Positions 1-64,000 of a DNA stretch of 64,000 nucleotides are shown here, piece after piece. Position numbers and translations under genes: made by a program. The stretch is from Multifurca ochricompacta (lineage: Eukaryota; Basidiomycota; Agaricomycetes; Russulales; Russulaceae): assembly GCA_022496185.1 (NCBI GenBank), contig WTXG01000164.1, forward strand, positions 19,215 to 83,214. Reading direction: 5' to 3'. Each line of letters opens with the position of its first letter. Position 1 is the stretch's first letter. The notes under the pieces are model-generated. The model did no database searches. It had not been told where the DNA came from and worked only from the letters and a program-made list of their open reading frames with translations.

Positions 1-485
1 AAATAAATATTATTACAAATCACAGTCATGTGGCAATATTACCACTTTAGGGATGTCAGTGTGGGGAGAGTTATCTGATCTTATACCAACTTATATTTTG
101 TTGATAACTTTCCTTATTAAAATAGATATTCAGTGATAACTTCCTTTCTAAAATAAATATTATTACAAATCTGAGTTGTGTGACAAGTTTACCACTTTAC
201 AAAATATAAAAATATAATATTATAATAAATTATTCATTAAAAATTAAATAGAAACTAGTATTAAAATTTCTATCTGATCAGAATTAACTTTTGCTTGATT
301 AAAAATCTCTGATTTCATAATATCATTATTTTCCCTTATGTTATCAATTATTATAATTGATAAATTTCTATTTTGGGTTTTATAATTATAAAACTTCTTT
401 AGGGATGTCAGCAGTGAGTCATGTGACAGGATTACCACTTTAGGGATGTCATTGGTGGGGGAGAGTAAGGTAACTTCTAGGCAGC
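1..485. repeat. AT-rich non-coding stretch with degenerate direct repeats
   Basis: No credible gene. A motif built around ACCACTTTAGGGATGTCA occurs near 40-60 and 434-451, with a partial copy at 400-412 (TTTAGGGATGTCA) and a diverged copy near 190. AAATAAATATTATTACAAAT occurs at 1 and again near 152. These look like remnants of a repeated or subterminal region of an unidentified element. The short minus-strand reading frame here is AT-rich and has no recognisable domain. Confidence 0.5.
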
Positions 486-1164
486 ATGTCACATGCTGCG
501 TGTGGTCCTCCAAATAGACACATACTGGTCAGCATCCATCCTTCCCTCAATCTCGGCAAGATGCTCCACACCATTCCATCCCATACACCCCCATACCATG
601 ATGTTTCCACCTCCAAACTTGACTGTTCCCTCCACCTCTCTTTGAATGAACCCCTTTCCCTTCTTTTTCCAGGCCCACTGTTTCCCATCTGACCCAAACC
701 TGTTGATTTTGTTTGGTCTCATCTGACCAAATGACCCTCTTCCAGTCCTCCACAGTCCACTCTCTGTGCTTCAAAGCAGAAGCTGACCTCTTCTGCCTAT
801 GCCTTGCACTAAGCAAGTGCTTTTTCCTCTTCACCACAGCCTTGAATCAGTTTTTTCTGAGCACTCTCCTGACTGTTTCTGAGGAGACTGGAGTGGGGAT
901 CATGGTATTGATGTAATTGGTGGCCTGGACAGCATTAGAAGCCTTGCCAGTAGTCATTCAAGTGAGGATAGCTCTCTGGGAGGTAGTGGAGAGCTTGGAA
1001 GGACAGCCACCAGAAGAGATTTGCTGGTCAAAATGGAGGGTTCTGAGTGTCCTAGAGACTGTGGACTGGCTGAGGCTGAGTCTGGAGGCAATAGTGTGAG
1101 TGGAATGACCTTTGGAGGCCAGAGAGAGCATGTTTTCTTTCTGAGCAGAGGAGGTGGGGTGCAT
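486..1164 (-). pseudogene. Tc1/mariner-type transposase, N-terminal half, broken
   Basis: Read on the minus strand from an ATG at 1164. The order is: a helix-turn-helix region (TIASRLSLSQSTVSRTL), the linker motif TVRR-L, the KKHLLSARH segment, the first catalytic aspartate in VIWSDET, then GGGNIMVWGCMGW and a GRMDADQY block. This is the standard order of Tc1-family DDE transposases, which cut and paste DNA at TA sites. In-frame TGAs near 956 and 850 and a frame change near 700 break it. The second aspartate and the glutamate are missing because homology stops at about 486. It lies just outside the pogo element. Family assignment is firm; the ends of the original transposon were not found. 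Confidence 0.8.
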
Positions 1165-1587
1165 TGGGAAATTATAATATTCTGAGAATGTTAACCATGG
1201 TTAAATAGCTCTATTCCAGGTCCCATCAATAGTAAGATAACTATGGTAACCATATATCAAGGGTTGGTTGCTGTACATTTGATGGAGCATCAGATTCTGA
1301 TATTTCTGATACCCCCTCACAAAACTGAGTCAATGAGTCCCCAATTTGAAATGGGCATAGCTCCACAGGTTTTGATCAGACTTACATAATTATTGTTGCA
1401 TTACATAGCCCTTATTGTGTACCTTTTATGGTCTACCACAACTTTGTTTATATTTGTTTTGGCCAATGTGATATTCAACAAACAGTGCAAAAGTGCAAAA
1501 CATTGACTCAGTTTTGTGAGGCACTGTACATTGCTGGCACTCTCAATGCTTGTATAGAGGGTCTAAGATGTGATAGAGGTATTAGAT
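1165..1587. other. Intergenic stretch between Tc1 remnant and pogo C-terminus
   Basis: No gene seen. It should contain the left end of the pogo-type element, but I could not find a sequence matching the inverted repeat visible at its right end (18130-18158), so that end may be lost or diverged. A short palindrome TTAACCATGGTTAA lies near 1191. Confidence 0.4.
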
Positions 1588-1763
1588 TTAAGGGGGGGCA
1601 CTCCAAAACCTGTCCAAAGTAACTCGAGTTTGTGTAGTAAACTCTAATTGGTGCAAATGAGCATGTAACTTGTGCAGTTGTTGCTGTAGAATCAGTGTTG
1701 AGACACCCTTGGCATTAGAGTAATGCAAGCAGAGTTTCTCAAGCTGCTTGCAAAGTCCCTGTC
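1588..1763 (-). pseudogene. pogo/Tigger transposase, C-terminal fragment cut off by Gypsy-1
   Basis: When Gypsy-1 and one copy of its CTGTC duplication are ignored, the minus-strand frame at 15846 continues exactly into this stretch. It reads GLCKQLEKL and on to a TAA stop at 1588-1590. This stretch is therefore the last ~58 codons of the pogo transposase described at 15846-17910. It is rich in Gln, Leu and His and suggests a helical tail; no domain is recognised. The inference rests on frame continuity and the matching TSD. Confidence 0.75.
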
Positions 1764-2030
1764 TGTTATGATATGCAATATGATGTCATGATTCTGTCTC
1801 TTTTTTTTTCTTTTCTTTTACAATACATACTCCAACACACATGTACTTACTCCATTGATGTCTTCAACATGATGTCATCTCTTAGTACATATTTAAACCA
1901 TAGTTACAAAGCTCAGACTCCTTAGTCTTGAGCTCCTTGTATCTTACTTGGCTCTTGAATCTCAGGGATCTCCTTTCATCTAAACACCCAAACTAGCTTT
2001 GAAATTGGCAACTGAGCTTTGAACATAACA
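1764..2030 (+). repeat. Gypsy-1 5' LTR
   Basis: 267 bp from TGTTATG to CATAACA, pairing with 15579-15845. A TATA-like CATATTTAAA lies at about 1887. It differs from the 3' LTR at about eight positions, all transitions. Two are CA/TG pairs (1821-1822 against 15636-15637, and 1870-1871 against 15685-15686), which point to an ancestral CG. Confidence 0.95.
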
Positions 2031-2077
2031 TTAGCTCAAGACTAACCACAGACTAATGACCTTTCGAAACAGATACT

Positions 2078-2960
2078 ATGTCTGCACCTACTATTGCTCC
2101 CACTGCCCCAAATGTTCCCACTCTATATACAGCACTCCCTTTTCCCTTATGCCCCAGACAAACCAATGACATCCCCCTTCAGGAAAGACCAAATGTACAA
2201 TGGCTTGATGTTTCCTCTGTAACTGATGGTGCCCCTTGGACTGGATATCTCACTATGAATGGAAAAGATCTTATTCCCCTTGAATGATATAATGGCCTTT
2301 GGTTTGAACTTGCTTTCTTTGCATCTGTTGATTTGTACCAGGCCCTTCACTTAGCCCAACTCTCATTCAATCTTCCACAAATTCCCAAGGTACCCATTGA
2401 CATGCAGGCACTGATCAACACTTCCATGAATAGTACAAGTATACAAATAGCCACTGCTCCAACTCCAGGATCAAATGACAAACAACTTGAAGGCACATTA
2501 GCCATCCATTTTAAAGGTGATAGGGCCCAATCAGAACACTTTCTATCCATCTTTTATCAATATATGGCAATGAATGATCAATCCAAAATTGTGTGCAACC
2601 CAATGAAAAAGTCATATTTCCTTTTACAACAGATGGAAGGGCCACTAATACAAACATTTCAACTCAGACTGATTAATGATCTCTGAGAAATTGCTGCTGG
2701 AATGATGACAATCACACAGCCAATGCCTTGGGACTATACTGAAGAACAATTCAAATTGTCATACTTTGACTTTGGTGTCCAAGAATGGGCCTATGACAAT
2801 CTATGAAAATTACAAATGACTGGAGGACATATCAATGAATACTTGACTGCTTTTGCTGCCCTATTAACTTGTTCAGGTGTACACCCAAATGATGCCAGTA
2901 CCCTATGTCTCTTTGCATCCAGTCTTCAAGGTGACCTTGCAAAGAATTGTGTCCTTCATC
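2078..2960 (+). pseudogene. Gypsy-1 gag, N-terminal part
   Basis: The open frame begins 48 nt after the 5' LTR with MSAPTIAPTAPN and stays in one frame to the solo LTR at 2961. It is interrupted only by TGA codons (2285, 2684 and about 2803). The N-terminus is proline/threonine-rich. The following helical region (QMTGGHINEYLTAFAALL, QGDLAKN) resembles the capsid-like core of Ty3/Gypsy Gag, which forms the virus-like particle. All three stops could be CGA or TGG codons altered by a C-to-T change. The remainder of gag lies after the two nested insertions at 9234. Confidence 0.75.
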
Positions 2961-3552
2961 TGTTGCACACAGGTCCTTTGGTGTGCATCAGTTCAGGTTC
3001 AGGTCAAGGTCAATCAAGTCAGTCAAGAGATGCAAGTGTCAAGTCCAGTCAAGATGTCACAATGTGCAGCTGGTATGGATCAAGGTAATGAGTCTGGACA
3101 TTGCATGTGAAGTCAGGGTATTCAGATAGCAAGGCAAGAGCCTTTGCTGGAGTTACTGGTGAGCCAAACCCTCTCAAGTCACATCTTGGAAGAGGGCTGA
3201 AGGGACTTTCTAAGGACCTTTGATTGGTACAAGGAGAACAGACTTAGTCTGTCCTTGGATTTATTGTAGTCCTTAAATACAATGTAGCTACTATGAAGTC
3301 ATAGTCTAGAATCTTGTACAAATGATATCATACTAAGTCACAAGGGTCATGACATCAACTATGAGATCATACTAGGGTCACAAGGTCTATGACATCAACT
3401 ATGAGATCATCAACCAGATGACATGGGAGTTGAATCCCTTGTCCAGACTATGGCCATCAGATAAGTGGATCTGATAAGGTATACAGTGAAAGAAAGGGGC
3501 ATAGAAGACAAAAAAGAGAGAAAACACGAAATACTAGCAAGAAAGTGTCACA
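2961..3552 (-). repeat. Solo LTR, family S1, copy A (in Gypsy-1 gag)
   Basis: 592 bp, starting TGTTGCACAC and ending GTGTCACA, with a 5-bp TSD TCATC (2956-2960 and 3553-3557). Related copies are at 25956-26410 and 47712-48292 in the opposite orientation. The minus orientation is inferred from a TATTTAAGG-type box that reads on the minus strand next to the palindrome ACAGACTTAGTCTGT. It contains an internal near-duplication around GACATCAACTATGAGATCAT (about 3350-3412). No internal retrotransposon sequence is present. Confidence 0.9.
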
Positions 3553-3954
3553 TCATCATTGCCTGACAACTCTACAGTAGTGATGTGCCTGGCCTGGCTC
3601 AAAGCCAGAAGCCGGGCCAAGCCAGGCCATTGTGACAGCCCAGCAAGGGCTTTGGCCTGGCTCAGAGTAGCTAAAAGCCAAAGCCACTGGCTCAGGCCAT
3701 GGCTTTTGACCATAATTTTAGCACATACAAGTGCAATAGCAATTGTAATGGGTGCAACAATCCCAATTACAAGGAAAGATTAGATAAGATGATAAAAAGC
3801 ATCCTTAATTAAGTAGACAATGAAAATGATGAAAATGCCTGTCAAAAGCCATGCAGAATGCAGAGATTGATGCATGCATAAGGTTTGAGGTAGTCAGAGA
3901 TGAACAGCCCTGCTTGTACAGCAATAATACACCTATATTGACAATACCAAGAGC

Positions 3955-4040
3955 CTGCAGCCCCAAGAGGACAAGATCAGCTCCTACTATGCCTAGATAC
4001 AATGTAAACCCACCTGCAGCCCCAAGAGGACAAGATGGGG
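3955..4040 (+). repeat. Duplicated 24-bp segment inside hAT-1
   Basis: CCTGCAGCCCCAAGAGGACA followed by AGAT occurs twice, starting near 3954 and 4012. The reverse complement of one copy (TCTTGTCCTCTTGGGGCTGT) is found at about 13476 in the small hAT at 12473-13918, which ties the two elements to one family. Confidence 0.75.
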
Positions 4041-4459
4041 TCTGCAGCATGTTACAGTATGTCTTATATACATATCTACTGTTATCCTATGAAGTGCCAA
4101 GTTGGATCATGTGTCTGATGTAAAATAAGACAACAATCAGTTATGGGATGCATAAGAGCATATCTCCATACTACTGTGTCTTGTTTGGTCACATGGGGTC
4201 TATTTGCATGGTCTGGCACCCTCTAGGATACATTCTAGACTATTGTTAGACTATCCTGGTAATTACCTATTGTTCTATCTATTGACACAGTGTCTGCAAG
4301 TATCTACAATGTCTGTGCTGCATAGGGCAGTTCTGTAAACACGTAATGCGTGCAAAGTGCAGGGTGGACTGCATTGGTCTGGCCGCTCTCCTGACTGCAA
4401 GGGTCAGATCTTGAGTAAACATGCATGTGAGGCACTCTGGGCAGCTCAAATCAGCTCTG

Positions 4460-4542
4460 TTGGTCTCCATGACATGGATATTTGGGCCCAGGTCTTGCAG
4501 AATATGAATCAACAGTTATGTCTAATGCCCTGGGAATCCAGA
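4460..4542 (+). other. Captured Gypsy integrase fragment inside hAT-1
   Basis: The plus strand encodes LHDMDIWAQVLQNMNQQLC, nearly the same as LHDMDLWAQVMQNMNQELC in Gypsy-2 (about 31873-31928) and the equivalent part of Gypsy-4 (about 54370-54430). Homology covers only some 80 bp, with no LTR and no TSD. This is more like a fill-in or capture than a separate insertion. Confidence 0.7.
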
Positions 4543-4819
4543 AAATGTGCATCTGGGACAGCAATTGTAGATATCTGATCACAAAGTGGATGATTTAGGT
4601 CATGTGAACATGTTTATCACTGCATCATGGCATTTTGAACTTCAATATAGTTTTGTGATACATTCACTCTGACAGCAATATCCACTCTCAGCCACAAATG
4701 TCTAACACATCTCTTGTTGCAGGAGCTCCTGCATATATATGTACAACTTGTGTAGTTTTTTTCAATCAGATTTTTCCTTCCCTCAATCCCCTCCAAATCA
4801 ATGCTTCAAGTCTGCAAAA

Positions 4820-5062
4820 ATGTCCACAATCTCAGAGATCAAGACTCTTGTCAAAGCTATTACCACCCTCTCAAATACTTTACCATGGTCTGTCCAGCAA
4901 GGCATGAAGGAGGATAAGATCTGGAGTGTCATGAATACAAAGGAATGGGGGACAGCTCATGAAACATTTAACAGGGGAAGATTGCCAAGATGCTTCTGGC
5001 CATTTGCAATATGTTCACAAAGGAAAGCTTGGATTAGGTTGTGTTTGTTCTTATCTGTCTAA
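4820..5062 (+). CDS. Unassigned short ORF in hAT-1 upstream of the transposase
   Basis: An ATG at 4820 opens about 80 codons beginning MSTISEIKTLVKAITTLSN and ending at a stop near 5062. It contains PWSVQQGMKEDKIWSVMNTK. No domain recognised. It could be an extra 5' exon of the transposase, a second hAT-encoded protein, or chance. The lack of a signal peptide or repeats gives no further hint. Confidence 0.3.
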   Translation: MSTISEIKTLVKAITTLSNTLPWSVQQGMKEDKIWSVMNTKEWGTAHETFNRGRLPRCFWPFAICSQRKAWIRLCLFLSV

Positions 5063-5317
5063 AATTGACTGGGTGGATAATTTTCCATTGGACATTGTTG
5101 AGATCAAACTATGGTGACTGATCACAGAACTCAGACATTTTTGGTATGTTTTCACACATATTCAGCTATTTTGTCTTGTGGCTAATATCCACCCACTAGT
5201 GGTTCTGATGCCAATCCAACTGCCCAAACATGACCATCATGCCAAACTGCCCTGACCTCAAAGCTGACTGATGCCAACAATGCAGCACAGCCTGAACTCT
5301 CTTTCCAACACAAAGCA

Positions 5318-8300
5318 GTGCAGGCATTTCATTCACAACAGGCCCAAGAAACCACATCTGTCACTGATAGAGACATTTCTGTTGAGACCATAGGTTCCAC
5401 ACCAACATCTGCACCCAAACATAACATCAACACAAGTACTTACATTGAGTCTGAAGAAGATGAGGATAGCAATGACCAGCCCAAGCTGCATATGTTTTAG
5501 TCTTTTTTGCATTTCAAATCAAATTCTCAATCACCTGTGCCACAGCCAAAAAGCAATGTATCACAATTGGTGCCACAAGCAATTCACAGAGAAAGCATAC
5601 TATTACCAGTGATGAGGATGCAAGTGGTGAGGATGAAGTGGATGATGATAAAAGGTCTACCACAGGTGTGTAAGTGTTCAAAAAAGCATTGCTCCATTCT
5701 GAACTTGTATGTCATTACAGCCAAGCAGATGTGTGCATCACTAGGAAATCCAAGGGATGTCAACAATGAAGGGCTTCTGGTGGATGTCAATGTCCAGCCA
5801 ATTGATGAAGATGCACCATCATGTGAAGATAAATGACATGACATCAACCACTTTTTTCACACTCCTGTTGTGAAGACCATCAATGGAAAGATGAAGAAAT
5901 ATTGCTGTTGTAAACTCTGCCTGTATGTACCTCATACTTCATTTTTTTATGTTCCTGAATGAAATTAATTCTTGCAGAGACAAAAAGAGCCTTGTTAATG
6001 AGGTTACAACATTATGCTGCCATCTGGAGGCACACCACTCAGTAAGTCTACTGCTATTACTCTCCACCATGTCTTATTATAGTTATTCTATAGGGAATAT
6101 ACCAGAAATGGGCTCAAGGCACTATGTATGAATCCAAACTACTGGGTGATATCAAAAAGTGCAAAGCAGCTGCCAAACTTGTAACCTGAGTCCTGGACCA
6201 TGACCTTTGGGAGAAGAAACTCACAGAGCAAGTTGTTCCATATACCAACAAGACTTTTCATTGGGCTGCAATTGAATGGCTGGTTGCAAGTGATCAGGTA
6301 AGCTAGGCTCTTTGAGTTTTGTCCTCATTTAATATGACTGTTTCTATTTGTAGCCAATACAGGCCCTCAAACATCCAAAATTTAAAGAAATGATCAATAT
6401 TGCTGCACATGCCACAAATGGTGTGAAAGTCCCAGGCCAAAAGTTGATGCAGGCTGAAATCATACAGACATTCAAGGACCATCTGACAAAGTTGAAGGCA
6501 TGGCTTAATGTAAGTACATGTCTTAGATGATAAGTTCTACCTTCTTATATTGTGTAGGGTCCAATGGTCACTGGGGAAATCAATCTGACATGTGATGCAT
6601 GGCAAGCAGAAAACACAGATGGCTATTTTGCAGTTACTGGTCACTGGATTGGGGAAATGACACTGACACAGTGGGAGCTCAAGAGCAGCCTTCTTGGCTT
6701 CACACAAGTTAACAATGCTCACAATGGTGAGCACCTGGGTCAAGCCCTGTTTAAAGTTATCAAATGGGTCAGCATCACCCACAAGGTAGGCTAGCTGGTG
6801 TCATGATACATATCATATGTGACCTTGCACTCACTGATAGATTACAGATTGGTCACATTACATGTGATAATGCATCTAGCAATTCTACAGTGATGCAGGA
6901 AGTGGCTGTGCATTTGAGGGCCGTAACTGGCAAAAAATCCAATTGGTGAAAGTGGAAAATCAAGTGAGTGTTTTTGCAATGTTCAATTTTCAGTGATTAA
7001 TGATGCTCTGGAGCTGTCTTGCACATGTCATCAACTTGGCAACTCAGGCGCTCATGTCCACATACAGCAAGTCTCCACATTTTGACCCAAAGGACCCTGA
7101 AGCACATGTTCCAACAAGTTGCAATGAGGTGGGGTTAGTCAGGGCAATTGCAGTCAAAGTATGTATCAGGTTGTTTAAATTGAAGCATGAAAGCTGATTG
7201 TAATAAAGGAATGGTCATCATCAAAGTGAAAAGCAATGTGGAGAACCATTCAGTTGAAGGCTGGTTATTGCAAGACCTGTCCAACTTATCGTTGACATGA
7301 AAGTCTGATGGTCTTCAACATATCTAATGCTAGACAGGGCTGAACAACATAAAACAGTGAGCACACACAAATTTCTCCACCATTGATAATTTTATTTCCA
7401 ATTTTTTACAGTCCATTGACACTTTTGTTGATGAACTCTGTTGGGAAGAGACTGATCCTGCAAAGCATGACAAGATCTGTGCACTTAAGCTAGACAGTGA
7501 TGAATGGCAGTGTGTCAATATGTTTATTGGTTTACTAGCAGTATGTGTATCTCATGCTCTCCCTATTCAAATATGAGACAATGTTACCAGCATGCCAATA
7601 ATGCACAACAAGCCTTTTTGTCTGAGCAAGCATCAACTCTCCACCTAGCCATACCAGCCCTTGAAGCACTTCATAGGGCATGGTCATCTCATGCTGAACA
7701 TCCAAAGTATGAGTGATTTTTTCCAGCCCTTGAGGCTGCCTATATGAAGATCAATGAGTATTATGAGAAGACAACATACTCACCAGCCTACATATTGGCA
7801 ATGAGTACATTGTCATTATTCATGCCAATGACACTCCTGATGCTCTATTAGTCCTCAATCTGAAGGAGAAAATGTCATATTTCAAGAAGCACTGGTCAAC
7901 AAAACTTCAGCATGATGTCATGAAATGTGTTGAAGAAGTGGTAAGTGAAACATTTTCTCATCATTACTTTGCATACTCATTGTGTTTTAGTTCAAGGAAT
8001 GATATCTGCTACTGGGTCCAGATTTGGATCCCCAGGAATCTGCAATGTCGAAGAAGACCAAAAGGGGGATTTGCACATTACTTCACAAACTTAGTGACAA
8101 TGAAGATAATAATAGTAATTCACACCCTGGTGTTTCAGAGGACCCTGACTGGCCATGGTCTCGGCATTTTGATGCATACATGGATGTTAGCGAGCAGGTA
8201 CTGGATGGCTGGTCTGCAATTAAATGGTGGGGGGTGAGTGGTCATACCTCACAGCTCAAGATTCAGATGATCTTATCATGAAAGTTTCTCAGGTCAATTG

Positions 8301-8640
8301 CTCTTGCTATCATCCTGCATGGGCTTTGCTAGCTCACAACTATCTATCAATCATGTCATCTTCTGTGTCAAGAGAATGCACATTCTCACAGGGTGGCATT
8401 ACAATCACCAAACATTGAAACTGACTCAAAGGAGATATTGTTAAGGCCCTGCAGGGTGTCAAATGTGCAATACAACATGATCTACTCTTTTGGGAACCAG
8501 CTCCTTCCTCAATTCTTGAAGCAGAGATCAACCCAGATGGTGAAGATGAGGAGGATGGCAATGATGGTGGAGAAGGGTCTGAAGAAGGGTTTGATGCTGA
8601 GGGTTGGAATGATATGCTGATGGAGGACAAAGATGATGGC
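5318..8640 (+). pseudogene. hAT-1 transposase (BED finger, RNase-H-like core, hATC), spliced
   Basis: A BED-type zinc finger is visible near 5855-5925 (HFFHTP, KYCCCKLC). The catalytic RNase-H-like core follows, with ALKHPKFKEMINIA, INLTCDAWQAENTDGYFAV, a GHITCDNASSN box and CLAHVINLA. The hATC dimerisation region near 8220-8420 reads WWG, HPAWALLAHNYLSIMSSSVS and FSQGGITIT. An acidic tail ends near 8640. Clean GT-AG introns are at 6042-6093, 6298-6353, 6510-6557, 6786-6847 and 7941-7990. The enzyme would excise and insert the element, making 8-bp duplications as seen here. Occasional TGAs (for example before VLDHD near 6187) and frame changes show decay. The exact start is uncertain. Confidence 0.8.
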
Positions 8641-9060
8641 TCAGGGATGGACACCAATAGTGTCAATGCAACTTGGATGCAGGGTTTGTGGGCAAGTTCA
8701 GTGGCATTGTGGAGCTAGCATTTGAAAGAAGGATACCAATGAGTTGGAATGACTTAGAATGCAAGCAGGAGAGGGAGTGTCTTTGGGATAACTTTGATAA
8801 TAATTCAAGGCAATTTGAGCCACCTTTAAAAGTATTAACAAGTACTTTACTAATAGGACATTGTAACAAGAGATACATTGTAAGGAATATATAGTAAGAC
8901 TATTTAACAACAATAAAGACAAAGTATATGACTGTGGCCCCAGTGCGTGTGAGCTCACACAATGGCACATCTCATCTGTGCACTTGGGCCTGCACAGCTG
9001 GCACTTGTCTCAAAACTTGATTTCAAAAAAAGGAAAAAAAACTACTTAGTTTGATGTCAT
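8641..9060 (+). other. hAT-1 3' region without a recognised gene
   Basis: A frame from 8673 encodes about 70 codons (MDAGFVGKFSGIVELAFE) with no recognisable domain and is probably non-coding. The repeat-rich subterminal inverted-repeat zone of hAT-1 begins near 9084. Confidence 0.4.
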
Positions 9061-9233
9061 AAAATATGTACTTTTTCTGCCAAAAGCCGTGGCTTGGGCC
9101 AAGCTGGGCCAGGGCCAAGCCATCTGTGGTGGCTTTGGCTTGGCCCAGACTTTAGGAAAGCCAGAGCCACCTCAGGCCAAGCCAAAGCCATGGCTTTTGG
9201 GCCAAGCCAGGCCAGAACATCACTACTCTACAG

Positions 9234-9740
9234 GATTGGGGTCTTGTGGCACAACACAAGAACACTGCATATCTGATGATTCAAACTATTGAATGTAATC
9301 AATGTGATAGAGGAACACAAACATCAAACACACCTAGGCCCTTGATAACCCCTACTCCATTCTGGTGTCATCCTGCAAATCAATGACAGAACCAAAATCA
9401 GGCCCAGCCTACTCATGACCCAAGTGCTATGGATGTTGACATCATTCAATGTGCCATCACAGATGAAGATAACAAACATTGCAAACAGGAAGGCCTTTGC
9501 TTCTTCTGTATGAAAAAGGGGCATCTCTCATGTGACTGTCCTCACAAGAAACCACACATTGCTGCAACCACTGTTACCACAATACCAACAACTGTGATGA
9601 TTGTTGAGATCCCAGCTATGACTGCCTCTGTTCCCCAAACAGCAACCAAGACATCTCAAACACCTCAAATCAACCAACTCACAAGTTGTTAAGCACCCTA
9701 TCTGCTGATGATGAAGAACAATTAGCCACTGCCCTTGAAT
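9234..9740 (+). pseudogene. Gypsy-1 gag C-terminus with CCHC zinc knuckle
   Basis: Gag resumes after the hAT-1 TSD. A zinc knuckle CFFCMKKGHLSCDC (C-x2-C-x4-H-x4-C, about 9499-9540) lies in the frame that opens at 9429. It would bind the element's RNA during packaging. A Thr/Ile-rich tail follows. The frame closes near 9690, just before the protease region. Confidence 0.75.
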
Positions 9741-9789
9741 CAATAAAGGATTTTCAAGCAGCCTGAAGGATTGACCTGTCCTAAAGGCT

Positions 9790-12464
9790 ATTAGTTGAAC
9801 AATTTGTACCTAAAATACTCAGAATACAAGTTCATTTTGATAAAATCAGGTCTGTCTCTGCACTTGTTGATAGTGGTGCCACCAAAAATTTTGTTCATCA
9901 ACACTTTATCAATCTCCACTGTCTTGCCACATGTCCTCTTCAACATCTGAAAATTATCTCCAATGTCAATGGCTCTCCAAATCTTGCAGGTTCTATTTCT
10001 CACTCTCTCTTGCCTTGTCCATACTGGTTCACACTCCTGCTCCTTTGATTTCTTTGTTACTAATCTTGGCTCTGAAGATCTTATTCAGGGTTACCCCTGG
10101 CTCATGCTCACATCTCCTACTATCTCTTGGTCTACTGCTTCTGTCCAGGAGTCTGTCCTTGTTCTACCAGAGGGGCAACCTTCCTCCTCTTCTTCACTTC
10201 TACAGTTTCCTTTTCTGATCCTGACACTCAAACACCCCCCATGCCTTTTTCCCTCAAAACTCTATCACCTGATGAAGAGCTTATCATGCATCTCTCCCCT
10301 GCTACAGAACTCACTATGCAACACCTACCAACCACAGAAACCATGATTCCCCTGCCATATCAATGCTTTACAAAAGTCTTCTCAGAAGATGCTGCTCTTT
10401 GCTTCCCTGACTCACAACAATGGGATCATGCAATTGACCTTAAACCTGATGCTCCACATTCACTTGACTGTAAAATATACCCATTGGATCCTGATGAACA
10501 AACCACTCTTGAAGAATTCCTCATGGAACACCTATCAAAAGGCTACATCCATGAATCTAAGTCACAATATGCCTCCCCCTTTTTCTTTGTCAAGAAAACA
10601 GATGGTGGAAAGATGTGACCCATACAAGATTACCAAAAATTAAATGAATACACCATATGAAACACATACCCACTACCATTAATCAACAAACTGATTGCCA
10701 AGGTACAAAATGCAACCCTCTTCACCAAATTTGATGTATGATGGGGATATAACAACATATGGATCAAAGAAGGCAATCAATGGAAGGCTGCATTCAAAAC
10801 AAATAAAGGATTGTTTGAACCCCTTGTAATGTACTTCAGTCTTACTAATTCACTAGCAACATTTCAAACAATGATGAATGCCCTCTTCTGCAAAGAAATC
10901 AATGAAGGCTGGTTAGTTATTTATATGGATGATATACTTATCACTACAACAAACAACCTCAAAGTACACCAAAAATGTGCTGAACAAGTGCTCCAGATCC
11001 TATGCAACAATGACTTATTCCTGAAACCATCCAAGTGCACTTTCCATACAAAGAAAATCAATTATCTTGGCATTATCTTAGAAAGTGGAACAATTTCTAT
11101 GGATCCTACAAAAGTCAACAGTCTTCTTGACTGGCCAGTACCAACAACCATCAAGCAAGTTTGAAGTTACCTCAGTTTCAGTAATTACTATTGATGATTC
11201 ATTAAAGGATATTCACAAATTGCATGACCACTGATCAATTTAACAAAGTTGAATACAACATGGATATGGTCAACACAAGAACAACAAGCATTCAACACCC
11301 TCAAATGTGCATTTAGCTCAGCCCCAGTCTTATGGACAGCCTTGCCTCAAGGACCCATTCTTTGTCACAACAGATGCCTCCAGTTTTGCAATTAGTGCTG
11401 AACTCACACAACAAGATGCATCTGGTTGTCTCCATCCTGTCACTTTTTTATCAAAGTCCTTGGATGTCACACAACATAATTGGGATATTTACAACTGTGA
11501 ACTATTTGCAGTCTGGTTCCCCTTCAAGAATGGTGTCAATTCCTTCTGGGTTCCCCACATTCAATCACAGTATTTTCTGATCATCATAATCTGCAGTATA
11601 TCTGAAAGCCACAAAAATTGAACTGATGACAAGCACATTGGCACCTGGACCTCATGGAATATGACTTTATCATCAAACCTATCCAGGGTAAAATGAATAT
11701 CATTGCTGACTTATTGTCAAGGCATCCAGATTATGACAATGGCAAGGGTGACAATAAGCAGACAACACTTCTCCCAGACAATAACTGGTCTCTCAAAACC
11801 ATTCAACTTGCTGAAGATCACAACACATATTGAGAAATCACAAAGTGATTTCACAACCACCCACTCACTGGCCATCTGGGATAATGCAACACTTGGGATC
11901 TTGTCTCAGAAGTTTATAATAGCTCCAACCTCCATGAGTTTATCACAGACTACATGGAAGGCTGTCATGCCTGTCAAGCTACAAAGCCCCATCCTAGAAC
12001 AAATGTCCCCCTTTCACAGTTTGATGTTCCTGCATATGAGAGCCCCTTTCAATCAATCTCCTTGGATCTTATCACAGATCTCCCTCAATCACAAGGCCAC
12101 AATGCCATTCTCACCATAGTTGATCAAGAATGTTCAAAGATGACCAAATTTATTCCTTGTTCCACCACTATCACTGGCACTGATGTTGCTACCTTTTATT
12201 TTATTCATTTAGTTCCCCTCTTTGGTATCCCCAAGTGTGTCATCTTGGATTGTGACCCTTGTTTCACCTCTTCCTTCATATGTACTCTTTGCCAAAGCCT
12301 GTCAATCAACCAAAATATCAGTACAGCCTTCCACCCACAAATGGATGGTCAAACTGAACACATGAATTGATGGGTAGAACAGTATTTACATCATTGGACA
12401 TTTGGTAATCCCCATACTTGGGCACCACTTTTACCCATGGCTGAGTTTGTTCACAATTGTTGGC
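9790..12464 (+). pseudogene. Gypsy-1 pol: protease, reverse transcriptase, RNase H, integrase
   Basis: Domains in order: the aspartic protease motif LVDSGATKNFV (DSGA at 9869-9880), then reverse transcriptase from about 10360 with QYASPFFFVKK and the catalytic YMDD at 10922-10933. RNase H follows from about 11340 (VTTDASSFAISAELTQQDAS), then the integrase zinc region and core with SLDLITDLP, the second aspartate in ILDCDP and E in MDGQTEHMN. It copies and inserts the element. Stops are nearly all TGA, including a double TGA before FIKG (about 11191-11196) where relatives have Arg-Arg. There are also frame changes near 11300. The C-terminal part continues after 13927. Confidence 0.85.
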
Positions 12465-12472
12465 ATCATGAT

Positions 12473-13918
12473 TAGTGATGTGCACAGCTCGGCTCAAAGC
12501 CATAAGCCAGCCATTTCTGAGCTGGAAAAAGCCAGGCCAACATAGGCCATGAAAATGGCTTCCAGTGGCCCACAGCTCAGGCTTAAGGTTTGGAAAGCCT
12601 GAAGCTGCAGCTTTTGGTGGCTGAGTCACACTTTCTATGAACCAGAATACCAGTACAGAGATAGTCCAACATAATTGTGATTGCATTTAGATAAAACAAT
12701 TGATGAGATTAATGAAGATACTGAGTATATACATCTCAGATCAATCATGTGATTAAATCACATTGTGAGATAGTGCATTTGTTTACTTTAATTTAGTAGC
12801 TGATATAGTACATCTAAATAGGAATTCTGAAGGAAATGGGCATGGTGCAGACATATATTTTAGATACTTTGTTAACTTAGAGACTTAGGTGCTTGTGATA
12901 ATGTGATAGCAACTGCTTTATCTATAGCAGATTTAGTGGCTTTATATACAATTTAGATGTACTATATCATTTAGATTACTATATCAGTTACTAAATCAAA
13001 GTAAATGAACACACACATTGTCTTGCTTGTTAATGAAAGTGATTTAATCACATGATTGATCTGAGATGTATATACTCAGTATCTTCATTAATCTCATCAA
13101 TTGTTTTATCTAAATGCAATCACAATTATGTCAGACTATCTCTGTACCAGTATTCTGGTTCAACAAATTCAATGCTGTCCTGGATGCACATTTTTTATGC
13201 AGCAAAGGACATTATAGATACACACAGCCATTGTTCGAGTAATATTAATTGATAATCTGATTGTACAGTAGTCTAAAGTAGTCTAGTATGTATTTTAGAT
13301 AATGCCAGACCAGCAGAAACAATCACACATTAGTAAATAAGATGTGTCAGGGTACTTAGAAGAGTAAGCCACTGATAACTAATTAGATTTACATTGCACA
13401 CTCAATTGGCTTTGGTATTTTGTAGAATAGTACTAGAACCTATTTAAAGATGCCCTGTAGCACACTACAGACCCCATCTTGTCCTCTTGGGGCTGTAGGC
13501 TCTTAGCAATTGTTCAATATAGGTCTATTCTTGCTGGATTTTCACCCTTAGTTTCACCATGATCTCAACATCTTATCTTATCTACATAGCAAGCACAGGA
13601 TAGAAGCATGTGTTACAAGCACTGTTATTGATACAAGCTATACTAAGACAATTTATGTTACAGGAGTTAAATAGGAGACCTAATATGGCAGAAGGCCAAA
13701 GCAGTGGCCAGGGGTTGATATAATGTAAACTACAAGTCCTTCAAAAAATGCAGCTAAAACTTGATTTGATGCTGTAAAGCTGTGGCTTGGGCCTAAGCCA
13801 GGCCTAAGCCAGCCAGAAGCCGTTGCTACAGCCCAGGCTTGAGTTTTGAAAAGCCTGAGCCACCAAAAGCCAAGCCTAAGCTGTGGCTTCAGGCTGAGCT
13901 GGGGCTGTCACAACACTA
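12473..13918. mobile_element. Small non-autonomous hAT related to hAT-1
   Basis: 1446 bp with 8-bp TSDs ATCATGAT (12465-12472 and 13919-13926). Its ends TAGTGATGTGC and AACACTA match the hAT-1 termini, and GGCTCAAAGCC/GGCTTGGGCC-type subterminal repeats lie at both ends. It has no transposase. An inverted copy of a hAT-1 internal block (near 13465-13500) shows that it derives from the same family. It interrupts the Gypsy-1 integrase. A 123-bp inverted repeat pair sits inside (next entry). Confidence 0.88.
12639..13161. repeat. Foldback: 123-bp inverted-repeat arms around an LTR-like core
   Basis: The arm 12639-12761 (starts GAACCAGAATACC) is the near-perfect reverse complement of 13039-13161 (ends ATTCTGGTTC). 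The 277-bp core contains, on the minus strand, a stretch similar to 18200-18330 next to the Copia-C primer-binding site (both include GCAGTTGCTATCACAT). It could be a nested element whose core was derived from a Copia-type LTR. No TSD was found for it. Confidence 0.75.
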
Positions 13919-13926
13919 ATCATGAT

Positions 13927-14460
13927 AAGACCCATCTCAGCCCCCATGAACTGCTTCTAGGCTTTCAACCTTCACCCCCAAATTCTAAAGTGACTACCCC
14001 CATTCCTGTGATATCTGATCATCTCAGTGCCATTCTCTCTGCCTGTTACCTCACTTCACAAACCCTTGATCAACTGACACCAATCACACCCATCTTTGCC
14101 CTACATGACCAGGTCTGGCTTGAAGGCAAACATCTTCTTTCCCTCTTTCCTTCACAGAAATTGGCCCCTTGATGTCATGGCCCCTTCACTGTCACAAAAG
14201 TTATCTCCCCTGTTTCCTTTCAACTTGACCTTCCTCCCTCACTTAAAGTTCATAATGTATTCCATGCATCCCTTCTTTCACAATACATCACCACCTCTGC
14301 TTGTGGCCCCTCTTCCCCCCATCCTTCCCCTGTCCTCATCCATGGCTCTGAGGAAGTTGAAGTTGACCATGTCATAGGTCATCAATGTTCTGGATGCCTC
14401 AGTCACCTCCAATTTCTCTTATCTTGGAAAGGCTTCCCTTCATCAGATAATGAATAGGTT
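13927..14460 (+). pseudogene. Gypsy-1 integrase C-terminus and chromodomain-like end
   Basis: Coding resumes after the small hAT: THLSPHELLLGFQPSPP, then DQVWLEGKHL and KLAP before a TGA that stands at the Arg position of the typical APRRHGPF motif. The segment VHNVFHASLLSQY follows, then FLLSWKGFPSSDNE, which resembles the last half of a chromodomain (WKG-x-D-x-W). In chromoviruses this domain tethers integration to marked chromatin. Frame changes occur near 14100 and 14340. Confidence 0.65.
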
Positions 14461-15241
14461 GACTTACTGTCACATTCACACCCTTGACCTCATTGCCAAT
14501 TACCTTTCCACCCTTCCCCCTGGCATTGCCTTGACTCTCCCTGTGCATGGCCCCACAAGGCTTATAGAAGGGGGTAATTCTTCTCCCTCTTCTCCATCCC
14601 CTCACCTTGTCATACATATTCCTCCTCAACCTTACAAAATGCCAATGTCTTCTCCATCCCCCCCCTATGACCACTCAGATGAAGAACTTATCCATGCTGC
14701 CATTCTGCTTCCCACAAATGCCTTTGCTTCTTATAACATCCCCTCTGGCTTATCTACACCAGAACCCATGGTTTCCCCTCATCCTATGCCTACCCCAGCC
14801 CCACCATATACATCTCCAGTTGCCTCTCCCACACCATCAACTATCAGCTTTGATGTTCTTGTACTGACACAGGTCATCCTGCCAGAATTCAACACTGCCA
14901 ATGATCTAAGTGACAATGATGGGAGTGCAATCCCCATACCACCAAGTGCACACAACTGGGTTGGCCCAACCCCCAATGATACTGACTATCATCTGTGTGA
15001 ACTGGTTGATACAGCACAATATGATATCTGCATCCCTTCACATTTCAACCACTTGCACCCAGCCCCCTTCATTAAATTCACATATGGCACATCCCCCCTA
15101 ATCTATGGCATGCATGGTGCAGGTTTTTGTGAATATTCCCAACCCCTCTTTGCCACCCCTCATTCTCACCCAGGACCTCCTATGACATCATCCAACTACC
15201 ATGCCCTCAAGGCAGGCAATCATGAAGACTGCATTAGATGA
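14450..15241 (+). CDS. Gypsy-1 downstream proline-rich ORF
   Basis: 263 codons are open after the integrase end. The N-terminal third contains HIHTLDLIANYLST; the middle is Pro/Ser/Thr-rich (STPEPMVSPHPMPTPAPPY); the C-terminal part is less biased (FIKFTYGTSPLIYGMHGAG). It occupies the position of ORF2 in Gypsy-2 and Gypsy-4, but sequence similarity to them is too weak to assert. It may be partly the C-terminal tail of Pol. A region to 15578 with several stops follows. Confidence 0.4.
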   Translation: MNRLTYCHIHTLDLIANYLSTLPPGIALTLPVHGPTRLIEGGNSSPSSPSPHLVIHIPPQPYKMPMSSPSPPYDHSDEELIHAAILLPTNAFASYNIPSGLSTPEPMVSPHPMPTPAPPYTSPVASPTPSTISFDVLVLTQVILPEFNTANDLSDNDGSAIPIPPSAHNWVGPTPNDTDYHLCELVDTAQYDICIPSHFNHLHPAPFIKFTYGTSPLIYGMHGAGFCEYSQPLFATPHSHPGPPMTSSNYHALKAGNHEDCIR

Positions 15242-15564
15242 TGCATGCATGGCTATTGGTGATCCTGGTCTACCTACATGCCAATGTTGAATGCTACCAT
15301 GCCCTAGTTGCAGATGCCACTTGTATCAATACTCAGATGCATGTAGTGTGTATCCTTATGTGTTGCAATGATTCCCAGACCCTCCTTGTCCAATGCCACC
15401 TCAATCCAATGATGCCACAATGGCTCAGTGTCTTAATCCAGTTGTTATTTATCAAGCTGCTGCCCATGAACATGCATGTTGCCACATAGGTACCCCAATG
15501 AACCCCATTGTCATTGTTGAAGATGAGTAGAAAGTGCCCTTTGTGTTATCAGGTGCCTCCACCC

Positions 15565-15578
15565 TTAACAGAGGGTAA
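15565..15578 (+). other. Gypsy-1 polypurine tract
   Basis: AACAGAGGGTAA directly precedes the 3' LTR, the expected site for plus-strand DNA priming. Confidence 0.55.
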
Positions 15579-15845
15579 TGTTATGATATGCAATATAATG
15601 TCATGATTCTGTCTCTTTTTCTTTCTTTTCTTTTATGATACATACTCCAACACACATGTACTTACTCCATTGATGTCTTCAACACAATGTCATCTCTTAG
15701 CACATATTTAAACCATAGTTACAAAGCTCAGACTCCTTAGTCTTGAGCTCCTTGTATCTTACTTGGCTCTTGAATCTCAAGGATCTCCTTTCATCTAAAC
15801 ACCCAAACTAGCTTTGAAATTGGCAACTGAGCTTTGAACATAACA
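15579..15845 (+). repeat. Gypsy-1 3' LTR
   Basis: 267 bp, the partner of 1764-2030, ending CATAACA immediately before the TSD CTGTC (15846-15850). Confidence 0.95.
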
Positions 15846-17910
15846 CTGTCCCTCCTTTGCCAATAGCCCTTTGTCTCCACTCCCTTCCTCTCCATCATCA
15901 TCCATCTCCTCATCTGGGGTGTCTGTAGTCATGCAGAGAGCTTCTGTGATATCATTGTCACCAACAGGGAACTGGTAATTGAAATGGCCAATCTCAGTCT
16001 CCTCAATTGGATTGAGAAGATCTTCAAGTGTTGGGGCAGTGCCCCAGATGTGCTTGCATTGCTGCTGCAAGTTGTCAACAGCACACATGAGTTCCACTTC
16101 CAAATCTTGAAGTTGGCTGAAGGGTGCTATAGATGGATTGGCTGATGGTGCAGGTGCGGCAGGTGGTGGTGATGACAAAGATGTGGTGGCTGGAGAGGAC
16201 CTGATGGCTTGGGTGGCCATTTTTTTGATTGCAGCTGCTGCAGCTGGTATGTCTTCTTCAGCTTCGAAAACAATATCAAAGGCTGACTTCCAGTCTGCAA
16301 ATTGAAATTGAGAGCCCAGGTATGCCTGCAAGTGAGCTTCAGCATCTATAAATGACATCTCAGTTCCTGCATATTCCTTGATGATTGCCCATGCAACTGG
16401 ATCAGAAGTGGGTACACTTGGAGAAGCTGAAGGTACAGATGAGGGAGAGATGGTAGGGGGGTTTATGGAGGTATTTGTAGAGCTGTTTTGGTGGATATAC
16501 CTGCCCAAATCTCATTAGGAGGTCTTTGTGGATTAGACAGAAGACTCACTTTTGTATCCCACAATGATTCCAGCAGTTTGCAATGCTTTCGGCACTCACT
16601 GCATCCCAAGCCATCCGAACCATGAGCATCACCTCCAGTAAATTGACTTTATAAATATCATCCTCCCCTGCTTCATCCAGTTCAATGGCTCGCATGCAAA
16701 GAGCCTTCCAGTAATGAGCCTTAACACATCAAATGATGCCTGCATCTAGAGGCTGCACATGTGAGGTGAGGTTGGCAAGGAATGGCTCAAGATGGATGTT
16801 GGTTGGCTCATAATCAATATTGTGGCCTGGGAAGTTGTCCAGTAGCAAGCAGATGTGTCTGTTTTGGTGGCAAAAGTGGATGTCAATTTCTTTGATCCAT
16901 CTGTGAGCAGGTTATCAGTCTCAAAATGGGTACATATAGGGTAATTGAAGGACTTACTCTTCAAAATACTGGGAAGTCATCCATGCTGTCTTGTTATTGC
17001 GATAATAAAAACCAGCCTGCTGAGGTGAGGTTTTCTTGAAGCATCGTGGTTGTTTGGACTTCCCAATGTAGAAAATTGGTAACTTTTCACTGCCATCAGC
17101 ATTGCATGCAAATGTTACAGTAATTCGAAATTTGTTTGATTTCTTCCCTTTCATCTGCTTTGAAGCAAGACCTCAATCTGGTGGTGCAAATCCAAATAGA
17201 CCACTCTCATCAACATTCCACCTGTCTCTCTTTGCATAAGGGGCTAGGATTTTTGACACCCATTTCCTCTCATCTTCTGCTGCATCCTGGTCTGCTGAAG
17301 CTGCCTCTCCATGCCTCCTGTATTCTTTCAAGTTATAACTACAAGAAATTGTCACCATTAAACCACAATTGTTGTGCAAAGAGGCTTACACTTGACAGAA
17401 TTTCTGAACCCACCCATCACTATACAGCCTCTCCTCTTCTGGAACATCCATTAAATCCTCAAATTTACCTCATTTGGTGACAAGCATGGCAGATGTCACA
17501 TGCTCCAGCTTTTCTTCCATATGCTTGACCCATAAAACAAGAGCCTTTTCAACATCAGGCCAAGTAACAACCTGGACCCTCTTGCCTGAAAGGGCAGATG
17601 GGTTTGCAAGAAGACATTGCTGATCTTCTTCTCATCCCTTTTCAGCCAAATGTTGAGAAAGAGCTGACTGAGAGAATAGCAAAGCACCCTCTGTGCAGTT
17701 GGCAAAGTATTTTACCACTTCTGGCTGTGAGAGAGGTTGATTGTTATCATAGTATTGCACAACTTTGAGCCAGTCAGATAGAGTTGAATTGCTCTGTGCA
17801 TGCTTGGGCTTCATTATGGCTGATGTTTTGGGTGGACTTTTGTGTTTTGGAGGCCAGATATAGGGTTTCTGGCCTTGGTGGGGCCCATGTTTGACATTTC
17901 TGGAAGGCAT
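15846..17910 (-). pseudogene. pogo/Tigger-type transposase with three introns, interrupted at its C-terminus
   Basis: Minus-strand order: an N-terminal HTH region (LSDWLKVVQYY, QSALSQHL), a CENP-B/Tc5-type second HTH (VQVVTWPDVEKALVLW, HVTSAMLVTK), then the DDE core. The core has RWNVDESGLFGFAPPD, KGKKSNKFRITVTFACNADG, LLLDNFPGH and VQPLDAGIIRC, giving aspartates D-D-D. It cuts and pastes at TA. GT-AG introns are at 17339-17389, 16901-16957 and 16501-16549; splicing the last joins CGIQ to KYIHQNSS. A Ser/Pro-rich and acidic extension follows and is cut by Gypsy-1 at 15846, with its last codons at 1588-1763. A TGA after HLAEKG, another after MLVTK and one after FAPPD are the main defects. Confidence 0.82.
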
Positions 17911-17959
17911 TGATGATGAAGAGAAAGTTTCCTGAGCTTTACATCAGCATTTTTGACTT

Positions 17960-18158
17960 GATGCATGGGCAGACATGCACTATTTGGGACCACTTCCAGC
18001 CACAAATTACTAAATATGGTAAATATGGTAATGCACAACCCCAAATGTGTCATGCATTATTTGAAATGAGAATTCATGCATAAATTCCTATGTCCCACAT
18101 TGGTTCCAGCCTCAAGCCATGCATTATTGGAGGTTATGCATTATGAGGATATCAACTG
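17960..18158 (-). repeat. pogo element terminal region (right end)
   Basis: On the minus strand the end reads CAGTTGATATCCTCATAATG, followed by several AATGCATG-type repeats, with a TA at 18159-18160 as the likely target duplication. The matching left terminus was not found, so this boundary is an inference from family rules. Confidence 0.5.
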
Positions 18159-18160
18159 TA

Positions 18161-18392
18161 CATCTAAAATTGGGCATGTGATCAAATCACATCATTAATG
18201 GGATATGTGCTTGTATAATTAAGTAGCTGATATAGTACATTAAATTGTATATAAACCACTGTATAGCTGCTATAGATTAAGCAGTTGCTATCACATAAGC
18301 AACTGCATCTAAGCCTCTAAGTAAAACAAGGTGAGATAGATAGCTAGTAGTAAAGTAGTATCTAGTGTAAGCTGTGCCATACCTGTTTCTCA
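18161..18392 (+). repeat. Copia-C 5' LTR (3' part)
   Basis: The sequence immediately before the primer-binding site ends CTGTTTCTCA at 18392. It includes TATAGTACATTAAATTG and GCAGTTGCTATCACAT, which are also present (inverted) in the foldback core at about 12830-13010. The LTR start is not visible because the pogo end abuts it. Confidence 0.5.
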
Positions 18393-18404
18393 GGCTATGG
18401 GCCC
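18393..18404 (+). other. Copia-C primer-binding site (half-tRNA-iMet type)
   Basis: GGCTATGGGCCC is one mismatch from GGTTATGGGCCC, seen in Copia-A and Copia-B. That sequence is complementary to the anticodon-loop end of initiator tRNA-Met, the cleaved half-tRNA primer known for Drosophila copia. Confidence 0.6.
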
Positions 18405-18773
18405 TGGTGGGCATCTTGCACCTTTATGGCTGCAATACATATTCTGTGCCTTTAATGGCTGCAATAAGAATTCTCTGCACCTTCAATGGCTGCAATAAAT
18501 GTCTGTGCCTATACAGCTGCAAAAGTAGATGCTACCAGTGAACACAACATTCATGTGCCTTTATGGCTGCACTCCTAATGTGCCTTTTTTAAGGCTGCAT
18601 AAAGCTACTAAGCTCACCATTGTGACTTTATGGCCACATCTATGGTTTCTAAGAGCCTGAGTCTTGTTTTGTGCTTTGGGTTTCTTTTGTCACATTTAAT
18701 GCTGACTATGGCTTCTTTTACAGAAACCATCTACTCAAAACTATTCTCAAAACATTTACTCAAATCCTAAACA
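18405..18773 (+). repeat. Copia-C leader with tandem CTTTATGGCTGCA-like motif
   Basis: A short unit resembling GTGCCTTTAATGGCTGCAAT recurs about seven times between 18415 and 18600 with small changes. No ORF. Copia gag starts at 18774. Confidence 0.6.
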
Positions 18774-21555
18774 ATGTTATCTCAACTGACAATTGCTGTT
18801 CCTGTCTTCAATGGCTCAAACTATTCTGCTTGGGCCAATGTAATGAGGGCTTTCCTTATGTCTAATGGGCTTTGGGAGGTTATGAATGGCTCCAACCCTC
18901 ATCCTGATGCCAAGGATGAGAAGAACCCCACTGAAGATGAAAAACTACTTCAGAAGGAGTGGATTGCACCAATAACAGGGCAACCAGCACCATCATTTTG
19001 AGGTTGTCTACTGCAATCCAGCATGAACATACTGGCACTAACTCTTTCTATCTTATCTGGATTGGTCTCAAGAGCAAGTATGGCTTCCTCCTAAGTGGGA
19101 AGCTCTCATTCTGACTATCCTTATTGGGAAGTCACCCTCTGACATCAACCTCATTGTAGTCTGCAAGGCAATACTTGCTCAGTGGGAGCAAGACTGCTCC
19201 AGGGGTAAAAACCCTCATGTGGCTAACAAGCTCTCAGCTATCAAATGGAAGCAGGGTGACCCTCACTTCAATCAGCAGAAGCATTGGGAGGGCAAGAAGC
19301 TGGAGCAAGTGGAGAAACAGTCAGATTAGAAATTCTAGTGTGGGCACCATGCCAGGAAGAAGTACAGAGATGATCAGCAGTCCAAGGGACAGCAGCATTC
19401 TCATATCACCAATCAGGCCTTCTTTCCCCCTCCTTATTTCATGACCATGCCATCTGTTCCCTCACCCCCTGCATTTAAATCTCACTATAGGAACAGAAGG
19501 CCTCATCTCATGATGCATACCACACCTAAGGAGCAGATCCCTGGCCACTATCAAGCATTTAATCAAGCCCTGAATCTATGTGATAATATAGGTGTGCCAG
19601 GGACCTCTTGTAACATTAAACCACTTGAGGCCTGCATCACTGACCAATTCTCAAGAGCATCATCCAGTAAGACCAAGCTGGAGGACCTTGAAGAGGATGG
19701 AGATGAGCTGCCCTGCAAGAAAACTAGATCCCCCTTGCCTATTGATGTTGATTCAGAAGATGAGGAGGAGGACCCCAACAATCCTCTTGATTGGGGTTCT
19801 GATCATCAAGATGATCAGTTGGCTGATCTGGCCAGTCTAGACAAGGATGACAAGCAGGATGTGTACATCCTTTCTTTCCTTCTACCCTGCAAAACTAATA
19901 GACACATTTATGCTTCATTAGCTTGTGCTTCTAGGGAGGCCCCCATAAAGAGCTGTTGTTATGCAGGAGTAGACAGCACAGTACATGACTTTAGGTCATG
20001 TACCAATATATTTGAGTTGCAGCATAATTGCCAGTGTACTAAAGGTAAAGGAAAGACTACAGACAGTAGCCATATAACATGGCTCTTAGATTCAGGTGCT
20101 TCATCATACTTTACTTTTTCTCTCAACAATTTTATTGAGTATGAGGACATGACAAACCTGAGCCCATTAAAATGGCTTCTAAGCTGATCTATATCAAAGG
20201 GAAGGGTACAGTTCTGCTAGAACACAATGTCACATACAATGGAGTCACTAAAACATGCACTATGCACTTATATCCAGTATATTACATTCCTGATATTACT
20301 GGGAGACTTCTAAGTGTTGGAGAATTTCTTATGCAAGGATTGTACATCTATGGTGATGAACATCAATTAACCTTGCACAATAAGGGATCAAAAGTCCCTG
20401 TTATTCAATGCCATCTGGCAATTCCTGGCCAAACTATCTATTGGCTTCATTCTAAGATCACTAATTTATGATCTTACTCCATGATCTACACAGTAGATTA
20501 CAATTGAATGCATAAGTGCTTAGGACCTCCCTTGAAGAAAGTCTTACATCATGCCAAAGATCACACTAAGGGATTCCCCCTAGATCTATCTTATCTGAAG
20601 ACAGCTCCCCTATGCCCAGGATGTGTGCAAGGCAAGATGCCTTTGTGATCTTATCTACCATCTGAAACACATGCCTCAAAGCCTTTTGAGTGCATTCATT
20701 CAGATCTTGAGACTTTCCCAGTAGAATCTTATCACAAATACAAATACTTTATCAGCTTTATTGATGATTATATGTCATTTGCATGGATTGTATGTTTGCG
20801 CACTAAGTCTGCTGCAATAAACACTTTGTGACAATTCCTTGCCATGATCAAAAATCAACATAACACCACCATTAGAAATTGATGTCTGGTGCTGGTTGTG
20901 AATACAAGTCTGGTGTATTTATGAATGTACTAAAAGATGAAGGGATAAAAATCCTACAGAGTGTGCCTTATACTCCCCAACAAAATGGCTGTGCAGAGTG
21001 CTTCATGCACACTTGTATGGATAAAGCACAATCAATGCACATTGAGTCATGTCTTCCAAACTCTTGGTGGGAATTTGCTGTACTACACACAGTAAATCTC
21101 TACAATAGGACTCCTGTACATTGCCTAAAATGGCAGACACCTTATGAGAAGCTGCATGGAGAGGCACCAGAGATATCTCATTTGCACATCTTTGGATGTG
21201 GTGCTTATGTCTACATACCAGGAGAACATTGCAGCAATAAACTAGCACCTAAGTCAGAACTTATGGTGTACATTGGGCAGGCAGATGGCATTAAAGGCCA
21301 TCTGTTCATGAGGCTTGGCAACAATTAATTATACATGCAAGCTACAGCCCTATTTGATGAGAATCTCTTCCCTAAGTGTGATTCCACCAGATAGCATGGA
21401 GTTACAAAATTGAATGAGCCTCTGCATACTGACAGGCCAGATACACAGCCCATTCCTTTAGTGGACAATGATGATTTTTTATCATCTCACCTTCCACCTT
21501 CCAACCAAAAAGAAGGACCTCAGGTTCTTGATGAAGAACCTAGCACTAGTGTTTA
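18774..21555 (+). pseudogene. Copia-C gag-protease-integrase, truncated before reverse transcriptase
   Basis: Gag opens with MLSQLTIAVPVFNGSNYSAW, the usual Ty1/Copia Gag start (binding region F-G-x-N-Y-x-W). Frames shift near 19000-19440. The frame 19441-20187 is acidic in the middle and ends in the protease motif WLLDSGASSYF (about 20089-20121). The integrase zinc region follows (HKCLGPP, CPGCVQGKM), then HSDLE, FIDDY and PQQNGCAECF as parts of the DDE core, then NRTPVHCLKWQTPYE. After about 21550 the sequence turns into hAT-2 terminal repeats, so reverse transcriptase and RNase H are absent. Stops are mixed but mostly TGA. Confidence 0.75.
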
Positions 21556-22167
21556 AAAGTCTGGTCCAGTCCAGTTTTTTCAATATATTTCATGTGGACC
21601 AGACTGGCAACCAGTCTATCATAACTCAAATATACTGCAACTGCAGACTGGACCACTTAGAAGCAGTCCATAGCAGTCTTTTTTTGGTCCAAAAACTGGT
21701 TGCAACTGGTTTTCATGCAACCAGTTCAGAACCAGTCTGAACCAGTCCAAACTGGTCAGGGGTCAGTTCCCAGACACTTTCAAGACAAGAGATGTGCTAA
21801 AGTTAACCACATAAACTAAACTGTAGGAATATTGGTCATATATCATGGACTGGTTATTACAAGGAAAGATTAGATTAGATAAAGACAGAGCATTCTGATA
21901 TAGATAACTACCATTGAACCTGCACAGAGTGCATATAGTGATGTACACATAAGGCTTAAGACAATCAGAGACACTCAGAATTGTGCATAGAGCAAATATA
22001 TTACTATTACTACTATCCTACAAAGTTTCAGATCAGATCATGCATCTGATCTGAAGTGAGACAAGAATCAGTTACAGTGACTCAAAAATGTGATTCAATG
22101 ATGCATCAGATTACATTGCCTATATCTCCATAAATACCACTCATAATTACATAATTCCTTTTTTGGT

Positions 22168-22490
22168 ATGTCCCTATTTCACACAGCTGCCCCACCCTTC
22201 CTTCCTATCACTAACAACATCTTTCTTTTGTCTGTTGGTCAACAAGCAAGGTCAATGAGTGAGAACATCACAGGCTCAAGTGCAGGGTCAATGCCAATGC
22301 TTTGGAGGATGGGAATGGCCATCACTTAGGTATGTCTCCATTTCACACAGCTGCCCCACCCTTCCTATCACTAATGACATCTTTCTTTTGTCTGTTGGTC
22401 AACAAGCAATGTCAATGAGCAAGAATGTCACAGGCTCAAGTGCAGGGTCAACACCAATGCTTTGGAGGATGGGAATGGCCATCACATGGG
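22168..22490 (+). repeat. About 160-bp tandem duplication inside hAT-2
   Basis: Two copies (about 22168-22330 and 22331-22490) both begin GGTATGTC and share CATTTCACACAGCTGCCCCA-like text, GTCTGTTGGTCAACAAGCAA and CTTTGGAGGATGGGAATGGC. They differ by a 4-bp indel and scattered changes. No protein recognised. Confidence 0.8.
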
Positions 22491-22646
22491 TATGTCTTCC
22501 TTCGAATCTATTTCATGCAGCTGCTGGGGCTTTCCTCAGCTAAAAAGTGTCTTATCAAAATTCTGTGGGTGATCCTTCTCAGGTGCCATCCAACACTCTT
22601 GCATTACATTCAAGTGCGACTATATAAATTTTACAATATTCTATAA

Positions 22647-25560
22647 CTAGGTAGAATCACTGTCATCAATAATATCTATAATAGCCTTTGCCTTCCCTGT
22701 CCACTTCCCTTTATCCTTAAAAGCAGCTATTATATCATTGTAAGGAATAAGATCAGGAATATCACACCATGACCCAAGTACTGTAGCTGCTCGCATAGAC
22801 TCATCCAAGAGAGAATGTCACATTTTTGAGACTGTTAAACTGCCTTTTGAAAACATGCATTAAACATCAGTTGAGGTTGCTGCCATGTATTCAGCACCAC
22901 AAAAATGATAGTGATTAATAACCCACCTGGAATGGAAAGGAAGTTGATAGCCATTTGTGCAAGTGGATGGCCTGTTGCCTTCATTGCTGTCCAGTATGTG
23001 ATTGGATCAGTGTTGGTGACAGTGGGCACATTAGACAGCCATTCATCCAGAGCATCAACAGGTGTAAACTTGTCATGCAGTGCAGCAAAATATTTTGCTG
23101 AAAGGCTAGTCAGTTCCTAATTAAATGCAGAGTGAGCAATTGCCAATTATTCCTTGACATATATTTGAAATCTTACCTTTGATGTGATGCTTGATGCTGC
23201 TGTTGATGTCATAGATGTCATAGATAGCACTTCTGGCTTGTATGCTTGCCATTCCTGTCGCATGAGGTCTTCTGCTGCCTTGATCCACTCATGTTTCCAT
23301 CCTGCCTTGATGAAGTATGTAAGTCTTGTGTCAAGGGTGAAGAACTAAGATGATTAGATAAGAAAAATAAGAAAGCAAATCTTGACTTACTCATAGCAAC
23401 ATGAAATACCAAGGAATCATCAGTAAGCACATAATACTTACTCATTAGCAGTAACCCTCAAAGCATGGCTCCCCAGACAGTTAGGTGGAGTGACTTATTA
23501 TCAATGAAGTCATCCATTGCAGTAGTTAGAATGTCAACAATTGGGATGACATCATGTATAAGAGGGGTTTTGTTTTGAGAAATCTTCTTTGTTGCATCAA
23601 GGAACAGATCTAAGAGAGGGTGCAGCTGCTCAAGTATCTTCCATTCTGCCTCTGACAACTGAAACCTCTTCAAGCAGACACCACATACTTTGTTGTGCTT
23701 GCACATTACAATGAGCAGTTGAAGCACTGGCCGAAGTTGAAGCATGCAGCCAATGAGTTCTGATGTGCTGTTCCATCAAGTAGCTACATCTTGTACCATA
23801 ACTTTCAGTTTGATTTGGCTTCGCAAACAGCATTCTTTGAGATCTGCCTTGATGGTTGGGCTGTGGACTATCTTTGTTGCAAGCCACTGAAGCTATGTAA
23901 AAAATGATGTAAATAATCTGACAGTTCTGATTAATGATGTCACTGACCTTGAAGACTGAGAAGCATCCTAAATTGACCTCTGCACAAGAAAGTGTTGGGA
24001 TCCTGCCACTATAACCAACATCCTCTATGGCTTCCTGGATCATGGCCTCATTGCTTGCCTTGACTGCAGGGTCCACTTTGTCATTGTCCAGTTGAAAATC
24101 TATATCTTCATTGTCCTGATTGTCCTCCTCAATGATGTCATTGACATCTAAGTCTTTGAAGAGGTTGGTGTCATGCCCCTTGTTGTGCTCATCCTCCAAT
24201 GCCTTGGTCTGCAGGCTGAACTGTGAGAGGATGGCCTGTAAACAACCCAATTGAACTCATTAACACAAGACAGAAAGAATAACAAGTTGCATTGCACCTT
24301 CACTACCAAGTTGAGGATGTGTGCAAAGCACCACACACACATCATCTGACCCTTGAAGCTTGGAACCAAGTCTTGAAGCTCATCCACCATTGTATTGTTA
24401 TTTGATGCATTACCACAGACAATGGCCAGCACCTAGTACAGTAGATAAATGTCTCTGTTTTCACAGTATATAACTTGAAACATACCTTATTGTGGATTCC
24501 ATATTCATGCAGGCATTCTGAGATGTGTGCAGTGAGATAAACACCAGTATGGGCTTTTGGTGCTCTGTATAATGATTAGCAACTATATTATTTATATGAC
24601 AACCAATGATTAACTTACTTGATGAAATCCAGTATCATTGATGTCATCTTGCCCTCCTGAACCCAATGGATAGTAGTGCCAATGAATGAAATAACTTGAG
24701 GCATTGTCCAGCCATCTATACCAATGTGTAGCATTCCTTCATAAGCCTGAGAGAAAGGTAAAGTTAGATAGCAAGACACTGAAAGCATTGTAAACCTTAC
24801 CTGTAGCATCTCCATCACCTTTATCTTGCTCATTTGGAAAATCTCCCTAACATCACGGGATACACTGCTCATGGAAGGGGTGACACACTTGTTATTAAGG
24901 TCATGAAAGATCTTTAAAAGATCTTGATCCTCAATGATTGAAAACAGTTGATTATGGCACATGACCCAAAGCACCACTTTCATTTGATGTGTAGCAGGAT
25001 TGTACTTTGATCCTTGAGCAAATGCAGAGAATGCTTGACTCTGTGCTGTATCTTTCAGATCACATTGGTCCGCATGCCACACCAGATTGCTTGTACTTTC
25101 ATCATGTTGAGCTTGGGAGATGTATATTGAAGGGTGACTGAAAAATTAGTATAATTAGTGCATCAGGCTTTAAATCATGATGTGGATTTACTTGTGACAA
25201 TGAAATGCATACCGCATGATGCCACCTTTGGAAACAATCTTCGGCACAGAGAAATGCTTGTAGACTCTAGAGGTCCACATCACCATCTGTGCTTCTGTTC
25301 AGACATAAATCTCAACTCACAGAAGATAAATGTACAACACTTACTGAGCACTTCTTCATCCAATCTCTCATCTGCCTTGTATCATTTGTTGAATTTCTCA
25401 TGTTTGGTCAGTGCTGGTGGTGAAGACACACACGAAGATGGTGCAGCAGATGTACCAGATTGTTCTGCACCTGAGTCTCCACCTTCAGAGGAAGCCACCC
25501 ATAACCTTTGGCACTTGTGTCAAGAGTGAACCATGGCATATGACTGTGAGATTGTGTTCA
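22647..25560 (-). pseudogene. hAT-2 transposase (BED-like finger, RNase-H core, hATC), spliced
   Basis: Minus strand. A BED-like motif lies near 25180-25275 (HFSVPKIVSKGG, FHCHK), then NLVWHADQC. The core has HIGIDGWTMPQVISFIGTTI, VCGNASNNNTMVDEL, CFAHILNLVV and VATWWNSTSELI. It continues with FQLSEAEWKILEQLHPLLDL and ends in hATC motifs: DPITYWTAM, AINFLSIP, then LTVSKM followed by a TGA and HSLLDESMRAATVLGSW. The stop TAG is at 22647-22649 after DDSDST. Several GT-AG introns are visible, for example about 23117-23176 (minus GTAAGATTTC to TTAATTAG). It would move elements with 8-bp duplications. The TGA inside hATC stands where relatives have Arg. The start is uncertain. Confidence 0.8.
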
Positions 25561-25955
25561 TCCAAAGAAGCAAGAGGTGGCTCCACAAGAGACAAGAAAT
25601 AATTGTATTGAAGACTTTTTCTGACTTGCTGCTGCTGGTTCTGTTTGACCTTGGGCTTGTTGTTGTAGAGAAATTGCTTAGTACTCAAGATAAGACAAAG
25701 AGAGAGAATGGCGCTTTGATTCTGCTTCTGCTGGTTGGTCCTACTACAAGCATTGTATGATGTACCTTTATATACTTAGAGAGGCCTAGTAGAATGTGTG
25801 CTAATGTGTTTTGAAGAGTGAAGCTGCACAAGTGAGACAAAAGTGGATGAAACCAACCAATAAGGATGAAACCAGATGTAAAGTAATGAACAGGCAAGCA
25901 GCCTGGAATGCATGCAGTCTAAAAGATGCTAAGTAAATTGCTTGTGCTATGCATC

Positions 25956-26410
25956 TGTGACATTTTCTTGCTGCTGTTTTGACTTTTCTCCTTTTTTCTT
26001 CTATGCCCCTCTCTTTTGATGTCATAGACCTTGTGACCTTAGTATGATATCATAGTACATTACATCTAGACTATGACTTCATAGTAGCTACATTGTATTT
26101 AAGGACGTCAATAAATCCAAGGACAGACTAAGTCTGTTCTCCTTGTACCAATCAAAGGTCCTTAAGAACTTCCCTTCAGCCCTCTTCAAGTATGTGACTT
26201 GGGAAGGTTTGGCTCACCAGTGGCTCCAGCAAAGGCTCTTGCCTTGCTATCTGAATATCTTGACTTCACATGCAATGTCCAGACTTGTTGCCTTGATCCA
26301 TACTGGCCATGTGCTGTGTGACATCTTGACTTGACACCTGTATACCTTGATTACCTTGTGACCTTGACCCAGACCTGAACCAATGCATGCTGAAGGACCT
26401 GTGTGTGACA
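25956..26410 (+). repeat. Solo LTR, family S1, copy B (internally deleted)
   Basis: 455 bp starting TGTGACAT and ending GTGTGTGACA, with a 5-bp TSD GCATC (25951-25955 and 26411-26415). It is the reverse of copy A and shorter by about 130 bp around the ATGAGATCAT repeats. The box TTGTATTTAAGG (about 26092) followed by ACAGACTAAGTCTGT suggests plus orientation. Confidence 0.9.
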
Positions 26411-26415
26411 GCATC

Positions 26416-27024
26416 AATCACATTTGTACCATATCAGAGGCTGTCTAGCACTTAAGTCAAATTAATGTCAGAGTCTATTATTTTTATGAAGGAGTGTACC
26501 ACAAGATTGATGAGCAGGGTGTAAATCGACTGACTGAAAGCCACTGGATCAGCAGATCAACAGGAGTGGCACTGGCACTACTGCCCTGAGCATGCTAACA
26601 ACAATCCACACAAATGTTCTCTACATTCCCTTGTTACTCTATTACTCTACAAACTATGATTACACTCTCTGTCTAATATTTAAGGACACTGCTTTGTGTA
26701 GCATTCACTTCAGTTTTGACCAACTAAACTGGAATGAGCATTACTTATCTTATCTTTTACCTTATTTAGTTGATGCACTACATCACACAGCACTCGCTAC
26801 TAAACTAGGCAGCTCATTTATCTTTTATAAGTTAGTTATCATTTTTGATTTTTGCATCTGCATGAAGGCAGCATTGTCAGTCTTTCACACATGCAGATTC
26901 ACTTATGATCTTTTTTTATTGATTTTCAGTACACACTTTCAGGGTGGCATTCAAACCATGCAGCTATATCTAGGGACAATGCAACTACTGTGAGGACAAA
27001 GGAGTTGACATGAGAGCCATGGTG
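26416..27024. other. Unassigned stretch between solo LTR B and Gypsy-2
   Basis: A plus-strand frame near 26478-26590 reads VYYFYEGVYHKIDEQGVNRL. A second (26592-26993, 133 codons) is Leu/Ile/Tyr-rich with no recognised domain. By removing Gypsy-2, this stretch is the original left neighbour of 37697, where a LINE-like fragment lies on the minus strand, so it may be that element's 3' flank. No host gene recognised. Confidence 0.35.
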
Positions 27025-27029
27025 TAAAA

Positions 27030-27625
27030 TGTTACAAACCCCACTGCATCATCTTGTTCTTTTCCTTTTCACATGACTCATTGTTTGGCCTTGCTTGACT
27101 GTTGTTGATCATGTTTGTGCCTTCATTTGTACATGTTTGTTTCTTATCTCTGACCCAGGCTGTGCTTATCTATGACTTGTACTTTACATCAGGACTCTTA
27201 CATATTTTCCCACCAGAATCGCAGTTATACTGGATATGTCTTGGTATATTCTCATCTGACCCACTCTGGCCCTGTTTCCCCTTTTAGTTACATTATGACT
27301 TTGTTGATACACTGAGTGTGTTACTCCAATTCAGACTCCAATTCCTGCTGCATATATAAGGCCCACTTAGATAGCCTGTATGCCTCAGACTTGACTTCTT
27401 AATCAACTTGGTGCATTACCTTCTGGGTGATCTCTAAAGACCTGACCTCTGAATCATCTCAGTGCTTCTGGCACTCTTCTGCTCACCAGTACTAAGGGAT
27501 TAGCTCCTTGGTATTGACTTCTCACCCAAACTCTGTACACTTGAAAGACAGTGTACACTTGAACTTGTAGTTACGCTACACAACTAAGTCACATGTCATG
27601 CTGAATGCCCACACCAGGCATTACA
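27030..27625 (+). repeat. Gypsy-2 5' LTR
   Basis: Starts TGTTACAAACC, ends GGCATTACA. A TATA box CATATATAAGG lies at about 27352. Against the 3' LTR it shows many CA/TG opposite-strand pairs, for example CCCCACTG against TCCTGCTG at the left end. The gag ATG (27605) lies inside its last 21 bp. Confidence 0.93.
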
Positions 27626-29173
27626 TTAAGTCAAGTCTCCCCCACTGTGGCTTCATCTAGTCAAAGCCAGACTCTGCACAATGAAGAACTCATCAACTGC
27701 CAAGACGAGGATAATCTTTCACAACAGGTCCTTGGTTCTGCCATCTGGAAAGATTTTGAAACCAAGTTTGGATACTACATCTATCATGATGACCAGTACC
27801 AGCCAGTTGAATACAACAAACAAAAACAGGTTTGGTACTGTATCCATTACTCTAGAAGCCAGCATTCCTGGGTCACTACAGGACCTGCCCCACCAGAATA
27901 TGGCTTAGGACCTTGGAGAGAGAATCCTCCTGCCATCATTACCAACTCTGAACCAGAAGAATTTATCAAGGAAAACAGCAAAGACACACAAGTTATAGCC
28001 ACTAGTTTTATGGCTCCAACAGTTGCACCTGAGACCACCACATTCAGTAGATCTGCTTTGGTGTATCCCCAGATTACACAACAGACTTCCAACACTCCAA
28101 CCATTGTCTACCCAATTATGTTGACTATTGCTGCACAGTTACCCGACCCTGCTCCCCCTGCTCCAATTCTGAACCTCCCCTCCCCATCAGGATGCCTTTT
28201 GGGAGTCCTGCCAACCACCTTCACTGGTGATTGTTCTCAGAGCAAAAAGTTCATGCTTGAGTTTGAAACCTTTAAGAACTTCAATCATGACATCCCGCAG
28301 ATCGTCAACCCCTTCCAATGCACCAACCTTTTCCTTTCACTCATTAGAGGGGATGCTGTTGACAACTGGACCATGGAGCAGATTGAGTGGCTGAATGACT
28401 GAGTCACAGCTGGAACTTGGACCACAGATGAGGATCTGTGGGATATAGTGGCACAGAGGTTTAAAGACGCCTTTACAGATGGGCAAGCCAAGCAGAAGGC
28501 TGCCAGAGAGTTGAAAACTCTGAAGATGGAGAGAGGTGACCTGGATGGATATGTTGCCAAGTTTCGTAACCTGGCCAAGCAAGCAGGATATGATGTAAAT
28601 GAGGAGGCTACACTCAACCTCTTCTCCCAGGGACTGCCCAACCCCCTGGTGAAAAATATCATCCAGTTTCATCATCCTGAGACATGGGGCCAATGGACAA
28701 ACACTGCCAGGAGACAGCAGCAAGATTATCTGGATTTCCAGATGTGCTTTGGCATAGATATGAAAAAGGGTAAAACCTGAGAACAGTGGAAGGCAGCATT
28801 CAGGGTAAAGCCCACTACACCATGGGACCCAATGCTATGGACACCTCAGCAGACTGAACCAAGGCCCATGCAGTGCTTACCGATGATGAGAAGAGGACCC
28901 TTATGAAGGAAGGGCACTGCTTCCACTGCCAGGCCCAAGGGCACATGTCCAGGTTCTGTCCCAAAAAGACAGTTTGGGCTGCAGAAGCTACCATAGCCAC
29001 CACTTCTACTGCAATGTCCACCACCCCACCACCCACTCCTGCATTAGCAACTTGCTGACTGCCCCAAAGACCAAGGAGCAGAAAGCAGAAGCCCTCTGGA
29101 ACAGCATGATGAATGAGATGAAGGAGTATGCTCCATAATAGTAGAGAAGGCCTTTGGCCAGAAGGATTTTTGA
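27605..29173 (+). pseudogene. Gypsy-2 gag with CCHC knuckle
   Basis: Starts MPTPGITLSQVSPTVASSS at 27605, within the LTR end. A conserved N-terminal region (SQQVLGSAIWKDFETKFGYY, GPAPPEYGLGPWRENP) and a Pro-rich linker follow. The capsid-like core has LPTTFTGDCSQSKKFMLEF, FKDAFTDGQAKQKAA and LFSQGLPNPLVKNIIQFHHP. The zinc knuckle CFHCQAQGHMSRFC is at 28918-28959. TGAs at about 28400, 28780, 28857 and 29056 and small indels break the frame. Gag ends with QKDF and TGA at 29171-29173, overlapping the -1 frame of pol. Gag forms the particle and binds the RNA genome. Confidence 0.85.
29164..29173 (+). promoter_or_regulatory. Candidate -1 ribosomal frameshift site, Gypsy-2 gag/pol
   Basis: GGATTTTTGA: in the gag frame GAT-TTT-TGA stops, while one base back GGA-TTT-TTG continues as GFLIGLTPLAWARALHVTS into pol. 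The same GGATTTTTG is present at the same place in Gypsy-3 (48758) and Gypsy-4 (56479-56487, minus). Confidence 0.6.
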
Positions 29174-29805
29174 TAGGCTTGACCCCATTGGCCTGGGCAA
29201 GAGCACTCCATGTTACTTCTGTGTACACTAGTCATTTCAATCCTAAAAATACCAATACATTTTGAAACCAAACAGAAGATGGCCAACAGATGAATCCTGA
29301 TCAACTCTGGAGCTACGGAAATTTCATCAGTCAAAGACTCCAGAAGACACTAGGACTGGGGACACAGTTACTCCCCAGGAAAAGAACATATGGAACATAG
29401 ATGGAACAGCAAACAAAGCTGGGAAAGTCACACATTGCTGTGATCTAGAAGTACAGTTGGGGAATGAACCAAACAGCTTTGCTTCCTTATCACAGATCTA
29501 GGAGACAAAGATATGGTTCTGGGATACCCCTGGTTGGTGGTGTTTGAGCCAAAGATCAATTGGGTGGAGGCAACAATGGACAAGGACTATTACCTGGTCC
29601 TCATCACATCTCTGGGGTATGACTATGCTGCATGACACCCCCTTACCCACCATTGTTATGGGATCCACTGTCACCTGGAGTGATGTAGAGCCTGTGGATC
29701 AGGTGTACTGTTATGTTATGAAGGCATCGGAGCTGGCTCAGGCAGAAGCACAAAGGAACCCAGAAAAGACATTTGAAGAAATAGTCCCCAAAGACTATCA
29801 TTGAC
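29174..29805 (+). pseudogene. Gypsy-2 protease region
   Basis: It continues after the frameshift with HVTSVYTSHF, then ILINSGAT near 29294-29314, where the catalytic Asp is replaced by Asn (AAC at 29303-29305). It resumes as FLITDLGDKDMVLGYPWL and KINWVEATMDKDYY. Paralogues have ILIDSG (Gypsy-3) or ILVDSR (Gypsy-4). This aspartic protease would cleave Gag-Pol. It is damaged by indels near 29316 and 29400 and a TGA at about 29632. Confidence 0.75.
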
Positions 29806-31136
29806 ACCAGAAGGTCTTCTCAGAAGAGGAGTTGCAATGTTTCCCTCCCTCTTGACCATGGGACCATGCCATTGATTTTGTCCCAGATGCCCTGCAGGCA
29901 GTTGACTGTAAAATTTACCCATTGTCCCAGCCTGAGAAGGAGGTGCTCTTGACCTTCCTGGAGGAACACCTGGCAAAGGGATATATACAACTGTCCAATT
30001 CCCCTTACACCTTGCTGTTCTTCTTCATCAAAAAGAAGGATGGGAAGCTGTGACCAGTACAAGATTATAGATGGATTAATGAGCTTACAGTGAAAAACAA
30101 TTATCCACTTCCCCTGATATCAGAGATCATTGACAAAATGCACAACAAGGCCTTATTCTCCAAAATGGACATTCACTGGGGGTACAACAATATCTGCATT
30201 TGAGAAGGTGACCAGCCCAAGGCCACCTTTAAGACCAATCAAGGACTTTTTGAACCCAACGTAATGTTCTTCAGCCTGACCAATTCACTGGCAACTTTTC
30301 AATCAATGATGAACCACATTTTCTGCAATCTTATCCTCACAGAAGAAGTGGTTGTATACATGGATGATATCTTGGTAGCCACCAAAGACAACCTCGACCA
30401 CCACTGAGCCCGGGTCCACAAAGTGCTTGACATTTTGACAAAATATGATCTCTACTTGAAACCAGCCAAGTGTTCCTTTGAACAGACCAGCATCAAATAC
30501 TTGGGTGTCATCTTGGAAAATGGTCAAGTGCAAATGGATCCCATAAAAGTGCAAGGTATTTGAGAATGGTTGACTCCCTCATGTACCAAGGATGTCAGAT
30601 CATTCATTGGTTTTTGCAATTTCTACTGATGCTTTGTAAAAGGATTCTCTGCCATCACCAGACTGCTTAATGACCTTCTCAAGAAGGACACACCATGGCA
30701 TTGGGATGTACCACAGCAGGAGGCATTTGAACAGATAAAGGGAATTGTCAGCTCTGAACCCATCCTTATCCAACCTGATCTCAACAAACCCTTTGAACTT
30801 GAGGTAGATGCCTCTATGTATGCCAATGGAGTGGTTCTTTCACAACAAGACAGTGCAGGAGTCTTACACCCCATTGCATTCTACTCAGAAACCTTCTCAT
30901 CAGCAGAAAGGAACTATGACATCTGGGACAGAGAACTATTGGCCATTGTAAAGGCACTGCGACATTGGCAACTGTATTTGGCTGGATCCCCACATAAAAC
31001 CATTATCTACACCGACCATTCCAACCTCCTTTACTGGTGAGAGCCCCACAAGATCAGCTGACACATAGCATGAGAAGTACTGGAACTTGAGGAATATAAC
31101 TTTATACTCAAGCATGTTCTGGGGGCCCACAATGCA
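29806..31136 (+). pseudogene. Gypsy-2 reverse transcriptase and RNase H, first part
   Basis: Motifs: QKVFSEEEL, DGKL-TGA-PVQDYRWIN, PLPLISEIIDKMHNKALFSK, MDIHWGYNNI, QGLFEPNVMFF and catalytic YMDD near 30357-30368. Then SFIGFCNFY-TGA-CFVKGFSAI, and RNase H with FELEVDASMYANGVVLSQQD and DRELLAIVKALRHWQLY. At least eight TGAs sit where Gypsy-4 or the family norm has Arg (for example HH-TGA-ARVHK against HHRSCVHQ). The frame ends at the solo LTR inserted at 31137. It copies the element RNA into DNA. Confidence 0.87.
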
Positions 31137-31757
31137 TGTCACAGCTAGGTGTGTGCTGTGTCGAATCATCATTTGGGATCCAAAGTGATCCAAAGCAAGT
31201 CCTCCTATCAAGACTGATCAGGAGAAACCAAGGTCAAGACAGCAGTCAAGACCAATCAAGTTATCAAGAGGATGATTCAAGATAACATCCAGCCACTAAC
31301 TCAAGAGGGGCACATGTGAGATGCAAAGTCAAGCAGTGACACAACGGTCCTGCCACTAGTTTCTGGGTTCAAAGATTCTCTAAGTCGCAACTTGGAGAAC
31401 TCAAGGGGATTCACAGTGAGTTCTGAACACCTGGATTGAACACAGGAGAACAGACTTAAGGTCTGTTCCCTAGAGTTTGGTAGGCTTAAATACATGGTTG
31501 TAGTGCTGTTTAGGAAGGGGTCTAGCCAGTGGTAAATACAAGTATGTACTGAATGAAGTCATAACTGCATCACAGTGATATCATAGATAAGTACACTTGC
31601 ATCATATGAAAGATAAGGTGGGGCTAGACCTCATGTAAGAGGGGTTGAACCCTCTGTTATCAGTTAGCATCAGTATTTGACTGATAATCAGCTAAGTGGT
31701 TAAAGTATAGAATAAGGAGGGAAAGAATAATGCAAAAAGAAAGAGAAAATTGTCACA
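31137..31757 (-). repeat. Solo LTR, family S2, in Gypsy-2 RNase H
   Basis: 621 bp starting TGTCACAGCTAGG and ending ATTGTCACA, with TSD ATGCA (31132-31136 and 31758-31762). It contains the palindrome GAACAGACTTAAGGTCTGTTC-like block near 31448. Family members are at 35678-36201 and 44891-45496. Orientation is inferred from a TATTTAAGCC box on the minus strand. Confidence 0.9.
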
Positions 31758-31762
31758 ATGCA

Positions 31763-33292
31763 TGGGTGGATGCATTGTCCAGACCTGCCAACAGCAATGA
31801 AGGAGAAGATGATAATGATAATATTGTAGTCCTACCAGAAGACATCTTTGCAAAGACCGCTGCCATCAGCCTTCATGACATGGACTTGTGGGCCCAAGTG
31901 ATGCAAAATATGAACCAAGAACTGTGCAAGTCTTGGGCAGGGCCCCACAACCTAAAAATGATGAATGGCCTCTGGTGGAAGGATGGAGATTGCTTGGTTG
32001 TCACTGGTGGTGACAACATTAAGAGGGGGGTGATTCATTTTCACCATGACCTTCCCTCCACAGGACACCCTGGCATCGCAAACACATATGCCTTGGCCAA
32101 ACACAATTACTGGTGGCCAAACATGAAGAAGGACATAGAAGAGTATGTCAAAGGATGCACAGAGTGCCAGGCAAACAAAGTCAATACACACCCAAAACTG
32201 CCAGCACTCTCACCCATTACACCCATCACAACAGCACCCTTCCAGACAATTTCAATGGACTTCATTGTCAAACTACCACTGTCACAAGGTTACAACTTCA
32301 TACTTACCATCACAGACCATGATTGCTCTAAAGCCGCACTTTTCATCCCCTGCAATGAAACGATCTCAGCAGAAGGAGTCACAAAACTTTACCTGAACCA
32401 TGTCTATCAACACTATGGCCTTCCCCAGAAGATTATCTCCAACTGAGACCTGTGATTTGTGTCCATATTTGCATGAGCCTTATGCAAAAGTCTTGATATT
32501 CAACAAAACATTTCCACAGCCTACCACCCCCAGACTGATGGTCAATCTGAATGGACAAACCAGTGACTTGAACAATATTTATGCTTCTGGTGCAGCAAGA
32601 GGCAGAACAACTGGGCAGAATGGCTGGCAACAGCAGAGTTTGTGCACAACAGCTGGCCAAATGGGACAATGAAAACCTCTCCATTCTCCCTTATTATGGG
32701 ATGGAACCCTTGTACTACCTGGACAGAGAAACCCACCAATGTGCCATCTGTCACCCAGCATATCAGCCAATGGGAAGAGATATGGGAATTGGCCAATAGA
32801 AACCTACTCAAGGCACAAAAGACCCTGACCAAGAAGCCCACAAGGTTTACACCCTACCAAGTCAGAGATCAAGTCTGGCTGGAAGGGTGCAACATCCACA
32901 CTTCTCACCCCATGGCAAAATTAGCTCCCTGATGCCATGGCCCCTTCCTGATTGAACAGAAGCTGTCAGACATTATGTACAAGCTGATGCTACCATCTTC
33001 ATGGAAAATCCACCCTGTTTTCCATGCCAACCTTCTCATGCCATACAAAGAGACTTCCATACATGGGCAGAATTTCCCAAAACCACCCCCTGAATTAATT
33101 GACAGAGAACCTGAATGGGAAGTAGAACATATTGCCAACACCAAAAGAAAAGGGCACAGGTGCAAACTTTATTACTTGATCAAATGGAAGGGCTTCCCTG
33201 ATGCTGACAACTCGTGGGAAGCTGCTGTGGACATCTTTGCACCTGACCTCATCAGGGACTTCTATAGGTGCCACCCAGGAGCAGATAAATAG
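31763..33292 (+). pseudogene. Gypsy-2 RNase H end, integrase and chromodomain
   Basis: It resumes as WVDALSRPAN after the solo LTR. The integrase zinc-binding region follows: HFHHDLPSTGHPG and CTECQANKVNTHP, an HHCC arrangement. The core has MDFIVKLPLSQG (D), IISN-TGA-DL (second D) and DGQSEWTNQ (E). Then HIHTSHPMAKLAP-like text, DIMYKLMLPSSWKIHPVFHA, and a chromodomain near 33112-33240 (EWEVEHIANTKRK, YYLIKWKGFPDADNSWE). The stop is at 33290-33292. It inserts cDNA, and the chromodomain probably guides it to chromatin marks. TGAs again replace Arg codons (SN-DL against SDRDTRF in Gypsy-4). Confidence 0.88.
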
Positions 33293-33353
33293 AGGACCTT
33301 GATGTGTTCACTCCCCAGTACACTTTTGCCCACCAAAGTTCACTACCAGCCTC

Positions 33354-34705
33354 ATGTTGATCTTCAACATTCACTCCTCTGCTGCTATCAATGTGTTTCC
33401 CTTACTTCCTACTGCTCATGCTCCTTCTTGTCCACTTTCTCCTATTGACTATGATGTGGCTGCCAAAGTGGCCAAAGGGATCAGAACCCCCAACACCAAT
33501 CAAGATTTTAATCTGCCCAAACACCCACACCCAAATGACCTAATTGACATCAACTTCAGTGACGAGATACCCAACTTCCCCTTCTTCCCAAATGATCCAA
33601 AGTCCCCCTTTTATTTTCCCCTTATGATCCCCACATCCCAAGGAGATGGCAAGACCAAGATTGCCAAGTACATTTATTACACAAACAAAGGTATGGTGTT
33701 ATGTCCAGTGCAGGATGTTTCCACATGACTTGTGTGACAGCGTTGTACATGTATTCAGATAAGAAGCCAATAAGACTTCTTGGAGTTAAGTGGGACAAGT
33801 CAAAGTCAGAGGGGCTGTTCCCTAAGATGATGTTAAGCAGGAAAGCGCCAGAAGCACTGAGACAGATGAGTCAAAGGGTTCAAGGGGAAGTCCAGAAGAC
33901 AAGCACTGATGTATTCAATAAGTCAAGTCTGAGGTCTACAGCATAGTTACAGCAGACTTATATACATAATTGAATGGGCATCTATGAGATAAGGAAATGG
34001 AGTCAAGTGGGCCTGAATATATGAAAGTGGAGGGCATAAAGCCTGGCTTCTGATAGGGAATTAAGTAAGTGTCTGGTCTTAGAGATAAGGAGATACAAGA
34101 TAAGCTGATAACAGTGAACAATGTACAAACAAGTCCAAATACAGTCATGGGGATGGGAGGAGAGCATGTGATGGATCCCAGGAGGGGGATGTAATCAGAA
34201 AGTGTAGTGTAGGTGGGAGAGCTGGGTTCGCATTGGGGAGGGTAAAGAAAAGAGGGGTGCTCAGTGGGGTTTGTAACATATGGATGTAGCAGGCTGTCTG
34301 GAGAAAGGAGGGCCAGTGTATGGGGCCCCTGTCTGCCTTGAAGAAAAACAAATTGACTGCCTCCACTATGTCTTGGGGCCAGAACATTTAGAACATCTCT
34401 CCAGCACTGACCCCCATGCCTTTGCAATCAATGAGGTCCTCCATGATTTGCATATGCTGTGACTTACTGCCAAAGTTGCATGGCTGCTTAAATTTCAAGC
34501 ACTTAAGGCCAACCTCAACATGCAGTACAATGATTATACAAGGCAGATGACAAGGATTTTGCAGGGTATCTTTGATGTTGAACAGCATCTAGTGTCCATT
34601 AGGACACAGTTGGAGGTGGGAGAGGCATATCAGACCATATCAGAACAGTACACCGACATTTTTGCCTGGCCTCTCCCTTGTTGTCCCCTTGAACTCACAC
34701 CCTGA
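33354..34705 (+). pseudogene. Gypsy-2 accessory ORF2, split by a solo LTR
   Basis: Opens MLIFNIHSSAAINVF at 33354. An acidic region follows (DINFSDEIPNFPFFPNDP), then KIAKYIYYTNKG. After the solo LTR and one TATGG copy are removed, the frame is exactly preserved into MDVAGCLEKGGPVYGAPVCL, then HAFAINEVLHDL, a TGA, and a heptad-like helical C-terminus (RQMTRILQGIFDVEQHLVSI, GEAYQTISEQYTDIFAWPLP). The stop is at 34703-34705. The same protein is encoded in Gypsy-4 (52175-53068). No known enzyme or capsid domain is recognised, and its role is unknown. Confidence 0.75.
33697..34278 (-). repeat. Solo LTR of the Gypsy-4 type, inside Gypsy-2 ORF2
   Basis: 582 bp starting TGTTATGTCCAG and ending GTTTGTAACA, with TSD TATGG (33692-33696 and 34279-34283). 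It aligns along its length with the 593-bp LTRs of Gypsy-4 (51101 and 58009) in the same printed orientation, so the element orientation is minus. Nearly all CpG sites of the Gypsy-4 LTRs appear here as TG or CA, indicating an older copy. Confidence 0.9.
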
Positions 34706-34726
34706 CTTAATCTGAGTTGCCTCAAA

Positions 34727-35131
34727 ATGCCATGTCTGCATGAAAACCCAGGAGGTCAGACTTGCTGGTGCTGCGGCAGCAAGCACCATCTCAGCTGGTG
34801 TTGCCCCACTGCCAAGAAACAATGTTGACACTGCCAGAGCACATCACACTGGAGCCACCAGTGTCTGTTCCACCACCTTACACAGGCCCCCACCATTCTC
34901 AACCCATCTGGGTGGTGTGGCAAGTGCCTCTCCCACAATGCTGGTCATTGAGAAATTGACTGTCACATTTATGACTGCTGCTTTTGATGTGGGAGGTGAG
35001 GGCCCTATGGTTTTCTATGAACACACATTTGCCCCATGGACAAAGACAAGGAGAATTATGATGCTGACCACTATGCTGTAGCCAACAACTACCTCTCCTT
35101 GGTACAGGATGATGATGGTATGCCAATCTAG
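34727..35131 (+). pseudogene. Gypsy-2 accessory ORF3: multi-zinc-knuckle protein
   Basis: ATG at 34727, 134 codons to TAG at 35129. It begins MPCLHENPGGQTC. Knuckles: CWCCGSKHHLSWCC and CWHCQSTSHWSHQC (two C-x2-C-x4-H-x4-C units), then NPSGWCGKCLSHNAGH and further Cys pairs, ending DKDKENYDADHYAVANNYLS and VQDDDG. Four TGAs lie between GH and THIC; no TAA or TAG occurs before the end. Gypsy-4 has the same layout (51725-52135). It is probably nucleic-acid-binding, by analogy with Gag knuckles; actual function unknown. Confidence 0.75.
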
Positions 35132-35147
35132 CTGGCTCTGCTAGGAC

Positions 35148-35162
35148 TTAGAGAGGGGGTAA
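35148..35162 (+). other. Gypsy-2 polypurine tract
   Basis: AGAGAGGGGGTAA immediately before the 3' LTR start TGTTACAAATCC; expected primer for plus-strand synthesis. Confidence 0.65.
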
Positions 35163-35677
35163 TGTTACAAATCCTGCTGCGTCATCTTGTTCTTTTCCTT
35201 TTCATGTGACTTGTTGTTTGGCCTCACTTGACTGTTGTTGATTGTGTTTGTGCCTTCATTTGTACATGTTTGTTTCTTATCTCTGACCCAGGCTGTGCTT
35301 ATCTATGACTTGTACTTTACATCAGGACTCTTACATATTTTCCCACCAGAATCACAGTTATACCAGATATGTCTTGGTATATTCTCATCTGACCCACTCT
35401 GGCCCCATTTCCCCTTTTAGTTACATTATGACTTTGTTGATACACCAAGTGCATTACTCCAATTCAGACTCCAATTCCTGCTGTGTATATAAGGCCTGCT
35501 TAGATAGCCTGTATGCCTAGGGCCTAGCATGAGTGCACTCGTGAGTTACCTGGATCCGAACTCATGGGTATTTAGATTAGATAATCCCATACTCAGATCC
35601 GCATGAGTATGTTCCCATGGATCACCCGGAGCCGCAAGTCCTATACTCGCATGGATCCAAGTACTTGTGGGTATACT

Positions 35678-36201
35678 TGTCACAGTTAGGTGCGGAACTG
35701 TGTCGAATGTTGATCAAGAGCTAGCCTCCAAGTCAAGATGTATCAAGTTCAAGTCAAGACTTCAAGCCTTTAGCAGAGTCAAGTTGGTTCAAGCGCACAA
35801 CAAAGTCGATAGGGCACGCACGTGAGATTCGAAGTCGACGGCAGAGACTCTAAGTCCTGCAACAAGTTCAAGATGATGAAGGCTCTCCAAGTCACATCTT
35901 GGAGAGTTCAAGTGGGGCTCTAACTGAGAGGATTTGATGAAGTCTGAAGCACCTTTGATTGAACACAAGAGAACAGACTTAGGTCTGTCTCTCTACTCTA
36001 GTTGGTCTTTAAATACATGTAGTTCTAGCTATGTCATAGTAAATAGAAGGTTCTAGGACTATGACATAGTATCTAAATGGTTGTGCAGTAGAACGAGCTA
36101 GAACTAAGGAGAATTAGGAGGGGTTAGGCCCTCAGTAAGCAAAACACCAGTGAAACACAATGTCAAGTCATTAGTAACATCGCAGGGAGAATTCTGTCAC
36201 A
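35678..36201 (-). repeat. Solo LTR, family S2, in the hAT-like element
   Basis: 524 bp starting TGTCACAGTTAGG and ending ATTCTGTCACA, with TSD ATACT (35673-35677 and 36202-36206). It shares GAGAACAGACTTAGGTCTGT and TTAAATACATGTAG with the copy at 31137 but retains several CpGs. Confidence 0.9.
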
Positions 36202-36360
36202 ATACTTGTAGGTTTACTTGTAAGGTTTGAGGCAGCCAGAGATCTTCATCTTGCATACACAGAAAGAATATATATATTACTACAATCCCACGAAGTTTCA
36301 AGTCAGATCATGCATCCGATCCAAAATAAAACAAGAATCAGTTACAATATCTATAGAAAT

Positions 36361-36393
36361 GCAAAAAAACGCAAAAAAACGCAAAAAAACGCG
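36361..36393. repeat. Three tandem copies of an 11-bp A-rich unit
   Basis: GCAAAAAAACG is repeated three times head to tail just upstream of the minisatellite. No coding sense. Confidence 0.85.
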
Positions 36394-36504
36394 AAGTGTG
36401 GGGCATGCTGATTGGACCGTGCATTGCCTTCCTATCTAGGAAGGTAGGCTTAAGAATGCATGCGTCGGCACACGTCAGTACAGAGATGCCAGGATCACAC
36501 CTAA

Positions 36505-37095
36505 TTGATAAGATCAAAAACGCGTTCACAATTAATTAGATACTTAGGATATACATCTAAGTGATAAGATCAAAAATGTGTTCACAGTTAATTAGATACT
36601 TGCGGTATACATCTAATACAAGTGATAAGATCAAAAATGCATTCACAATTAATTAGATACTTAGGATGTACATCTAAGTGATAAGATCAAAAATGCGTTC
36701 ACAATTAATTAGATACTTAGGATGTACATCTAAGTGATAAGATCAAAAATGCATTCACAATTAATTAGATACTTGGGATATACATCTAAGTGATAAGATC
36801 AAAAATGCGTTCACAGTTAATTAGATACTTAGGATATACATCTAATACAAGTGATAAGATCAAAAATGCGTTCACAATTAATTAGATACTTGGGATGTAC
36901 ATCTAAGTGATAAGATCAAAAATGCATTCACAATTAATTAGATACTAAAGATATACATCTAAGATAATACAAGTGATAAGATCAAAACGCATTCACAATT
37001 AATTAGATACTAAAGATATACATCTAAGATAATACAAGTGATAAGATCAAAACGCATTCACAATTAAATAGATACAAGTGATAAAATCAATTCTG
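36505..37095. repeat. Minisatellite, about ten 56-66 bp units
   Basis: Each unit contains GTGATAAGATCAAAAATGCG-like text, TTCACAATTAATTAGATACT and a short GATATACATCTAA segment. About ten units plus a partial one are present. Some units carry an extra AATACAA before GTGATAAG, and the last full units lack two As. Differences between units include CG/TG/CA changes in the GCGTT position. Confidence 0.9.
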
Positions 37096-37136
37096 CATAA
37101 CCCTATATATAATATATTGTGTGTCTTTGCCAGTGA

Positions 37137-37213
37137 GGCTGGGTGGCTTAGTGGTTAGAGCACCGGACTGAGCTTGTTCCCGGAGGTCTTAGGTTCAATC
37201 CATGTTTCAGCCA
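37137..37213 (+). other. tRNA-like sequence (possible SINE head or tRNA pseudogene)
   Basis: An acceptor-like GGCTGGG (37137-37143) can pair with TTTCAGCC near the end using two G-T pairs. The A-box TGGCTTAGTGG (37144-37154), a 4-bp D stem and the B-box GGTTCAATCC (37192-37201) fit RNA polymerase III signals. The anticodon arm is irregular (CCGGA opposite CCCGG with a long loop) and the T stem is poor, so a working tRNA is unlikely. An A-rich tail follows at about 37240. Confidence 0.45.
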
Positions 37214-37696
37214 TTTCTGTTCTAGGTTGATGAGCCTAGTAAAAAAATAATTTTATATAATAATATTCCCACGAGTATTCCGTGAGTACCTGTGCGGGTA
37301 CCCGGGGTGCCAAAATCAATACCCGGATCCACATGAGTATTTTCCCACGGATCACCCAGATCCGCGAGTATCAATACCTGTGAGTTTTCCCACGGCTCTA
37401 CTCAAAAAACTTGTGAGTTACCCGGACTTGTGCTATGCCCTATGTATGCCTCAGACTTGACTTCTTAATTGACTTGGTGCATTACCTTCTGGGTGATCTC
37501 TAAAGACCCAACCTCTGAATCATCTCAGTGCTTCTGGCACTCTTCTGCTCACCAGTACTAAGGGATTAGCTCCTTGGTATTGACTTCTCACCCAAACTCC
37601 ATACACTTGAAAGACAGTGTACACTTGAACTTGTAGTTACACTATGCAACTAAGTCACATGTCATGCTGAATGCCCACACCAGGCATTACATAAAA

Positions 37697-38215
37697 CCCC
37701 TGAGGGAAAAACAACCCATCAACCCATTGGACCAATGTGACCTAATCTGGTTCCTGGGGTCGCAGGGAGGAAATGGGCTTGAAGAAAGCCCATGTGTCTT
37801 GCAGGAACCCCAGAAGGGATTCAATGTGGTGTTTGTGGTTGAAGACCTGGGGCCAGGTGTGAGCTGAGGCAGGAAGTGTGGGGTGGAAGCATTTGGTGTA
37901 GTTGGCCATGAAGGTGTGCCCAGTAGCAAGGTGCATATCTGTCAAGGTAGTATGTCAGTTGAAAGGAGTGGGCTGGGGATTAGTTGCAGCAGACCAGAGT
38001 GGGTGGTTAGAACCATCAAGGGGGCAGGTGATGGAGAGTGTATGGGCTTTGTAATTGAGCCTGGAGGGGTGATTGGCAGTGGGAGTGGCACAAGCACGGT
38101 CACACAGCCATTCTTCACACCAATTGTCATATGCATGAGGGTGAGAGGGAGCACCACTTGAGTGGGGAGAGTTGCTCATCAAGCACACCCAAGGGGGTCG
38201 ACACACAGGCATGGT
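37697..38215 (-). pseudogene. Possible LINE-type reverse transcriptase C-terminal fragment
   Basis: The minus strand reads DMHLATGHTFMANYTKCFHP, then HHIESLLGFLQDTWAFFKP. This recalls the end of fungal LINE proteins (TGHAF-x2-Y-x3-F, then HHIE and L-x-FL-x2-T-x-AF-K), but Cys residues expected between are not evident. Upstream frames (NYKAHTLSITCPLDGSN) are broken by shifts. With Gypsy-2 removed the frame would continue into 27024 and stop near there. Assignment is tentative. Confidence 0.35.
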
Positions 38216-38977
38216 TTGTGGACTTGGAAGTGATTGTGATCACCTGGTAGGTTGTCATCCCCAGGACCCACATGAACATGAGTCAGGTGTCTAGAAAGGA
38301 AGCAAGAAATTCAGTAAGGGAGCATTGGTATGATACAAAGTCACCCATAAATTGTTTGTGATCACACGAGTGGAGGCAAGCTAGCACAGAAGAGGAGAAG
38401 GCAGTAAGGTAAATGTGAGAAGAAATAGAGAGTGCACAAAAGAAGTCACACCCAGCACATGGTGCACACTAACCCAAACATCTCAACATCAGCCCATGTC
38501 ACCCCTGCTCCACAGCACCATTCCATCATTTATTCCCCCCAGGAGTCCATGATGGTGGAGGCAGATGCACCAACCACCTTGCTATCACATTGGCCCACCT
38601 TGGAGAGGGCCACTGTGTTGTGGATAAGCACAGTGGAGGCACATGGGAGCTGCAGGAGGTCAGCCAGTTCAGTCTTTTGAGTGAAAGGGGCACCATGCCT
38701 GTGAGGTGAATGACAAATGTTAGTCCTGTGATATCAAAAGCCTTTGGAAAGGTGAGTACATACCCAAAGCCACTCATCTCCATGTCTCACATCCAGGTGC
38801 CACCATTGTTGACATCCAAGTTGTCAAAAGTATCCTCCATAACACTGCACAGTTGACTGAGGTCTATCATTGTGTCTCACATGCTTTGATACCCAGTCCA
38901 GCACAGCATGCCAGCACCACAGGCACCAAGGAAGAGCATGAAGAAGGTGACCCAATGGCTGGCACAGGTGTGCCTGT
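38216..38977. other. Unassigned stretch
   Basis: No recognisable gene. Minus-strand frames (for example DTFDNLDVNNGGTWM near 38800, and TELADLLQLPCASTVLIHNT near 38650) have no domain I know. Possible GT-AG introns can be drawn but not supported. It could be more of the LINE-like sequence or a decayed host gene. Confidence 0.3.
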
Positions 38978-39480
38978 TGTTGAACACAGAAGATGTTCAG
39001 TGATGCTTCAGGCATCAGGTGATTAGATTAGCTACTTTGTAGATTAGATAAGATACCGGAGTTTTGGACTTTTACATTATCATTATTACTTTCTTTCTCA
39101 CATTCTGCAGTAGCTGACTGATACACCATGTAACATGTGATTTCTGTAGTGGCCAATGGCCTTTCTCCCTCATGTTTATTGTTTGGACTTTGTCCGGCAC
39201 TTGTGGACTTATTCCCAGTGCACAGACCATTCCTTGAAGAGTATATAAGGGTGTCTGTTTCATCTCTTACACTTCAGAGTTTTCTTCACCTCTGAAGTGT
39301 AAGTCCCATTTACTCTACTTACTACCTTACCTTTGACTAACCGTCTCTTGTAGATAACTTGTCTTTCTAGGTGTGTAGTATAGCGTAATAGAGTTTTCTT
39401 CACCTCTGAAGTATAACTTGTCTTTCTAGCCTAACACGCTAACTTCACAGTCAGTATGCTGCGCACATGCCTGTTCTACA
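38978..39480 (+). repeat. Solo LTR of the Copia-A/B type
   Basis: 503 bp starting TGTTGAACACAG and ending CTGTTCTACA, with TSD CCTGT (38973-38977 and 39481-39485). It aligns with the Copia-A LTR, including TATATAAGGGTGTCTGTTTC and the two ACTTCAGAG/CTCTGAAGT hairpins. Confidence 0.9.
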
Positions 39481-39485
39481 CCTGT

Positions 39486-39736
39486 CTGGTCATTGGTTGA
39501 GCCATGGTTTATCTTCCTTTGTCAGTTTTTCAGAAAGTAGCATGGATGGAAGTGAGAGGGAGGGGACCATAGGGATGAGGGGGGTCAAGGTCATGGTCTA
39601 CCCAGGTGCCAGCTTTGGGTGGGCAGGCCAGGGGAGGTGTGCACACAGCGATGGTACCATAAGATTTACTTATGACAAAATAAATGAGGGTTATAATAGA
39701 AATAGAGGATAATTAAAACTGGGATTAAGTGTGGCA
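39486..39736. other. Unassigned G-rich stretch
   Basis: No gene seen; plus-strand frames are Gly/Arg-rich by composition. It lies between a solo LTR and the orphan hAT-like end and is probably interior sequence of that element. Confidence 0.35.
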
Positions 39737-39937
39737 AAAATAATTTAATAAATAATAATATCTGTGCAGGTATTCCACAAGTACCTGCCTGGGTACCCAG
39801 GGTGCCAAAATCAATACCTGGATCCACATGAGTATTTTCCCATGGATCACCCAGATCCACAAGTATCAATACCCACAAGTTTTCCCACAGCTCTACTCAA
39901 AAAACTTGCAAGTTACCTGGACTCATGCTATGCCCTA
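39737..39937. repeat. Orphan right end of the hAT-like family seen at 35518-37442
   Basis: Matches 37240-37442 closely, including GGGTGCCAAAATCAATACC, CTACTCAAAAAACTTG and the terminus GCTATGCCCTA, but with CpGs converted to TG/CA. The expected 8-bp duplication would be ACCTGCAT (39938-39945). No matching left end was found. Confidence 0.75.
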
Positions 39938-40914
39938 ACCTGCATTGGAATCCCCACAGATTGAACAACAAATTTCAGATGCCCTCACCATCACACATTG
40001 TACCATGTCCACAATCACTGCTCAGCTGCCTGACCCCAATCCCCCTGCCCCCATACCCAATGTACCACCACCCTCTGGCCGCCTCTCCAGTGTACTCCCC
40101 ATGATGTTTACTGGAGACCAATCTCAGAGCAAGAAATTCATGCTTGAGTTCAAGACCTTTAAAAATTTCAACCACAATGTACCTCAGATCATCAATCCAT
40201 TCCAAAGGACCAATCTATTCCTCTCTTTGATCTGAGGAGAGGCTGTTGATGATTGGACCATGGAACAATTAGAGTGGATCAATGACAGAATCACAGCTGG
40301 AAGGCAGACAACAGATGAAAGTCTGTGGGACACAGTGGTGCAAAGATTTAAAGATGCCTTCATGGATGGGCAGGCCAAGCAGAAGGCTGCCAGAGGGCTA
40401 AAGACCCTGAAAATGGAGAGGGGCAACTTGGATGGCTATGTAGCCAGGTTTCACAACCTTGTGAAAAGAGCAGGGTATGATGTTGAGGAAGAGGCCACAC
40501 TTGACCTCTTCTCCCAGGGATTACCCAACCCCCTGGTGAAAAACATCATTCAATTCCATCACCCTGGAACATGGAGTCAATGGACTAATGCTGCTAGAAG
40601 ACAGCAACAGGATTATCTGGATTTCCAGACACACTTCAGCATAGACACAAAGAAGGACAGGACTCGAGAACAGTGGAAAGCAGCCTTTGGAGTCAAGCCT
40701 ATGATGCCTCAAGATCCCAACACCATGGACACATTGGCTGACAGAACCAAAGCATGAGCAGTGCTCACCAATGATGAAAAAAGGACTCTCATGAAGGAGG
40801 GATGCTGCTTCCACTGCAGAGCACAGGGCCATATGTTGAGATTTTGCCCCAAGAAAACTGTCCAGGCTGCCAAAGCAACTGTGGCCACTACTAGCACTAT
40901 TACAACCACACTGC
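39938..40914 (+). pseudogene. Gypsy-3 gag, first piece
   Basis: Gypsy-3 starts mid-gag after the hAT-like end. It reads SPQIEQQIS, LPDPNPPAPIPNVPPPSGRL, FTGDQSQSKKFMLEFKTF, FKDAFMDGQAKQKAARGL, LFSQGLPNPLVKNIIQFHHP and DRTREQWKAAFGVKP. At the last position Gypsy-2 and Gypsy-4 have TGA where this copy keeps Arg. The zinc knuckle CFHCRAQGHMLRFC lies near 40806-40847. TGAs occur at about 40233 and 40756. Gag continues at 48622 after Copia-B. The 5' LTR and N-terminus are missing. Confidence 0.85.
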
Positions 40915-41427
40915 TGTAAAACAGGCATGATGCGCAGCATACTGACTGTGAAGTGTTAGTGGGTAAGGCTAGAAAGACAAGTTACTTCAGAGGTAGAAGA
41001 AACTCTATATTACTATACTACATACCTAGAAAGACAAGTTCTATATACAGAGTTGGTCTAAAGGTAATGAAGATAGTAGAGAAGACAACTTACACTTCAG
41101 AGGTAGAAGAAACTCTGAAGTGTAGAGGACAAAACAGACACCCTTATATACTTTCCAAGGGATGGTCTGTGCACTGGGAATAAGTCCACAAGTGCTGGAC
41201 AAAGTCCAAACAATAAACAAGAGGGAATAAGGCCATTGGCCAGTGAGGAATCACATGCTTGTACATCATTACTAAGGTACATCAGTCAGCTACTGCAGAA
41301 GGTGAGAAAGAAAGTAATAATGATATAGTAAATAGTCCGAAACTCTGATATCTAATCTTTGTCCACAAAGTAGCTAATCTAATCTCCTGATGCCTGAAGC
41401 ATCACCAAACATGTCCTGTGTTCAACA
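40915..41427 (-). repeat. Copia-B 3' LTR
   Basis: Printed strand starts TGTAAAACAGG and ends TGTTCAACA. On the minus strand a TATATAAGGGTGTC box and the duplicated ACTTCAGAG/CTCTGAAGT hairpin are visible. Confidence 0.92.
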
Positions 41428-42990
41428 TCCCTCCATGCTGAAGGCATCTGGTCATAGATGTGAAATGAATTAAATGAGCACACTGCCATTATAATTGAAC
41501 AAGCATATCGCCAGCCAACAATGTTGAGAACGAGTTGATGAGAAGTGTGGGGTTGTGAGTTTTGCATATGAGTTGTAGATTCGCTTATGCAGGCTGAAAT
41601 GCCTGACATATTTGAATGCCTACTTCTGGCATACACACCACTTGCATCACTCTCGAGGTCAAGAATGTGCTCATGTTGCATGGTGGGAAAGTGAGACTGG
41701 TATACAAGTCTCCAAATTCCAGCTCTCTCATTCCAGCACTAATCCAAGTCCATTGACCATGGTTTCAAAGGATGCTCTTGGCAGAGACTTAGTAAAACCA
41801 TCTGCCAGCATCTCACCAGTGGGAGTTCGCACTAAGTCAATTATGTGTGATTCTATGTATCCCCTAATGGCATGGTACTTGATAGGTATGTGCTTTGACT
41901 GCCTTCCTGTGACAGGGTTTAATGCTAAATCCACAGCACCCTTATTGTCACAGTGGAGTAGTATAGGGGAGGATACCTCATACCCTAATTCCTCCATAAA
42001 AGTCCTATACCATGCTGCCTGATTTGCAGCCTCAGAGAGGCTCATATATTCAGCCTCTGTGGTGGACTGTGCTACTGTCTTCTGCTTTCTGGAACACCAG
42101 GATATGGCACTGTTTGCTAAGAAGAACACATAGCCTGAGGTAGAGTGGCAGTCCTCTTGATCTCCCCATGAGGAATCTGCAAAGCCATGAAGGCCACTCT
42201 CCCCATTCCCTCCAGAATACCACAACTTGTAGTCTTTTGTACTGTTTAGATACTTTAAGACATATTTTGCAAGTCGCATATGATCTTGAGAGGGGTTGGA
42301 AGCATATTGGCTAAGGCACGCCACAGCAAAACTGATGTCGGGTCTGCTTCCAATCTGCACCCATAGCAGAGACCCCATCAACTGTTGGTACTTCTTTATT
42401 TCAGAAGTAGATGCCTGGCCATCAAACTTGACCAGATGAACATCAGTGCCAGAGGGAAGAGGAGTATATACTCGGTTGGAATCCCTCATCCCAAACTTCT
42501 CAATAATAGATAAAACATAGGCTGCTTGGTCAATCTCCAGTGTCTTATTAGGACGATCCCTGGTGATATTAACTCCAAGGTATGACTGGATTTCTCCCAA
42601 GTCAGTCATCTCATATCAATTAGATAGAGACGACTTCAGCCACGTTATCTTATCATTGGAAGAGCCAAGTATAGTGATGTCATCTACATAAAGAATGACA
42701 TAGAGTGAATCATCCCCCTCCTTTTGATGAAACACATATACTCCTGCATCAGAGTATGTCTGAGTAAAGCCCAGTTCATTAAGAACTGCATGGAATTGTA
42801 GATTCCATGCTTGGGATGCTTGTTTGAGGCCATATAATGCTTTTTGTAGCCTACAAACTTTGGACTCTTGACCAGCAACAATGAAACCAACTGGTTGCTC
42901 CATATATATCTCCTCATCCAGATCACCATGAAGGAATGCCGATTTGACATCCATTTGGTGGATTTCCCAATCCTCTAGCATAGCTAGCAC
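41428..42990 (-). pseudogene. Copia-B reverse transcriptase (C-terminal part) and RNase H
   Basis: Minus strand from 42990: LEDWEIHQMDVKSAFLHGDL, CRLQKALYGLKQAS and the catalytic ILYVDDITILGSSND. After a TGA near 42615: YEMTDLGEIQSYLGVNITRD, IGSRPDISFAVACLSQYASN, then RNase H with GFADSSWGDQ, AQSTTEAEYMSLSEAANQAA and LHCDNKGAVDLALNPVTGR, ending GLGLVLE with the stop at 41728. The remaining 300 bp to the LTR is 3' untranslated, related to 62087-62353 of Copia-A. This enzyme copies RNA to DNA and degrades the template. Confidence 0.88.
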
Positions 42991-44890
42991 TAGTAATAAT
43001 CTAAGTGATTCAAATCAGGCAACTGGGGAGAAAGTTTCATCGAAGTCCACCCCTTCTATTTGGGTGAATCCTTTTGCCACGAGCCTAGCATGAAACCATC
43101 CATCTGGCTTCAGCTTAAAAACCCATTTTGATTTAACTGCCTTTCTTCCTTTTGGAAGATCCTCAAGGTGCCACACATTAAGTTTATCTAAGGCATCAAT
43201 TTCATATTTACATGCCTCAAGCCATTCATTGGCATTGTCAGACTGCATCACCTCCTGAAAAGTCAGGGGTCTCTAAGTAGGACCCCTGCAGCATTTAGCA
43301 GTTCCATATTCCCAAGTCTGGAAGAACCTTGCATGAACTCAGCATTATCCTCATTATAAAATTGAGGATTCAATCAATGTGAATGTCTGGGATGGGCAGT
43401 ATCAAGATCTAAATCTTCCTGCACAGCCCTATCATGTTGCTGAGAGTGTGGACTTTCCCTAGTAAAAACTGGTTGGGGAAGTCTGCCAACATTCTTTTTA
43501 GATTGTCTCTTGGCATGGGTTCTTTGGGGGAGTTCTGATGGTTCCATGATTTGGGATGATGGTGTCTGATAGATAGTTGCTTCATGTGTGTCAACTTCAT
43601 TATTGGGTGTGGTAGGCTCAGAATTTATTTGAGGAGGTTCCACTACCTCCTGTTCCTCAACCTCAGCATCCTTGTCTTCAGGAGCCTGAGGAACTGTGGC
43701 TATTGCTGGTTGAGGCTGGACAGGCCTCTCAACTTCTAATACAAAAGGCATAACTTTTTCCTTTTGCTTTCCCTTGCTGTCCTTGGCAAGGTTGGATGGG
43801 AAGGATCCTTCATCAAATGTCACATCTCTGGACAATACAAAGGATTGAGTATGCATGTCCCAGAGTAAATATCCTTTTGAATGGGGTGCATACCCAACAA
43901 AGACTGTTTCTCTGGCTTTCTGATCCAGTTTTCGTCTTTTATCCTCTGGGACAGTGTAATAGGCTAAGCAGCCAAATATTTTAAAGTAGGAGACATCTGG
44001 ATTGTCCCCATCCAGAAGCTCAAGCGGAGTCCTCCACTTGTTAGAATGGATAGGCATTCTGTTGTATATGTGACAGGCTGTTCACACTGCACATTCCCAG
44101 AAACCAAGGGAAAGACCAGCATGATGCAGCATACTGGTAGCCTTCTCCATGATGGTTCTGTTGAACCTTTCAGCCCTTCCATTTTGTTGTGGGGAATATG
44201 GCATTGTCAATTTATGCTCTATGCCAGCCTGCTCAAGTATTGACTTCAGCTCCCTATTGACAAATTCGCCACCTTGGTCTGTATGTAAGGTCTTTATTTT
44301 CTTGTCTGTTTTATTTTCCAAGAATGCCTTAATGTTACAGAACACTGATGTAAAATCACTTTTAGCTTTCATAGCAACAACTAAAGCTGTCCTGCTAAAG
44401 TCATCTATGAAGGTGGTGAAGTATAGATTCCCTTGAATTGAAGTACATTGTAGAGGACCAACTAGGTCACTATGAATGACTTCCAAGGGTGCTGAAGCTC
44501 TCTTTTGAGAGGGAGGGAATGGAAGATGGTGTGATTTTCCCATTTCACAGCCATAGCACAGCTTGTCTTCCACTTGGCTATTATCTATACTAAGGCCTTT
44601 TACAGCCTTAGGAGCATGTCTTTTAAGGGCCTCTTTTGACATATGACCCATGTGCAAATGCCAGGTATCAAGGCTACTTGATGCAGATTTGTGGGAAGCA
44701 GTATTTAAATTCTGCATAGTTTTCCCAAGGACCCAATATAGTCCCATAGCTTTGACACCTTCCACTATAATTGCATTATTGTACTTTATTCTGACCTCAG
44801 ATGGAGTGAACTCCACTGAGCCACCTTTGTCTGTGATGCAGCTTGTTGACAGTATTCTTTCACTGCCAGGCATATAATAGACATTATTTA
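42991..44890 (-). pseudogene. Copia-B integrase and reverse transcriptase N-terminus
   Basis: Starting at the solo LTR: NVYYMPGSERILST, then the integrase zinc region (HLHMGHMSKEALKRH, CYGCEMGKSHHLPF). The catalytic core has VIHSDLVGPL, LHTDQGGEF and PQQNGRAERFNRTIMEK, giving D-D-E. A target-binding tail follows (FGCLAYYTVPEDKRRKLDQK, AHSKGYLLWD-like), then an acidic/Pro linker and the start of reverse transcriptase (LPKGRKAVKSKWVFKLKPDG, GVDFDETFSPVA). Breaks: a TGA after WECAV (about 44080), frame loss at about 43260-43375, and a TGA after SPVA. Confidence 0.87.
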
Positions 44891-45496
44891 TGTCACAGCC
44901 AGGTGCCTGCTGTGTCCAGTCATGTTTTCTGTGTCCAAAGGCCCTCAAGATCCGGCGCACTCAAGATTCAAGTTCTAGTAAAGAAGATCCAGTTCAGGTC
45001 AACGTTTCAAGTGCCCACAATGATATGGAGGGGGCGCGTGCAGAAAACAAGTCAAAGGCAGCGGCAATAGGCCCTGCTAAGCTACTGGGAAGAAGACTCC
45101 TCAAGCTGCTACTTAGGGAGTTCAAGTGGGGTTCTATGAAGTTGAATGCACCTGTATTAGATACAAGAGAACAGACTTAAAGTCTGTCTCAGTTAATCTA
45201 GTAGCTTAAATACATCCTGAGTGAGGTACAATCAGTAAATATAAGCTAATCAGAAGGTTCCAATAAGTATCCAGATAATCATATGCTCCAGGGGTTAGGC
45301 CCTGAAATAAGATGGGAATTAGTAAGAGGGGTTGCACCCTCTGTAGCACAAGCATGGTGTGCAGTTAAACAATCAGATCATAAGAATTACCAGCCTTTCT
45401 AGTCACATAACTCAAAACCGAATGCGCATGTGCGCAACTCGAAAAACGTCACATTCCTGTCACAAACCTTGTCACACACCATTGGAAACCATCACA
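44891..45496 (-). repeat. Solo LTR, family S2, inside Copia-B
   Basis: 606 bp starting TGTCACAGCCAGG and ending AACCATCACA, with TSD ATTTA (44886-44890 and 45497-45501). Related to 31137-31757 and 35678-36201. Removing it joins ELELN to NVYYMPG, matching the uninterrupted Copia-A protein. Confidence 0.87.
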
Positions 45497-46400
45497 ATTT
45501 AACTCTAACTCATAGTTATTACAAGTTTTGAGAATGACTTTGCCTGTTCCTTTGACTTGGACTATGGAGCCATCACCAATTGTCACCTGATGTCCTGTAT
45601 GTGGGAGATATTCAGAAAAGTCTTCTAAATATGGTGTAAAGTGTGTGGTGGCTCTGCTGTCCATCATCCAAGGATTGCTGCCATCATTGACTTCTTGCAT
45701 ATGTTCCATCAACAAATAAAGTGAAATGCAAGGTATCTCATGTACCTCCTGTATTCTGCCACTACCATTAACTATGGTAGCTACTTGTGTGGAGTTATTT
45801 TGTACACTGGGGCCTTGCCCCTTCCTCTTGTTGCCCTTTTTGCCTGCAGGTTGTGGCATGAAATTTGGTTGTTGTTTTTTATTTTTATTTTTGTTGACAT
45901 GGGCTGCCTTGTTAAGGGCAGCCCCAACACCACTTCCTGCGGGGCCGGCTAGTCAGCTTTCCTCATTTAGAAACCTTTGTACAAGGTCCTGAGGGGAAAG
46001 GCGGTCAGGAGGACCTGACACCAGGATTGAGCCAGCAATGGCATTGTAGGATGGAGGCAGGGATTGGAGCAATATAAAGCTCATCTGGAGATCAGAGATC
46101 TCCATCCCATTCTCTTTGAGAGTGCTCCTCACATCCAACACATGCTGCAACTGGGGTCTGAATTGCTTGCCTTCCTCCAAGCGGAAGGAAGACACAGAAC
46201 ACCACAAGTTGTAGGTGGCCATGCTACCTACTGAGCCATAGAGCGATTCAAAATGCTCATACTTGGCATTGACAGAAGGGTAAGTTCTGTCAGAGGCAAT
46301 TTGGGAGTATGTTTCTGGCAATGTTACCATCACCAAAACTCCCATGAGGACTTCCTCCACTCTGTTCCACTCTAGGTACATAGGCTCTGACCATGCTGCA
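45497..46400 (-). pseudogene. Copia-B gag and protease; zinc knuckle absent
   Basis: Gag core: VLVMVTLPETYSQIASD, MATYNLWCSVSSFRLEEGKQ and MSFILLQSLPPSYNAIAGSI, ending QRFLNEES then a TGA where Copia-A has Arg. The stretch that in Copia-A holds CFYCQKPGHKSNAC reads instead NFMPQPAGKKGNKRKGQG, so there is no knuckle. The protease motif is MMDSRATTHF, with Gly replaced by Arg next to the catalytic Asp. Further upstream (46400-46600) the N-terminal gag frame is broken but recognisable. Confidence 0.82.
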
Positions 46401-46600
46401 AAGCATTTGGCATACTCGTCATCCTTTCTCCATCCTCTGGCTTCAGTGGATTCAGGAATTCAGGGGCATCATGAGTAATGTGCCTCTTCATCCCATTATC
46501 CTGAGCAGGCAGTGAACAACACTGACCACTGCTGCCAGTTGAGCTGTCAAGTTATCAAACTTGAAGGTAGGGGGGAAGACGATGGAAGACATTTGAGATG

Positions 46601-47505
46601 ATTTAATAAGGTTGATCCTGGTTCCAAGGAGCAGTTAGAACCAGTTGTCCAGGTCTCATTTAAGAGGGCCATCCATTCTGTGGTGCTATGCTTCAGAACT
46701 TAAAAAGTCCTGCCTCTGATGTGCACTTCTAAGTAGTATAGTAAGTGTCTAGTGCCATCTACAACAAGTCCTAAGCCCACATCAGGGGGACATTGTGTAA
46801 ATAGATGGGGAGTCATGTCATGGAGGAGCCAACTGCAAGTTCCACTAGAGACAAAGGGTGTAGAGCCCTTCCTCTAGTGCTGGTGGTGGAGTCCATGATT
46901 AAGCCCTGGATGATTGGGGCCATGACTATAGTAGACTATTGGGTTTCCTCTGGTTGGGGGACCCCCAATGACAGCAGCGGGTACTTCTGCCCAGAGACAA
47001 AACCTTCTAGCTACTTGTATCTACTATAGTAGTTTGAGCCTACTTGTATTGAGCCCAAGCATCATGGGAGTGACTACCCATGCCTTGTTCTAGACCCTAA
47101 ACTCTACCTGCAGGTTGCTAAACCTGGCTTACGGATCGAGCCAAGCATTGACTGAACTTATAGCCCCAAGCCTTCTGGGCAAGTGGCCTACTAAGACTAT
47201 GTATGGGACAAAACCCAGCTACAACTAAGAATACTATTTACTTAGAGTGCACATGAGGAACTTAAGGTGTTTCACCCACTTAGGGTCCCTCATCACCTCT
47301 TGCAAGAATCCCCTGGGGGACTAGCCAGACAGATCAAGGTGGGCACATGAAGTGCACCACCTTGTGGACAGTTAAGGGCAAGAGAAATTAAAGCAAAGCT
47401 CACAAGGAAGACTGATTGGGAAAGTGGTCTTGAAGCTTGGTGAGCTTGAAGAGTAAGGTTGGACTGATCAAGAAAAAATGGTAACAGATCAGTTAAATGT
47501 GCCCA
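46601..47505 (-). other. Copia-B 5' leader, conserved with Copia-A
   Basis: About 900 nt with no ORF. It matches 49334-50258 of Copia-A in reverse, including GGCTCGATCCGTAAGCCAGG, GGCATGGGTAGTCACTCCCA and GGAAGGGCTCTACACCCTTT (GGGCTCTACACCC is shared exactly). Conservation outside coding sequence suggests an RNA role such as packaging or translation. Confidence 0.7.
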
Positions 47506-47517
47506 GGGCCCATAACC
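47506..47517 (-). other. Copia-B primer-binding site (half-tRNA-iMet type)
   Basis: Minus strand GGTTATGGGCCC abuts the 5' LTR and equals that of Copia-A. It is complementary to the anticodon-loop end of initiator tRNA-Met. Confidence 0.75.
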
Positions 47518-48616
47518 TGTAAAACAGGCATGATGCGCAGCATACTGACTGTGAAGTGTTAGTGGGTAAGGCTAGAAAGACAAGTTACTTCAGAGGTAGA
47601 AGAAACTCTATATTACTATACTACATACCTAGAAAGACAAGTTCTATATACAGAGTTAGTCTAAAGGTAATGAAGATAGTAGAGAAGATGACTTACACTT
47701 CAGAGGTAGAATGTGACACTTTCTTGCTATTATTTTGTGTTTTCTCTCTTTTTCTGTCTGCTATGTCCCTTTCTTTCACCATATACCTTATCAGATCCAC
47801 TTATCTGATGGCCATAGTCTGGACAAGGGATTCAACTCCCATGTCATCTGGTTGATGATCTCATAGTTGATGTTATAGACCTTGTGACCTTAGGATGATC
47901 TCATAGATGATTTCATGACCATTGTGACTTAGTATGATATCATTTGTACAAGACTCTAGACTATGACTTCATAGTAGATACATTGTATTTAAGGACTACA
48001 ATAAATCTTAGGACAGACTAAGTCTGTTCTCCTTGTACCAATCAAAGGTCCTTAGGAAGTCCCTTCAGCCCTCTTCCAAGATGTGACTTGAGAGGGTTTG
48101 GCTCACCAGTAACTCCAGCAAAGGCTCTTGCCTTGCTATCTGAACACCCTGACTTCACATGCAACGTTCAGACTTGTTGCCTTGATCCATACCAGCCATG
48201 TGCTGTGTGACACCTGCCTACCTTGATTGCCTTGATTGACTGTGACCCTGACTGACCCAAACTGACACACGCAGAAGGACCTGTGTGCAACATAGAAGAA
48301 ACTCTGAAGTGTAGAGGACAAAACAGACACCCTTATATACTTTCCAAGGGATGGTCTGTGCACTGGGAATAAGTCCACAAGTGCCAGACAAAGTCCAAAC
48401 AACAAACAAGAGGGAATAAGGCCATTGGCCAGTAAGGAATCACATGCTTGTACATCATTACTAAGGTACATCAGTCAGCTACTGTGGAAGGTGAGAAAGA
48501 AAGTAATAATGATATAGTAAATAGTCCGAAACTCCGATATCTAATCTTTGTCCACAAAGTAGCTAATCTAATCTCCTGATGCCTGAAGCATCACTGAACA
48601 CGTCCTGTGTTCAACA
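47518..48616 (-). repeat. Copia-B 5' LTR, split by a solo LTR
   Basis: 513 bp of LTR when the 581-bp solo LTR 47712-48292 and one TAGAA copy are removed. Ends TGTAAAACAGG and TGTTCAACA on the printed strand. Confidence 0.92.
47712..48292 (+). repeat. Solo LTR, family S1, copy C (in Copia-B LTR)
   Basis: 581 bp starting TGTGACACTTTC and ending GTGTGCAACA, with TSD TAGAA (47707-47711 and 48293-48297). The empty site is visible in the other Copia-B LTR near 41105. The promoter-like TTGTATTTAAGG and ACAGACTAAGTCTGT read on the plus strand. Confidence 0.93.
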
Positions 48617-48621
48617 ACTGC

Positions 48622-48805
48622 CACCTGTCCCAGCCAAAGACAATCCAGTAGTAACACCAAAGATCAAAGAACAAAAGGCTGAAGCCCTCTGGAATAGCAT
48701 GATGAATGAAGAAGAAGGAGTCTGCTCCATCTTGGTGGAGAAAGCATTTGGACAAAAGGATTTTTGAAAGGCTCAACCCCATCAGCCTGGGCAAGAGCAC
48801 TCCAT
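48622..48805 (+). pseudogene. Gypsy-3 gag end and start of pol, second piece
   Basis: Continues gag from 40914: PPVPAKDNPVVTPKIKEQKA, ALWNSMMNEEEGVCSILVEK and AFGQKDF, with a TGA at 48765-48767. The -1 frame continues as GFLKGSTPSAWARALHVT. The candidate frameshift site GGATTTTTGA is at 48758-48767. It is then split by Copia-A (TSD GTTAC at 48806-48810). Confidence 0.85.
48758..48767 (+). promoter_or_regulatory. Candidate -1 frameshift site, Gypsy-3
   Basis: GGATTTTTGA, same context as in Gypsy-2 and Gypsy-4: GAT-TTT-TGA in gag and GGA-TTT-TTG in pol. Confidence 0.6.
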
Positions 48806-48810
48806 GTTAC

Positions 48811-49321
48811 TGTTGACACAGGACATGTCTGGAGATGCTTCAGGCATCTAAGGTTCGCTTCAGCTGTAGATTAGATTAGATTAGATTTCGGAGTATCGGA
48901 CTTTTTATGTTATCTTTATTACATTTCTTTCTCACCTAACTCAGCTGATTAGTGATGGACTTAGTAATGCGCAGTAAGCATGTGATATCTCTTTGGCCAA
49001 TGGCCTTTATCCCTCTCTGTTTATTGTCCAGCACTTGTGGACTTATTCCCAGTGCACACAGACCATTTCCCCTGGCCCCTGTGGGTATATAAGGGTGTCT
49101 GTTTCATCTCTTCCACTTCAGAGTTCTTCTAACCTCTGAAGTGTAAGTTCCTTTTACTATACTCTTCTTTACCTTTGACTAACCATCTTCTGTAGACTAC
49201 TTGTCTTTTAGGTCAGTAGTATAGTTGTACAGAGTTCTTCTAACCTCTGAAGTACTACTTGTCTTTTAGCCTCACCGCTACTAACCACAGTCAGTATAAC
49301 CAGCAGCATGATTGTTTGACA
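48811..49321 (+). repeat. Copia-A 5' LTR
   Basis: TGTTGACACAGG to TTGTTTGACA. TATA box TATATAAGG at about 49086. Just downstream, ACTTCAGAG-TTCTTCTAAC-CTCTGAAGT (about 49114-49142) can form a hairpin and recurs, slightly trimmed, at about 49219-49245. Confidence 0.95.
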
Positions 49322-49333
49322 GGTTATGGGCCC
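49322..49333 (+). other. Copia-A primer-binding site (half-tRNA-iMet type)
   Basis: GGTTATGGGCCC follows the LTR directly. It is complementary to the anticodon-loop end of initiator tRNA-Met, as in Drosophila copia, where a tRNA cleaved in the anticodon loop serves as primer. Confidence 0.75.
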
Positions 49334-50258
49334 TGCCGCTCATACTGATCTGTAATTCCCTTTGTTCATACTACAGCCCAACTCGCTCTTGCACATCAAG
49401 CTCACAAAAGCTTCAAAGTTTTTCCCACCAGCTTTTTCCTGTGAGCTTTCCTAATTACTTTCTGTGCACCTTAACACCCCACAGGATGATGCAGTTTACT
49501 GCTCATCCTGAACTGTTTGGCTAGCCCTTTGGGGTTCTTGCAAAAGGTGATGAGGGACCCTAAGCAGGTGAAACACCTTAAGCTCCTTGAGTGCGCACTA
49601 GGTATTAGTAATTTCTTAGTTGTAGCTGGGTTTTCGTCCCATAGATAGTTTTAGTAGGCCTATAGCCAGAAGCTTGTGGCTTTAAGTCCAGTTAATGCTT
49701 GGCTCGATCCGTAAGCCAGGTTTAGTGACCTGCAGGTAGAGTTTAGGGTCTAGAACAAGGCATGGGTAGTCACTCCCATGATGCTTGGGCTCGATACAAG
49801 TAGGCTGCACTACTATAGTCTTTACATAGTAGCTAGAAGGTTTCGTCTCTGGGCAGAAGTATTCGCTGCCATATTGTGGGGGTTTGCCCCACCAGAGGAA
49901 ACCTAATAGTCTACTCAGTCATGGCCCCAATCATCTAGGGCTTAATCATGGACTCCACCACCAGCACTAGAGGAAGGGCTCTACACCCTTTGTCTCTAGT
50001 GGAACTTGTGGTTGGCTCCTCCATGACATGACTCCCAGTCTTGTTTACACTAGACACTCTGGCTAGTCTACCAGAGCTTATGTCTAGTTACAGGATTGCA
50101 CTAGACAGCTTTACTATACCTAGAAAGTCGCACAACAAAGGCGGGACCTCTTTAGGTTCTGAAGCATAGCGCCACAGTAGGGGGTGGCACTCTTAAGCGA
50201 GACCTGGGCACTGGTTCTAACTGCTCCTTGGAACCAGGAACTCTTATAACATCTCAAA
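49334..50258 (+). other. Copia-A 5' leader (conserved, non-coding)
   Basis: About 925 nt before the gag ATG, with no long ORF and many ATGs. It is strongly similar to the Copia-B leader, including retained CpGs. Several complementary patches are visible, for example AGGGCTTAATCATGGACTCC and neighbouring repeats. It could hold packaging or internal translation signals. Confidence 0.65.
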
Positions 50259-51100
50259 ATGCCGTCCTCTATTGTCTTCCCTCCCTCCTCCAAGATGGAG
50301 CGCCTCGATGGGTCAAACTGGCAGGTTTGGTCTGCCAACTTTAATGCCCTTTTGAGGATGAATGGGCTCAGGAGGCATATTATTACTGCCTATCCTGATA
50401 TGCCCCTCCTCCCAGAGGATAAAGATGAAAAAGAAAAAATGCAGAAGGAGGTTCTTGATCCCATCCTTAGGGAATGGATGGGAGAAGAGGAAATGTTAAT
50501 TGGGCTACTTTACCTCAATGTTACCCAGGAGGTTTACAGTCAAGTAACCTCCGATGCTGATTATCCTTCTCTTTTTGAGAAGTACAATAAGTTGGAGTGG
50601 CTTTATGGTACTGTAGGGAGCATGGCCATGTATAATTTGTGGCTTGCCCTGGTGTCCTTCCGTCTAGATGAAGGACAGACATTCAGGACTCAATTACAAA
50701 GAGTCCTGGATGCCAGGAGTACCCTTAGGGAGAACGGGATGGAGGTCAATGACCTCCAAATGAGCTTCATTTTATTGAAGGCTCTCCCTGACTCCTACAG
50801 TGCCATTGCCGGCTCTATACTAGCATCTGGCAATCCAGAGCGGCTCTCTCCTCAGGACCTTGTGCAGAGGTTCCTAAATGAGGAAAGTCGCCTGGCAGGT
50901 CCCTCAGGAAGTGGTAGTGCTGTCCTATCTAAGGCAGCACCTGTCAAATCAAACAAACCAAAAATTATATCACCACTTCCTGCTGCTGCCCCTGGTTCAC
51001 AAGGGGTGGTCTGCTTCTATTGCCAAAAGCCTGGACACAAGTCCAACGCTTGCACAAAGAAGAAGAAGGACCTGGAGAATGCCAAAAAGGGCAAGGCAGG
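50259..51100 (+). CDS. Copia-A gag (5' part of Gag-Pol)
   Basis: ATG at 50259: MPSSIVFPPSSKMERLDGSN, then WQVWSANFNALLRMNGL, the Copia Gag start. The helical core includes VTQEVYSQVTSDADYP, YNLWLALVSFRLDEGQTF and DLVQRFLNEESRLAGPSGSG. The zinc knuckle CFYCQKPGHKSNAC lies near 51012-51053, then a Lys-rich stretch. Gypsy-4 is inserted after GKAG. The reading frame continues exactly at 58607 when Gypsy-4 and one GCAGG copy are removed. No stop before that. It forms the particle and binds RNA. Confidence 0.9.
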
Positions 51101-51693
51101 TGTTACGTCTGGTGTGAGACGTTCTGCACGACTTGTGTGACAGCTTTGTACGTTTGTTCAGATAAGAGATCAATAGGACCTCTTGGAGTTCGGATGGATG
51201 AGTCAAAGTCAAAGGGGCTGTTCCCTAGTGACGATGTTGAGTAGAAAATGCCAAAAGCACTGAGATGATCGAGTCAAAGGTTTCAGGGGAGGAGTCCAGA
51301 AGACAAACACCGATGTATTCAATAAGTCGAGTCTGAGGTCTACAATGTAGTTACAGCAGACTTATATACGTAATCGAATGGGCGTCTATGAGATAAGGAA
51401 CCAGAGTCAAGTGGGCCCAAATATACGGAAGCGGACGGCGTAGAGTCGAGCTTCTGATAGGGTATTAAGTAAGTGTCCGAACGTAAAGATAACAAGATAA
51501 CAAGATAGGAGATAAAGGTCAAACACAGGCATACAGCATGTCAACAAGTCCAAAGCAAGTCACAGGGAGGGGAGTAGAGCACGTGATGGGTCCCAGGACG
51601 GGGATGTGATCATGAAATGTAAGGTAGGCGGTAAGGATGGGTCGCTGTTGGGGAGGTGGAAAAAGATGGGGCTGCTCAGCAGGGATTGTAACA
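51101..51693 (-). repeat. Gypsy-4 3' LTR
   Basis: Printed strand TGTTACGTCTGG to GATTGTAACA, the partner of 58009-58601. The minus-strand polypurine tract AGAAGAGGGGGTGA lies just inside at 51694-51707. Confidence 0.95.
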
Positions 51694-51724
51694 TCACCCC
51701 CTCTTCTGGTTCTAGCAGACCCGG

Positions 51725-52135
51725 CTAGAAATGACTCGTACCGTCATCATCCTGCACCAGGTCTAGATAATCATTGGCTACATTACGATCATCCAACGTG
51801 TAATTTTCCTTGTCCGAGTCTTGCAGACACTGGTGGGTGCAGAGAAACCCATACGGGCCGCGCTGACCACAAAGGCAACACACATCATGGATTGGACAGT
51901 CCAACTCCCAATGTCTGGAGTTGTGGCGGAGACACTTGCCGCACCATCCCGACGGATTGATGATTGTTGGGGCGACCCCCACGCGGCGGAAGATACAGAA
52001 TCGGCTCCAGTGGAGGTTACTGTGACAGTGCTGGCACCACTTGCGATTGAGGGGACAGTTCCAGCTGATATGGTACTTACTGTCACACCGCCAGCATGTT
52101 TCTCCCCGAGGGTTCTCGTGCATACGCAGCATTTC
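51725..52135 (-). CDS. Gypsy-4 accessory ORF3: multi-zinc-knuckle protein
   Basis: 136 codons from the first in-frame ATG (52135), beginning MLRMHENPRGETC. The frame is open further upstream to about 52171, so it may be fused to or frameshifted from ORF2, which ends at 52175. Knuckles CWRCDSKYHISWNC and WCQHCHSNLHWSRFC are regular C-x2-C-x4-H-x4-C. NPSGWCGKCLRHNSRHWELD and VCCLCGQRGPYGFLCTHQC supply more Cys/His pairs. The acidic tail has DKENYTLDDRNVANDYLDLV then QDDDG. No internal stop. The homologue in Gypsy-2 (34727-35131) keeps the same cysteines. Probably binds RNA or DNA; function unknown. Confidence 0.8.
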   Translation of the reverse strand, partial: EMLRMHENPRGETCWRCDSKYHISWNCPLNRKWCQHCHSNLHWSRFCIFRRVGVAPTIINPSGWCGKCLRHNSRHWELDCPIHDVCCLCGQRGPYGFLCTHQCLQDSDKENYTLDDRNVANDYLDLVQDDDGTSHF

Positions 52136-52174
52136 AAACCAGTTCGGTATCAGCCTCGGGGCAGCCCCCAATGA

Positions 52175-53068
52175 TCATGGGGGAAGGGGTCGTGCATACG
52201 TGTCGGCATACCGTTCAGCGATAGTCTGATAGGCGTCCCCTATCTCCAGCCTTTTCCTAATCTCCACCAACTCCTGCTCCACTTGGAACATCCCGTTAGT
52301 CAGCCTTGCCATCATTTTCGCATGCTCCTTGTATTGTTTATTGAGCGTCATGCACAATGTTAGATTCTTCCACAGTCTCATCACCTCGGCTTTGAGATGC
52401 GGAAGGCGCATGTCGCTCAGTACTTCATCGATTGCAAAGGCGCGAGAGTCCTTGGCAGCCAAGTGCCTGAGCTGCTCATCAGTCATTGTGTGATGAAGAC
52501 GTCCTGTATACCTTTCTTCTAAATAGACTGGGGCCCCATAGACAGGGCCATCTTTCTTCATACATCCCGCTACATCCATTCCTCCATTGGTGTAGAATAT
52601 GTATTTGGCAATGGCGACAGTTCCGTCAGCCATGGTGATTTCGAGGGGGAAGTAGGTCGATGAGTTGGGGTTGTTGGCAAAAAAGGGGAATTCCGGCACC
52701 TCGTCATCCAACTCCATACCCAACAGGTCATTTGGGTGTGGTTCTTCGCTGTGTTCGAAGTCGTCGTTCGGGTTCGGGGACTGGTTCTTGACCTGGGCCT
52801 CAGCAGCTTTGTAGTCAATAGGAGAGGAGGGACACGTGGAGGGATGGGCAGAGGGGAAGTTCTCAACCACTACGGTGGTGGCAGTGAAGGCATCGATAGC
52901 AGTGTTGGCAGCGACAAAGGACATGATAGACTGGATGGTGTTAGGACTTTGCTGAGAGAGCATGTACTGGGGAAATCGATGGGGTCTTGGGGCATTTCTT
53001 TTAAGCATTCCTAGGCGCTTCTGGATGCCAAATATGGAACTCCGAGATAAGGGTCGGAGCAGAGACAT
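52175..53068 (-). CDS. Gypsy-4 accessory ORF2: coiled-coil protein
   Basis: 297 codons from ATG at 53068, overlapping the integrase end (53001) by 68 nt in another frame. Residues ~1-40 are basic (RSSIFGIQKRLGMLKRN). Residues ~75-130 are acidic and Pro/Asn-rich (ELDDEVPEFPFFANNPNS). Then KYIFYTNGGMDVAGCMKKDG, PVYGAPVYLEERYTGRLHH and AFAIDEVLSDMRLPHLKAEV. The last 90 residues look like an amphipathic helix (MMARLTNGMFQVEQELVEIR, LEIGDAYQTIAERYADTY). No stop inside. It is conserved with Gypsy-2 ORF2. No known domain; a structural or RNP role is a guess. Confidence 0.8.
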   Translation of the reverse strand: MSLLRPLSRSSIFGIQKRLGMLKRNAPRPHRFPQYMLSQQSPNTIQSIMSFVAANTAIDAFTATTVVVENFPSAHPSTCPSSPIDYKAAEAQVKNQSPNPNDDFEHSEEPHPNDLLGMELDDEVPEFPFFANNPNSSTYFPLEITMADGTVAIAKYIFYTNGGMDVAGCMKKDGPVYGAPVYLEERYTGRLHHTMTDEQLRHLAAKDSRAFAIDEVLSDMRLPHLKAEVMRLWKNLTLCMTLNKQYKEHAKMMARLTNGMFQVEQELVEIRKRLEIGDAYQTIAERYADTYARPLPP

Positions 53069-54699
53069 CCCCGGCTGGTTCCCACGAGTTGTCAGAGTCT
53101 GGGAATCCCTTCCACTTGATTAGGTAGTACAGTTTGTGCCCTCGGCCTTGTCGCTTGGAGTCTAGAATGCGCTCCACTTCCCATTCTTCTTTGCCATCGA
53201 TAAGGTCAGGTGGGGGTCTTGGGAAGTTCCCTCCATGAATGGAGGTTTCCTTGTAAGGGGTCAGAAGCTTGGCATGGAAGACTGGGTGGATCTTCCATTT
53301 CGGCGGCAACCACAGTTCATAAGATACGTCTGACAACTTCCTTGTGATCTGGAAGGGTCCGTGACGTCGGGGCGCTAGCTTGGCCAAGGGGTGTGACGTG
53401 TGAATGTTCCTGCCCTTGAGCCATACCCAGTCATTGGTCTGATAAGGTGTGAATGTGCTTGGCTGTGCTGCCAGAAGCTGTTGCGCCTTTACCAGATTTT
53501 CATTGGCTGATTGCCGCAGTTCTTCCCATTGGCTTATCCGTTCGGTTACTGACGGGACGTTGATGGGCTTATCTGTCCATGTGGTGCGTGGAGTCCAGCC
53601 CATGATAAGGGAGAAAGGGGGGGCTTTTGTCGTTCCATTGGGCCATGAGTTATGAGCGAATTCTGCGGTCGACAGCCATTTTGCCCAGTCATCTTGCCTG
53701 CTGTTGCACCAAAACCAAAGATACTGTTCCAACCATTGGTTTGTCTGCTCGGACTGTCCATCTGTTTGTGGATGGTATGCTGTCGAGATGTTTTGTGTGA
53801 TGTCCAATGTTTTGCATAGGGCCCTCGCAAATGCCGATGTGAAACGGGTATCTCGGTCAGAGATGATCTTCTTAGGGAGTCCATAGTGACGGTATACATG
53901 GTCCAGGTATAGTTTTGCCACTCCTTCAGCTGTGATAGTTTCATTACAGGGAATGAAGAGGGCTACTTTGGAGCAATCATGGTCTGTGATTGTAAGGATA
54001 GTGTCAAAGCCCTGTGACTTTGGCAGCTTGACAATGAAGTCCATGGCGATGGTCTGGAAAGGAGTCGATGTAGTGGGAGTGATGGGGTGCATTGGTGGGA
54101 CTTTCGGGTGCGTGTTCACCTTGTTTGCTTGACACGATGCACATCCTTGTACATAGCTCTCGATGTCCTTTTTCATATTGGGCCACCAATAGTCTCTTTT
54201 GGCCAGGGCGTAGGTGTTGGCAATGCCCGGATGGCCAGCGGAGGGAAGGTCATGATGAAAATGGATCACCCCCCTCTTAATGTTGTCACCACCGGTGACA
54301 ACGAGTCAATCCCCATCTTTCCACCAAAGACCACTGATTTTCTTCAAATTGTGAGCGTCGGCCCATGACAGGCACAGGTCTTGGTTCATATTTTGGGAAA
54401 CTTGTGCCCAAAGGTCCATGTCATGGAGACTGACGACGGCCGTCTTGGCAAATACCTCCTCTGGGAGGACAGTGATATCGTTATTGTCGTCTTCCCCTGT
54501 ATGCATGTCTGGTCTGCGCGACAATGCATCTGCTCTAGCGTTCTGACTCCCAGCAATATGTTTCAGCACGAAATTATATTCTTCTAACTCCAAAACCTCT
54601 CGTGCCACACGTCGACTGATTTTGGGGTTCTTTCCAGTATAATAGGTTGGAATGATCAGTGTGGATGATGGTCTTATGAGGGGTTCCTGCCAGGTAGGG
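53001..54699 (-). pseudogene. Gypsy-4 RNase H end, integrase and chromodomain
   Basis: Minus strand: AREVLELEEYNFVLKHIAGS, NARADALSRRPDMH and VSLHDMDLWAQVSQNMNQDL, then one TGA near 54306. The integrase follows: HFHHDLPSAGHPGIA and CASCQANKVNTHP (HHCC), MDFIVKLPKSQGFD, ISDRDTRFTSAFARAL and DGQSEQTNQWLEQYL, giving catalytic D-D-E. Then FQITRKLSDVSYELWLPPKW and a clear chromodomain (EEWEVERILDSKRQ, YYLIKWKGFPDSDNSWEPAG). From 54269 to the stop at 53001 there are 422 open codons. A 1-bp deletion near 54630 separates it from the upstream RNase H. Confidence 0.9.
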
Positions 54700-56478
54700 T
54701 CACCAGTGTCGCAATGCCTTGACTATGGCTAAGAGCTCCCTGTCCCAGATGTCGTAATTCCTCTCAGCCGGGGAGAAGGTTTCGGAGTAGTATGCCACTG
54801 GGTGAAGCACTTGTGTGGCGTCTCTTTGGTATAATACTGCCCCATTTGCAAAGTGTGAGGCGTCCACTTCTACTTCAAAGGGGTGGCCTAGATCTGGTTG
54901 GATAAGCACTGGTTCTGAGCCGACAAGGTCCCTAATCTGTTCAAATGCCTGCTGCTGTGCGGTATTCCAATGCCATGGTATATCTTTTTTCAGTAGGTCG
55001 TTCAATGGTCGTGCTATGCCTGAAAATCCCTTGACGAATCGTCGGTAAAGTTACAGAATCCAATGAATGATTGGACATCCTTGATGCAGGTTGGCACAGG
55101 CCACTCCTGGATTCCTTGTACTTTAACAGGATCCATGCGCACTTGTCCTCCCTCCAAAATAACTCCTAGGTACTCGACGCTCCGTTGTTCGAAGGAGCAT
55201 TTGGTGGGTTTGAGATATAGATCATGTTTGTGCAATATGTCCAACACCTGATGCACGCAGCTTCGGTGATGGTCCAAGTTATCGGGGGTGGCTACTAAGA
55301 TGTTGTCCATATAGACCACTACTTCTCCCATGAGAATGAGATCGCGGAAGATGTGGTTCATCATAGACTGGAATGTCGCTGGCGAGTTCGTGAGGCCAAA
55401 GAACATGACATTGGGTTCGAACAACCCTTGATTTGTTTTGAACGCCGCCTTGCACTGATTGCCTTCCTTGATTCTAACGTTGTTGTAACCCCATCGCACG
55501 TCCATCTTTGAGAAGAGGGACTTATCCCTCATAGTGTCAATGAGCTCAGAGATGAGCGGCAGGGGGTAGGCATTTTTTCACGGTGTATGCGTTGATTTGC
55601 CAGTAATCCTGAACTGGTCACAGCTTGCCATCCTTCTTTTTGATGAAGAAGAAGGGCGAGGCATACTGTGACTTGGATGGGCGAATGTATCCTTTTGCCA
55701 AATGTTCTTCAAGGAATTCCGTTAGTGCCACCTGCTCGGACTGGGACAGCAGGTAGATTTTGCAATCTATTGCGGTTGGCATATCAGGGAGTAGGTCTAT
55801 GGCGTGGTCCCATGGTCTGGAGGGTGGAAAATGCTGGGATTCTTCTTCGGAAAACACCTTCCAATGCCGATGGTAGATACTCGGCACTACATCACTGTAT
55901 GTCTTTTCTGTCTGCCCTTGTATTGCCTTTTGGGCTAGCTCTGATGCTTTGGTGGCATAACAGCGACCTGGGTCTTCTTCTTCTGTACTTGTGGCTTTTA
56001 TTGTCGGATGTCAGACTGCATAGTCATAGCCTATTGACATAATGATGGTGGGATATGATTCTTTATCCATTGTTGCGTCAGCCCAGTTGATCTTGGGTTC
56101 AAATGCGGCAAGCCATGGGTACCCCAGAATAAGATCTTCATCTCCCAGATCCGTAACTAGGAAATGAATGTTCTTCGTAGCCTCTCCAACCTGGACCTTT
56201 AGATCCGTGTAGTGAGTGATCTTTCCAGCGCGATTGGCTGTCCCATCAATATTCCAAATGTTCTTTTCCTGGGGAAGTGCCAGCCATCCCAAGCCCATTG
56301 TTCTGATTAATCATGGGTGAATAAAATTGTCTGTGGCTCTGGAGTCCACTAGAATGTCTCGATTGGCCGTCCTCTGTGTAGTTTCAAAATGGACTGGTAT
56401 TTTCAATGATTTGAATTGACTAGCATACACAGAGGTAACATGGAGTGCTTGTGCCCAGGCTGATGGGTTTGAGCCTAA
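54700..56478 (-). pseudogene. Gypsy-4 protease, reverse transcriptase, RNase H
   Basis: The pol frame begins in the -1 frame at 56479-56487. The protease reads ILVDSRATDNFI (Gly to Arg beside the catalytic Asp), then LVTDLGDEDLILGYPWLAAF. Reverse transcriptase from 55887: SIYHRHWKVFSEEESQHF, QYASPFFFIKKKDGKL, TGA, PVQDY. An extra A in AAAAAA (about 55577) is followed by MDVRWGYNNVRIKEGNQ, VVVYMDNILVATPDN (the second catalytic Asp is Asn, about 55303-55314) and SFIGFCNF, with a 1-bp deletion near 55045. RNase H: FEVEVDASHFANGAVLYQRD and DRELLAIVKALRHW, then TGA. Mutations have killed the catalytic sites. Confidence 0.9.
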
Positions 56479-57989
56479 CAAAAATCCTTTTTTGCAAACG
56501 CCTTTTCTACCAGTATGGCGCACACTTCCTCACTCTCCTTCATCATGTTAGCCCATATATCCTGAGCTTTCTCTTCTTTCGACCGCTTATCCGCAATGGG
56601 GGGGTTATTCTGAATGGGATGTTCTGGCATTACGGTGGCAACGGCGACTCGCACTCCCTTCTTGGGGCAGTCTCGGGACATATGTCCCAGTGCTCTGCAA
56701 TGGAAGCAGTGCCCTTCCTTCATTAGGGTCTGCCGCTCGTCTTCCATAAGTGCTGCTCGAGCTCAGGCCCAATCTGTGGAGGTATCCATAGCATTTGGAT
56801 CCCGCTGGCCATGCTGGATGGGCTTTACTCCGAACGCTGCCTTCCACTGGTCTCAGGTCTTTCCTTTCTTAGTGTCCACTCCAAACCTCGTCTGGAAATT
56901 GAGGTAGTCTTGTTGCTGCCTCCGAGCAGCATCAACCCAAGTATCCCAGTCATGAGGATGGTGGAACTGGATAATGTTCTTGACCAGGGGGTTGGGTAAG
57001 CCTTGCGAAAAGAGGTCTAGCATTGCTTCTTTGTCAGTGTCATAGCCAGCCCTGTTGGCTAAGCTTCTGAACTTGGCCACGTAGGCATCAAGCTCTCCTT
57101 TTTCCATTCTGAGGGACTTAAGTTCCCAGGCTGCCTTTTGTTTGGCCTGCCCGTCTGTAAAGGCATCTTTGAACCTTTCGGCTATGGTCTCCCAAAGACC
57201 TTCGCTTGTGGTTCGGCACCCACTTTCAACCTGTTCGTTCAGCCACTCCAATTGTTCCATCATCCAGTCATCCACTGCATCCCCTTGGATTAGGGAAAGG
57301 AACAGATTGGCACGTTGAAATGGATTGACAATCTGTGGGACGTCATGATTGAAGTTTTTGAATGTCGTGAACTCCAGCATGAATTTCTTGCTTTGTGAAC
57401 GGTCCCCAGTAAATGTTTGGGGCAACACTCCGGACAGACGTCCAGAGGGGGGGGGAATGTTTGGTGGTGGTGCCACAGGGGCTGGTAGGGTGGGGTCTGG
57501 AAGTTGGGCGGCGATGGTAGACATGGGTGGATGAGATAGGGTGACGGTTTCTGTGGATTGTATCAATATCTGGGGAGTTGTCAAAGCAGGGGCTCTGAAC
57601 GTGACAACTGCGGGTGCAACCGGAAACGTAGTCGCTGCTAATGCCGGTGCTTCTTCTTCACTAGGTTCTTCTACGTACTCCTCTGGTTCGGAGTCTGTGA
57701 CAATGGCCAGGGGATTTTCTCTCCACGGGCCTAGTCCAAATTCAGGTGGGGCAGGTCCTGTAGTGACCCAAGAGTGTCGGCTGTCTGAATATCGGATACG
57801 ATACCAAACTCTCTTTTCGTCGTCATATTCTACCGGTTGGTATCTTCCATCGTGATAGACGTAGTATCCAAACTTGGACTCAAAGTCTTTCCAGGTGGCA
57901 GAGCCAAGTACTTGCTGTGAAAGATTATGCTTGTCTCTGCGTTTGATAAGTTCTTCCCAGAAGAGGGTCTGACTGCGGCTGGAAGCCAC
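56475..57989 (-). pseudogene. Gypsy-4 gag with CCHC knuckle
   Basis: The open frame starts at or before a GTG at 57989 (VASSRSQTLFWEELIKRRDK). No in-frame ATG precedes it after the LTR, apparently because of a 2-nt loss relative to Gypsy-2. Core: LPQTFTGDRSQSKKFMLEFT, FKDAFTDGQAKQKAAWELKS and LFSQGLPNPLVKNIIQFHHP. A TGA at about 56855 stands before DQWKAAFGVKP and another near 56768. The knuckle CFHCRALGHMSRDC lies at about 56674-56715. Gag ends KKDFC with TAG at 56475-56477. Confidence 0.87.
56479..56487 (-). promoter_or_regulatory. Candidate -1 frameshift site, Gypsy-4
   Basis: Minus strand GGATTTTTG. The gag frame reads GAT-TTT-TGT-TAG; the -1 frame reads GGA-TTT-TTG-TTA into GSNPSAWAQALHVTSVY and the protease. 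The frame arithmetic was checked: gag and pol differ by exactly -1. Confidence 0.6.
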
Positions 57990-58008
57990 TGTGAGAGACT
58001 CGACTTGA

Positions 58009-58601
58009 TGTTATGTCCGGTGTGAGACGTTCTGCATGACTTGTGCGACAGCTTTGTACGTTTGTTCAGATAAGAGATCAATAGGACCTCTTGGAGTTCG
58101 GATGGATGAGTCAAAGTCAAAGGGGCTGTTCCCTAGTGACGATGTTGAGTAGAAAATGCCAAAAGCACTGAGATGATCGAGTCAAAGGTTTCAGGGGAGG
58201 AGTCCAGAAGACAAACACCGATGTATTCAATAAGTCGAGTCTGAGGTCTACAATGTAGTTACAGCAGACTTATATACGTAATCGAATGGGCGTCTATGAG
58301 ATAAGGAACCAGAGTCAAGTGGGCCCAAATATACGGAAGCGGACGGCGTAGAGTTGAGCTTCTGATAGGGTATTAAGTAAGTGTCCGAACATAAAGATAA
58401 CAAGATAACAAGATAGGAGATAAAGGTCAAACACGGGCATACAGCATGTCAACAAGTCCAAAGCAAGTCACGGGGAGGGGAGTAGAGCACGTGATGGGTC
58501 CCAGGATGGGGATGTGATCATGAAATGTAAGGTAGGCGGTAAGGATGGGTCGCTGTTGGGGAGGTGGAAAAAGATGGGGCTGCTCAGCAGGGATTGTAAC
58601 A
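58009..58601 (-). repeat. Gypsy-4 5' LTR
   Basis: Printed strand TGTTATGTCCGG to GATTGTAACA. Nine differences from the other LTR, each a CG against TG or CA. Confidence 0.95.
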
Positions 58602-60824
58602 GCAGGGAACAAGAAGAGGGCTGAGGCCCAACATGTACATACTATAGCCACTGTAGTTAACGGTAGTGGCAAAATAGAGGAGGTGCAAGAAGCACCTCAC
58701 ATTTGCCTTTATGTTCACACCTATAATCTGGATAACAACTCAGATTATTGGATGCTTGATAGTGGAGCAACAGCTCATTTCAGTCCCAACCTTGAAGACT
58801 TTGATATGTATAAAGTCGACACCACCCATGAAGTATCACTAGGTGACAACTCCATAGTCAAAACAAATGGAGTTGGCACTGTGATCATCAGGACTGATCA
58901 AGGTTTCGACTTGGAATTGAGCAATGTACTCCACATGCCTGGAGGACATAAAATACTCTCTGCCAGTGCCCTAGTAGAAAAAGGGGCAACTGTGTTCTTT
59001 GATAATAAGAAGGCAACTATAAAATATGGTGATAATGTTATAGTGGAAGCATGGAAGTTTGGCAAATTGTATTGGGTGCTAGGCAAACACGTCCTAAGTA
59101 GCATCCATACAACTGCATCTGCCTCACTTGAAATCTGGCATCAAAGAATGGGCCATATGTCTAAAGAAGCCCTGAAAAGATATGCTCCTGAGGCAGTTAA
59201 AGGCCTCAAAATCAATAGTAGCCAAGTGGAAGACAAGCCGTGTTATGGCTGTGAAATGGGCAAATCCCATCGTCTTCCATTTCCCCCATCTTCAAAGCAA
59301 GCATCAGCCCCCCTTGAGATCCTTCATAGTGATCTCATAGGTCCCTTGCAGTGCAGTTCAATACAAGGGAATCTATACTTTGCCACCTTCTTGGATGATT
59401 TTAGCAGATACACTTTAATCGTTCCAATGAAGTCAAAAGATCTGTTTACACCAGTTTTCAATAAACTGAAGACACTACTTGAAAATAAATTCAATCATAA
59501 AATCAAGTGTCTTCATACAGATCATGGTGGCGAGTATGTGAACAAGGTGCTGAAGGCAACGCTTGAAGACTTTGGCATAGAGCATAAACTCACGATGCTG
59601 TATAGCCCACAACAGAATGGAAGGGCCGAGAGGTTCAATAGAACTATTATGGAAAAAGGCACTAGCATGCTGCACGATGCTGGCCTGTCCCTTGGCTTCT
59701 GGGAGTGTGCTGTCGAGACAGCATGTCATATATATAACAGAACTCCCATCCGTTCTAATAAGTGGAAAACTCCGCTTGAGCTTCTGGTTGGGAACAAACC
59801 AGATGTCTCATATTTTAAGGTCTTTGGTTGCAAAGCCTATTATCATGTTCCAGAGGGCAAGCAGCATAAATTAGATCCCAAAGCTAGGGAAGCCATCTTT
59901 GTCAGATATGAGCCCACTTCTAAGGGCTATACACTTTGGGATAGTCATATCCAGTCTCTCATCTTCTCACGAGATGTTACATTTGATGAGAGATCCTTCC
60001 CATCCTGCTCTGTGAAGGACAGCAGAGCAGATAACACTAAAGAGCAACCTAGTGAAGGCGGCTCATTTACTTTACCTGGTGGCTCAGTCCAGCCACCACC
60101 AGCAACTGCTACACATGTTCCTGAGGCTCCTCAAAATGAGGAAGACCTGGAAGAGGAACAGGAGGACATCATACCTCCCCAATTACCACCTCAGCCTACC
60201 ACACCCACACGTAATGTAGACACCACACACCCTCAGACTATATATCAGACTCCTCCATCCCAAGTCATGGAACCTTCCTCCCCTCCCAAAAGAACCCGTG
60301 CAATCAGAAAGTCAGAAAGGATTGCAGGAAGACTTCCTCAACCTAATTTTCAGAGGACAAGTCCACGCTCTGAACGACGAGACAGGGCAATCCAAGAAGA
60401 TTTAGACTTGGATACTGCATGCCCCAATCGGAATTGTTGTCTGAATCCTCGCTTCTACAACGAGGATAATGCAGAGTTTGTGCAGGGTTCTTCCAGACTA
60501 GGTCAGATGGATCTACTCAATGCTGCAGGATCACCTTATAGGGATCCTCTCACTTTTAAAGAAGCAATGGAGTCTGATAATGCCAGTGATTGGCTTGAGG
60601 CATGTCAATATGAAATTGATGCCTTAGAAAAACTTAAAGTGTGGCACCTTGAAGACCTTCCAGAAGGTAGAAAGGCTGTAAAGTCCAAATGGGTCTTTAA
60701 ATTGAAAGCAGATGGATGCTTTCATGCTAGGCTTGTAGCAAAAGGGTTCACCCAAATAGAGGGGTGGACTTCGATGAAACCTTCTCCCCAGTCACCAGAT
60801 TTGAGTCTCTTAGACTATTGTTAG
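58602..60824 (+). CDS. Copia-A protease, integrase and reverse transcriptase N-terminus
   Basis: Continues gag after Gypsy-4 in the same frame: NKKRAEAQHVHTIATVV. The protease motif is YWMLDSGATAHFSP (about 58746-58788). The integrase zinc region follows (WHQRMGHMSKEALKRYA, CYGCEMGKSHRLPF). The core has ILHSDLIGPLQC, CLHTDHGGEYVN and PQQNGRAERFNRTIMEKG (D-D-E), then FGCKAYYHVPEGKQHKLDPK. A Pro/Thr and basic linker and the reverse transcriptase start follow (GRKAVKSKWVFKLKADG, FHARLVAKGFTQIEG). There the frame is lost by a single missing base near 60762 compared with Copia-B (GAAGGGGTGG against GAGGGGTGG). Frame 60764 continues. Confidence 0.92.
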   Translation, partial: AGNKKRAEAQHVHTIATVVNGSGKIEEVQEAPHICLYVHTYNLDNNSDYWMLDSGATAHFSPNLEDFDMYKVDTTHEVSLGDNSIVKTNGVGTVIIRTDQGFDLELSNVLHMPGGHKILSASALVEKGATVFFDNKKATIKYGDNVIVEAWKFGKLYWVLGKHVLSSIHTTASASLEIWHQRMGHMSKEALKRYAPEAVKGLKINSSQVEDKPCYGCEMGKSHRLPFPPSSKQASAPLEILHSDLIGPLQCSSIQGNLYFATFLDDFSRYTLIVPMKSKDLFTPVFNKLKTLLENKFNHKIKCLHTDHGGEYVNKVLKATLEDFGIEHKLTMLYSPQQNGRAERFNRTIMEKGTSMLHDAGLSLGFWECAVETACHIYNRTPIRSNKWKTPLELLVGNKPDVSYFKVFGCKAYYHVPEGKQHKLDPKAREAIFVRYEPTSKGYTLWDSHIQSLIFSRDVTFDERSFPSCSVKDSRADNTKEQPSEGGSFTLPGGSVQPPPATATHVPEAPQNEEDLEEEQEDIIPPQLPPQPTTPTRNVDTTHPQTIYQTPPSQVMEPSSPPKRTRAIRKSERIAGRLPQPNFQRTSPRSERRDRAIQEDLDLDTACPNRNCCLNPRFYNEDNAEFVQGSSRLGQMDLLNAAGSPYRDPLTFKEAMESDNASDWLEACQYEIDALEKLKVWHLEDLPEGRKAVKSKWVFKLKADGCFHARLVAKGFTQIEGWTSMKPSPQSPDLSLLDYC

Positions 60825-62086
60825 CGTTGGCCGTGCTTGAGGATTGGGAAATCCACCAAATGGATGTCAAATCGGCATTCCTACATGGCGATCTGGATGA
60901 GGAGATCTATATGGAGCAACCTGTTGGTTTCATCGTTGCTGGACAAGAGTCCAAAGTTTGTAGGCTACAGAAGGCTCTGTATGGCCTCAAACAAGCTTCC
61001 TGAGCATGGAACTTGCAATTCCATGCAGTTCTCAATGAACTGAGCTTTACTCGGACGTACTCTGATGCAGGAGTATATGTGTATCATCACCAAGAGGGGG
61101 ATGGTTCACTTTTCATCATTTTATATGTTGATGACATCACTATACTTGGGTCCTCCACTAAGAAGATCCAATGGCTGAAGGACTCTCTATCTAGCCAATA
61201 TGAGATGACCGATCTTGGCGAAATCCAGTCCTACCTTGGAGTTAACATCACCAGGGATCATCCTAACAAGACACTGGATATCGACCAGACAGCCTATGTA
61301 TCCTCAATAGTTGAGAGGTTTGGAATGGGGGATTCCAACCCAGTATATACTCCTCTACCCTCTGGCGTGGATGTTCATCTGGTCAAGTTTGAAGACCAGG
61401 CATCTACCTCTGAAATTAAGAGGTACCAACAGCTAATGGGGTCTCTGCTCTGGGTGCAGATAGGAAGCAGACCTGACATTAGTTTTGCTGTTGCATGCCT
61501 TAGCCAATTTGCTTCCAACCCTTCCCAGCAGCACATGCGACTAGCAAAGTATGTCTTAGCCTATCTAAATGCTACAAAAGACTACAAGTTGCGCTATTCT
61601 GGAGGGAATGGTGAAGTTGGCCTTCATGGCTTTGCGGATTCCTCATGGGGAGATCAAGAGGACCACCACTCCACCTCTGGCTACATCTTTTTCCTTGCTA
61701 ATGGAGCCATTAGCTGGTGTTCCAGGAAGCAAAAGACAGTAGCACAGTCCACCACTGAAGCCGAGTATATGAGCCTTGCTGAGGCTTCAAATCAAGCTGC
61801 ATGGTATAGGACATTTATGCAGGAATTGGGATATGAAGTTAGTTCACCCATACAACTGCATTGTGACAATAAGGGTGCAGTAGACCTTGCATTAAACCCT
61901 GTCACAGGAAGGCGATCAAAGCACATACCAATAAAGTACCATGCCATTAGGGAGTATGTAGAATCACACCAGATTGACTTGGTGCGAACTCCCACTGGAG
62001 AGATGCTGGCAGATGGTCTTACAAAGTCTCTGCCTAGATCATCTTTTGATCTCATGGTAACTGGATTTGGACTAGTGCTGGAATGA
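60762..62086 (+). CDS. Copia-A reverse transcriptase and RNase H
   Basis: DFDETFSPVTRFESLRLLLA, IHQMDVKSAFLHGDLDEEIY and CRLQKALYGLKQAS, then one TGA (about 61002) before AWNLQFHAV. Then the catalytic ILYVDDITILGSS, MTDLGEIQSYLGVNITRD and IGSRPDISFAVACLSQFASN. RNase H: GFADSSWGDQEDHHSTSGY, AQSTTEAEYMSLAEASNQAA and LHCDNKGAVDLALNPVTGRR, with final VTGFGLVLE and TGA at 62084-62086. Apart from the upstream 1-bp deletion and the single TGA the protein is whole. Confidence 0.92.
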
Positions 62087-62353
62087 AAGAGCTGGAATTT
62101 GGAGACTTTGTATACCAGTCTCACTTTCCCACCATGAGCAAAGTTCTCGACTTTGAGAGTGATGCAAGAGGTGTGTATGGTTTCAGTTTGCATAAGCGAA
62201 TCACCACAATATGCCTCTGAACACCATGCTCTTCTCACTGCACTTGAGAGTTAGAGAAGTTGGATCTCTGGCATATGTTCATTCAATTATGAACAGCAGT
62301 GTGCTCATTTAACTCATTTCCATTTAATGATTGATGCCTTCACCATGGAGGGA
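62087..62353 (+). other. Copia-A 3' untranslated region and polypurine tract
   Basis: No ORF of note. Similar to the region 41428-41727 of Copia-B. ATGGAGGGA directly precedes the 3' LTR and fits a polypurine tract. Confidence 0.6.
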
Positions 62354-62864
62354 TGTTGACACAGGACATGTCTGGAGATGCTTCAGGCATCTAAGGTTCG
62401 CTTCAGCTGTAGATTAGATTAGATTAGATTTCGGAGTATCGGACTTTTTATGTTATCTTTATTACATTTCTTTCTCACCTAACTCAGCTGATTAGTGATG
62501 GACTTAGTAATGTGCAGTAAGCATGTGATATCTCTTTGGCCAATGGCCTTTATCCCTCTCTGTTTATTGTCTGGCACTTGTGGACTTATTCCCAGTGCGC
62601 ACAGACCATTTCCCCTGGCCCCTGTGGGTATATAAGGGTGTCTGTTTCATCTCTTCCACTTCAGAGTTCTTCTAACCTCTGAAGTGTAAGTTCCTTTTAC
62701 TATACTCTTCTTTACCTTTGACTAACCGTCTTCTGTAGACTACTTGTCTTTTAGGTCAGTAGTATAGTTGTACAGAGTTCTTCTAACCTCTGAAGTACTA
62801 CTTGTCTTTTAGCCTCACTGCTACTAACCACAGTCAGTATAACCAGCAGCATGATTGTTTGACA
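62354..62864 (+). repeat. Copia-A 3' LTR
   Basis: 511 bp, TGTTGACACAGG to TTGTTTGACA, near-identical to 48811-49321. Followed by TSD GTTAC (62865-62869). Confidence 0.95.
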
Positions 62865-62869
62865 GTTAC

Positions 62870-64000
62870 TTCTGTGTATACTAGTCATTTCAAGTCCCTT
62901 AAAATACCAGTTCATTTTGAAACCATGCAGAAGACAGCTGACTGAGACATTTTGATTGACTCTGGAGTAACTGACAATTTCATCAGTCAGAGACTCCAGA
63001 AAACCCTGGGATTGGGAACACAGCTACTCCCTCAGGAAAAAAATATTTGGAACATAGATGGGATGACAAACAAAGCTGGAAAGATCACACACTGTTGTGA
63101 CTTGGAGGTACAGGTTGGGGAAAAGACAAAACAACTCTGCTTCCTCATTACAAACCTCAGAGATGAAGACTTGGTCTTGGGTTACCCTCAGCTTGCAGCA
63201 TTTGAACCAAAAATAAACTGGGTGGAAGCAACAATGGACAAAGACTATTACCCAGTTATCATTACATCCCTTGGTTATGACTATGCTGCATGACACCCCC
63301 TTACCCATGCCATTGTTATGGGAACCACCGTCACATGGAATGACATAGAACCTGCTGATCAGGTGTACTGTTATGCTACAAAAGCCTCAGAGCTGGCTCA
63401 GGCAGAAGCACAAAAGAGTCTGGAAAAGACATTTGAAGAGATAGTCCTGACAGAGTACCATTGACACCATAAAGTTTTCTCTGAAGAGGAATCACAGCAC
63501 TTCCCTCCCTCTCAGCCATGGGACCATGTGATTGACTTCATCCCAGAGGCACCACAGTCAGTTGACTGTAAGATCTACCCACTCTCCCAACCTGAGAAGG
63601 AGGTGCTCTCTGTCTTTTTAGAAGAGCATCTGGCTAAAGGGTATATATGACCATCAAACTCCCCTTATGCTTCACCATTCTTCTTCATCAAAAAAATGAC
63701 AGGAAGCTGCAGCTGGTGCAAGACTACAGACAGATTAATGAACTTATGGTGAAAAACAACTACCCACTCCCCCTGATATCTGAAATCATCAATAAAATGC
63801 ATGACAAGGCACTGTTTTCAAAAATGGACATTTGCTGGGTCATAACAATATTTGCATTTGCAAAGGGGATCAACCAAAAGCAGCCTTCAAAACCAACCAG
63901 GGGCTGTTTGAACCCAACATAATGTTCTTTGGCCTGACAAATTCACCTGCAACCTTCCAATCAATGATGAACCACATCTTCCATGACCTTATCCTCACAG
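62870..64000 (+). pseudogene. Gypsy-3 pol, third piece (protease and start of reverse transcriptase), cut by window edge
   Basis: Resumes from 48805 after Copia-A. TGA then DILIDSGVTDNFISQRLQK (protease DSG kept, about 62960-62971), PQEKNIWNIDGMTNKAGKI, FLITNLRDEDLVLGYPQLAA, then YDYAA and TGA. Reverse transcriptase: HHKVFSEEESQHFPPSQPW, KGYI-TGA-PSNSPYASP, KLQLVQDYRQINELMVKNNY, PLPLISEIINKMHDKALFSK and GCLNPT, running on to MMNHIFHDLILT at the edge. TGAs at about 62943, 63294, 63462 and 63648 stand at Arg positions of Gypsy-4 (YHRHWKVF, GYIRPSKS, ANRDILVD). A small deletion near 63690 shifts the frame. Confidence 0.87.

What the first reader, a model, noticed from the sequence alone, without database searches (positions are those of the whole stretch)
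51725..53068. Two conserved accessory ORFs downstream of the chromodomain integrase in one Gypsy lineage
Seen: Gypsy-4 has ORF2 (297 codons) and ORF3 (about 137 codons), both open. Gypsy-2 has the same two at 33354-34705 and 34727-35131. Shared signatures include PVYGAPV, DVAGC, AYQTI in ORF2 and the Cys/His spacing, NPSGWCGKCL, GPYGFL and VQDDDG in ORF3. The two elements have unrelated-looking LTRs and many synonymous and CpG changes, so retention of the cysteines suggests selection on a protein. Known: standard Ty3/Gypsy chromoviruses encode only gag and pol. Inference: ORF2/ORF3 may be a second RNP, particle or silencing-related module. Function is unknown, and I cannot exclude earlier mention as hypothetical proteins.
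Basis: partly seen in the sequence, partly recalled or inferred. Interest (0 to 1): 0.75.

Follow-up and report, generated by a model that had tools for sequence, protein, structure and literature searches.

The report
Extra zinc-knuckle gene in fungal retrotransposons
A mushroom's abundant jumping genes carry, besides their usual two genes, a third one for a strongly conserved protein that probably binds nucleic acid; in one branch it has merged with the enzyme that inserts the element into DNA.

Summary
The two ORFs are real, but they are one gene. In Gypsy-4, ORF2 and ORF3 lie in the same frame, split by one in-frame stop. In at least 36 of 68 fetched clade A/B copies they form one uninterrupted ORF, mostly 395-399 codons. 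The Gypsy-2 copy is not open: a solo LTR of the Gypsy-4 family sits inside it, and its second part has stops. The gene fills the pol-to-3'LTR interval. It is under strong purifying selection (pN/pS 0.08-0.18 by clade; 0.10 against 0.135 for integrase in the same 10 loci). Relatives at about 30-36% identity occur in unnamed, mostly metagenomic sources. The build is an acidic N-terminus, a conserved block, a long helix (possible coiled coil), four Cys/His knuckle-like motifs and an acidic tail. No Pfam family or fold match was found. In clades A, B and C1 it is a separate ORF whose frame relative to pol varies (A/B), preceded by a conserved pyrimidine-AG motif. In derived clade C2, pol's stop and that motif are gone and the gene is fused in frame to the chromodomain integrase. 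Best reading: an element-encoded nucleic-acid-binding accessory protein. Nearest functional parallel in print: CERV of Cer1. Function unproven.

The parts
58009..58601 (-). 5' LTR of Gypsy-4
   Evidence: 593-nt match to 51101-51693 with 9 differences; ends TGTTACA...TAACA and flanking GCAGG direct repeat
57235..57980 (-). start of gag of Gypsy-4 (Ty3-type), approximate
   Evidence: 69% DNA identity over 834 alignment columns to the gag start of Gypsy-2; a later segment of the Gypsy-2 gag matches Retrotrans_gag
55014..55532 (-). reverse transcriptase segment
   Evidence: PF00078 E 7e-26
54700..55005 (-). RNase H segment
   Evidence: PF17919 E 3e-31
53001..54269 (-). integrase with H2C2 zinc domain, SH3-like domain and C-terminal chromodomain; pol stop at 53001-53003
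   Evidence: Pfam; the rve core scores 27.8 bits, below its 32.6 cut-off
52967..52973 (-). pyrimidine-AG motif in the pol-to-accessory spacer; candidate 3' splice site (inferred)
   Evidence: AG at the aligned column in 65 of 66 A/B loci, Y5-AG there in 44/48 A and 18/18 B; Y5-AG somewhere in the spacer in C1 4/4 and C2 1/17
52178..52924 (-). accessory gene, N-terminal part from the ATG conserved among copies: acidic N-terminus, conserved block, long helix
52175..52177 (-). in-frame stop that splits the accessory gene of this copy into 'ORF2' and 'ORF3'
   Evidence: at least 36 of 68 A/B loci have an uninterrupted ORF
51725..52174 (-). accessory gene, C-terminal part: four Cys/His knuckle-like motifs and acidic tail ('ORF3')
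   Evidence: ligand positions invariant in 36/36 open copies
51694..51712 (-). purine-rich stretch next to the 3' LTR (probable PPT)
   Evidence: read directly
51101..51693 (-). 3' LTR of Gypsy-4
33354..33695 (+). Gypsy-2 (clade C1) accessory gene, first part, open
   Evidence: tblastn, 49% identity
33696..34279 (+). solo LTR of the Gypsy-4 family inserted in the Gypsy-2 accessory gene, apparent TSD TATGG
   Evidence: about 78.5% identity to both Gypsy-4 LTRs over its whole length
34280..35119 (+). Gypsy-2 accessory gene, remainder, with in-frame stops
   Evidence: tblastn, 52% and 58% identity

Best explanation
[quoted passage not shown] It encodes a protein of about 400 residues that, by its build (long helix that may oligomerise, four Cys/His knuckle-like motifs, acidic ends), binds the element's own RNA or cDNA as an auxiliary nucleocapsid or integration-complex protein working next to integrase. 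Shown: one conserved gene; strong purifying selection; invariant Cys/His pattern in open copies; family present beyond this genome; a separate ORF in clades A, B and C1; in-frame fusion to chromodomain integrase in derived clade C2. Inferred: in A, B and C1 it is made from its own mRNA, most simply by splicing to the conserved pyrimidine-AG site, because its frame relative to pol is not fixed. Inferred: since fusion to integrase was tolerated and the fused gene is still under selection, the protein acts in, or is compatible with, the particle or pre-integration complex. Inferred: nucleic-acid binding and oligomerisation.
For: Uninterrupted ORF of 395-399 codons in 34 A/B loci picked as open plus two more (L022, L025), of 68. 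pN/pS 0.080 for 25 open A copies, 0.089 for 42 of 48 A copies with broken ones kept, 0.176 for 15 of 17 C2 copies; integrase 0.135 and accessory 0.102 in the same 10 loci; out-of-frame ratios of means 1.0-2.7. Cys/His ligands invariant in 36/36 open copies and kept in distant relatives P0003 and P0004 except one Cys of P0003. 69-residue helix with block pLDDT 86-98. Accessory frame relative to pol is +1, -1 or 0 in 22, 19 and 3 of 44 A/B loci (L017 and L066 uncertain). AG at the aligned spacer column in 65 of 66 A/B loci; spacer counts. C2: no stop at the pol end in 17/17; 889-codon frame with integrase, chromodomain and accessory in L081. Tree: C1+C2 together (0.998), C2 alone (0.971).
Against: No binding, oligomerisation or transcript data. 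Pfam calls no knuckle in any of 17 A1 members; two distant relatives fall just under the zf-CCHC cut-off (20.5 and 20.4 against 20.8 bits). Overall model confidence is low (mean pLDDT 52 and 62). Heptad periodicity is only suggestive: 154 to 687 of 5000 shuffles reach it. No donor-like site is shared by the two window leaders, which weakens the splicing step. The C2 loss of stop and motif is one event in one clade, and 1/17 is near the 2.3 expected by chance, so the association has little weight. The closest pairs show weaker constraint (pN/pS 0.57 in 1 pair with pS under 0.05, 0.20 in 5 pairs with pS 0.05-0.15), as expected of copies decaying after insertion. 13 of 15 C2 copies carry stops in the gene, and only L081 of 17 is open over nearly its whole length.
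Confidence: 0.45

Rival explanations
1. CERV/Rev-like regulator: the protein is made from a spliced mRNA and binds unspliced genomic RNA in the nucleus to stabilise or export it.
For: Same place (pol to 3'LTR), metal-type cysteines and a dimerisation-type helix as described for CERV of Cer1 (PMC10309623); acceptor-like motif conserved in A, B and C1; frame independent of pol in A/B.
Against: No shared donor seen in two leaders; fusion of the protein into Pol in C2 fits poorly with a factor needed before Pol is made; sequence relation to CERV not tested (its sequence was not at hand).
Confidence: 0.28
2. Host-directed protein: it interferes with RNA-based silencing or other host control of the element.
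For: Nucleic-acid-binding build; elements are numerous, and copies show one-sided TGA-type decay suggesting cytosine methylation by the host.
Against: Proteins that fight hosts often evolve fast (general knowledge); this one is as constrained as integrase. No known-domain match.
Confidence: 0.15
3. Envelope-like gene in the env position.
For: Location between pol and 3'LTR.
Against: 19-residue hydropathy maxima of only 1.45, 0.92 and 0.91 in the three members tested; knuckle-type Cys/His pattern.
Confidence: 0.02
4. Neutral leftover: a transduced host gene or an inert integrase tail without function.
For: In C2 it is a Pol tail, and most C2 copies are broken.
Against: pN/pS 0.08-0.18 including broken copies; C2 member L081 and relative P0005 still share 32% identity over 361 columns.
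Confidence: 0.03

Closest known systems
CERV of the Cer1 Ty3/Gypsy element (C. elegans), PMC10309623
   Same: Extra protein encoded between pol and 3'LTR, not Env-like; possible zinc-type cysteines; potential leucine zipper; expressed there from a spliced mRNA with a TTTCAG-type acceptor; no obvious homology outside nematodes (abstract, section 15 and passages read).
   Different: No sequence relation could be tested; CERV has a possible C4-type finger and H, M and G domains, not four Cys/His knuckle-like motifs; its spliced mRNA and export role are shown by experiment, here nothing is.
TRP28 additional ORFs of plant Retand elements, PMC11963269 (abstract and outline read)
   Same: Conserved extra coding region between pol and 3'LTR; possible DNA binding; function unknown.
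   Different: Retand ORFs are antisense and in non-chromovirus elements; here the gene is in sense.
[quoted passage not shown] figure not held)
   Same: Same broad group of elements; basidiomycetes included.
   Different: The legend gives no sequence, position or conservation that could be read here, so identity with the present gene cannot be judged.
Retroviral and retrotransposon nucleocapsid CCHC knuckles
   Same: Two exact CX2CX4HX4C motifs; weak matches to retroviral NC and LIN28 knuckles (best E 0.034, 0.043).
   Different: Not part of Gag; two further motifs have other spacing; the element has its own gag with its own knuckle (read).
ORF3 genes captured by bdelloid LTR retrotransposons, PMC5408684 (abstract and outline read)
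   Same: Non-envelope third genes in LTR elements.
   Different: The non-envelope ones named in the abstract are enzymes (esterase/lipase, exonuclease) or small transmembrane ORFs; this protein resembles neither.

Membership tests
Ty3/Gypsy chromovirus (the host element) | paired LTRs with target-site duplication | tested here: met
   51101-51693 and 58009-58601, 9 of 593 differ; GCAGG on both sides
Ty3/Gypsy chromovirus (the host element) | RT, RNase H, then integrase, with C-terminal chromodomain | tested here: met
Ty3/Gypsy chromovirus (the host element) | codes for gag and pol only (usual description, not strictly defining) | tested here: not met
   third conserved gene
CERV-type accessory gene | located between pol and 3'LTR | tested here: met
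CERV-type accessory gene | encoded by a spliced mRNA | not testable with these tools
   no RNA data; acceptor-like motif conserved but no shared donor found in two leaders
CERV-type accessory gene | sequence or fold similarity to CERV | not tested
   CERV sequence not at hand; structure searches with our low-confidence model gave nothing significant
CERV-type accessory gene | required for export of unspliced element RNA | not testable with these tools
   needs experiment
CCHC zinc-knuckle proteins | CX2CX4HX4C pattern with invariant ligands | tested here: met
   two motifs, invariant in 36/36 open copies
CCHC zinc-knuckle proteins | passes Pfam zf-CCHC cut-off | tested here: not met
   no zf-CCHC hit in 17 members; 20.5 and 20.4 against 20.8 bits in two relatives; one relative, P0008, carries a precomputed PF00098
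Envelope protein | transmembrane segment | tested here: not met
   19-residue hydropathy maxima 1.45, 0.92, 0.91 in three members; no dedicated predictor run
Gag (duplicated) | similarity to the element's own Gag | tested here: inconclusive
   hhalign probability 0.3% against the N-terminal 265 residues of the Gypsy-2 gag; the capsid part was not compared

The most novel reading that the evidence does not exclude
Fungal chromoviruses have independently evolved a Rev/CERV-like regulator: a multi-knuckle, oligomeric RNA-binding protein made from a spliced subgenomic mRNA. One branch has abandoned splicing by losing both the acceptor and pol's stop, and delivers the protein as a fusion to the chromodomain integrase instead.
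Probability: 0.2. Interest if true: 0.8.

Novelty: new variant of a known kind. Interest (0 to 1): 0.55.

Why it matters
Fungal LTR elements are usually described as gag-pol only (PMC2864245 reports one or two ORFs for the majority). Here an extra protein is about as constrained as integrase across a large, diverse set of elements in one genome, and relatives exist elsewhere. The natural switch between a separate gene and an integrase fusion gives a direct handle on what it does and where it works, and makes testable whether complex, retrovirus-like regulation arose in fungi.

Tried and rejected
Two-gene reading: rejected, same frame and one ORF in other copies. Fixed frameshift or readthrough from pol in A/B: unlikely, because all three frame relations occur. 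Coupled stop-start reinitiation: not excluded. The conserved ATG lies mostly 73-85 nt after the first base of pol's stop in A/B; passages read in PMC5972666 describe overlapping or very close stop-starts as usual and LINE-1 with a 63-nt spacer as an unconventional case. Duplicated Gag: no similarity to the gag piece compared. Structure route: two AlphaFold jobs, then Foldseek against PDB and BFVD with the second model, 0 matches with E at or below 0.001 in each. Viral contigs and prokaryote contigs: no relative. Donor search in the two window leaders: nothing shared. More 5' ends could not be fetched. Paper searches listed no paper whose title or abstract describes this gene, and I read only parts of five papers; subscription journals and repeat databases were not searched, so 'undescribed' is provisional.

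Rows dropped and limits: dN/dS means leave out saturated pairs (A 280 of 300 kept, B 40 of 45, AxB 108 of 250), so I lean on pN/pS over all pairs. The comparison of A/B with the C2 member was saturated except 3 pairs of the ORF2 part (ratio 0.141). One search used a hand-picked set of 36 open loci and missed L022 and L025; L030 starts there at a later Met. One search's own count of full-length open copies (25 of 48 A, 2 of 20 B, 0 of 3 C1, 1 of 17 C2) is stricter because it depends on where BLAST alignments end, and undercounts B. One search used 15 of 17 C2 and 42 of 48 A loci. The 88 loci were picked mostly from the upper part of the hit lists and favour good copies. One search counts any Y5-AG in the stretch 10-70 nt after pol's end against a mononucleotide shuffle; one search gives the aligned-column count. 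In one search a few pol stops (for example L011, L017, L024, L042, L059, L066) are premature or spurious, so distances there were not used. L052 was filed under B but groups with A. Out-of-frame ratios above 1 are expected when third positions move into other codon positions; they are a contrast, not a neutral expectation of 1.

Full report
WHERE. The window is G000:C73:19215-83214 of a 53.8-Mb, 605-contig genome. A database protein (P0002) named as Multifurca ochricompacta lies on a contig of 244,860 bases, the exact length of contig C301 here, and matches C301 at 99% over 170 of its 209 residues. The host is therefore very probably that mushroom (Russulales); this is an inference.

THE ELEMENT. 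Gypsy-4 runs on the minus strand between LTRs 51101-51693 and 58009-58601 (9 of 593 positions differ), flanked by GCAGG on both sides. It has RT, RNase H, and an integrase with H2C2, SH3-like and chromodomain modules, so it is a chromovirus. Gag starts near 57980 (approximate). The accessory gene fills the space from pol to a purine tract and the 3' LTR.

ONE GENE, NOT TWO. ORF2 and ORF3 are in the same frame and are separated by one in-frame stop. Of 88 fetched loci, 47 have both parts (at least 150 nt of each) in one open frame longer than 340 codons. At least 36 of the 68 clade A/B loci have an uninterrupted accessory ORF: 34 of 395-399 codons, plus L022 and L025. The 297-codon figure for ORF2 includes 48 codons upstream of the conserved ATG which overlap pol and the spacer. 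The Gypsy-2 copy is broken by a 584-nt solo LTR of the Gypsy-4 family, and its part after that insertion carries stops.

SELECTION. Nei-Gojobori counts on codon alignments. Open A copies (25, 300 pairs): pN/pS 0.080. All usable A copies, broken ones included (42 of 48): 0.089, CpG-masked 0.064. C2 copies (15 of 17): 0.176, CpG-masked 0.146. In 10 loci with both genes open: integrase 0.135, accessory 0.102. Reading the same alignments out of frame gives ratios of means of 1.0-2.7. With Jukes-Cantor correction on unsaturated pairs the A ratio is 0.034, or 0.026 when CpG is masked. The few closest pairs show weaker constraint (0.57 in 1 pair, 0.20 in 5 pairs), as expected of decay after insertion. 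Synonymous differences are large (mean pS about 0.6) while amino-acid-changing ones are few (mean pN about 0.05), so the lineages look old. Premature stops in the main alignments of 90 sequences (88 loci plus two window stretches, one of which repeats a locus) are 100 TGA, 4 TAA, 2 TAG, a one-sided decay as expected from cytosine deamination.

THE PROTEIN. Alignment A1 (17 members) and A3 with two distant relatives show: an acidic, weakly conserved N-terminus; a conserved block (FPFF.NNP...PL.I...AKYI.Y...G..V..C..K..P.Y...VYL, with small departures in single members); a long helix predicted with block pLDDT 86-98 over 69 residues, whose strongest hydropathy period among those tested is 3.5 residues in five of five members, though 3-14% of shuffles reach it; then C-X2-C-X4-H-X4-C twice, C-X2-C-X6-H-X4-C, and C-X2-C-X11-H-X-C; then an acidic tail. 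These ligands are invariant in 36/36 open copies; P0003 and P0004 keep them except one Cys of P0003. No Pfam family for the window's two ORFs at E up to 5; for A1 members only weak scattered hits, best E 0.034. PDB profile hits are weak and fall on LIN28 and retroviral NC knuckles (best E 0.043) and, for the helix, on coiled-coil constructs (E 0.14-0.5). Whole-model confidence is low, and Foldseek found nothing at E 0.001 or better.

RELATIVES. Profile searches found P0003 and P0004, then 32 proteins at E up to 1 with those two included, from metagenomic or unnamed sources, mostly about 30-36% identical to our proteins. The best of them are predicted as separate proteins of about 420-460 residues. 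Their genomic context could not be seen.

TWO WAYS OF CARRYING IT. In A and B, pol ends at a stop at the aligned column in 65 of 66 loci, and in 4 of 4 C1 sequences pol also ends at a stop. In A/B the conserved accessory ATG follows, mostly 73-85 nt from the stop's first base. Relative to pol its frame is +1, -1 or 0 in 22, 19 and 3 of 44 A/B loci, a few with uncertain pol stops. So no single frameshift or readthrough event can make it in all. The spacer keeps a pyrimidine-AG motif: AG at the aligned column in 65 of 66 A/B loci, Y5-AG there in 44/48 A and 18/18 B. Counting any Y5-AG in the spacer, with the number expected from shuffles: A 44/48 (7.2), B 18/18 (2.2), C1 4/4 (0.7), C2 1/17 (2.3). 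In C2 the pol stop is gone in 17/17, and L081 has one open frame of 889 codons with integrase, chromodomain and accessory. The C2 ATG position stays ATG in 17/17. A tree of the accessory protein (98 sequences, P0003-P0012 as outgroup) gives C1+C2 together (0.998), C2 alone (0.971), C1 alone (0.628) and A+B together (0.938). The simplest reading is that the separate gene is old and the fusion is derived. Copies are related, so these counts are not independent events.

HOW IT MAY WORK. The pyrimidine-AG looks like a 3' splice site that would give the accessory protein its own mRNA, as for retroviral env and for CERV in Cer1, where an ORF between pol and 3'LTR is expressed by splicing and is needed for export of unspliced RNA (PMC10309623; abstract, section 15 and passages read). 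Against this, the two window leaders share no donor-like site. The fusion to integrase in C2, with the gene still under selection, suggests a role compatible with the particle or integration complex. I therefore favour a nucleic-acid-binding, oligomeric accessory protein acting on the element's own RNA or cDNA, and rate a CERV-like export role as the main rival.

NOVELTY. Extra genes in this position are known (PMC11963269, PMC5408684, PMC10309623), and a survey of fungal chromoviruses mentions additional ORFs of unknown function in a figure legend (PMC2864245). Nine searches of the open library listed no description of this family by title or abstract. I call it a new variant of a known kind.

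Noticed in passing
33696-34279: Solo LTR of the Gypsy-4 family (about 78.5% identical) inside the Gypsy-2 accessory gene, apparent TSD TATGG: Gypsy-2 inserted before it.
   Followed up: partly
51101-58601: Gypsy-4 looks nested inside a Copia-like element (gag-like ORF at 50259-51140, more beyond 58601; by reading, not tested). Its LTRs are 98.5% identical, so the insertion looks recent although its coding frames already carry several stops.
   Followed up: partly
L001-L088 accessory gene: Premature stops are 100 TGA, 4 TAA, 2 TAG: strongly one-sided decay, suggesting cytosine methylation and deamination of these elements.
   Followed up: partly
A and B clades: Copies differ little in protein (mean pN about 0.05 in A) but greatly at synonymous sites (mean pS about 0.6) within one genome; perhaps long coexistence, perhaps diversification that escapes homology-based silencing.
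   Followed up: no
36497-37071: Tandem array with 56-61-nt steps next to Gypsy-2.
   Followed up: no
L052 (C30): Two accessory-gene copies in one 3.2-kb stretch, nested or tandem elements.
   Followed up: no
27605-28402 and 57550-57980: The gag N-terminus of both elements shares a block (W.DFE.KFGYY.YHD...QPVEY in Gypsy-2; a close version read in Gypsy-4) that no Pfam model calls in Gypsy-2.
   Followed up: no
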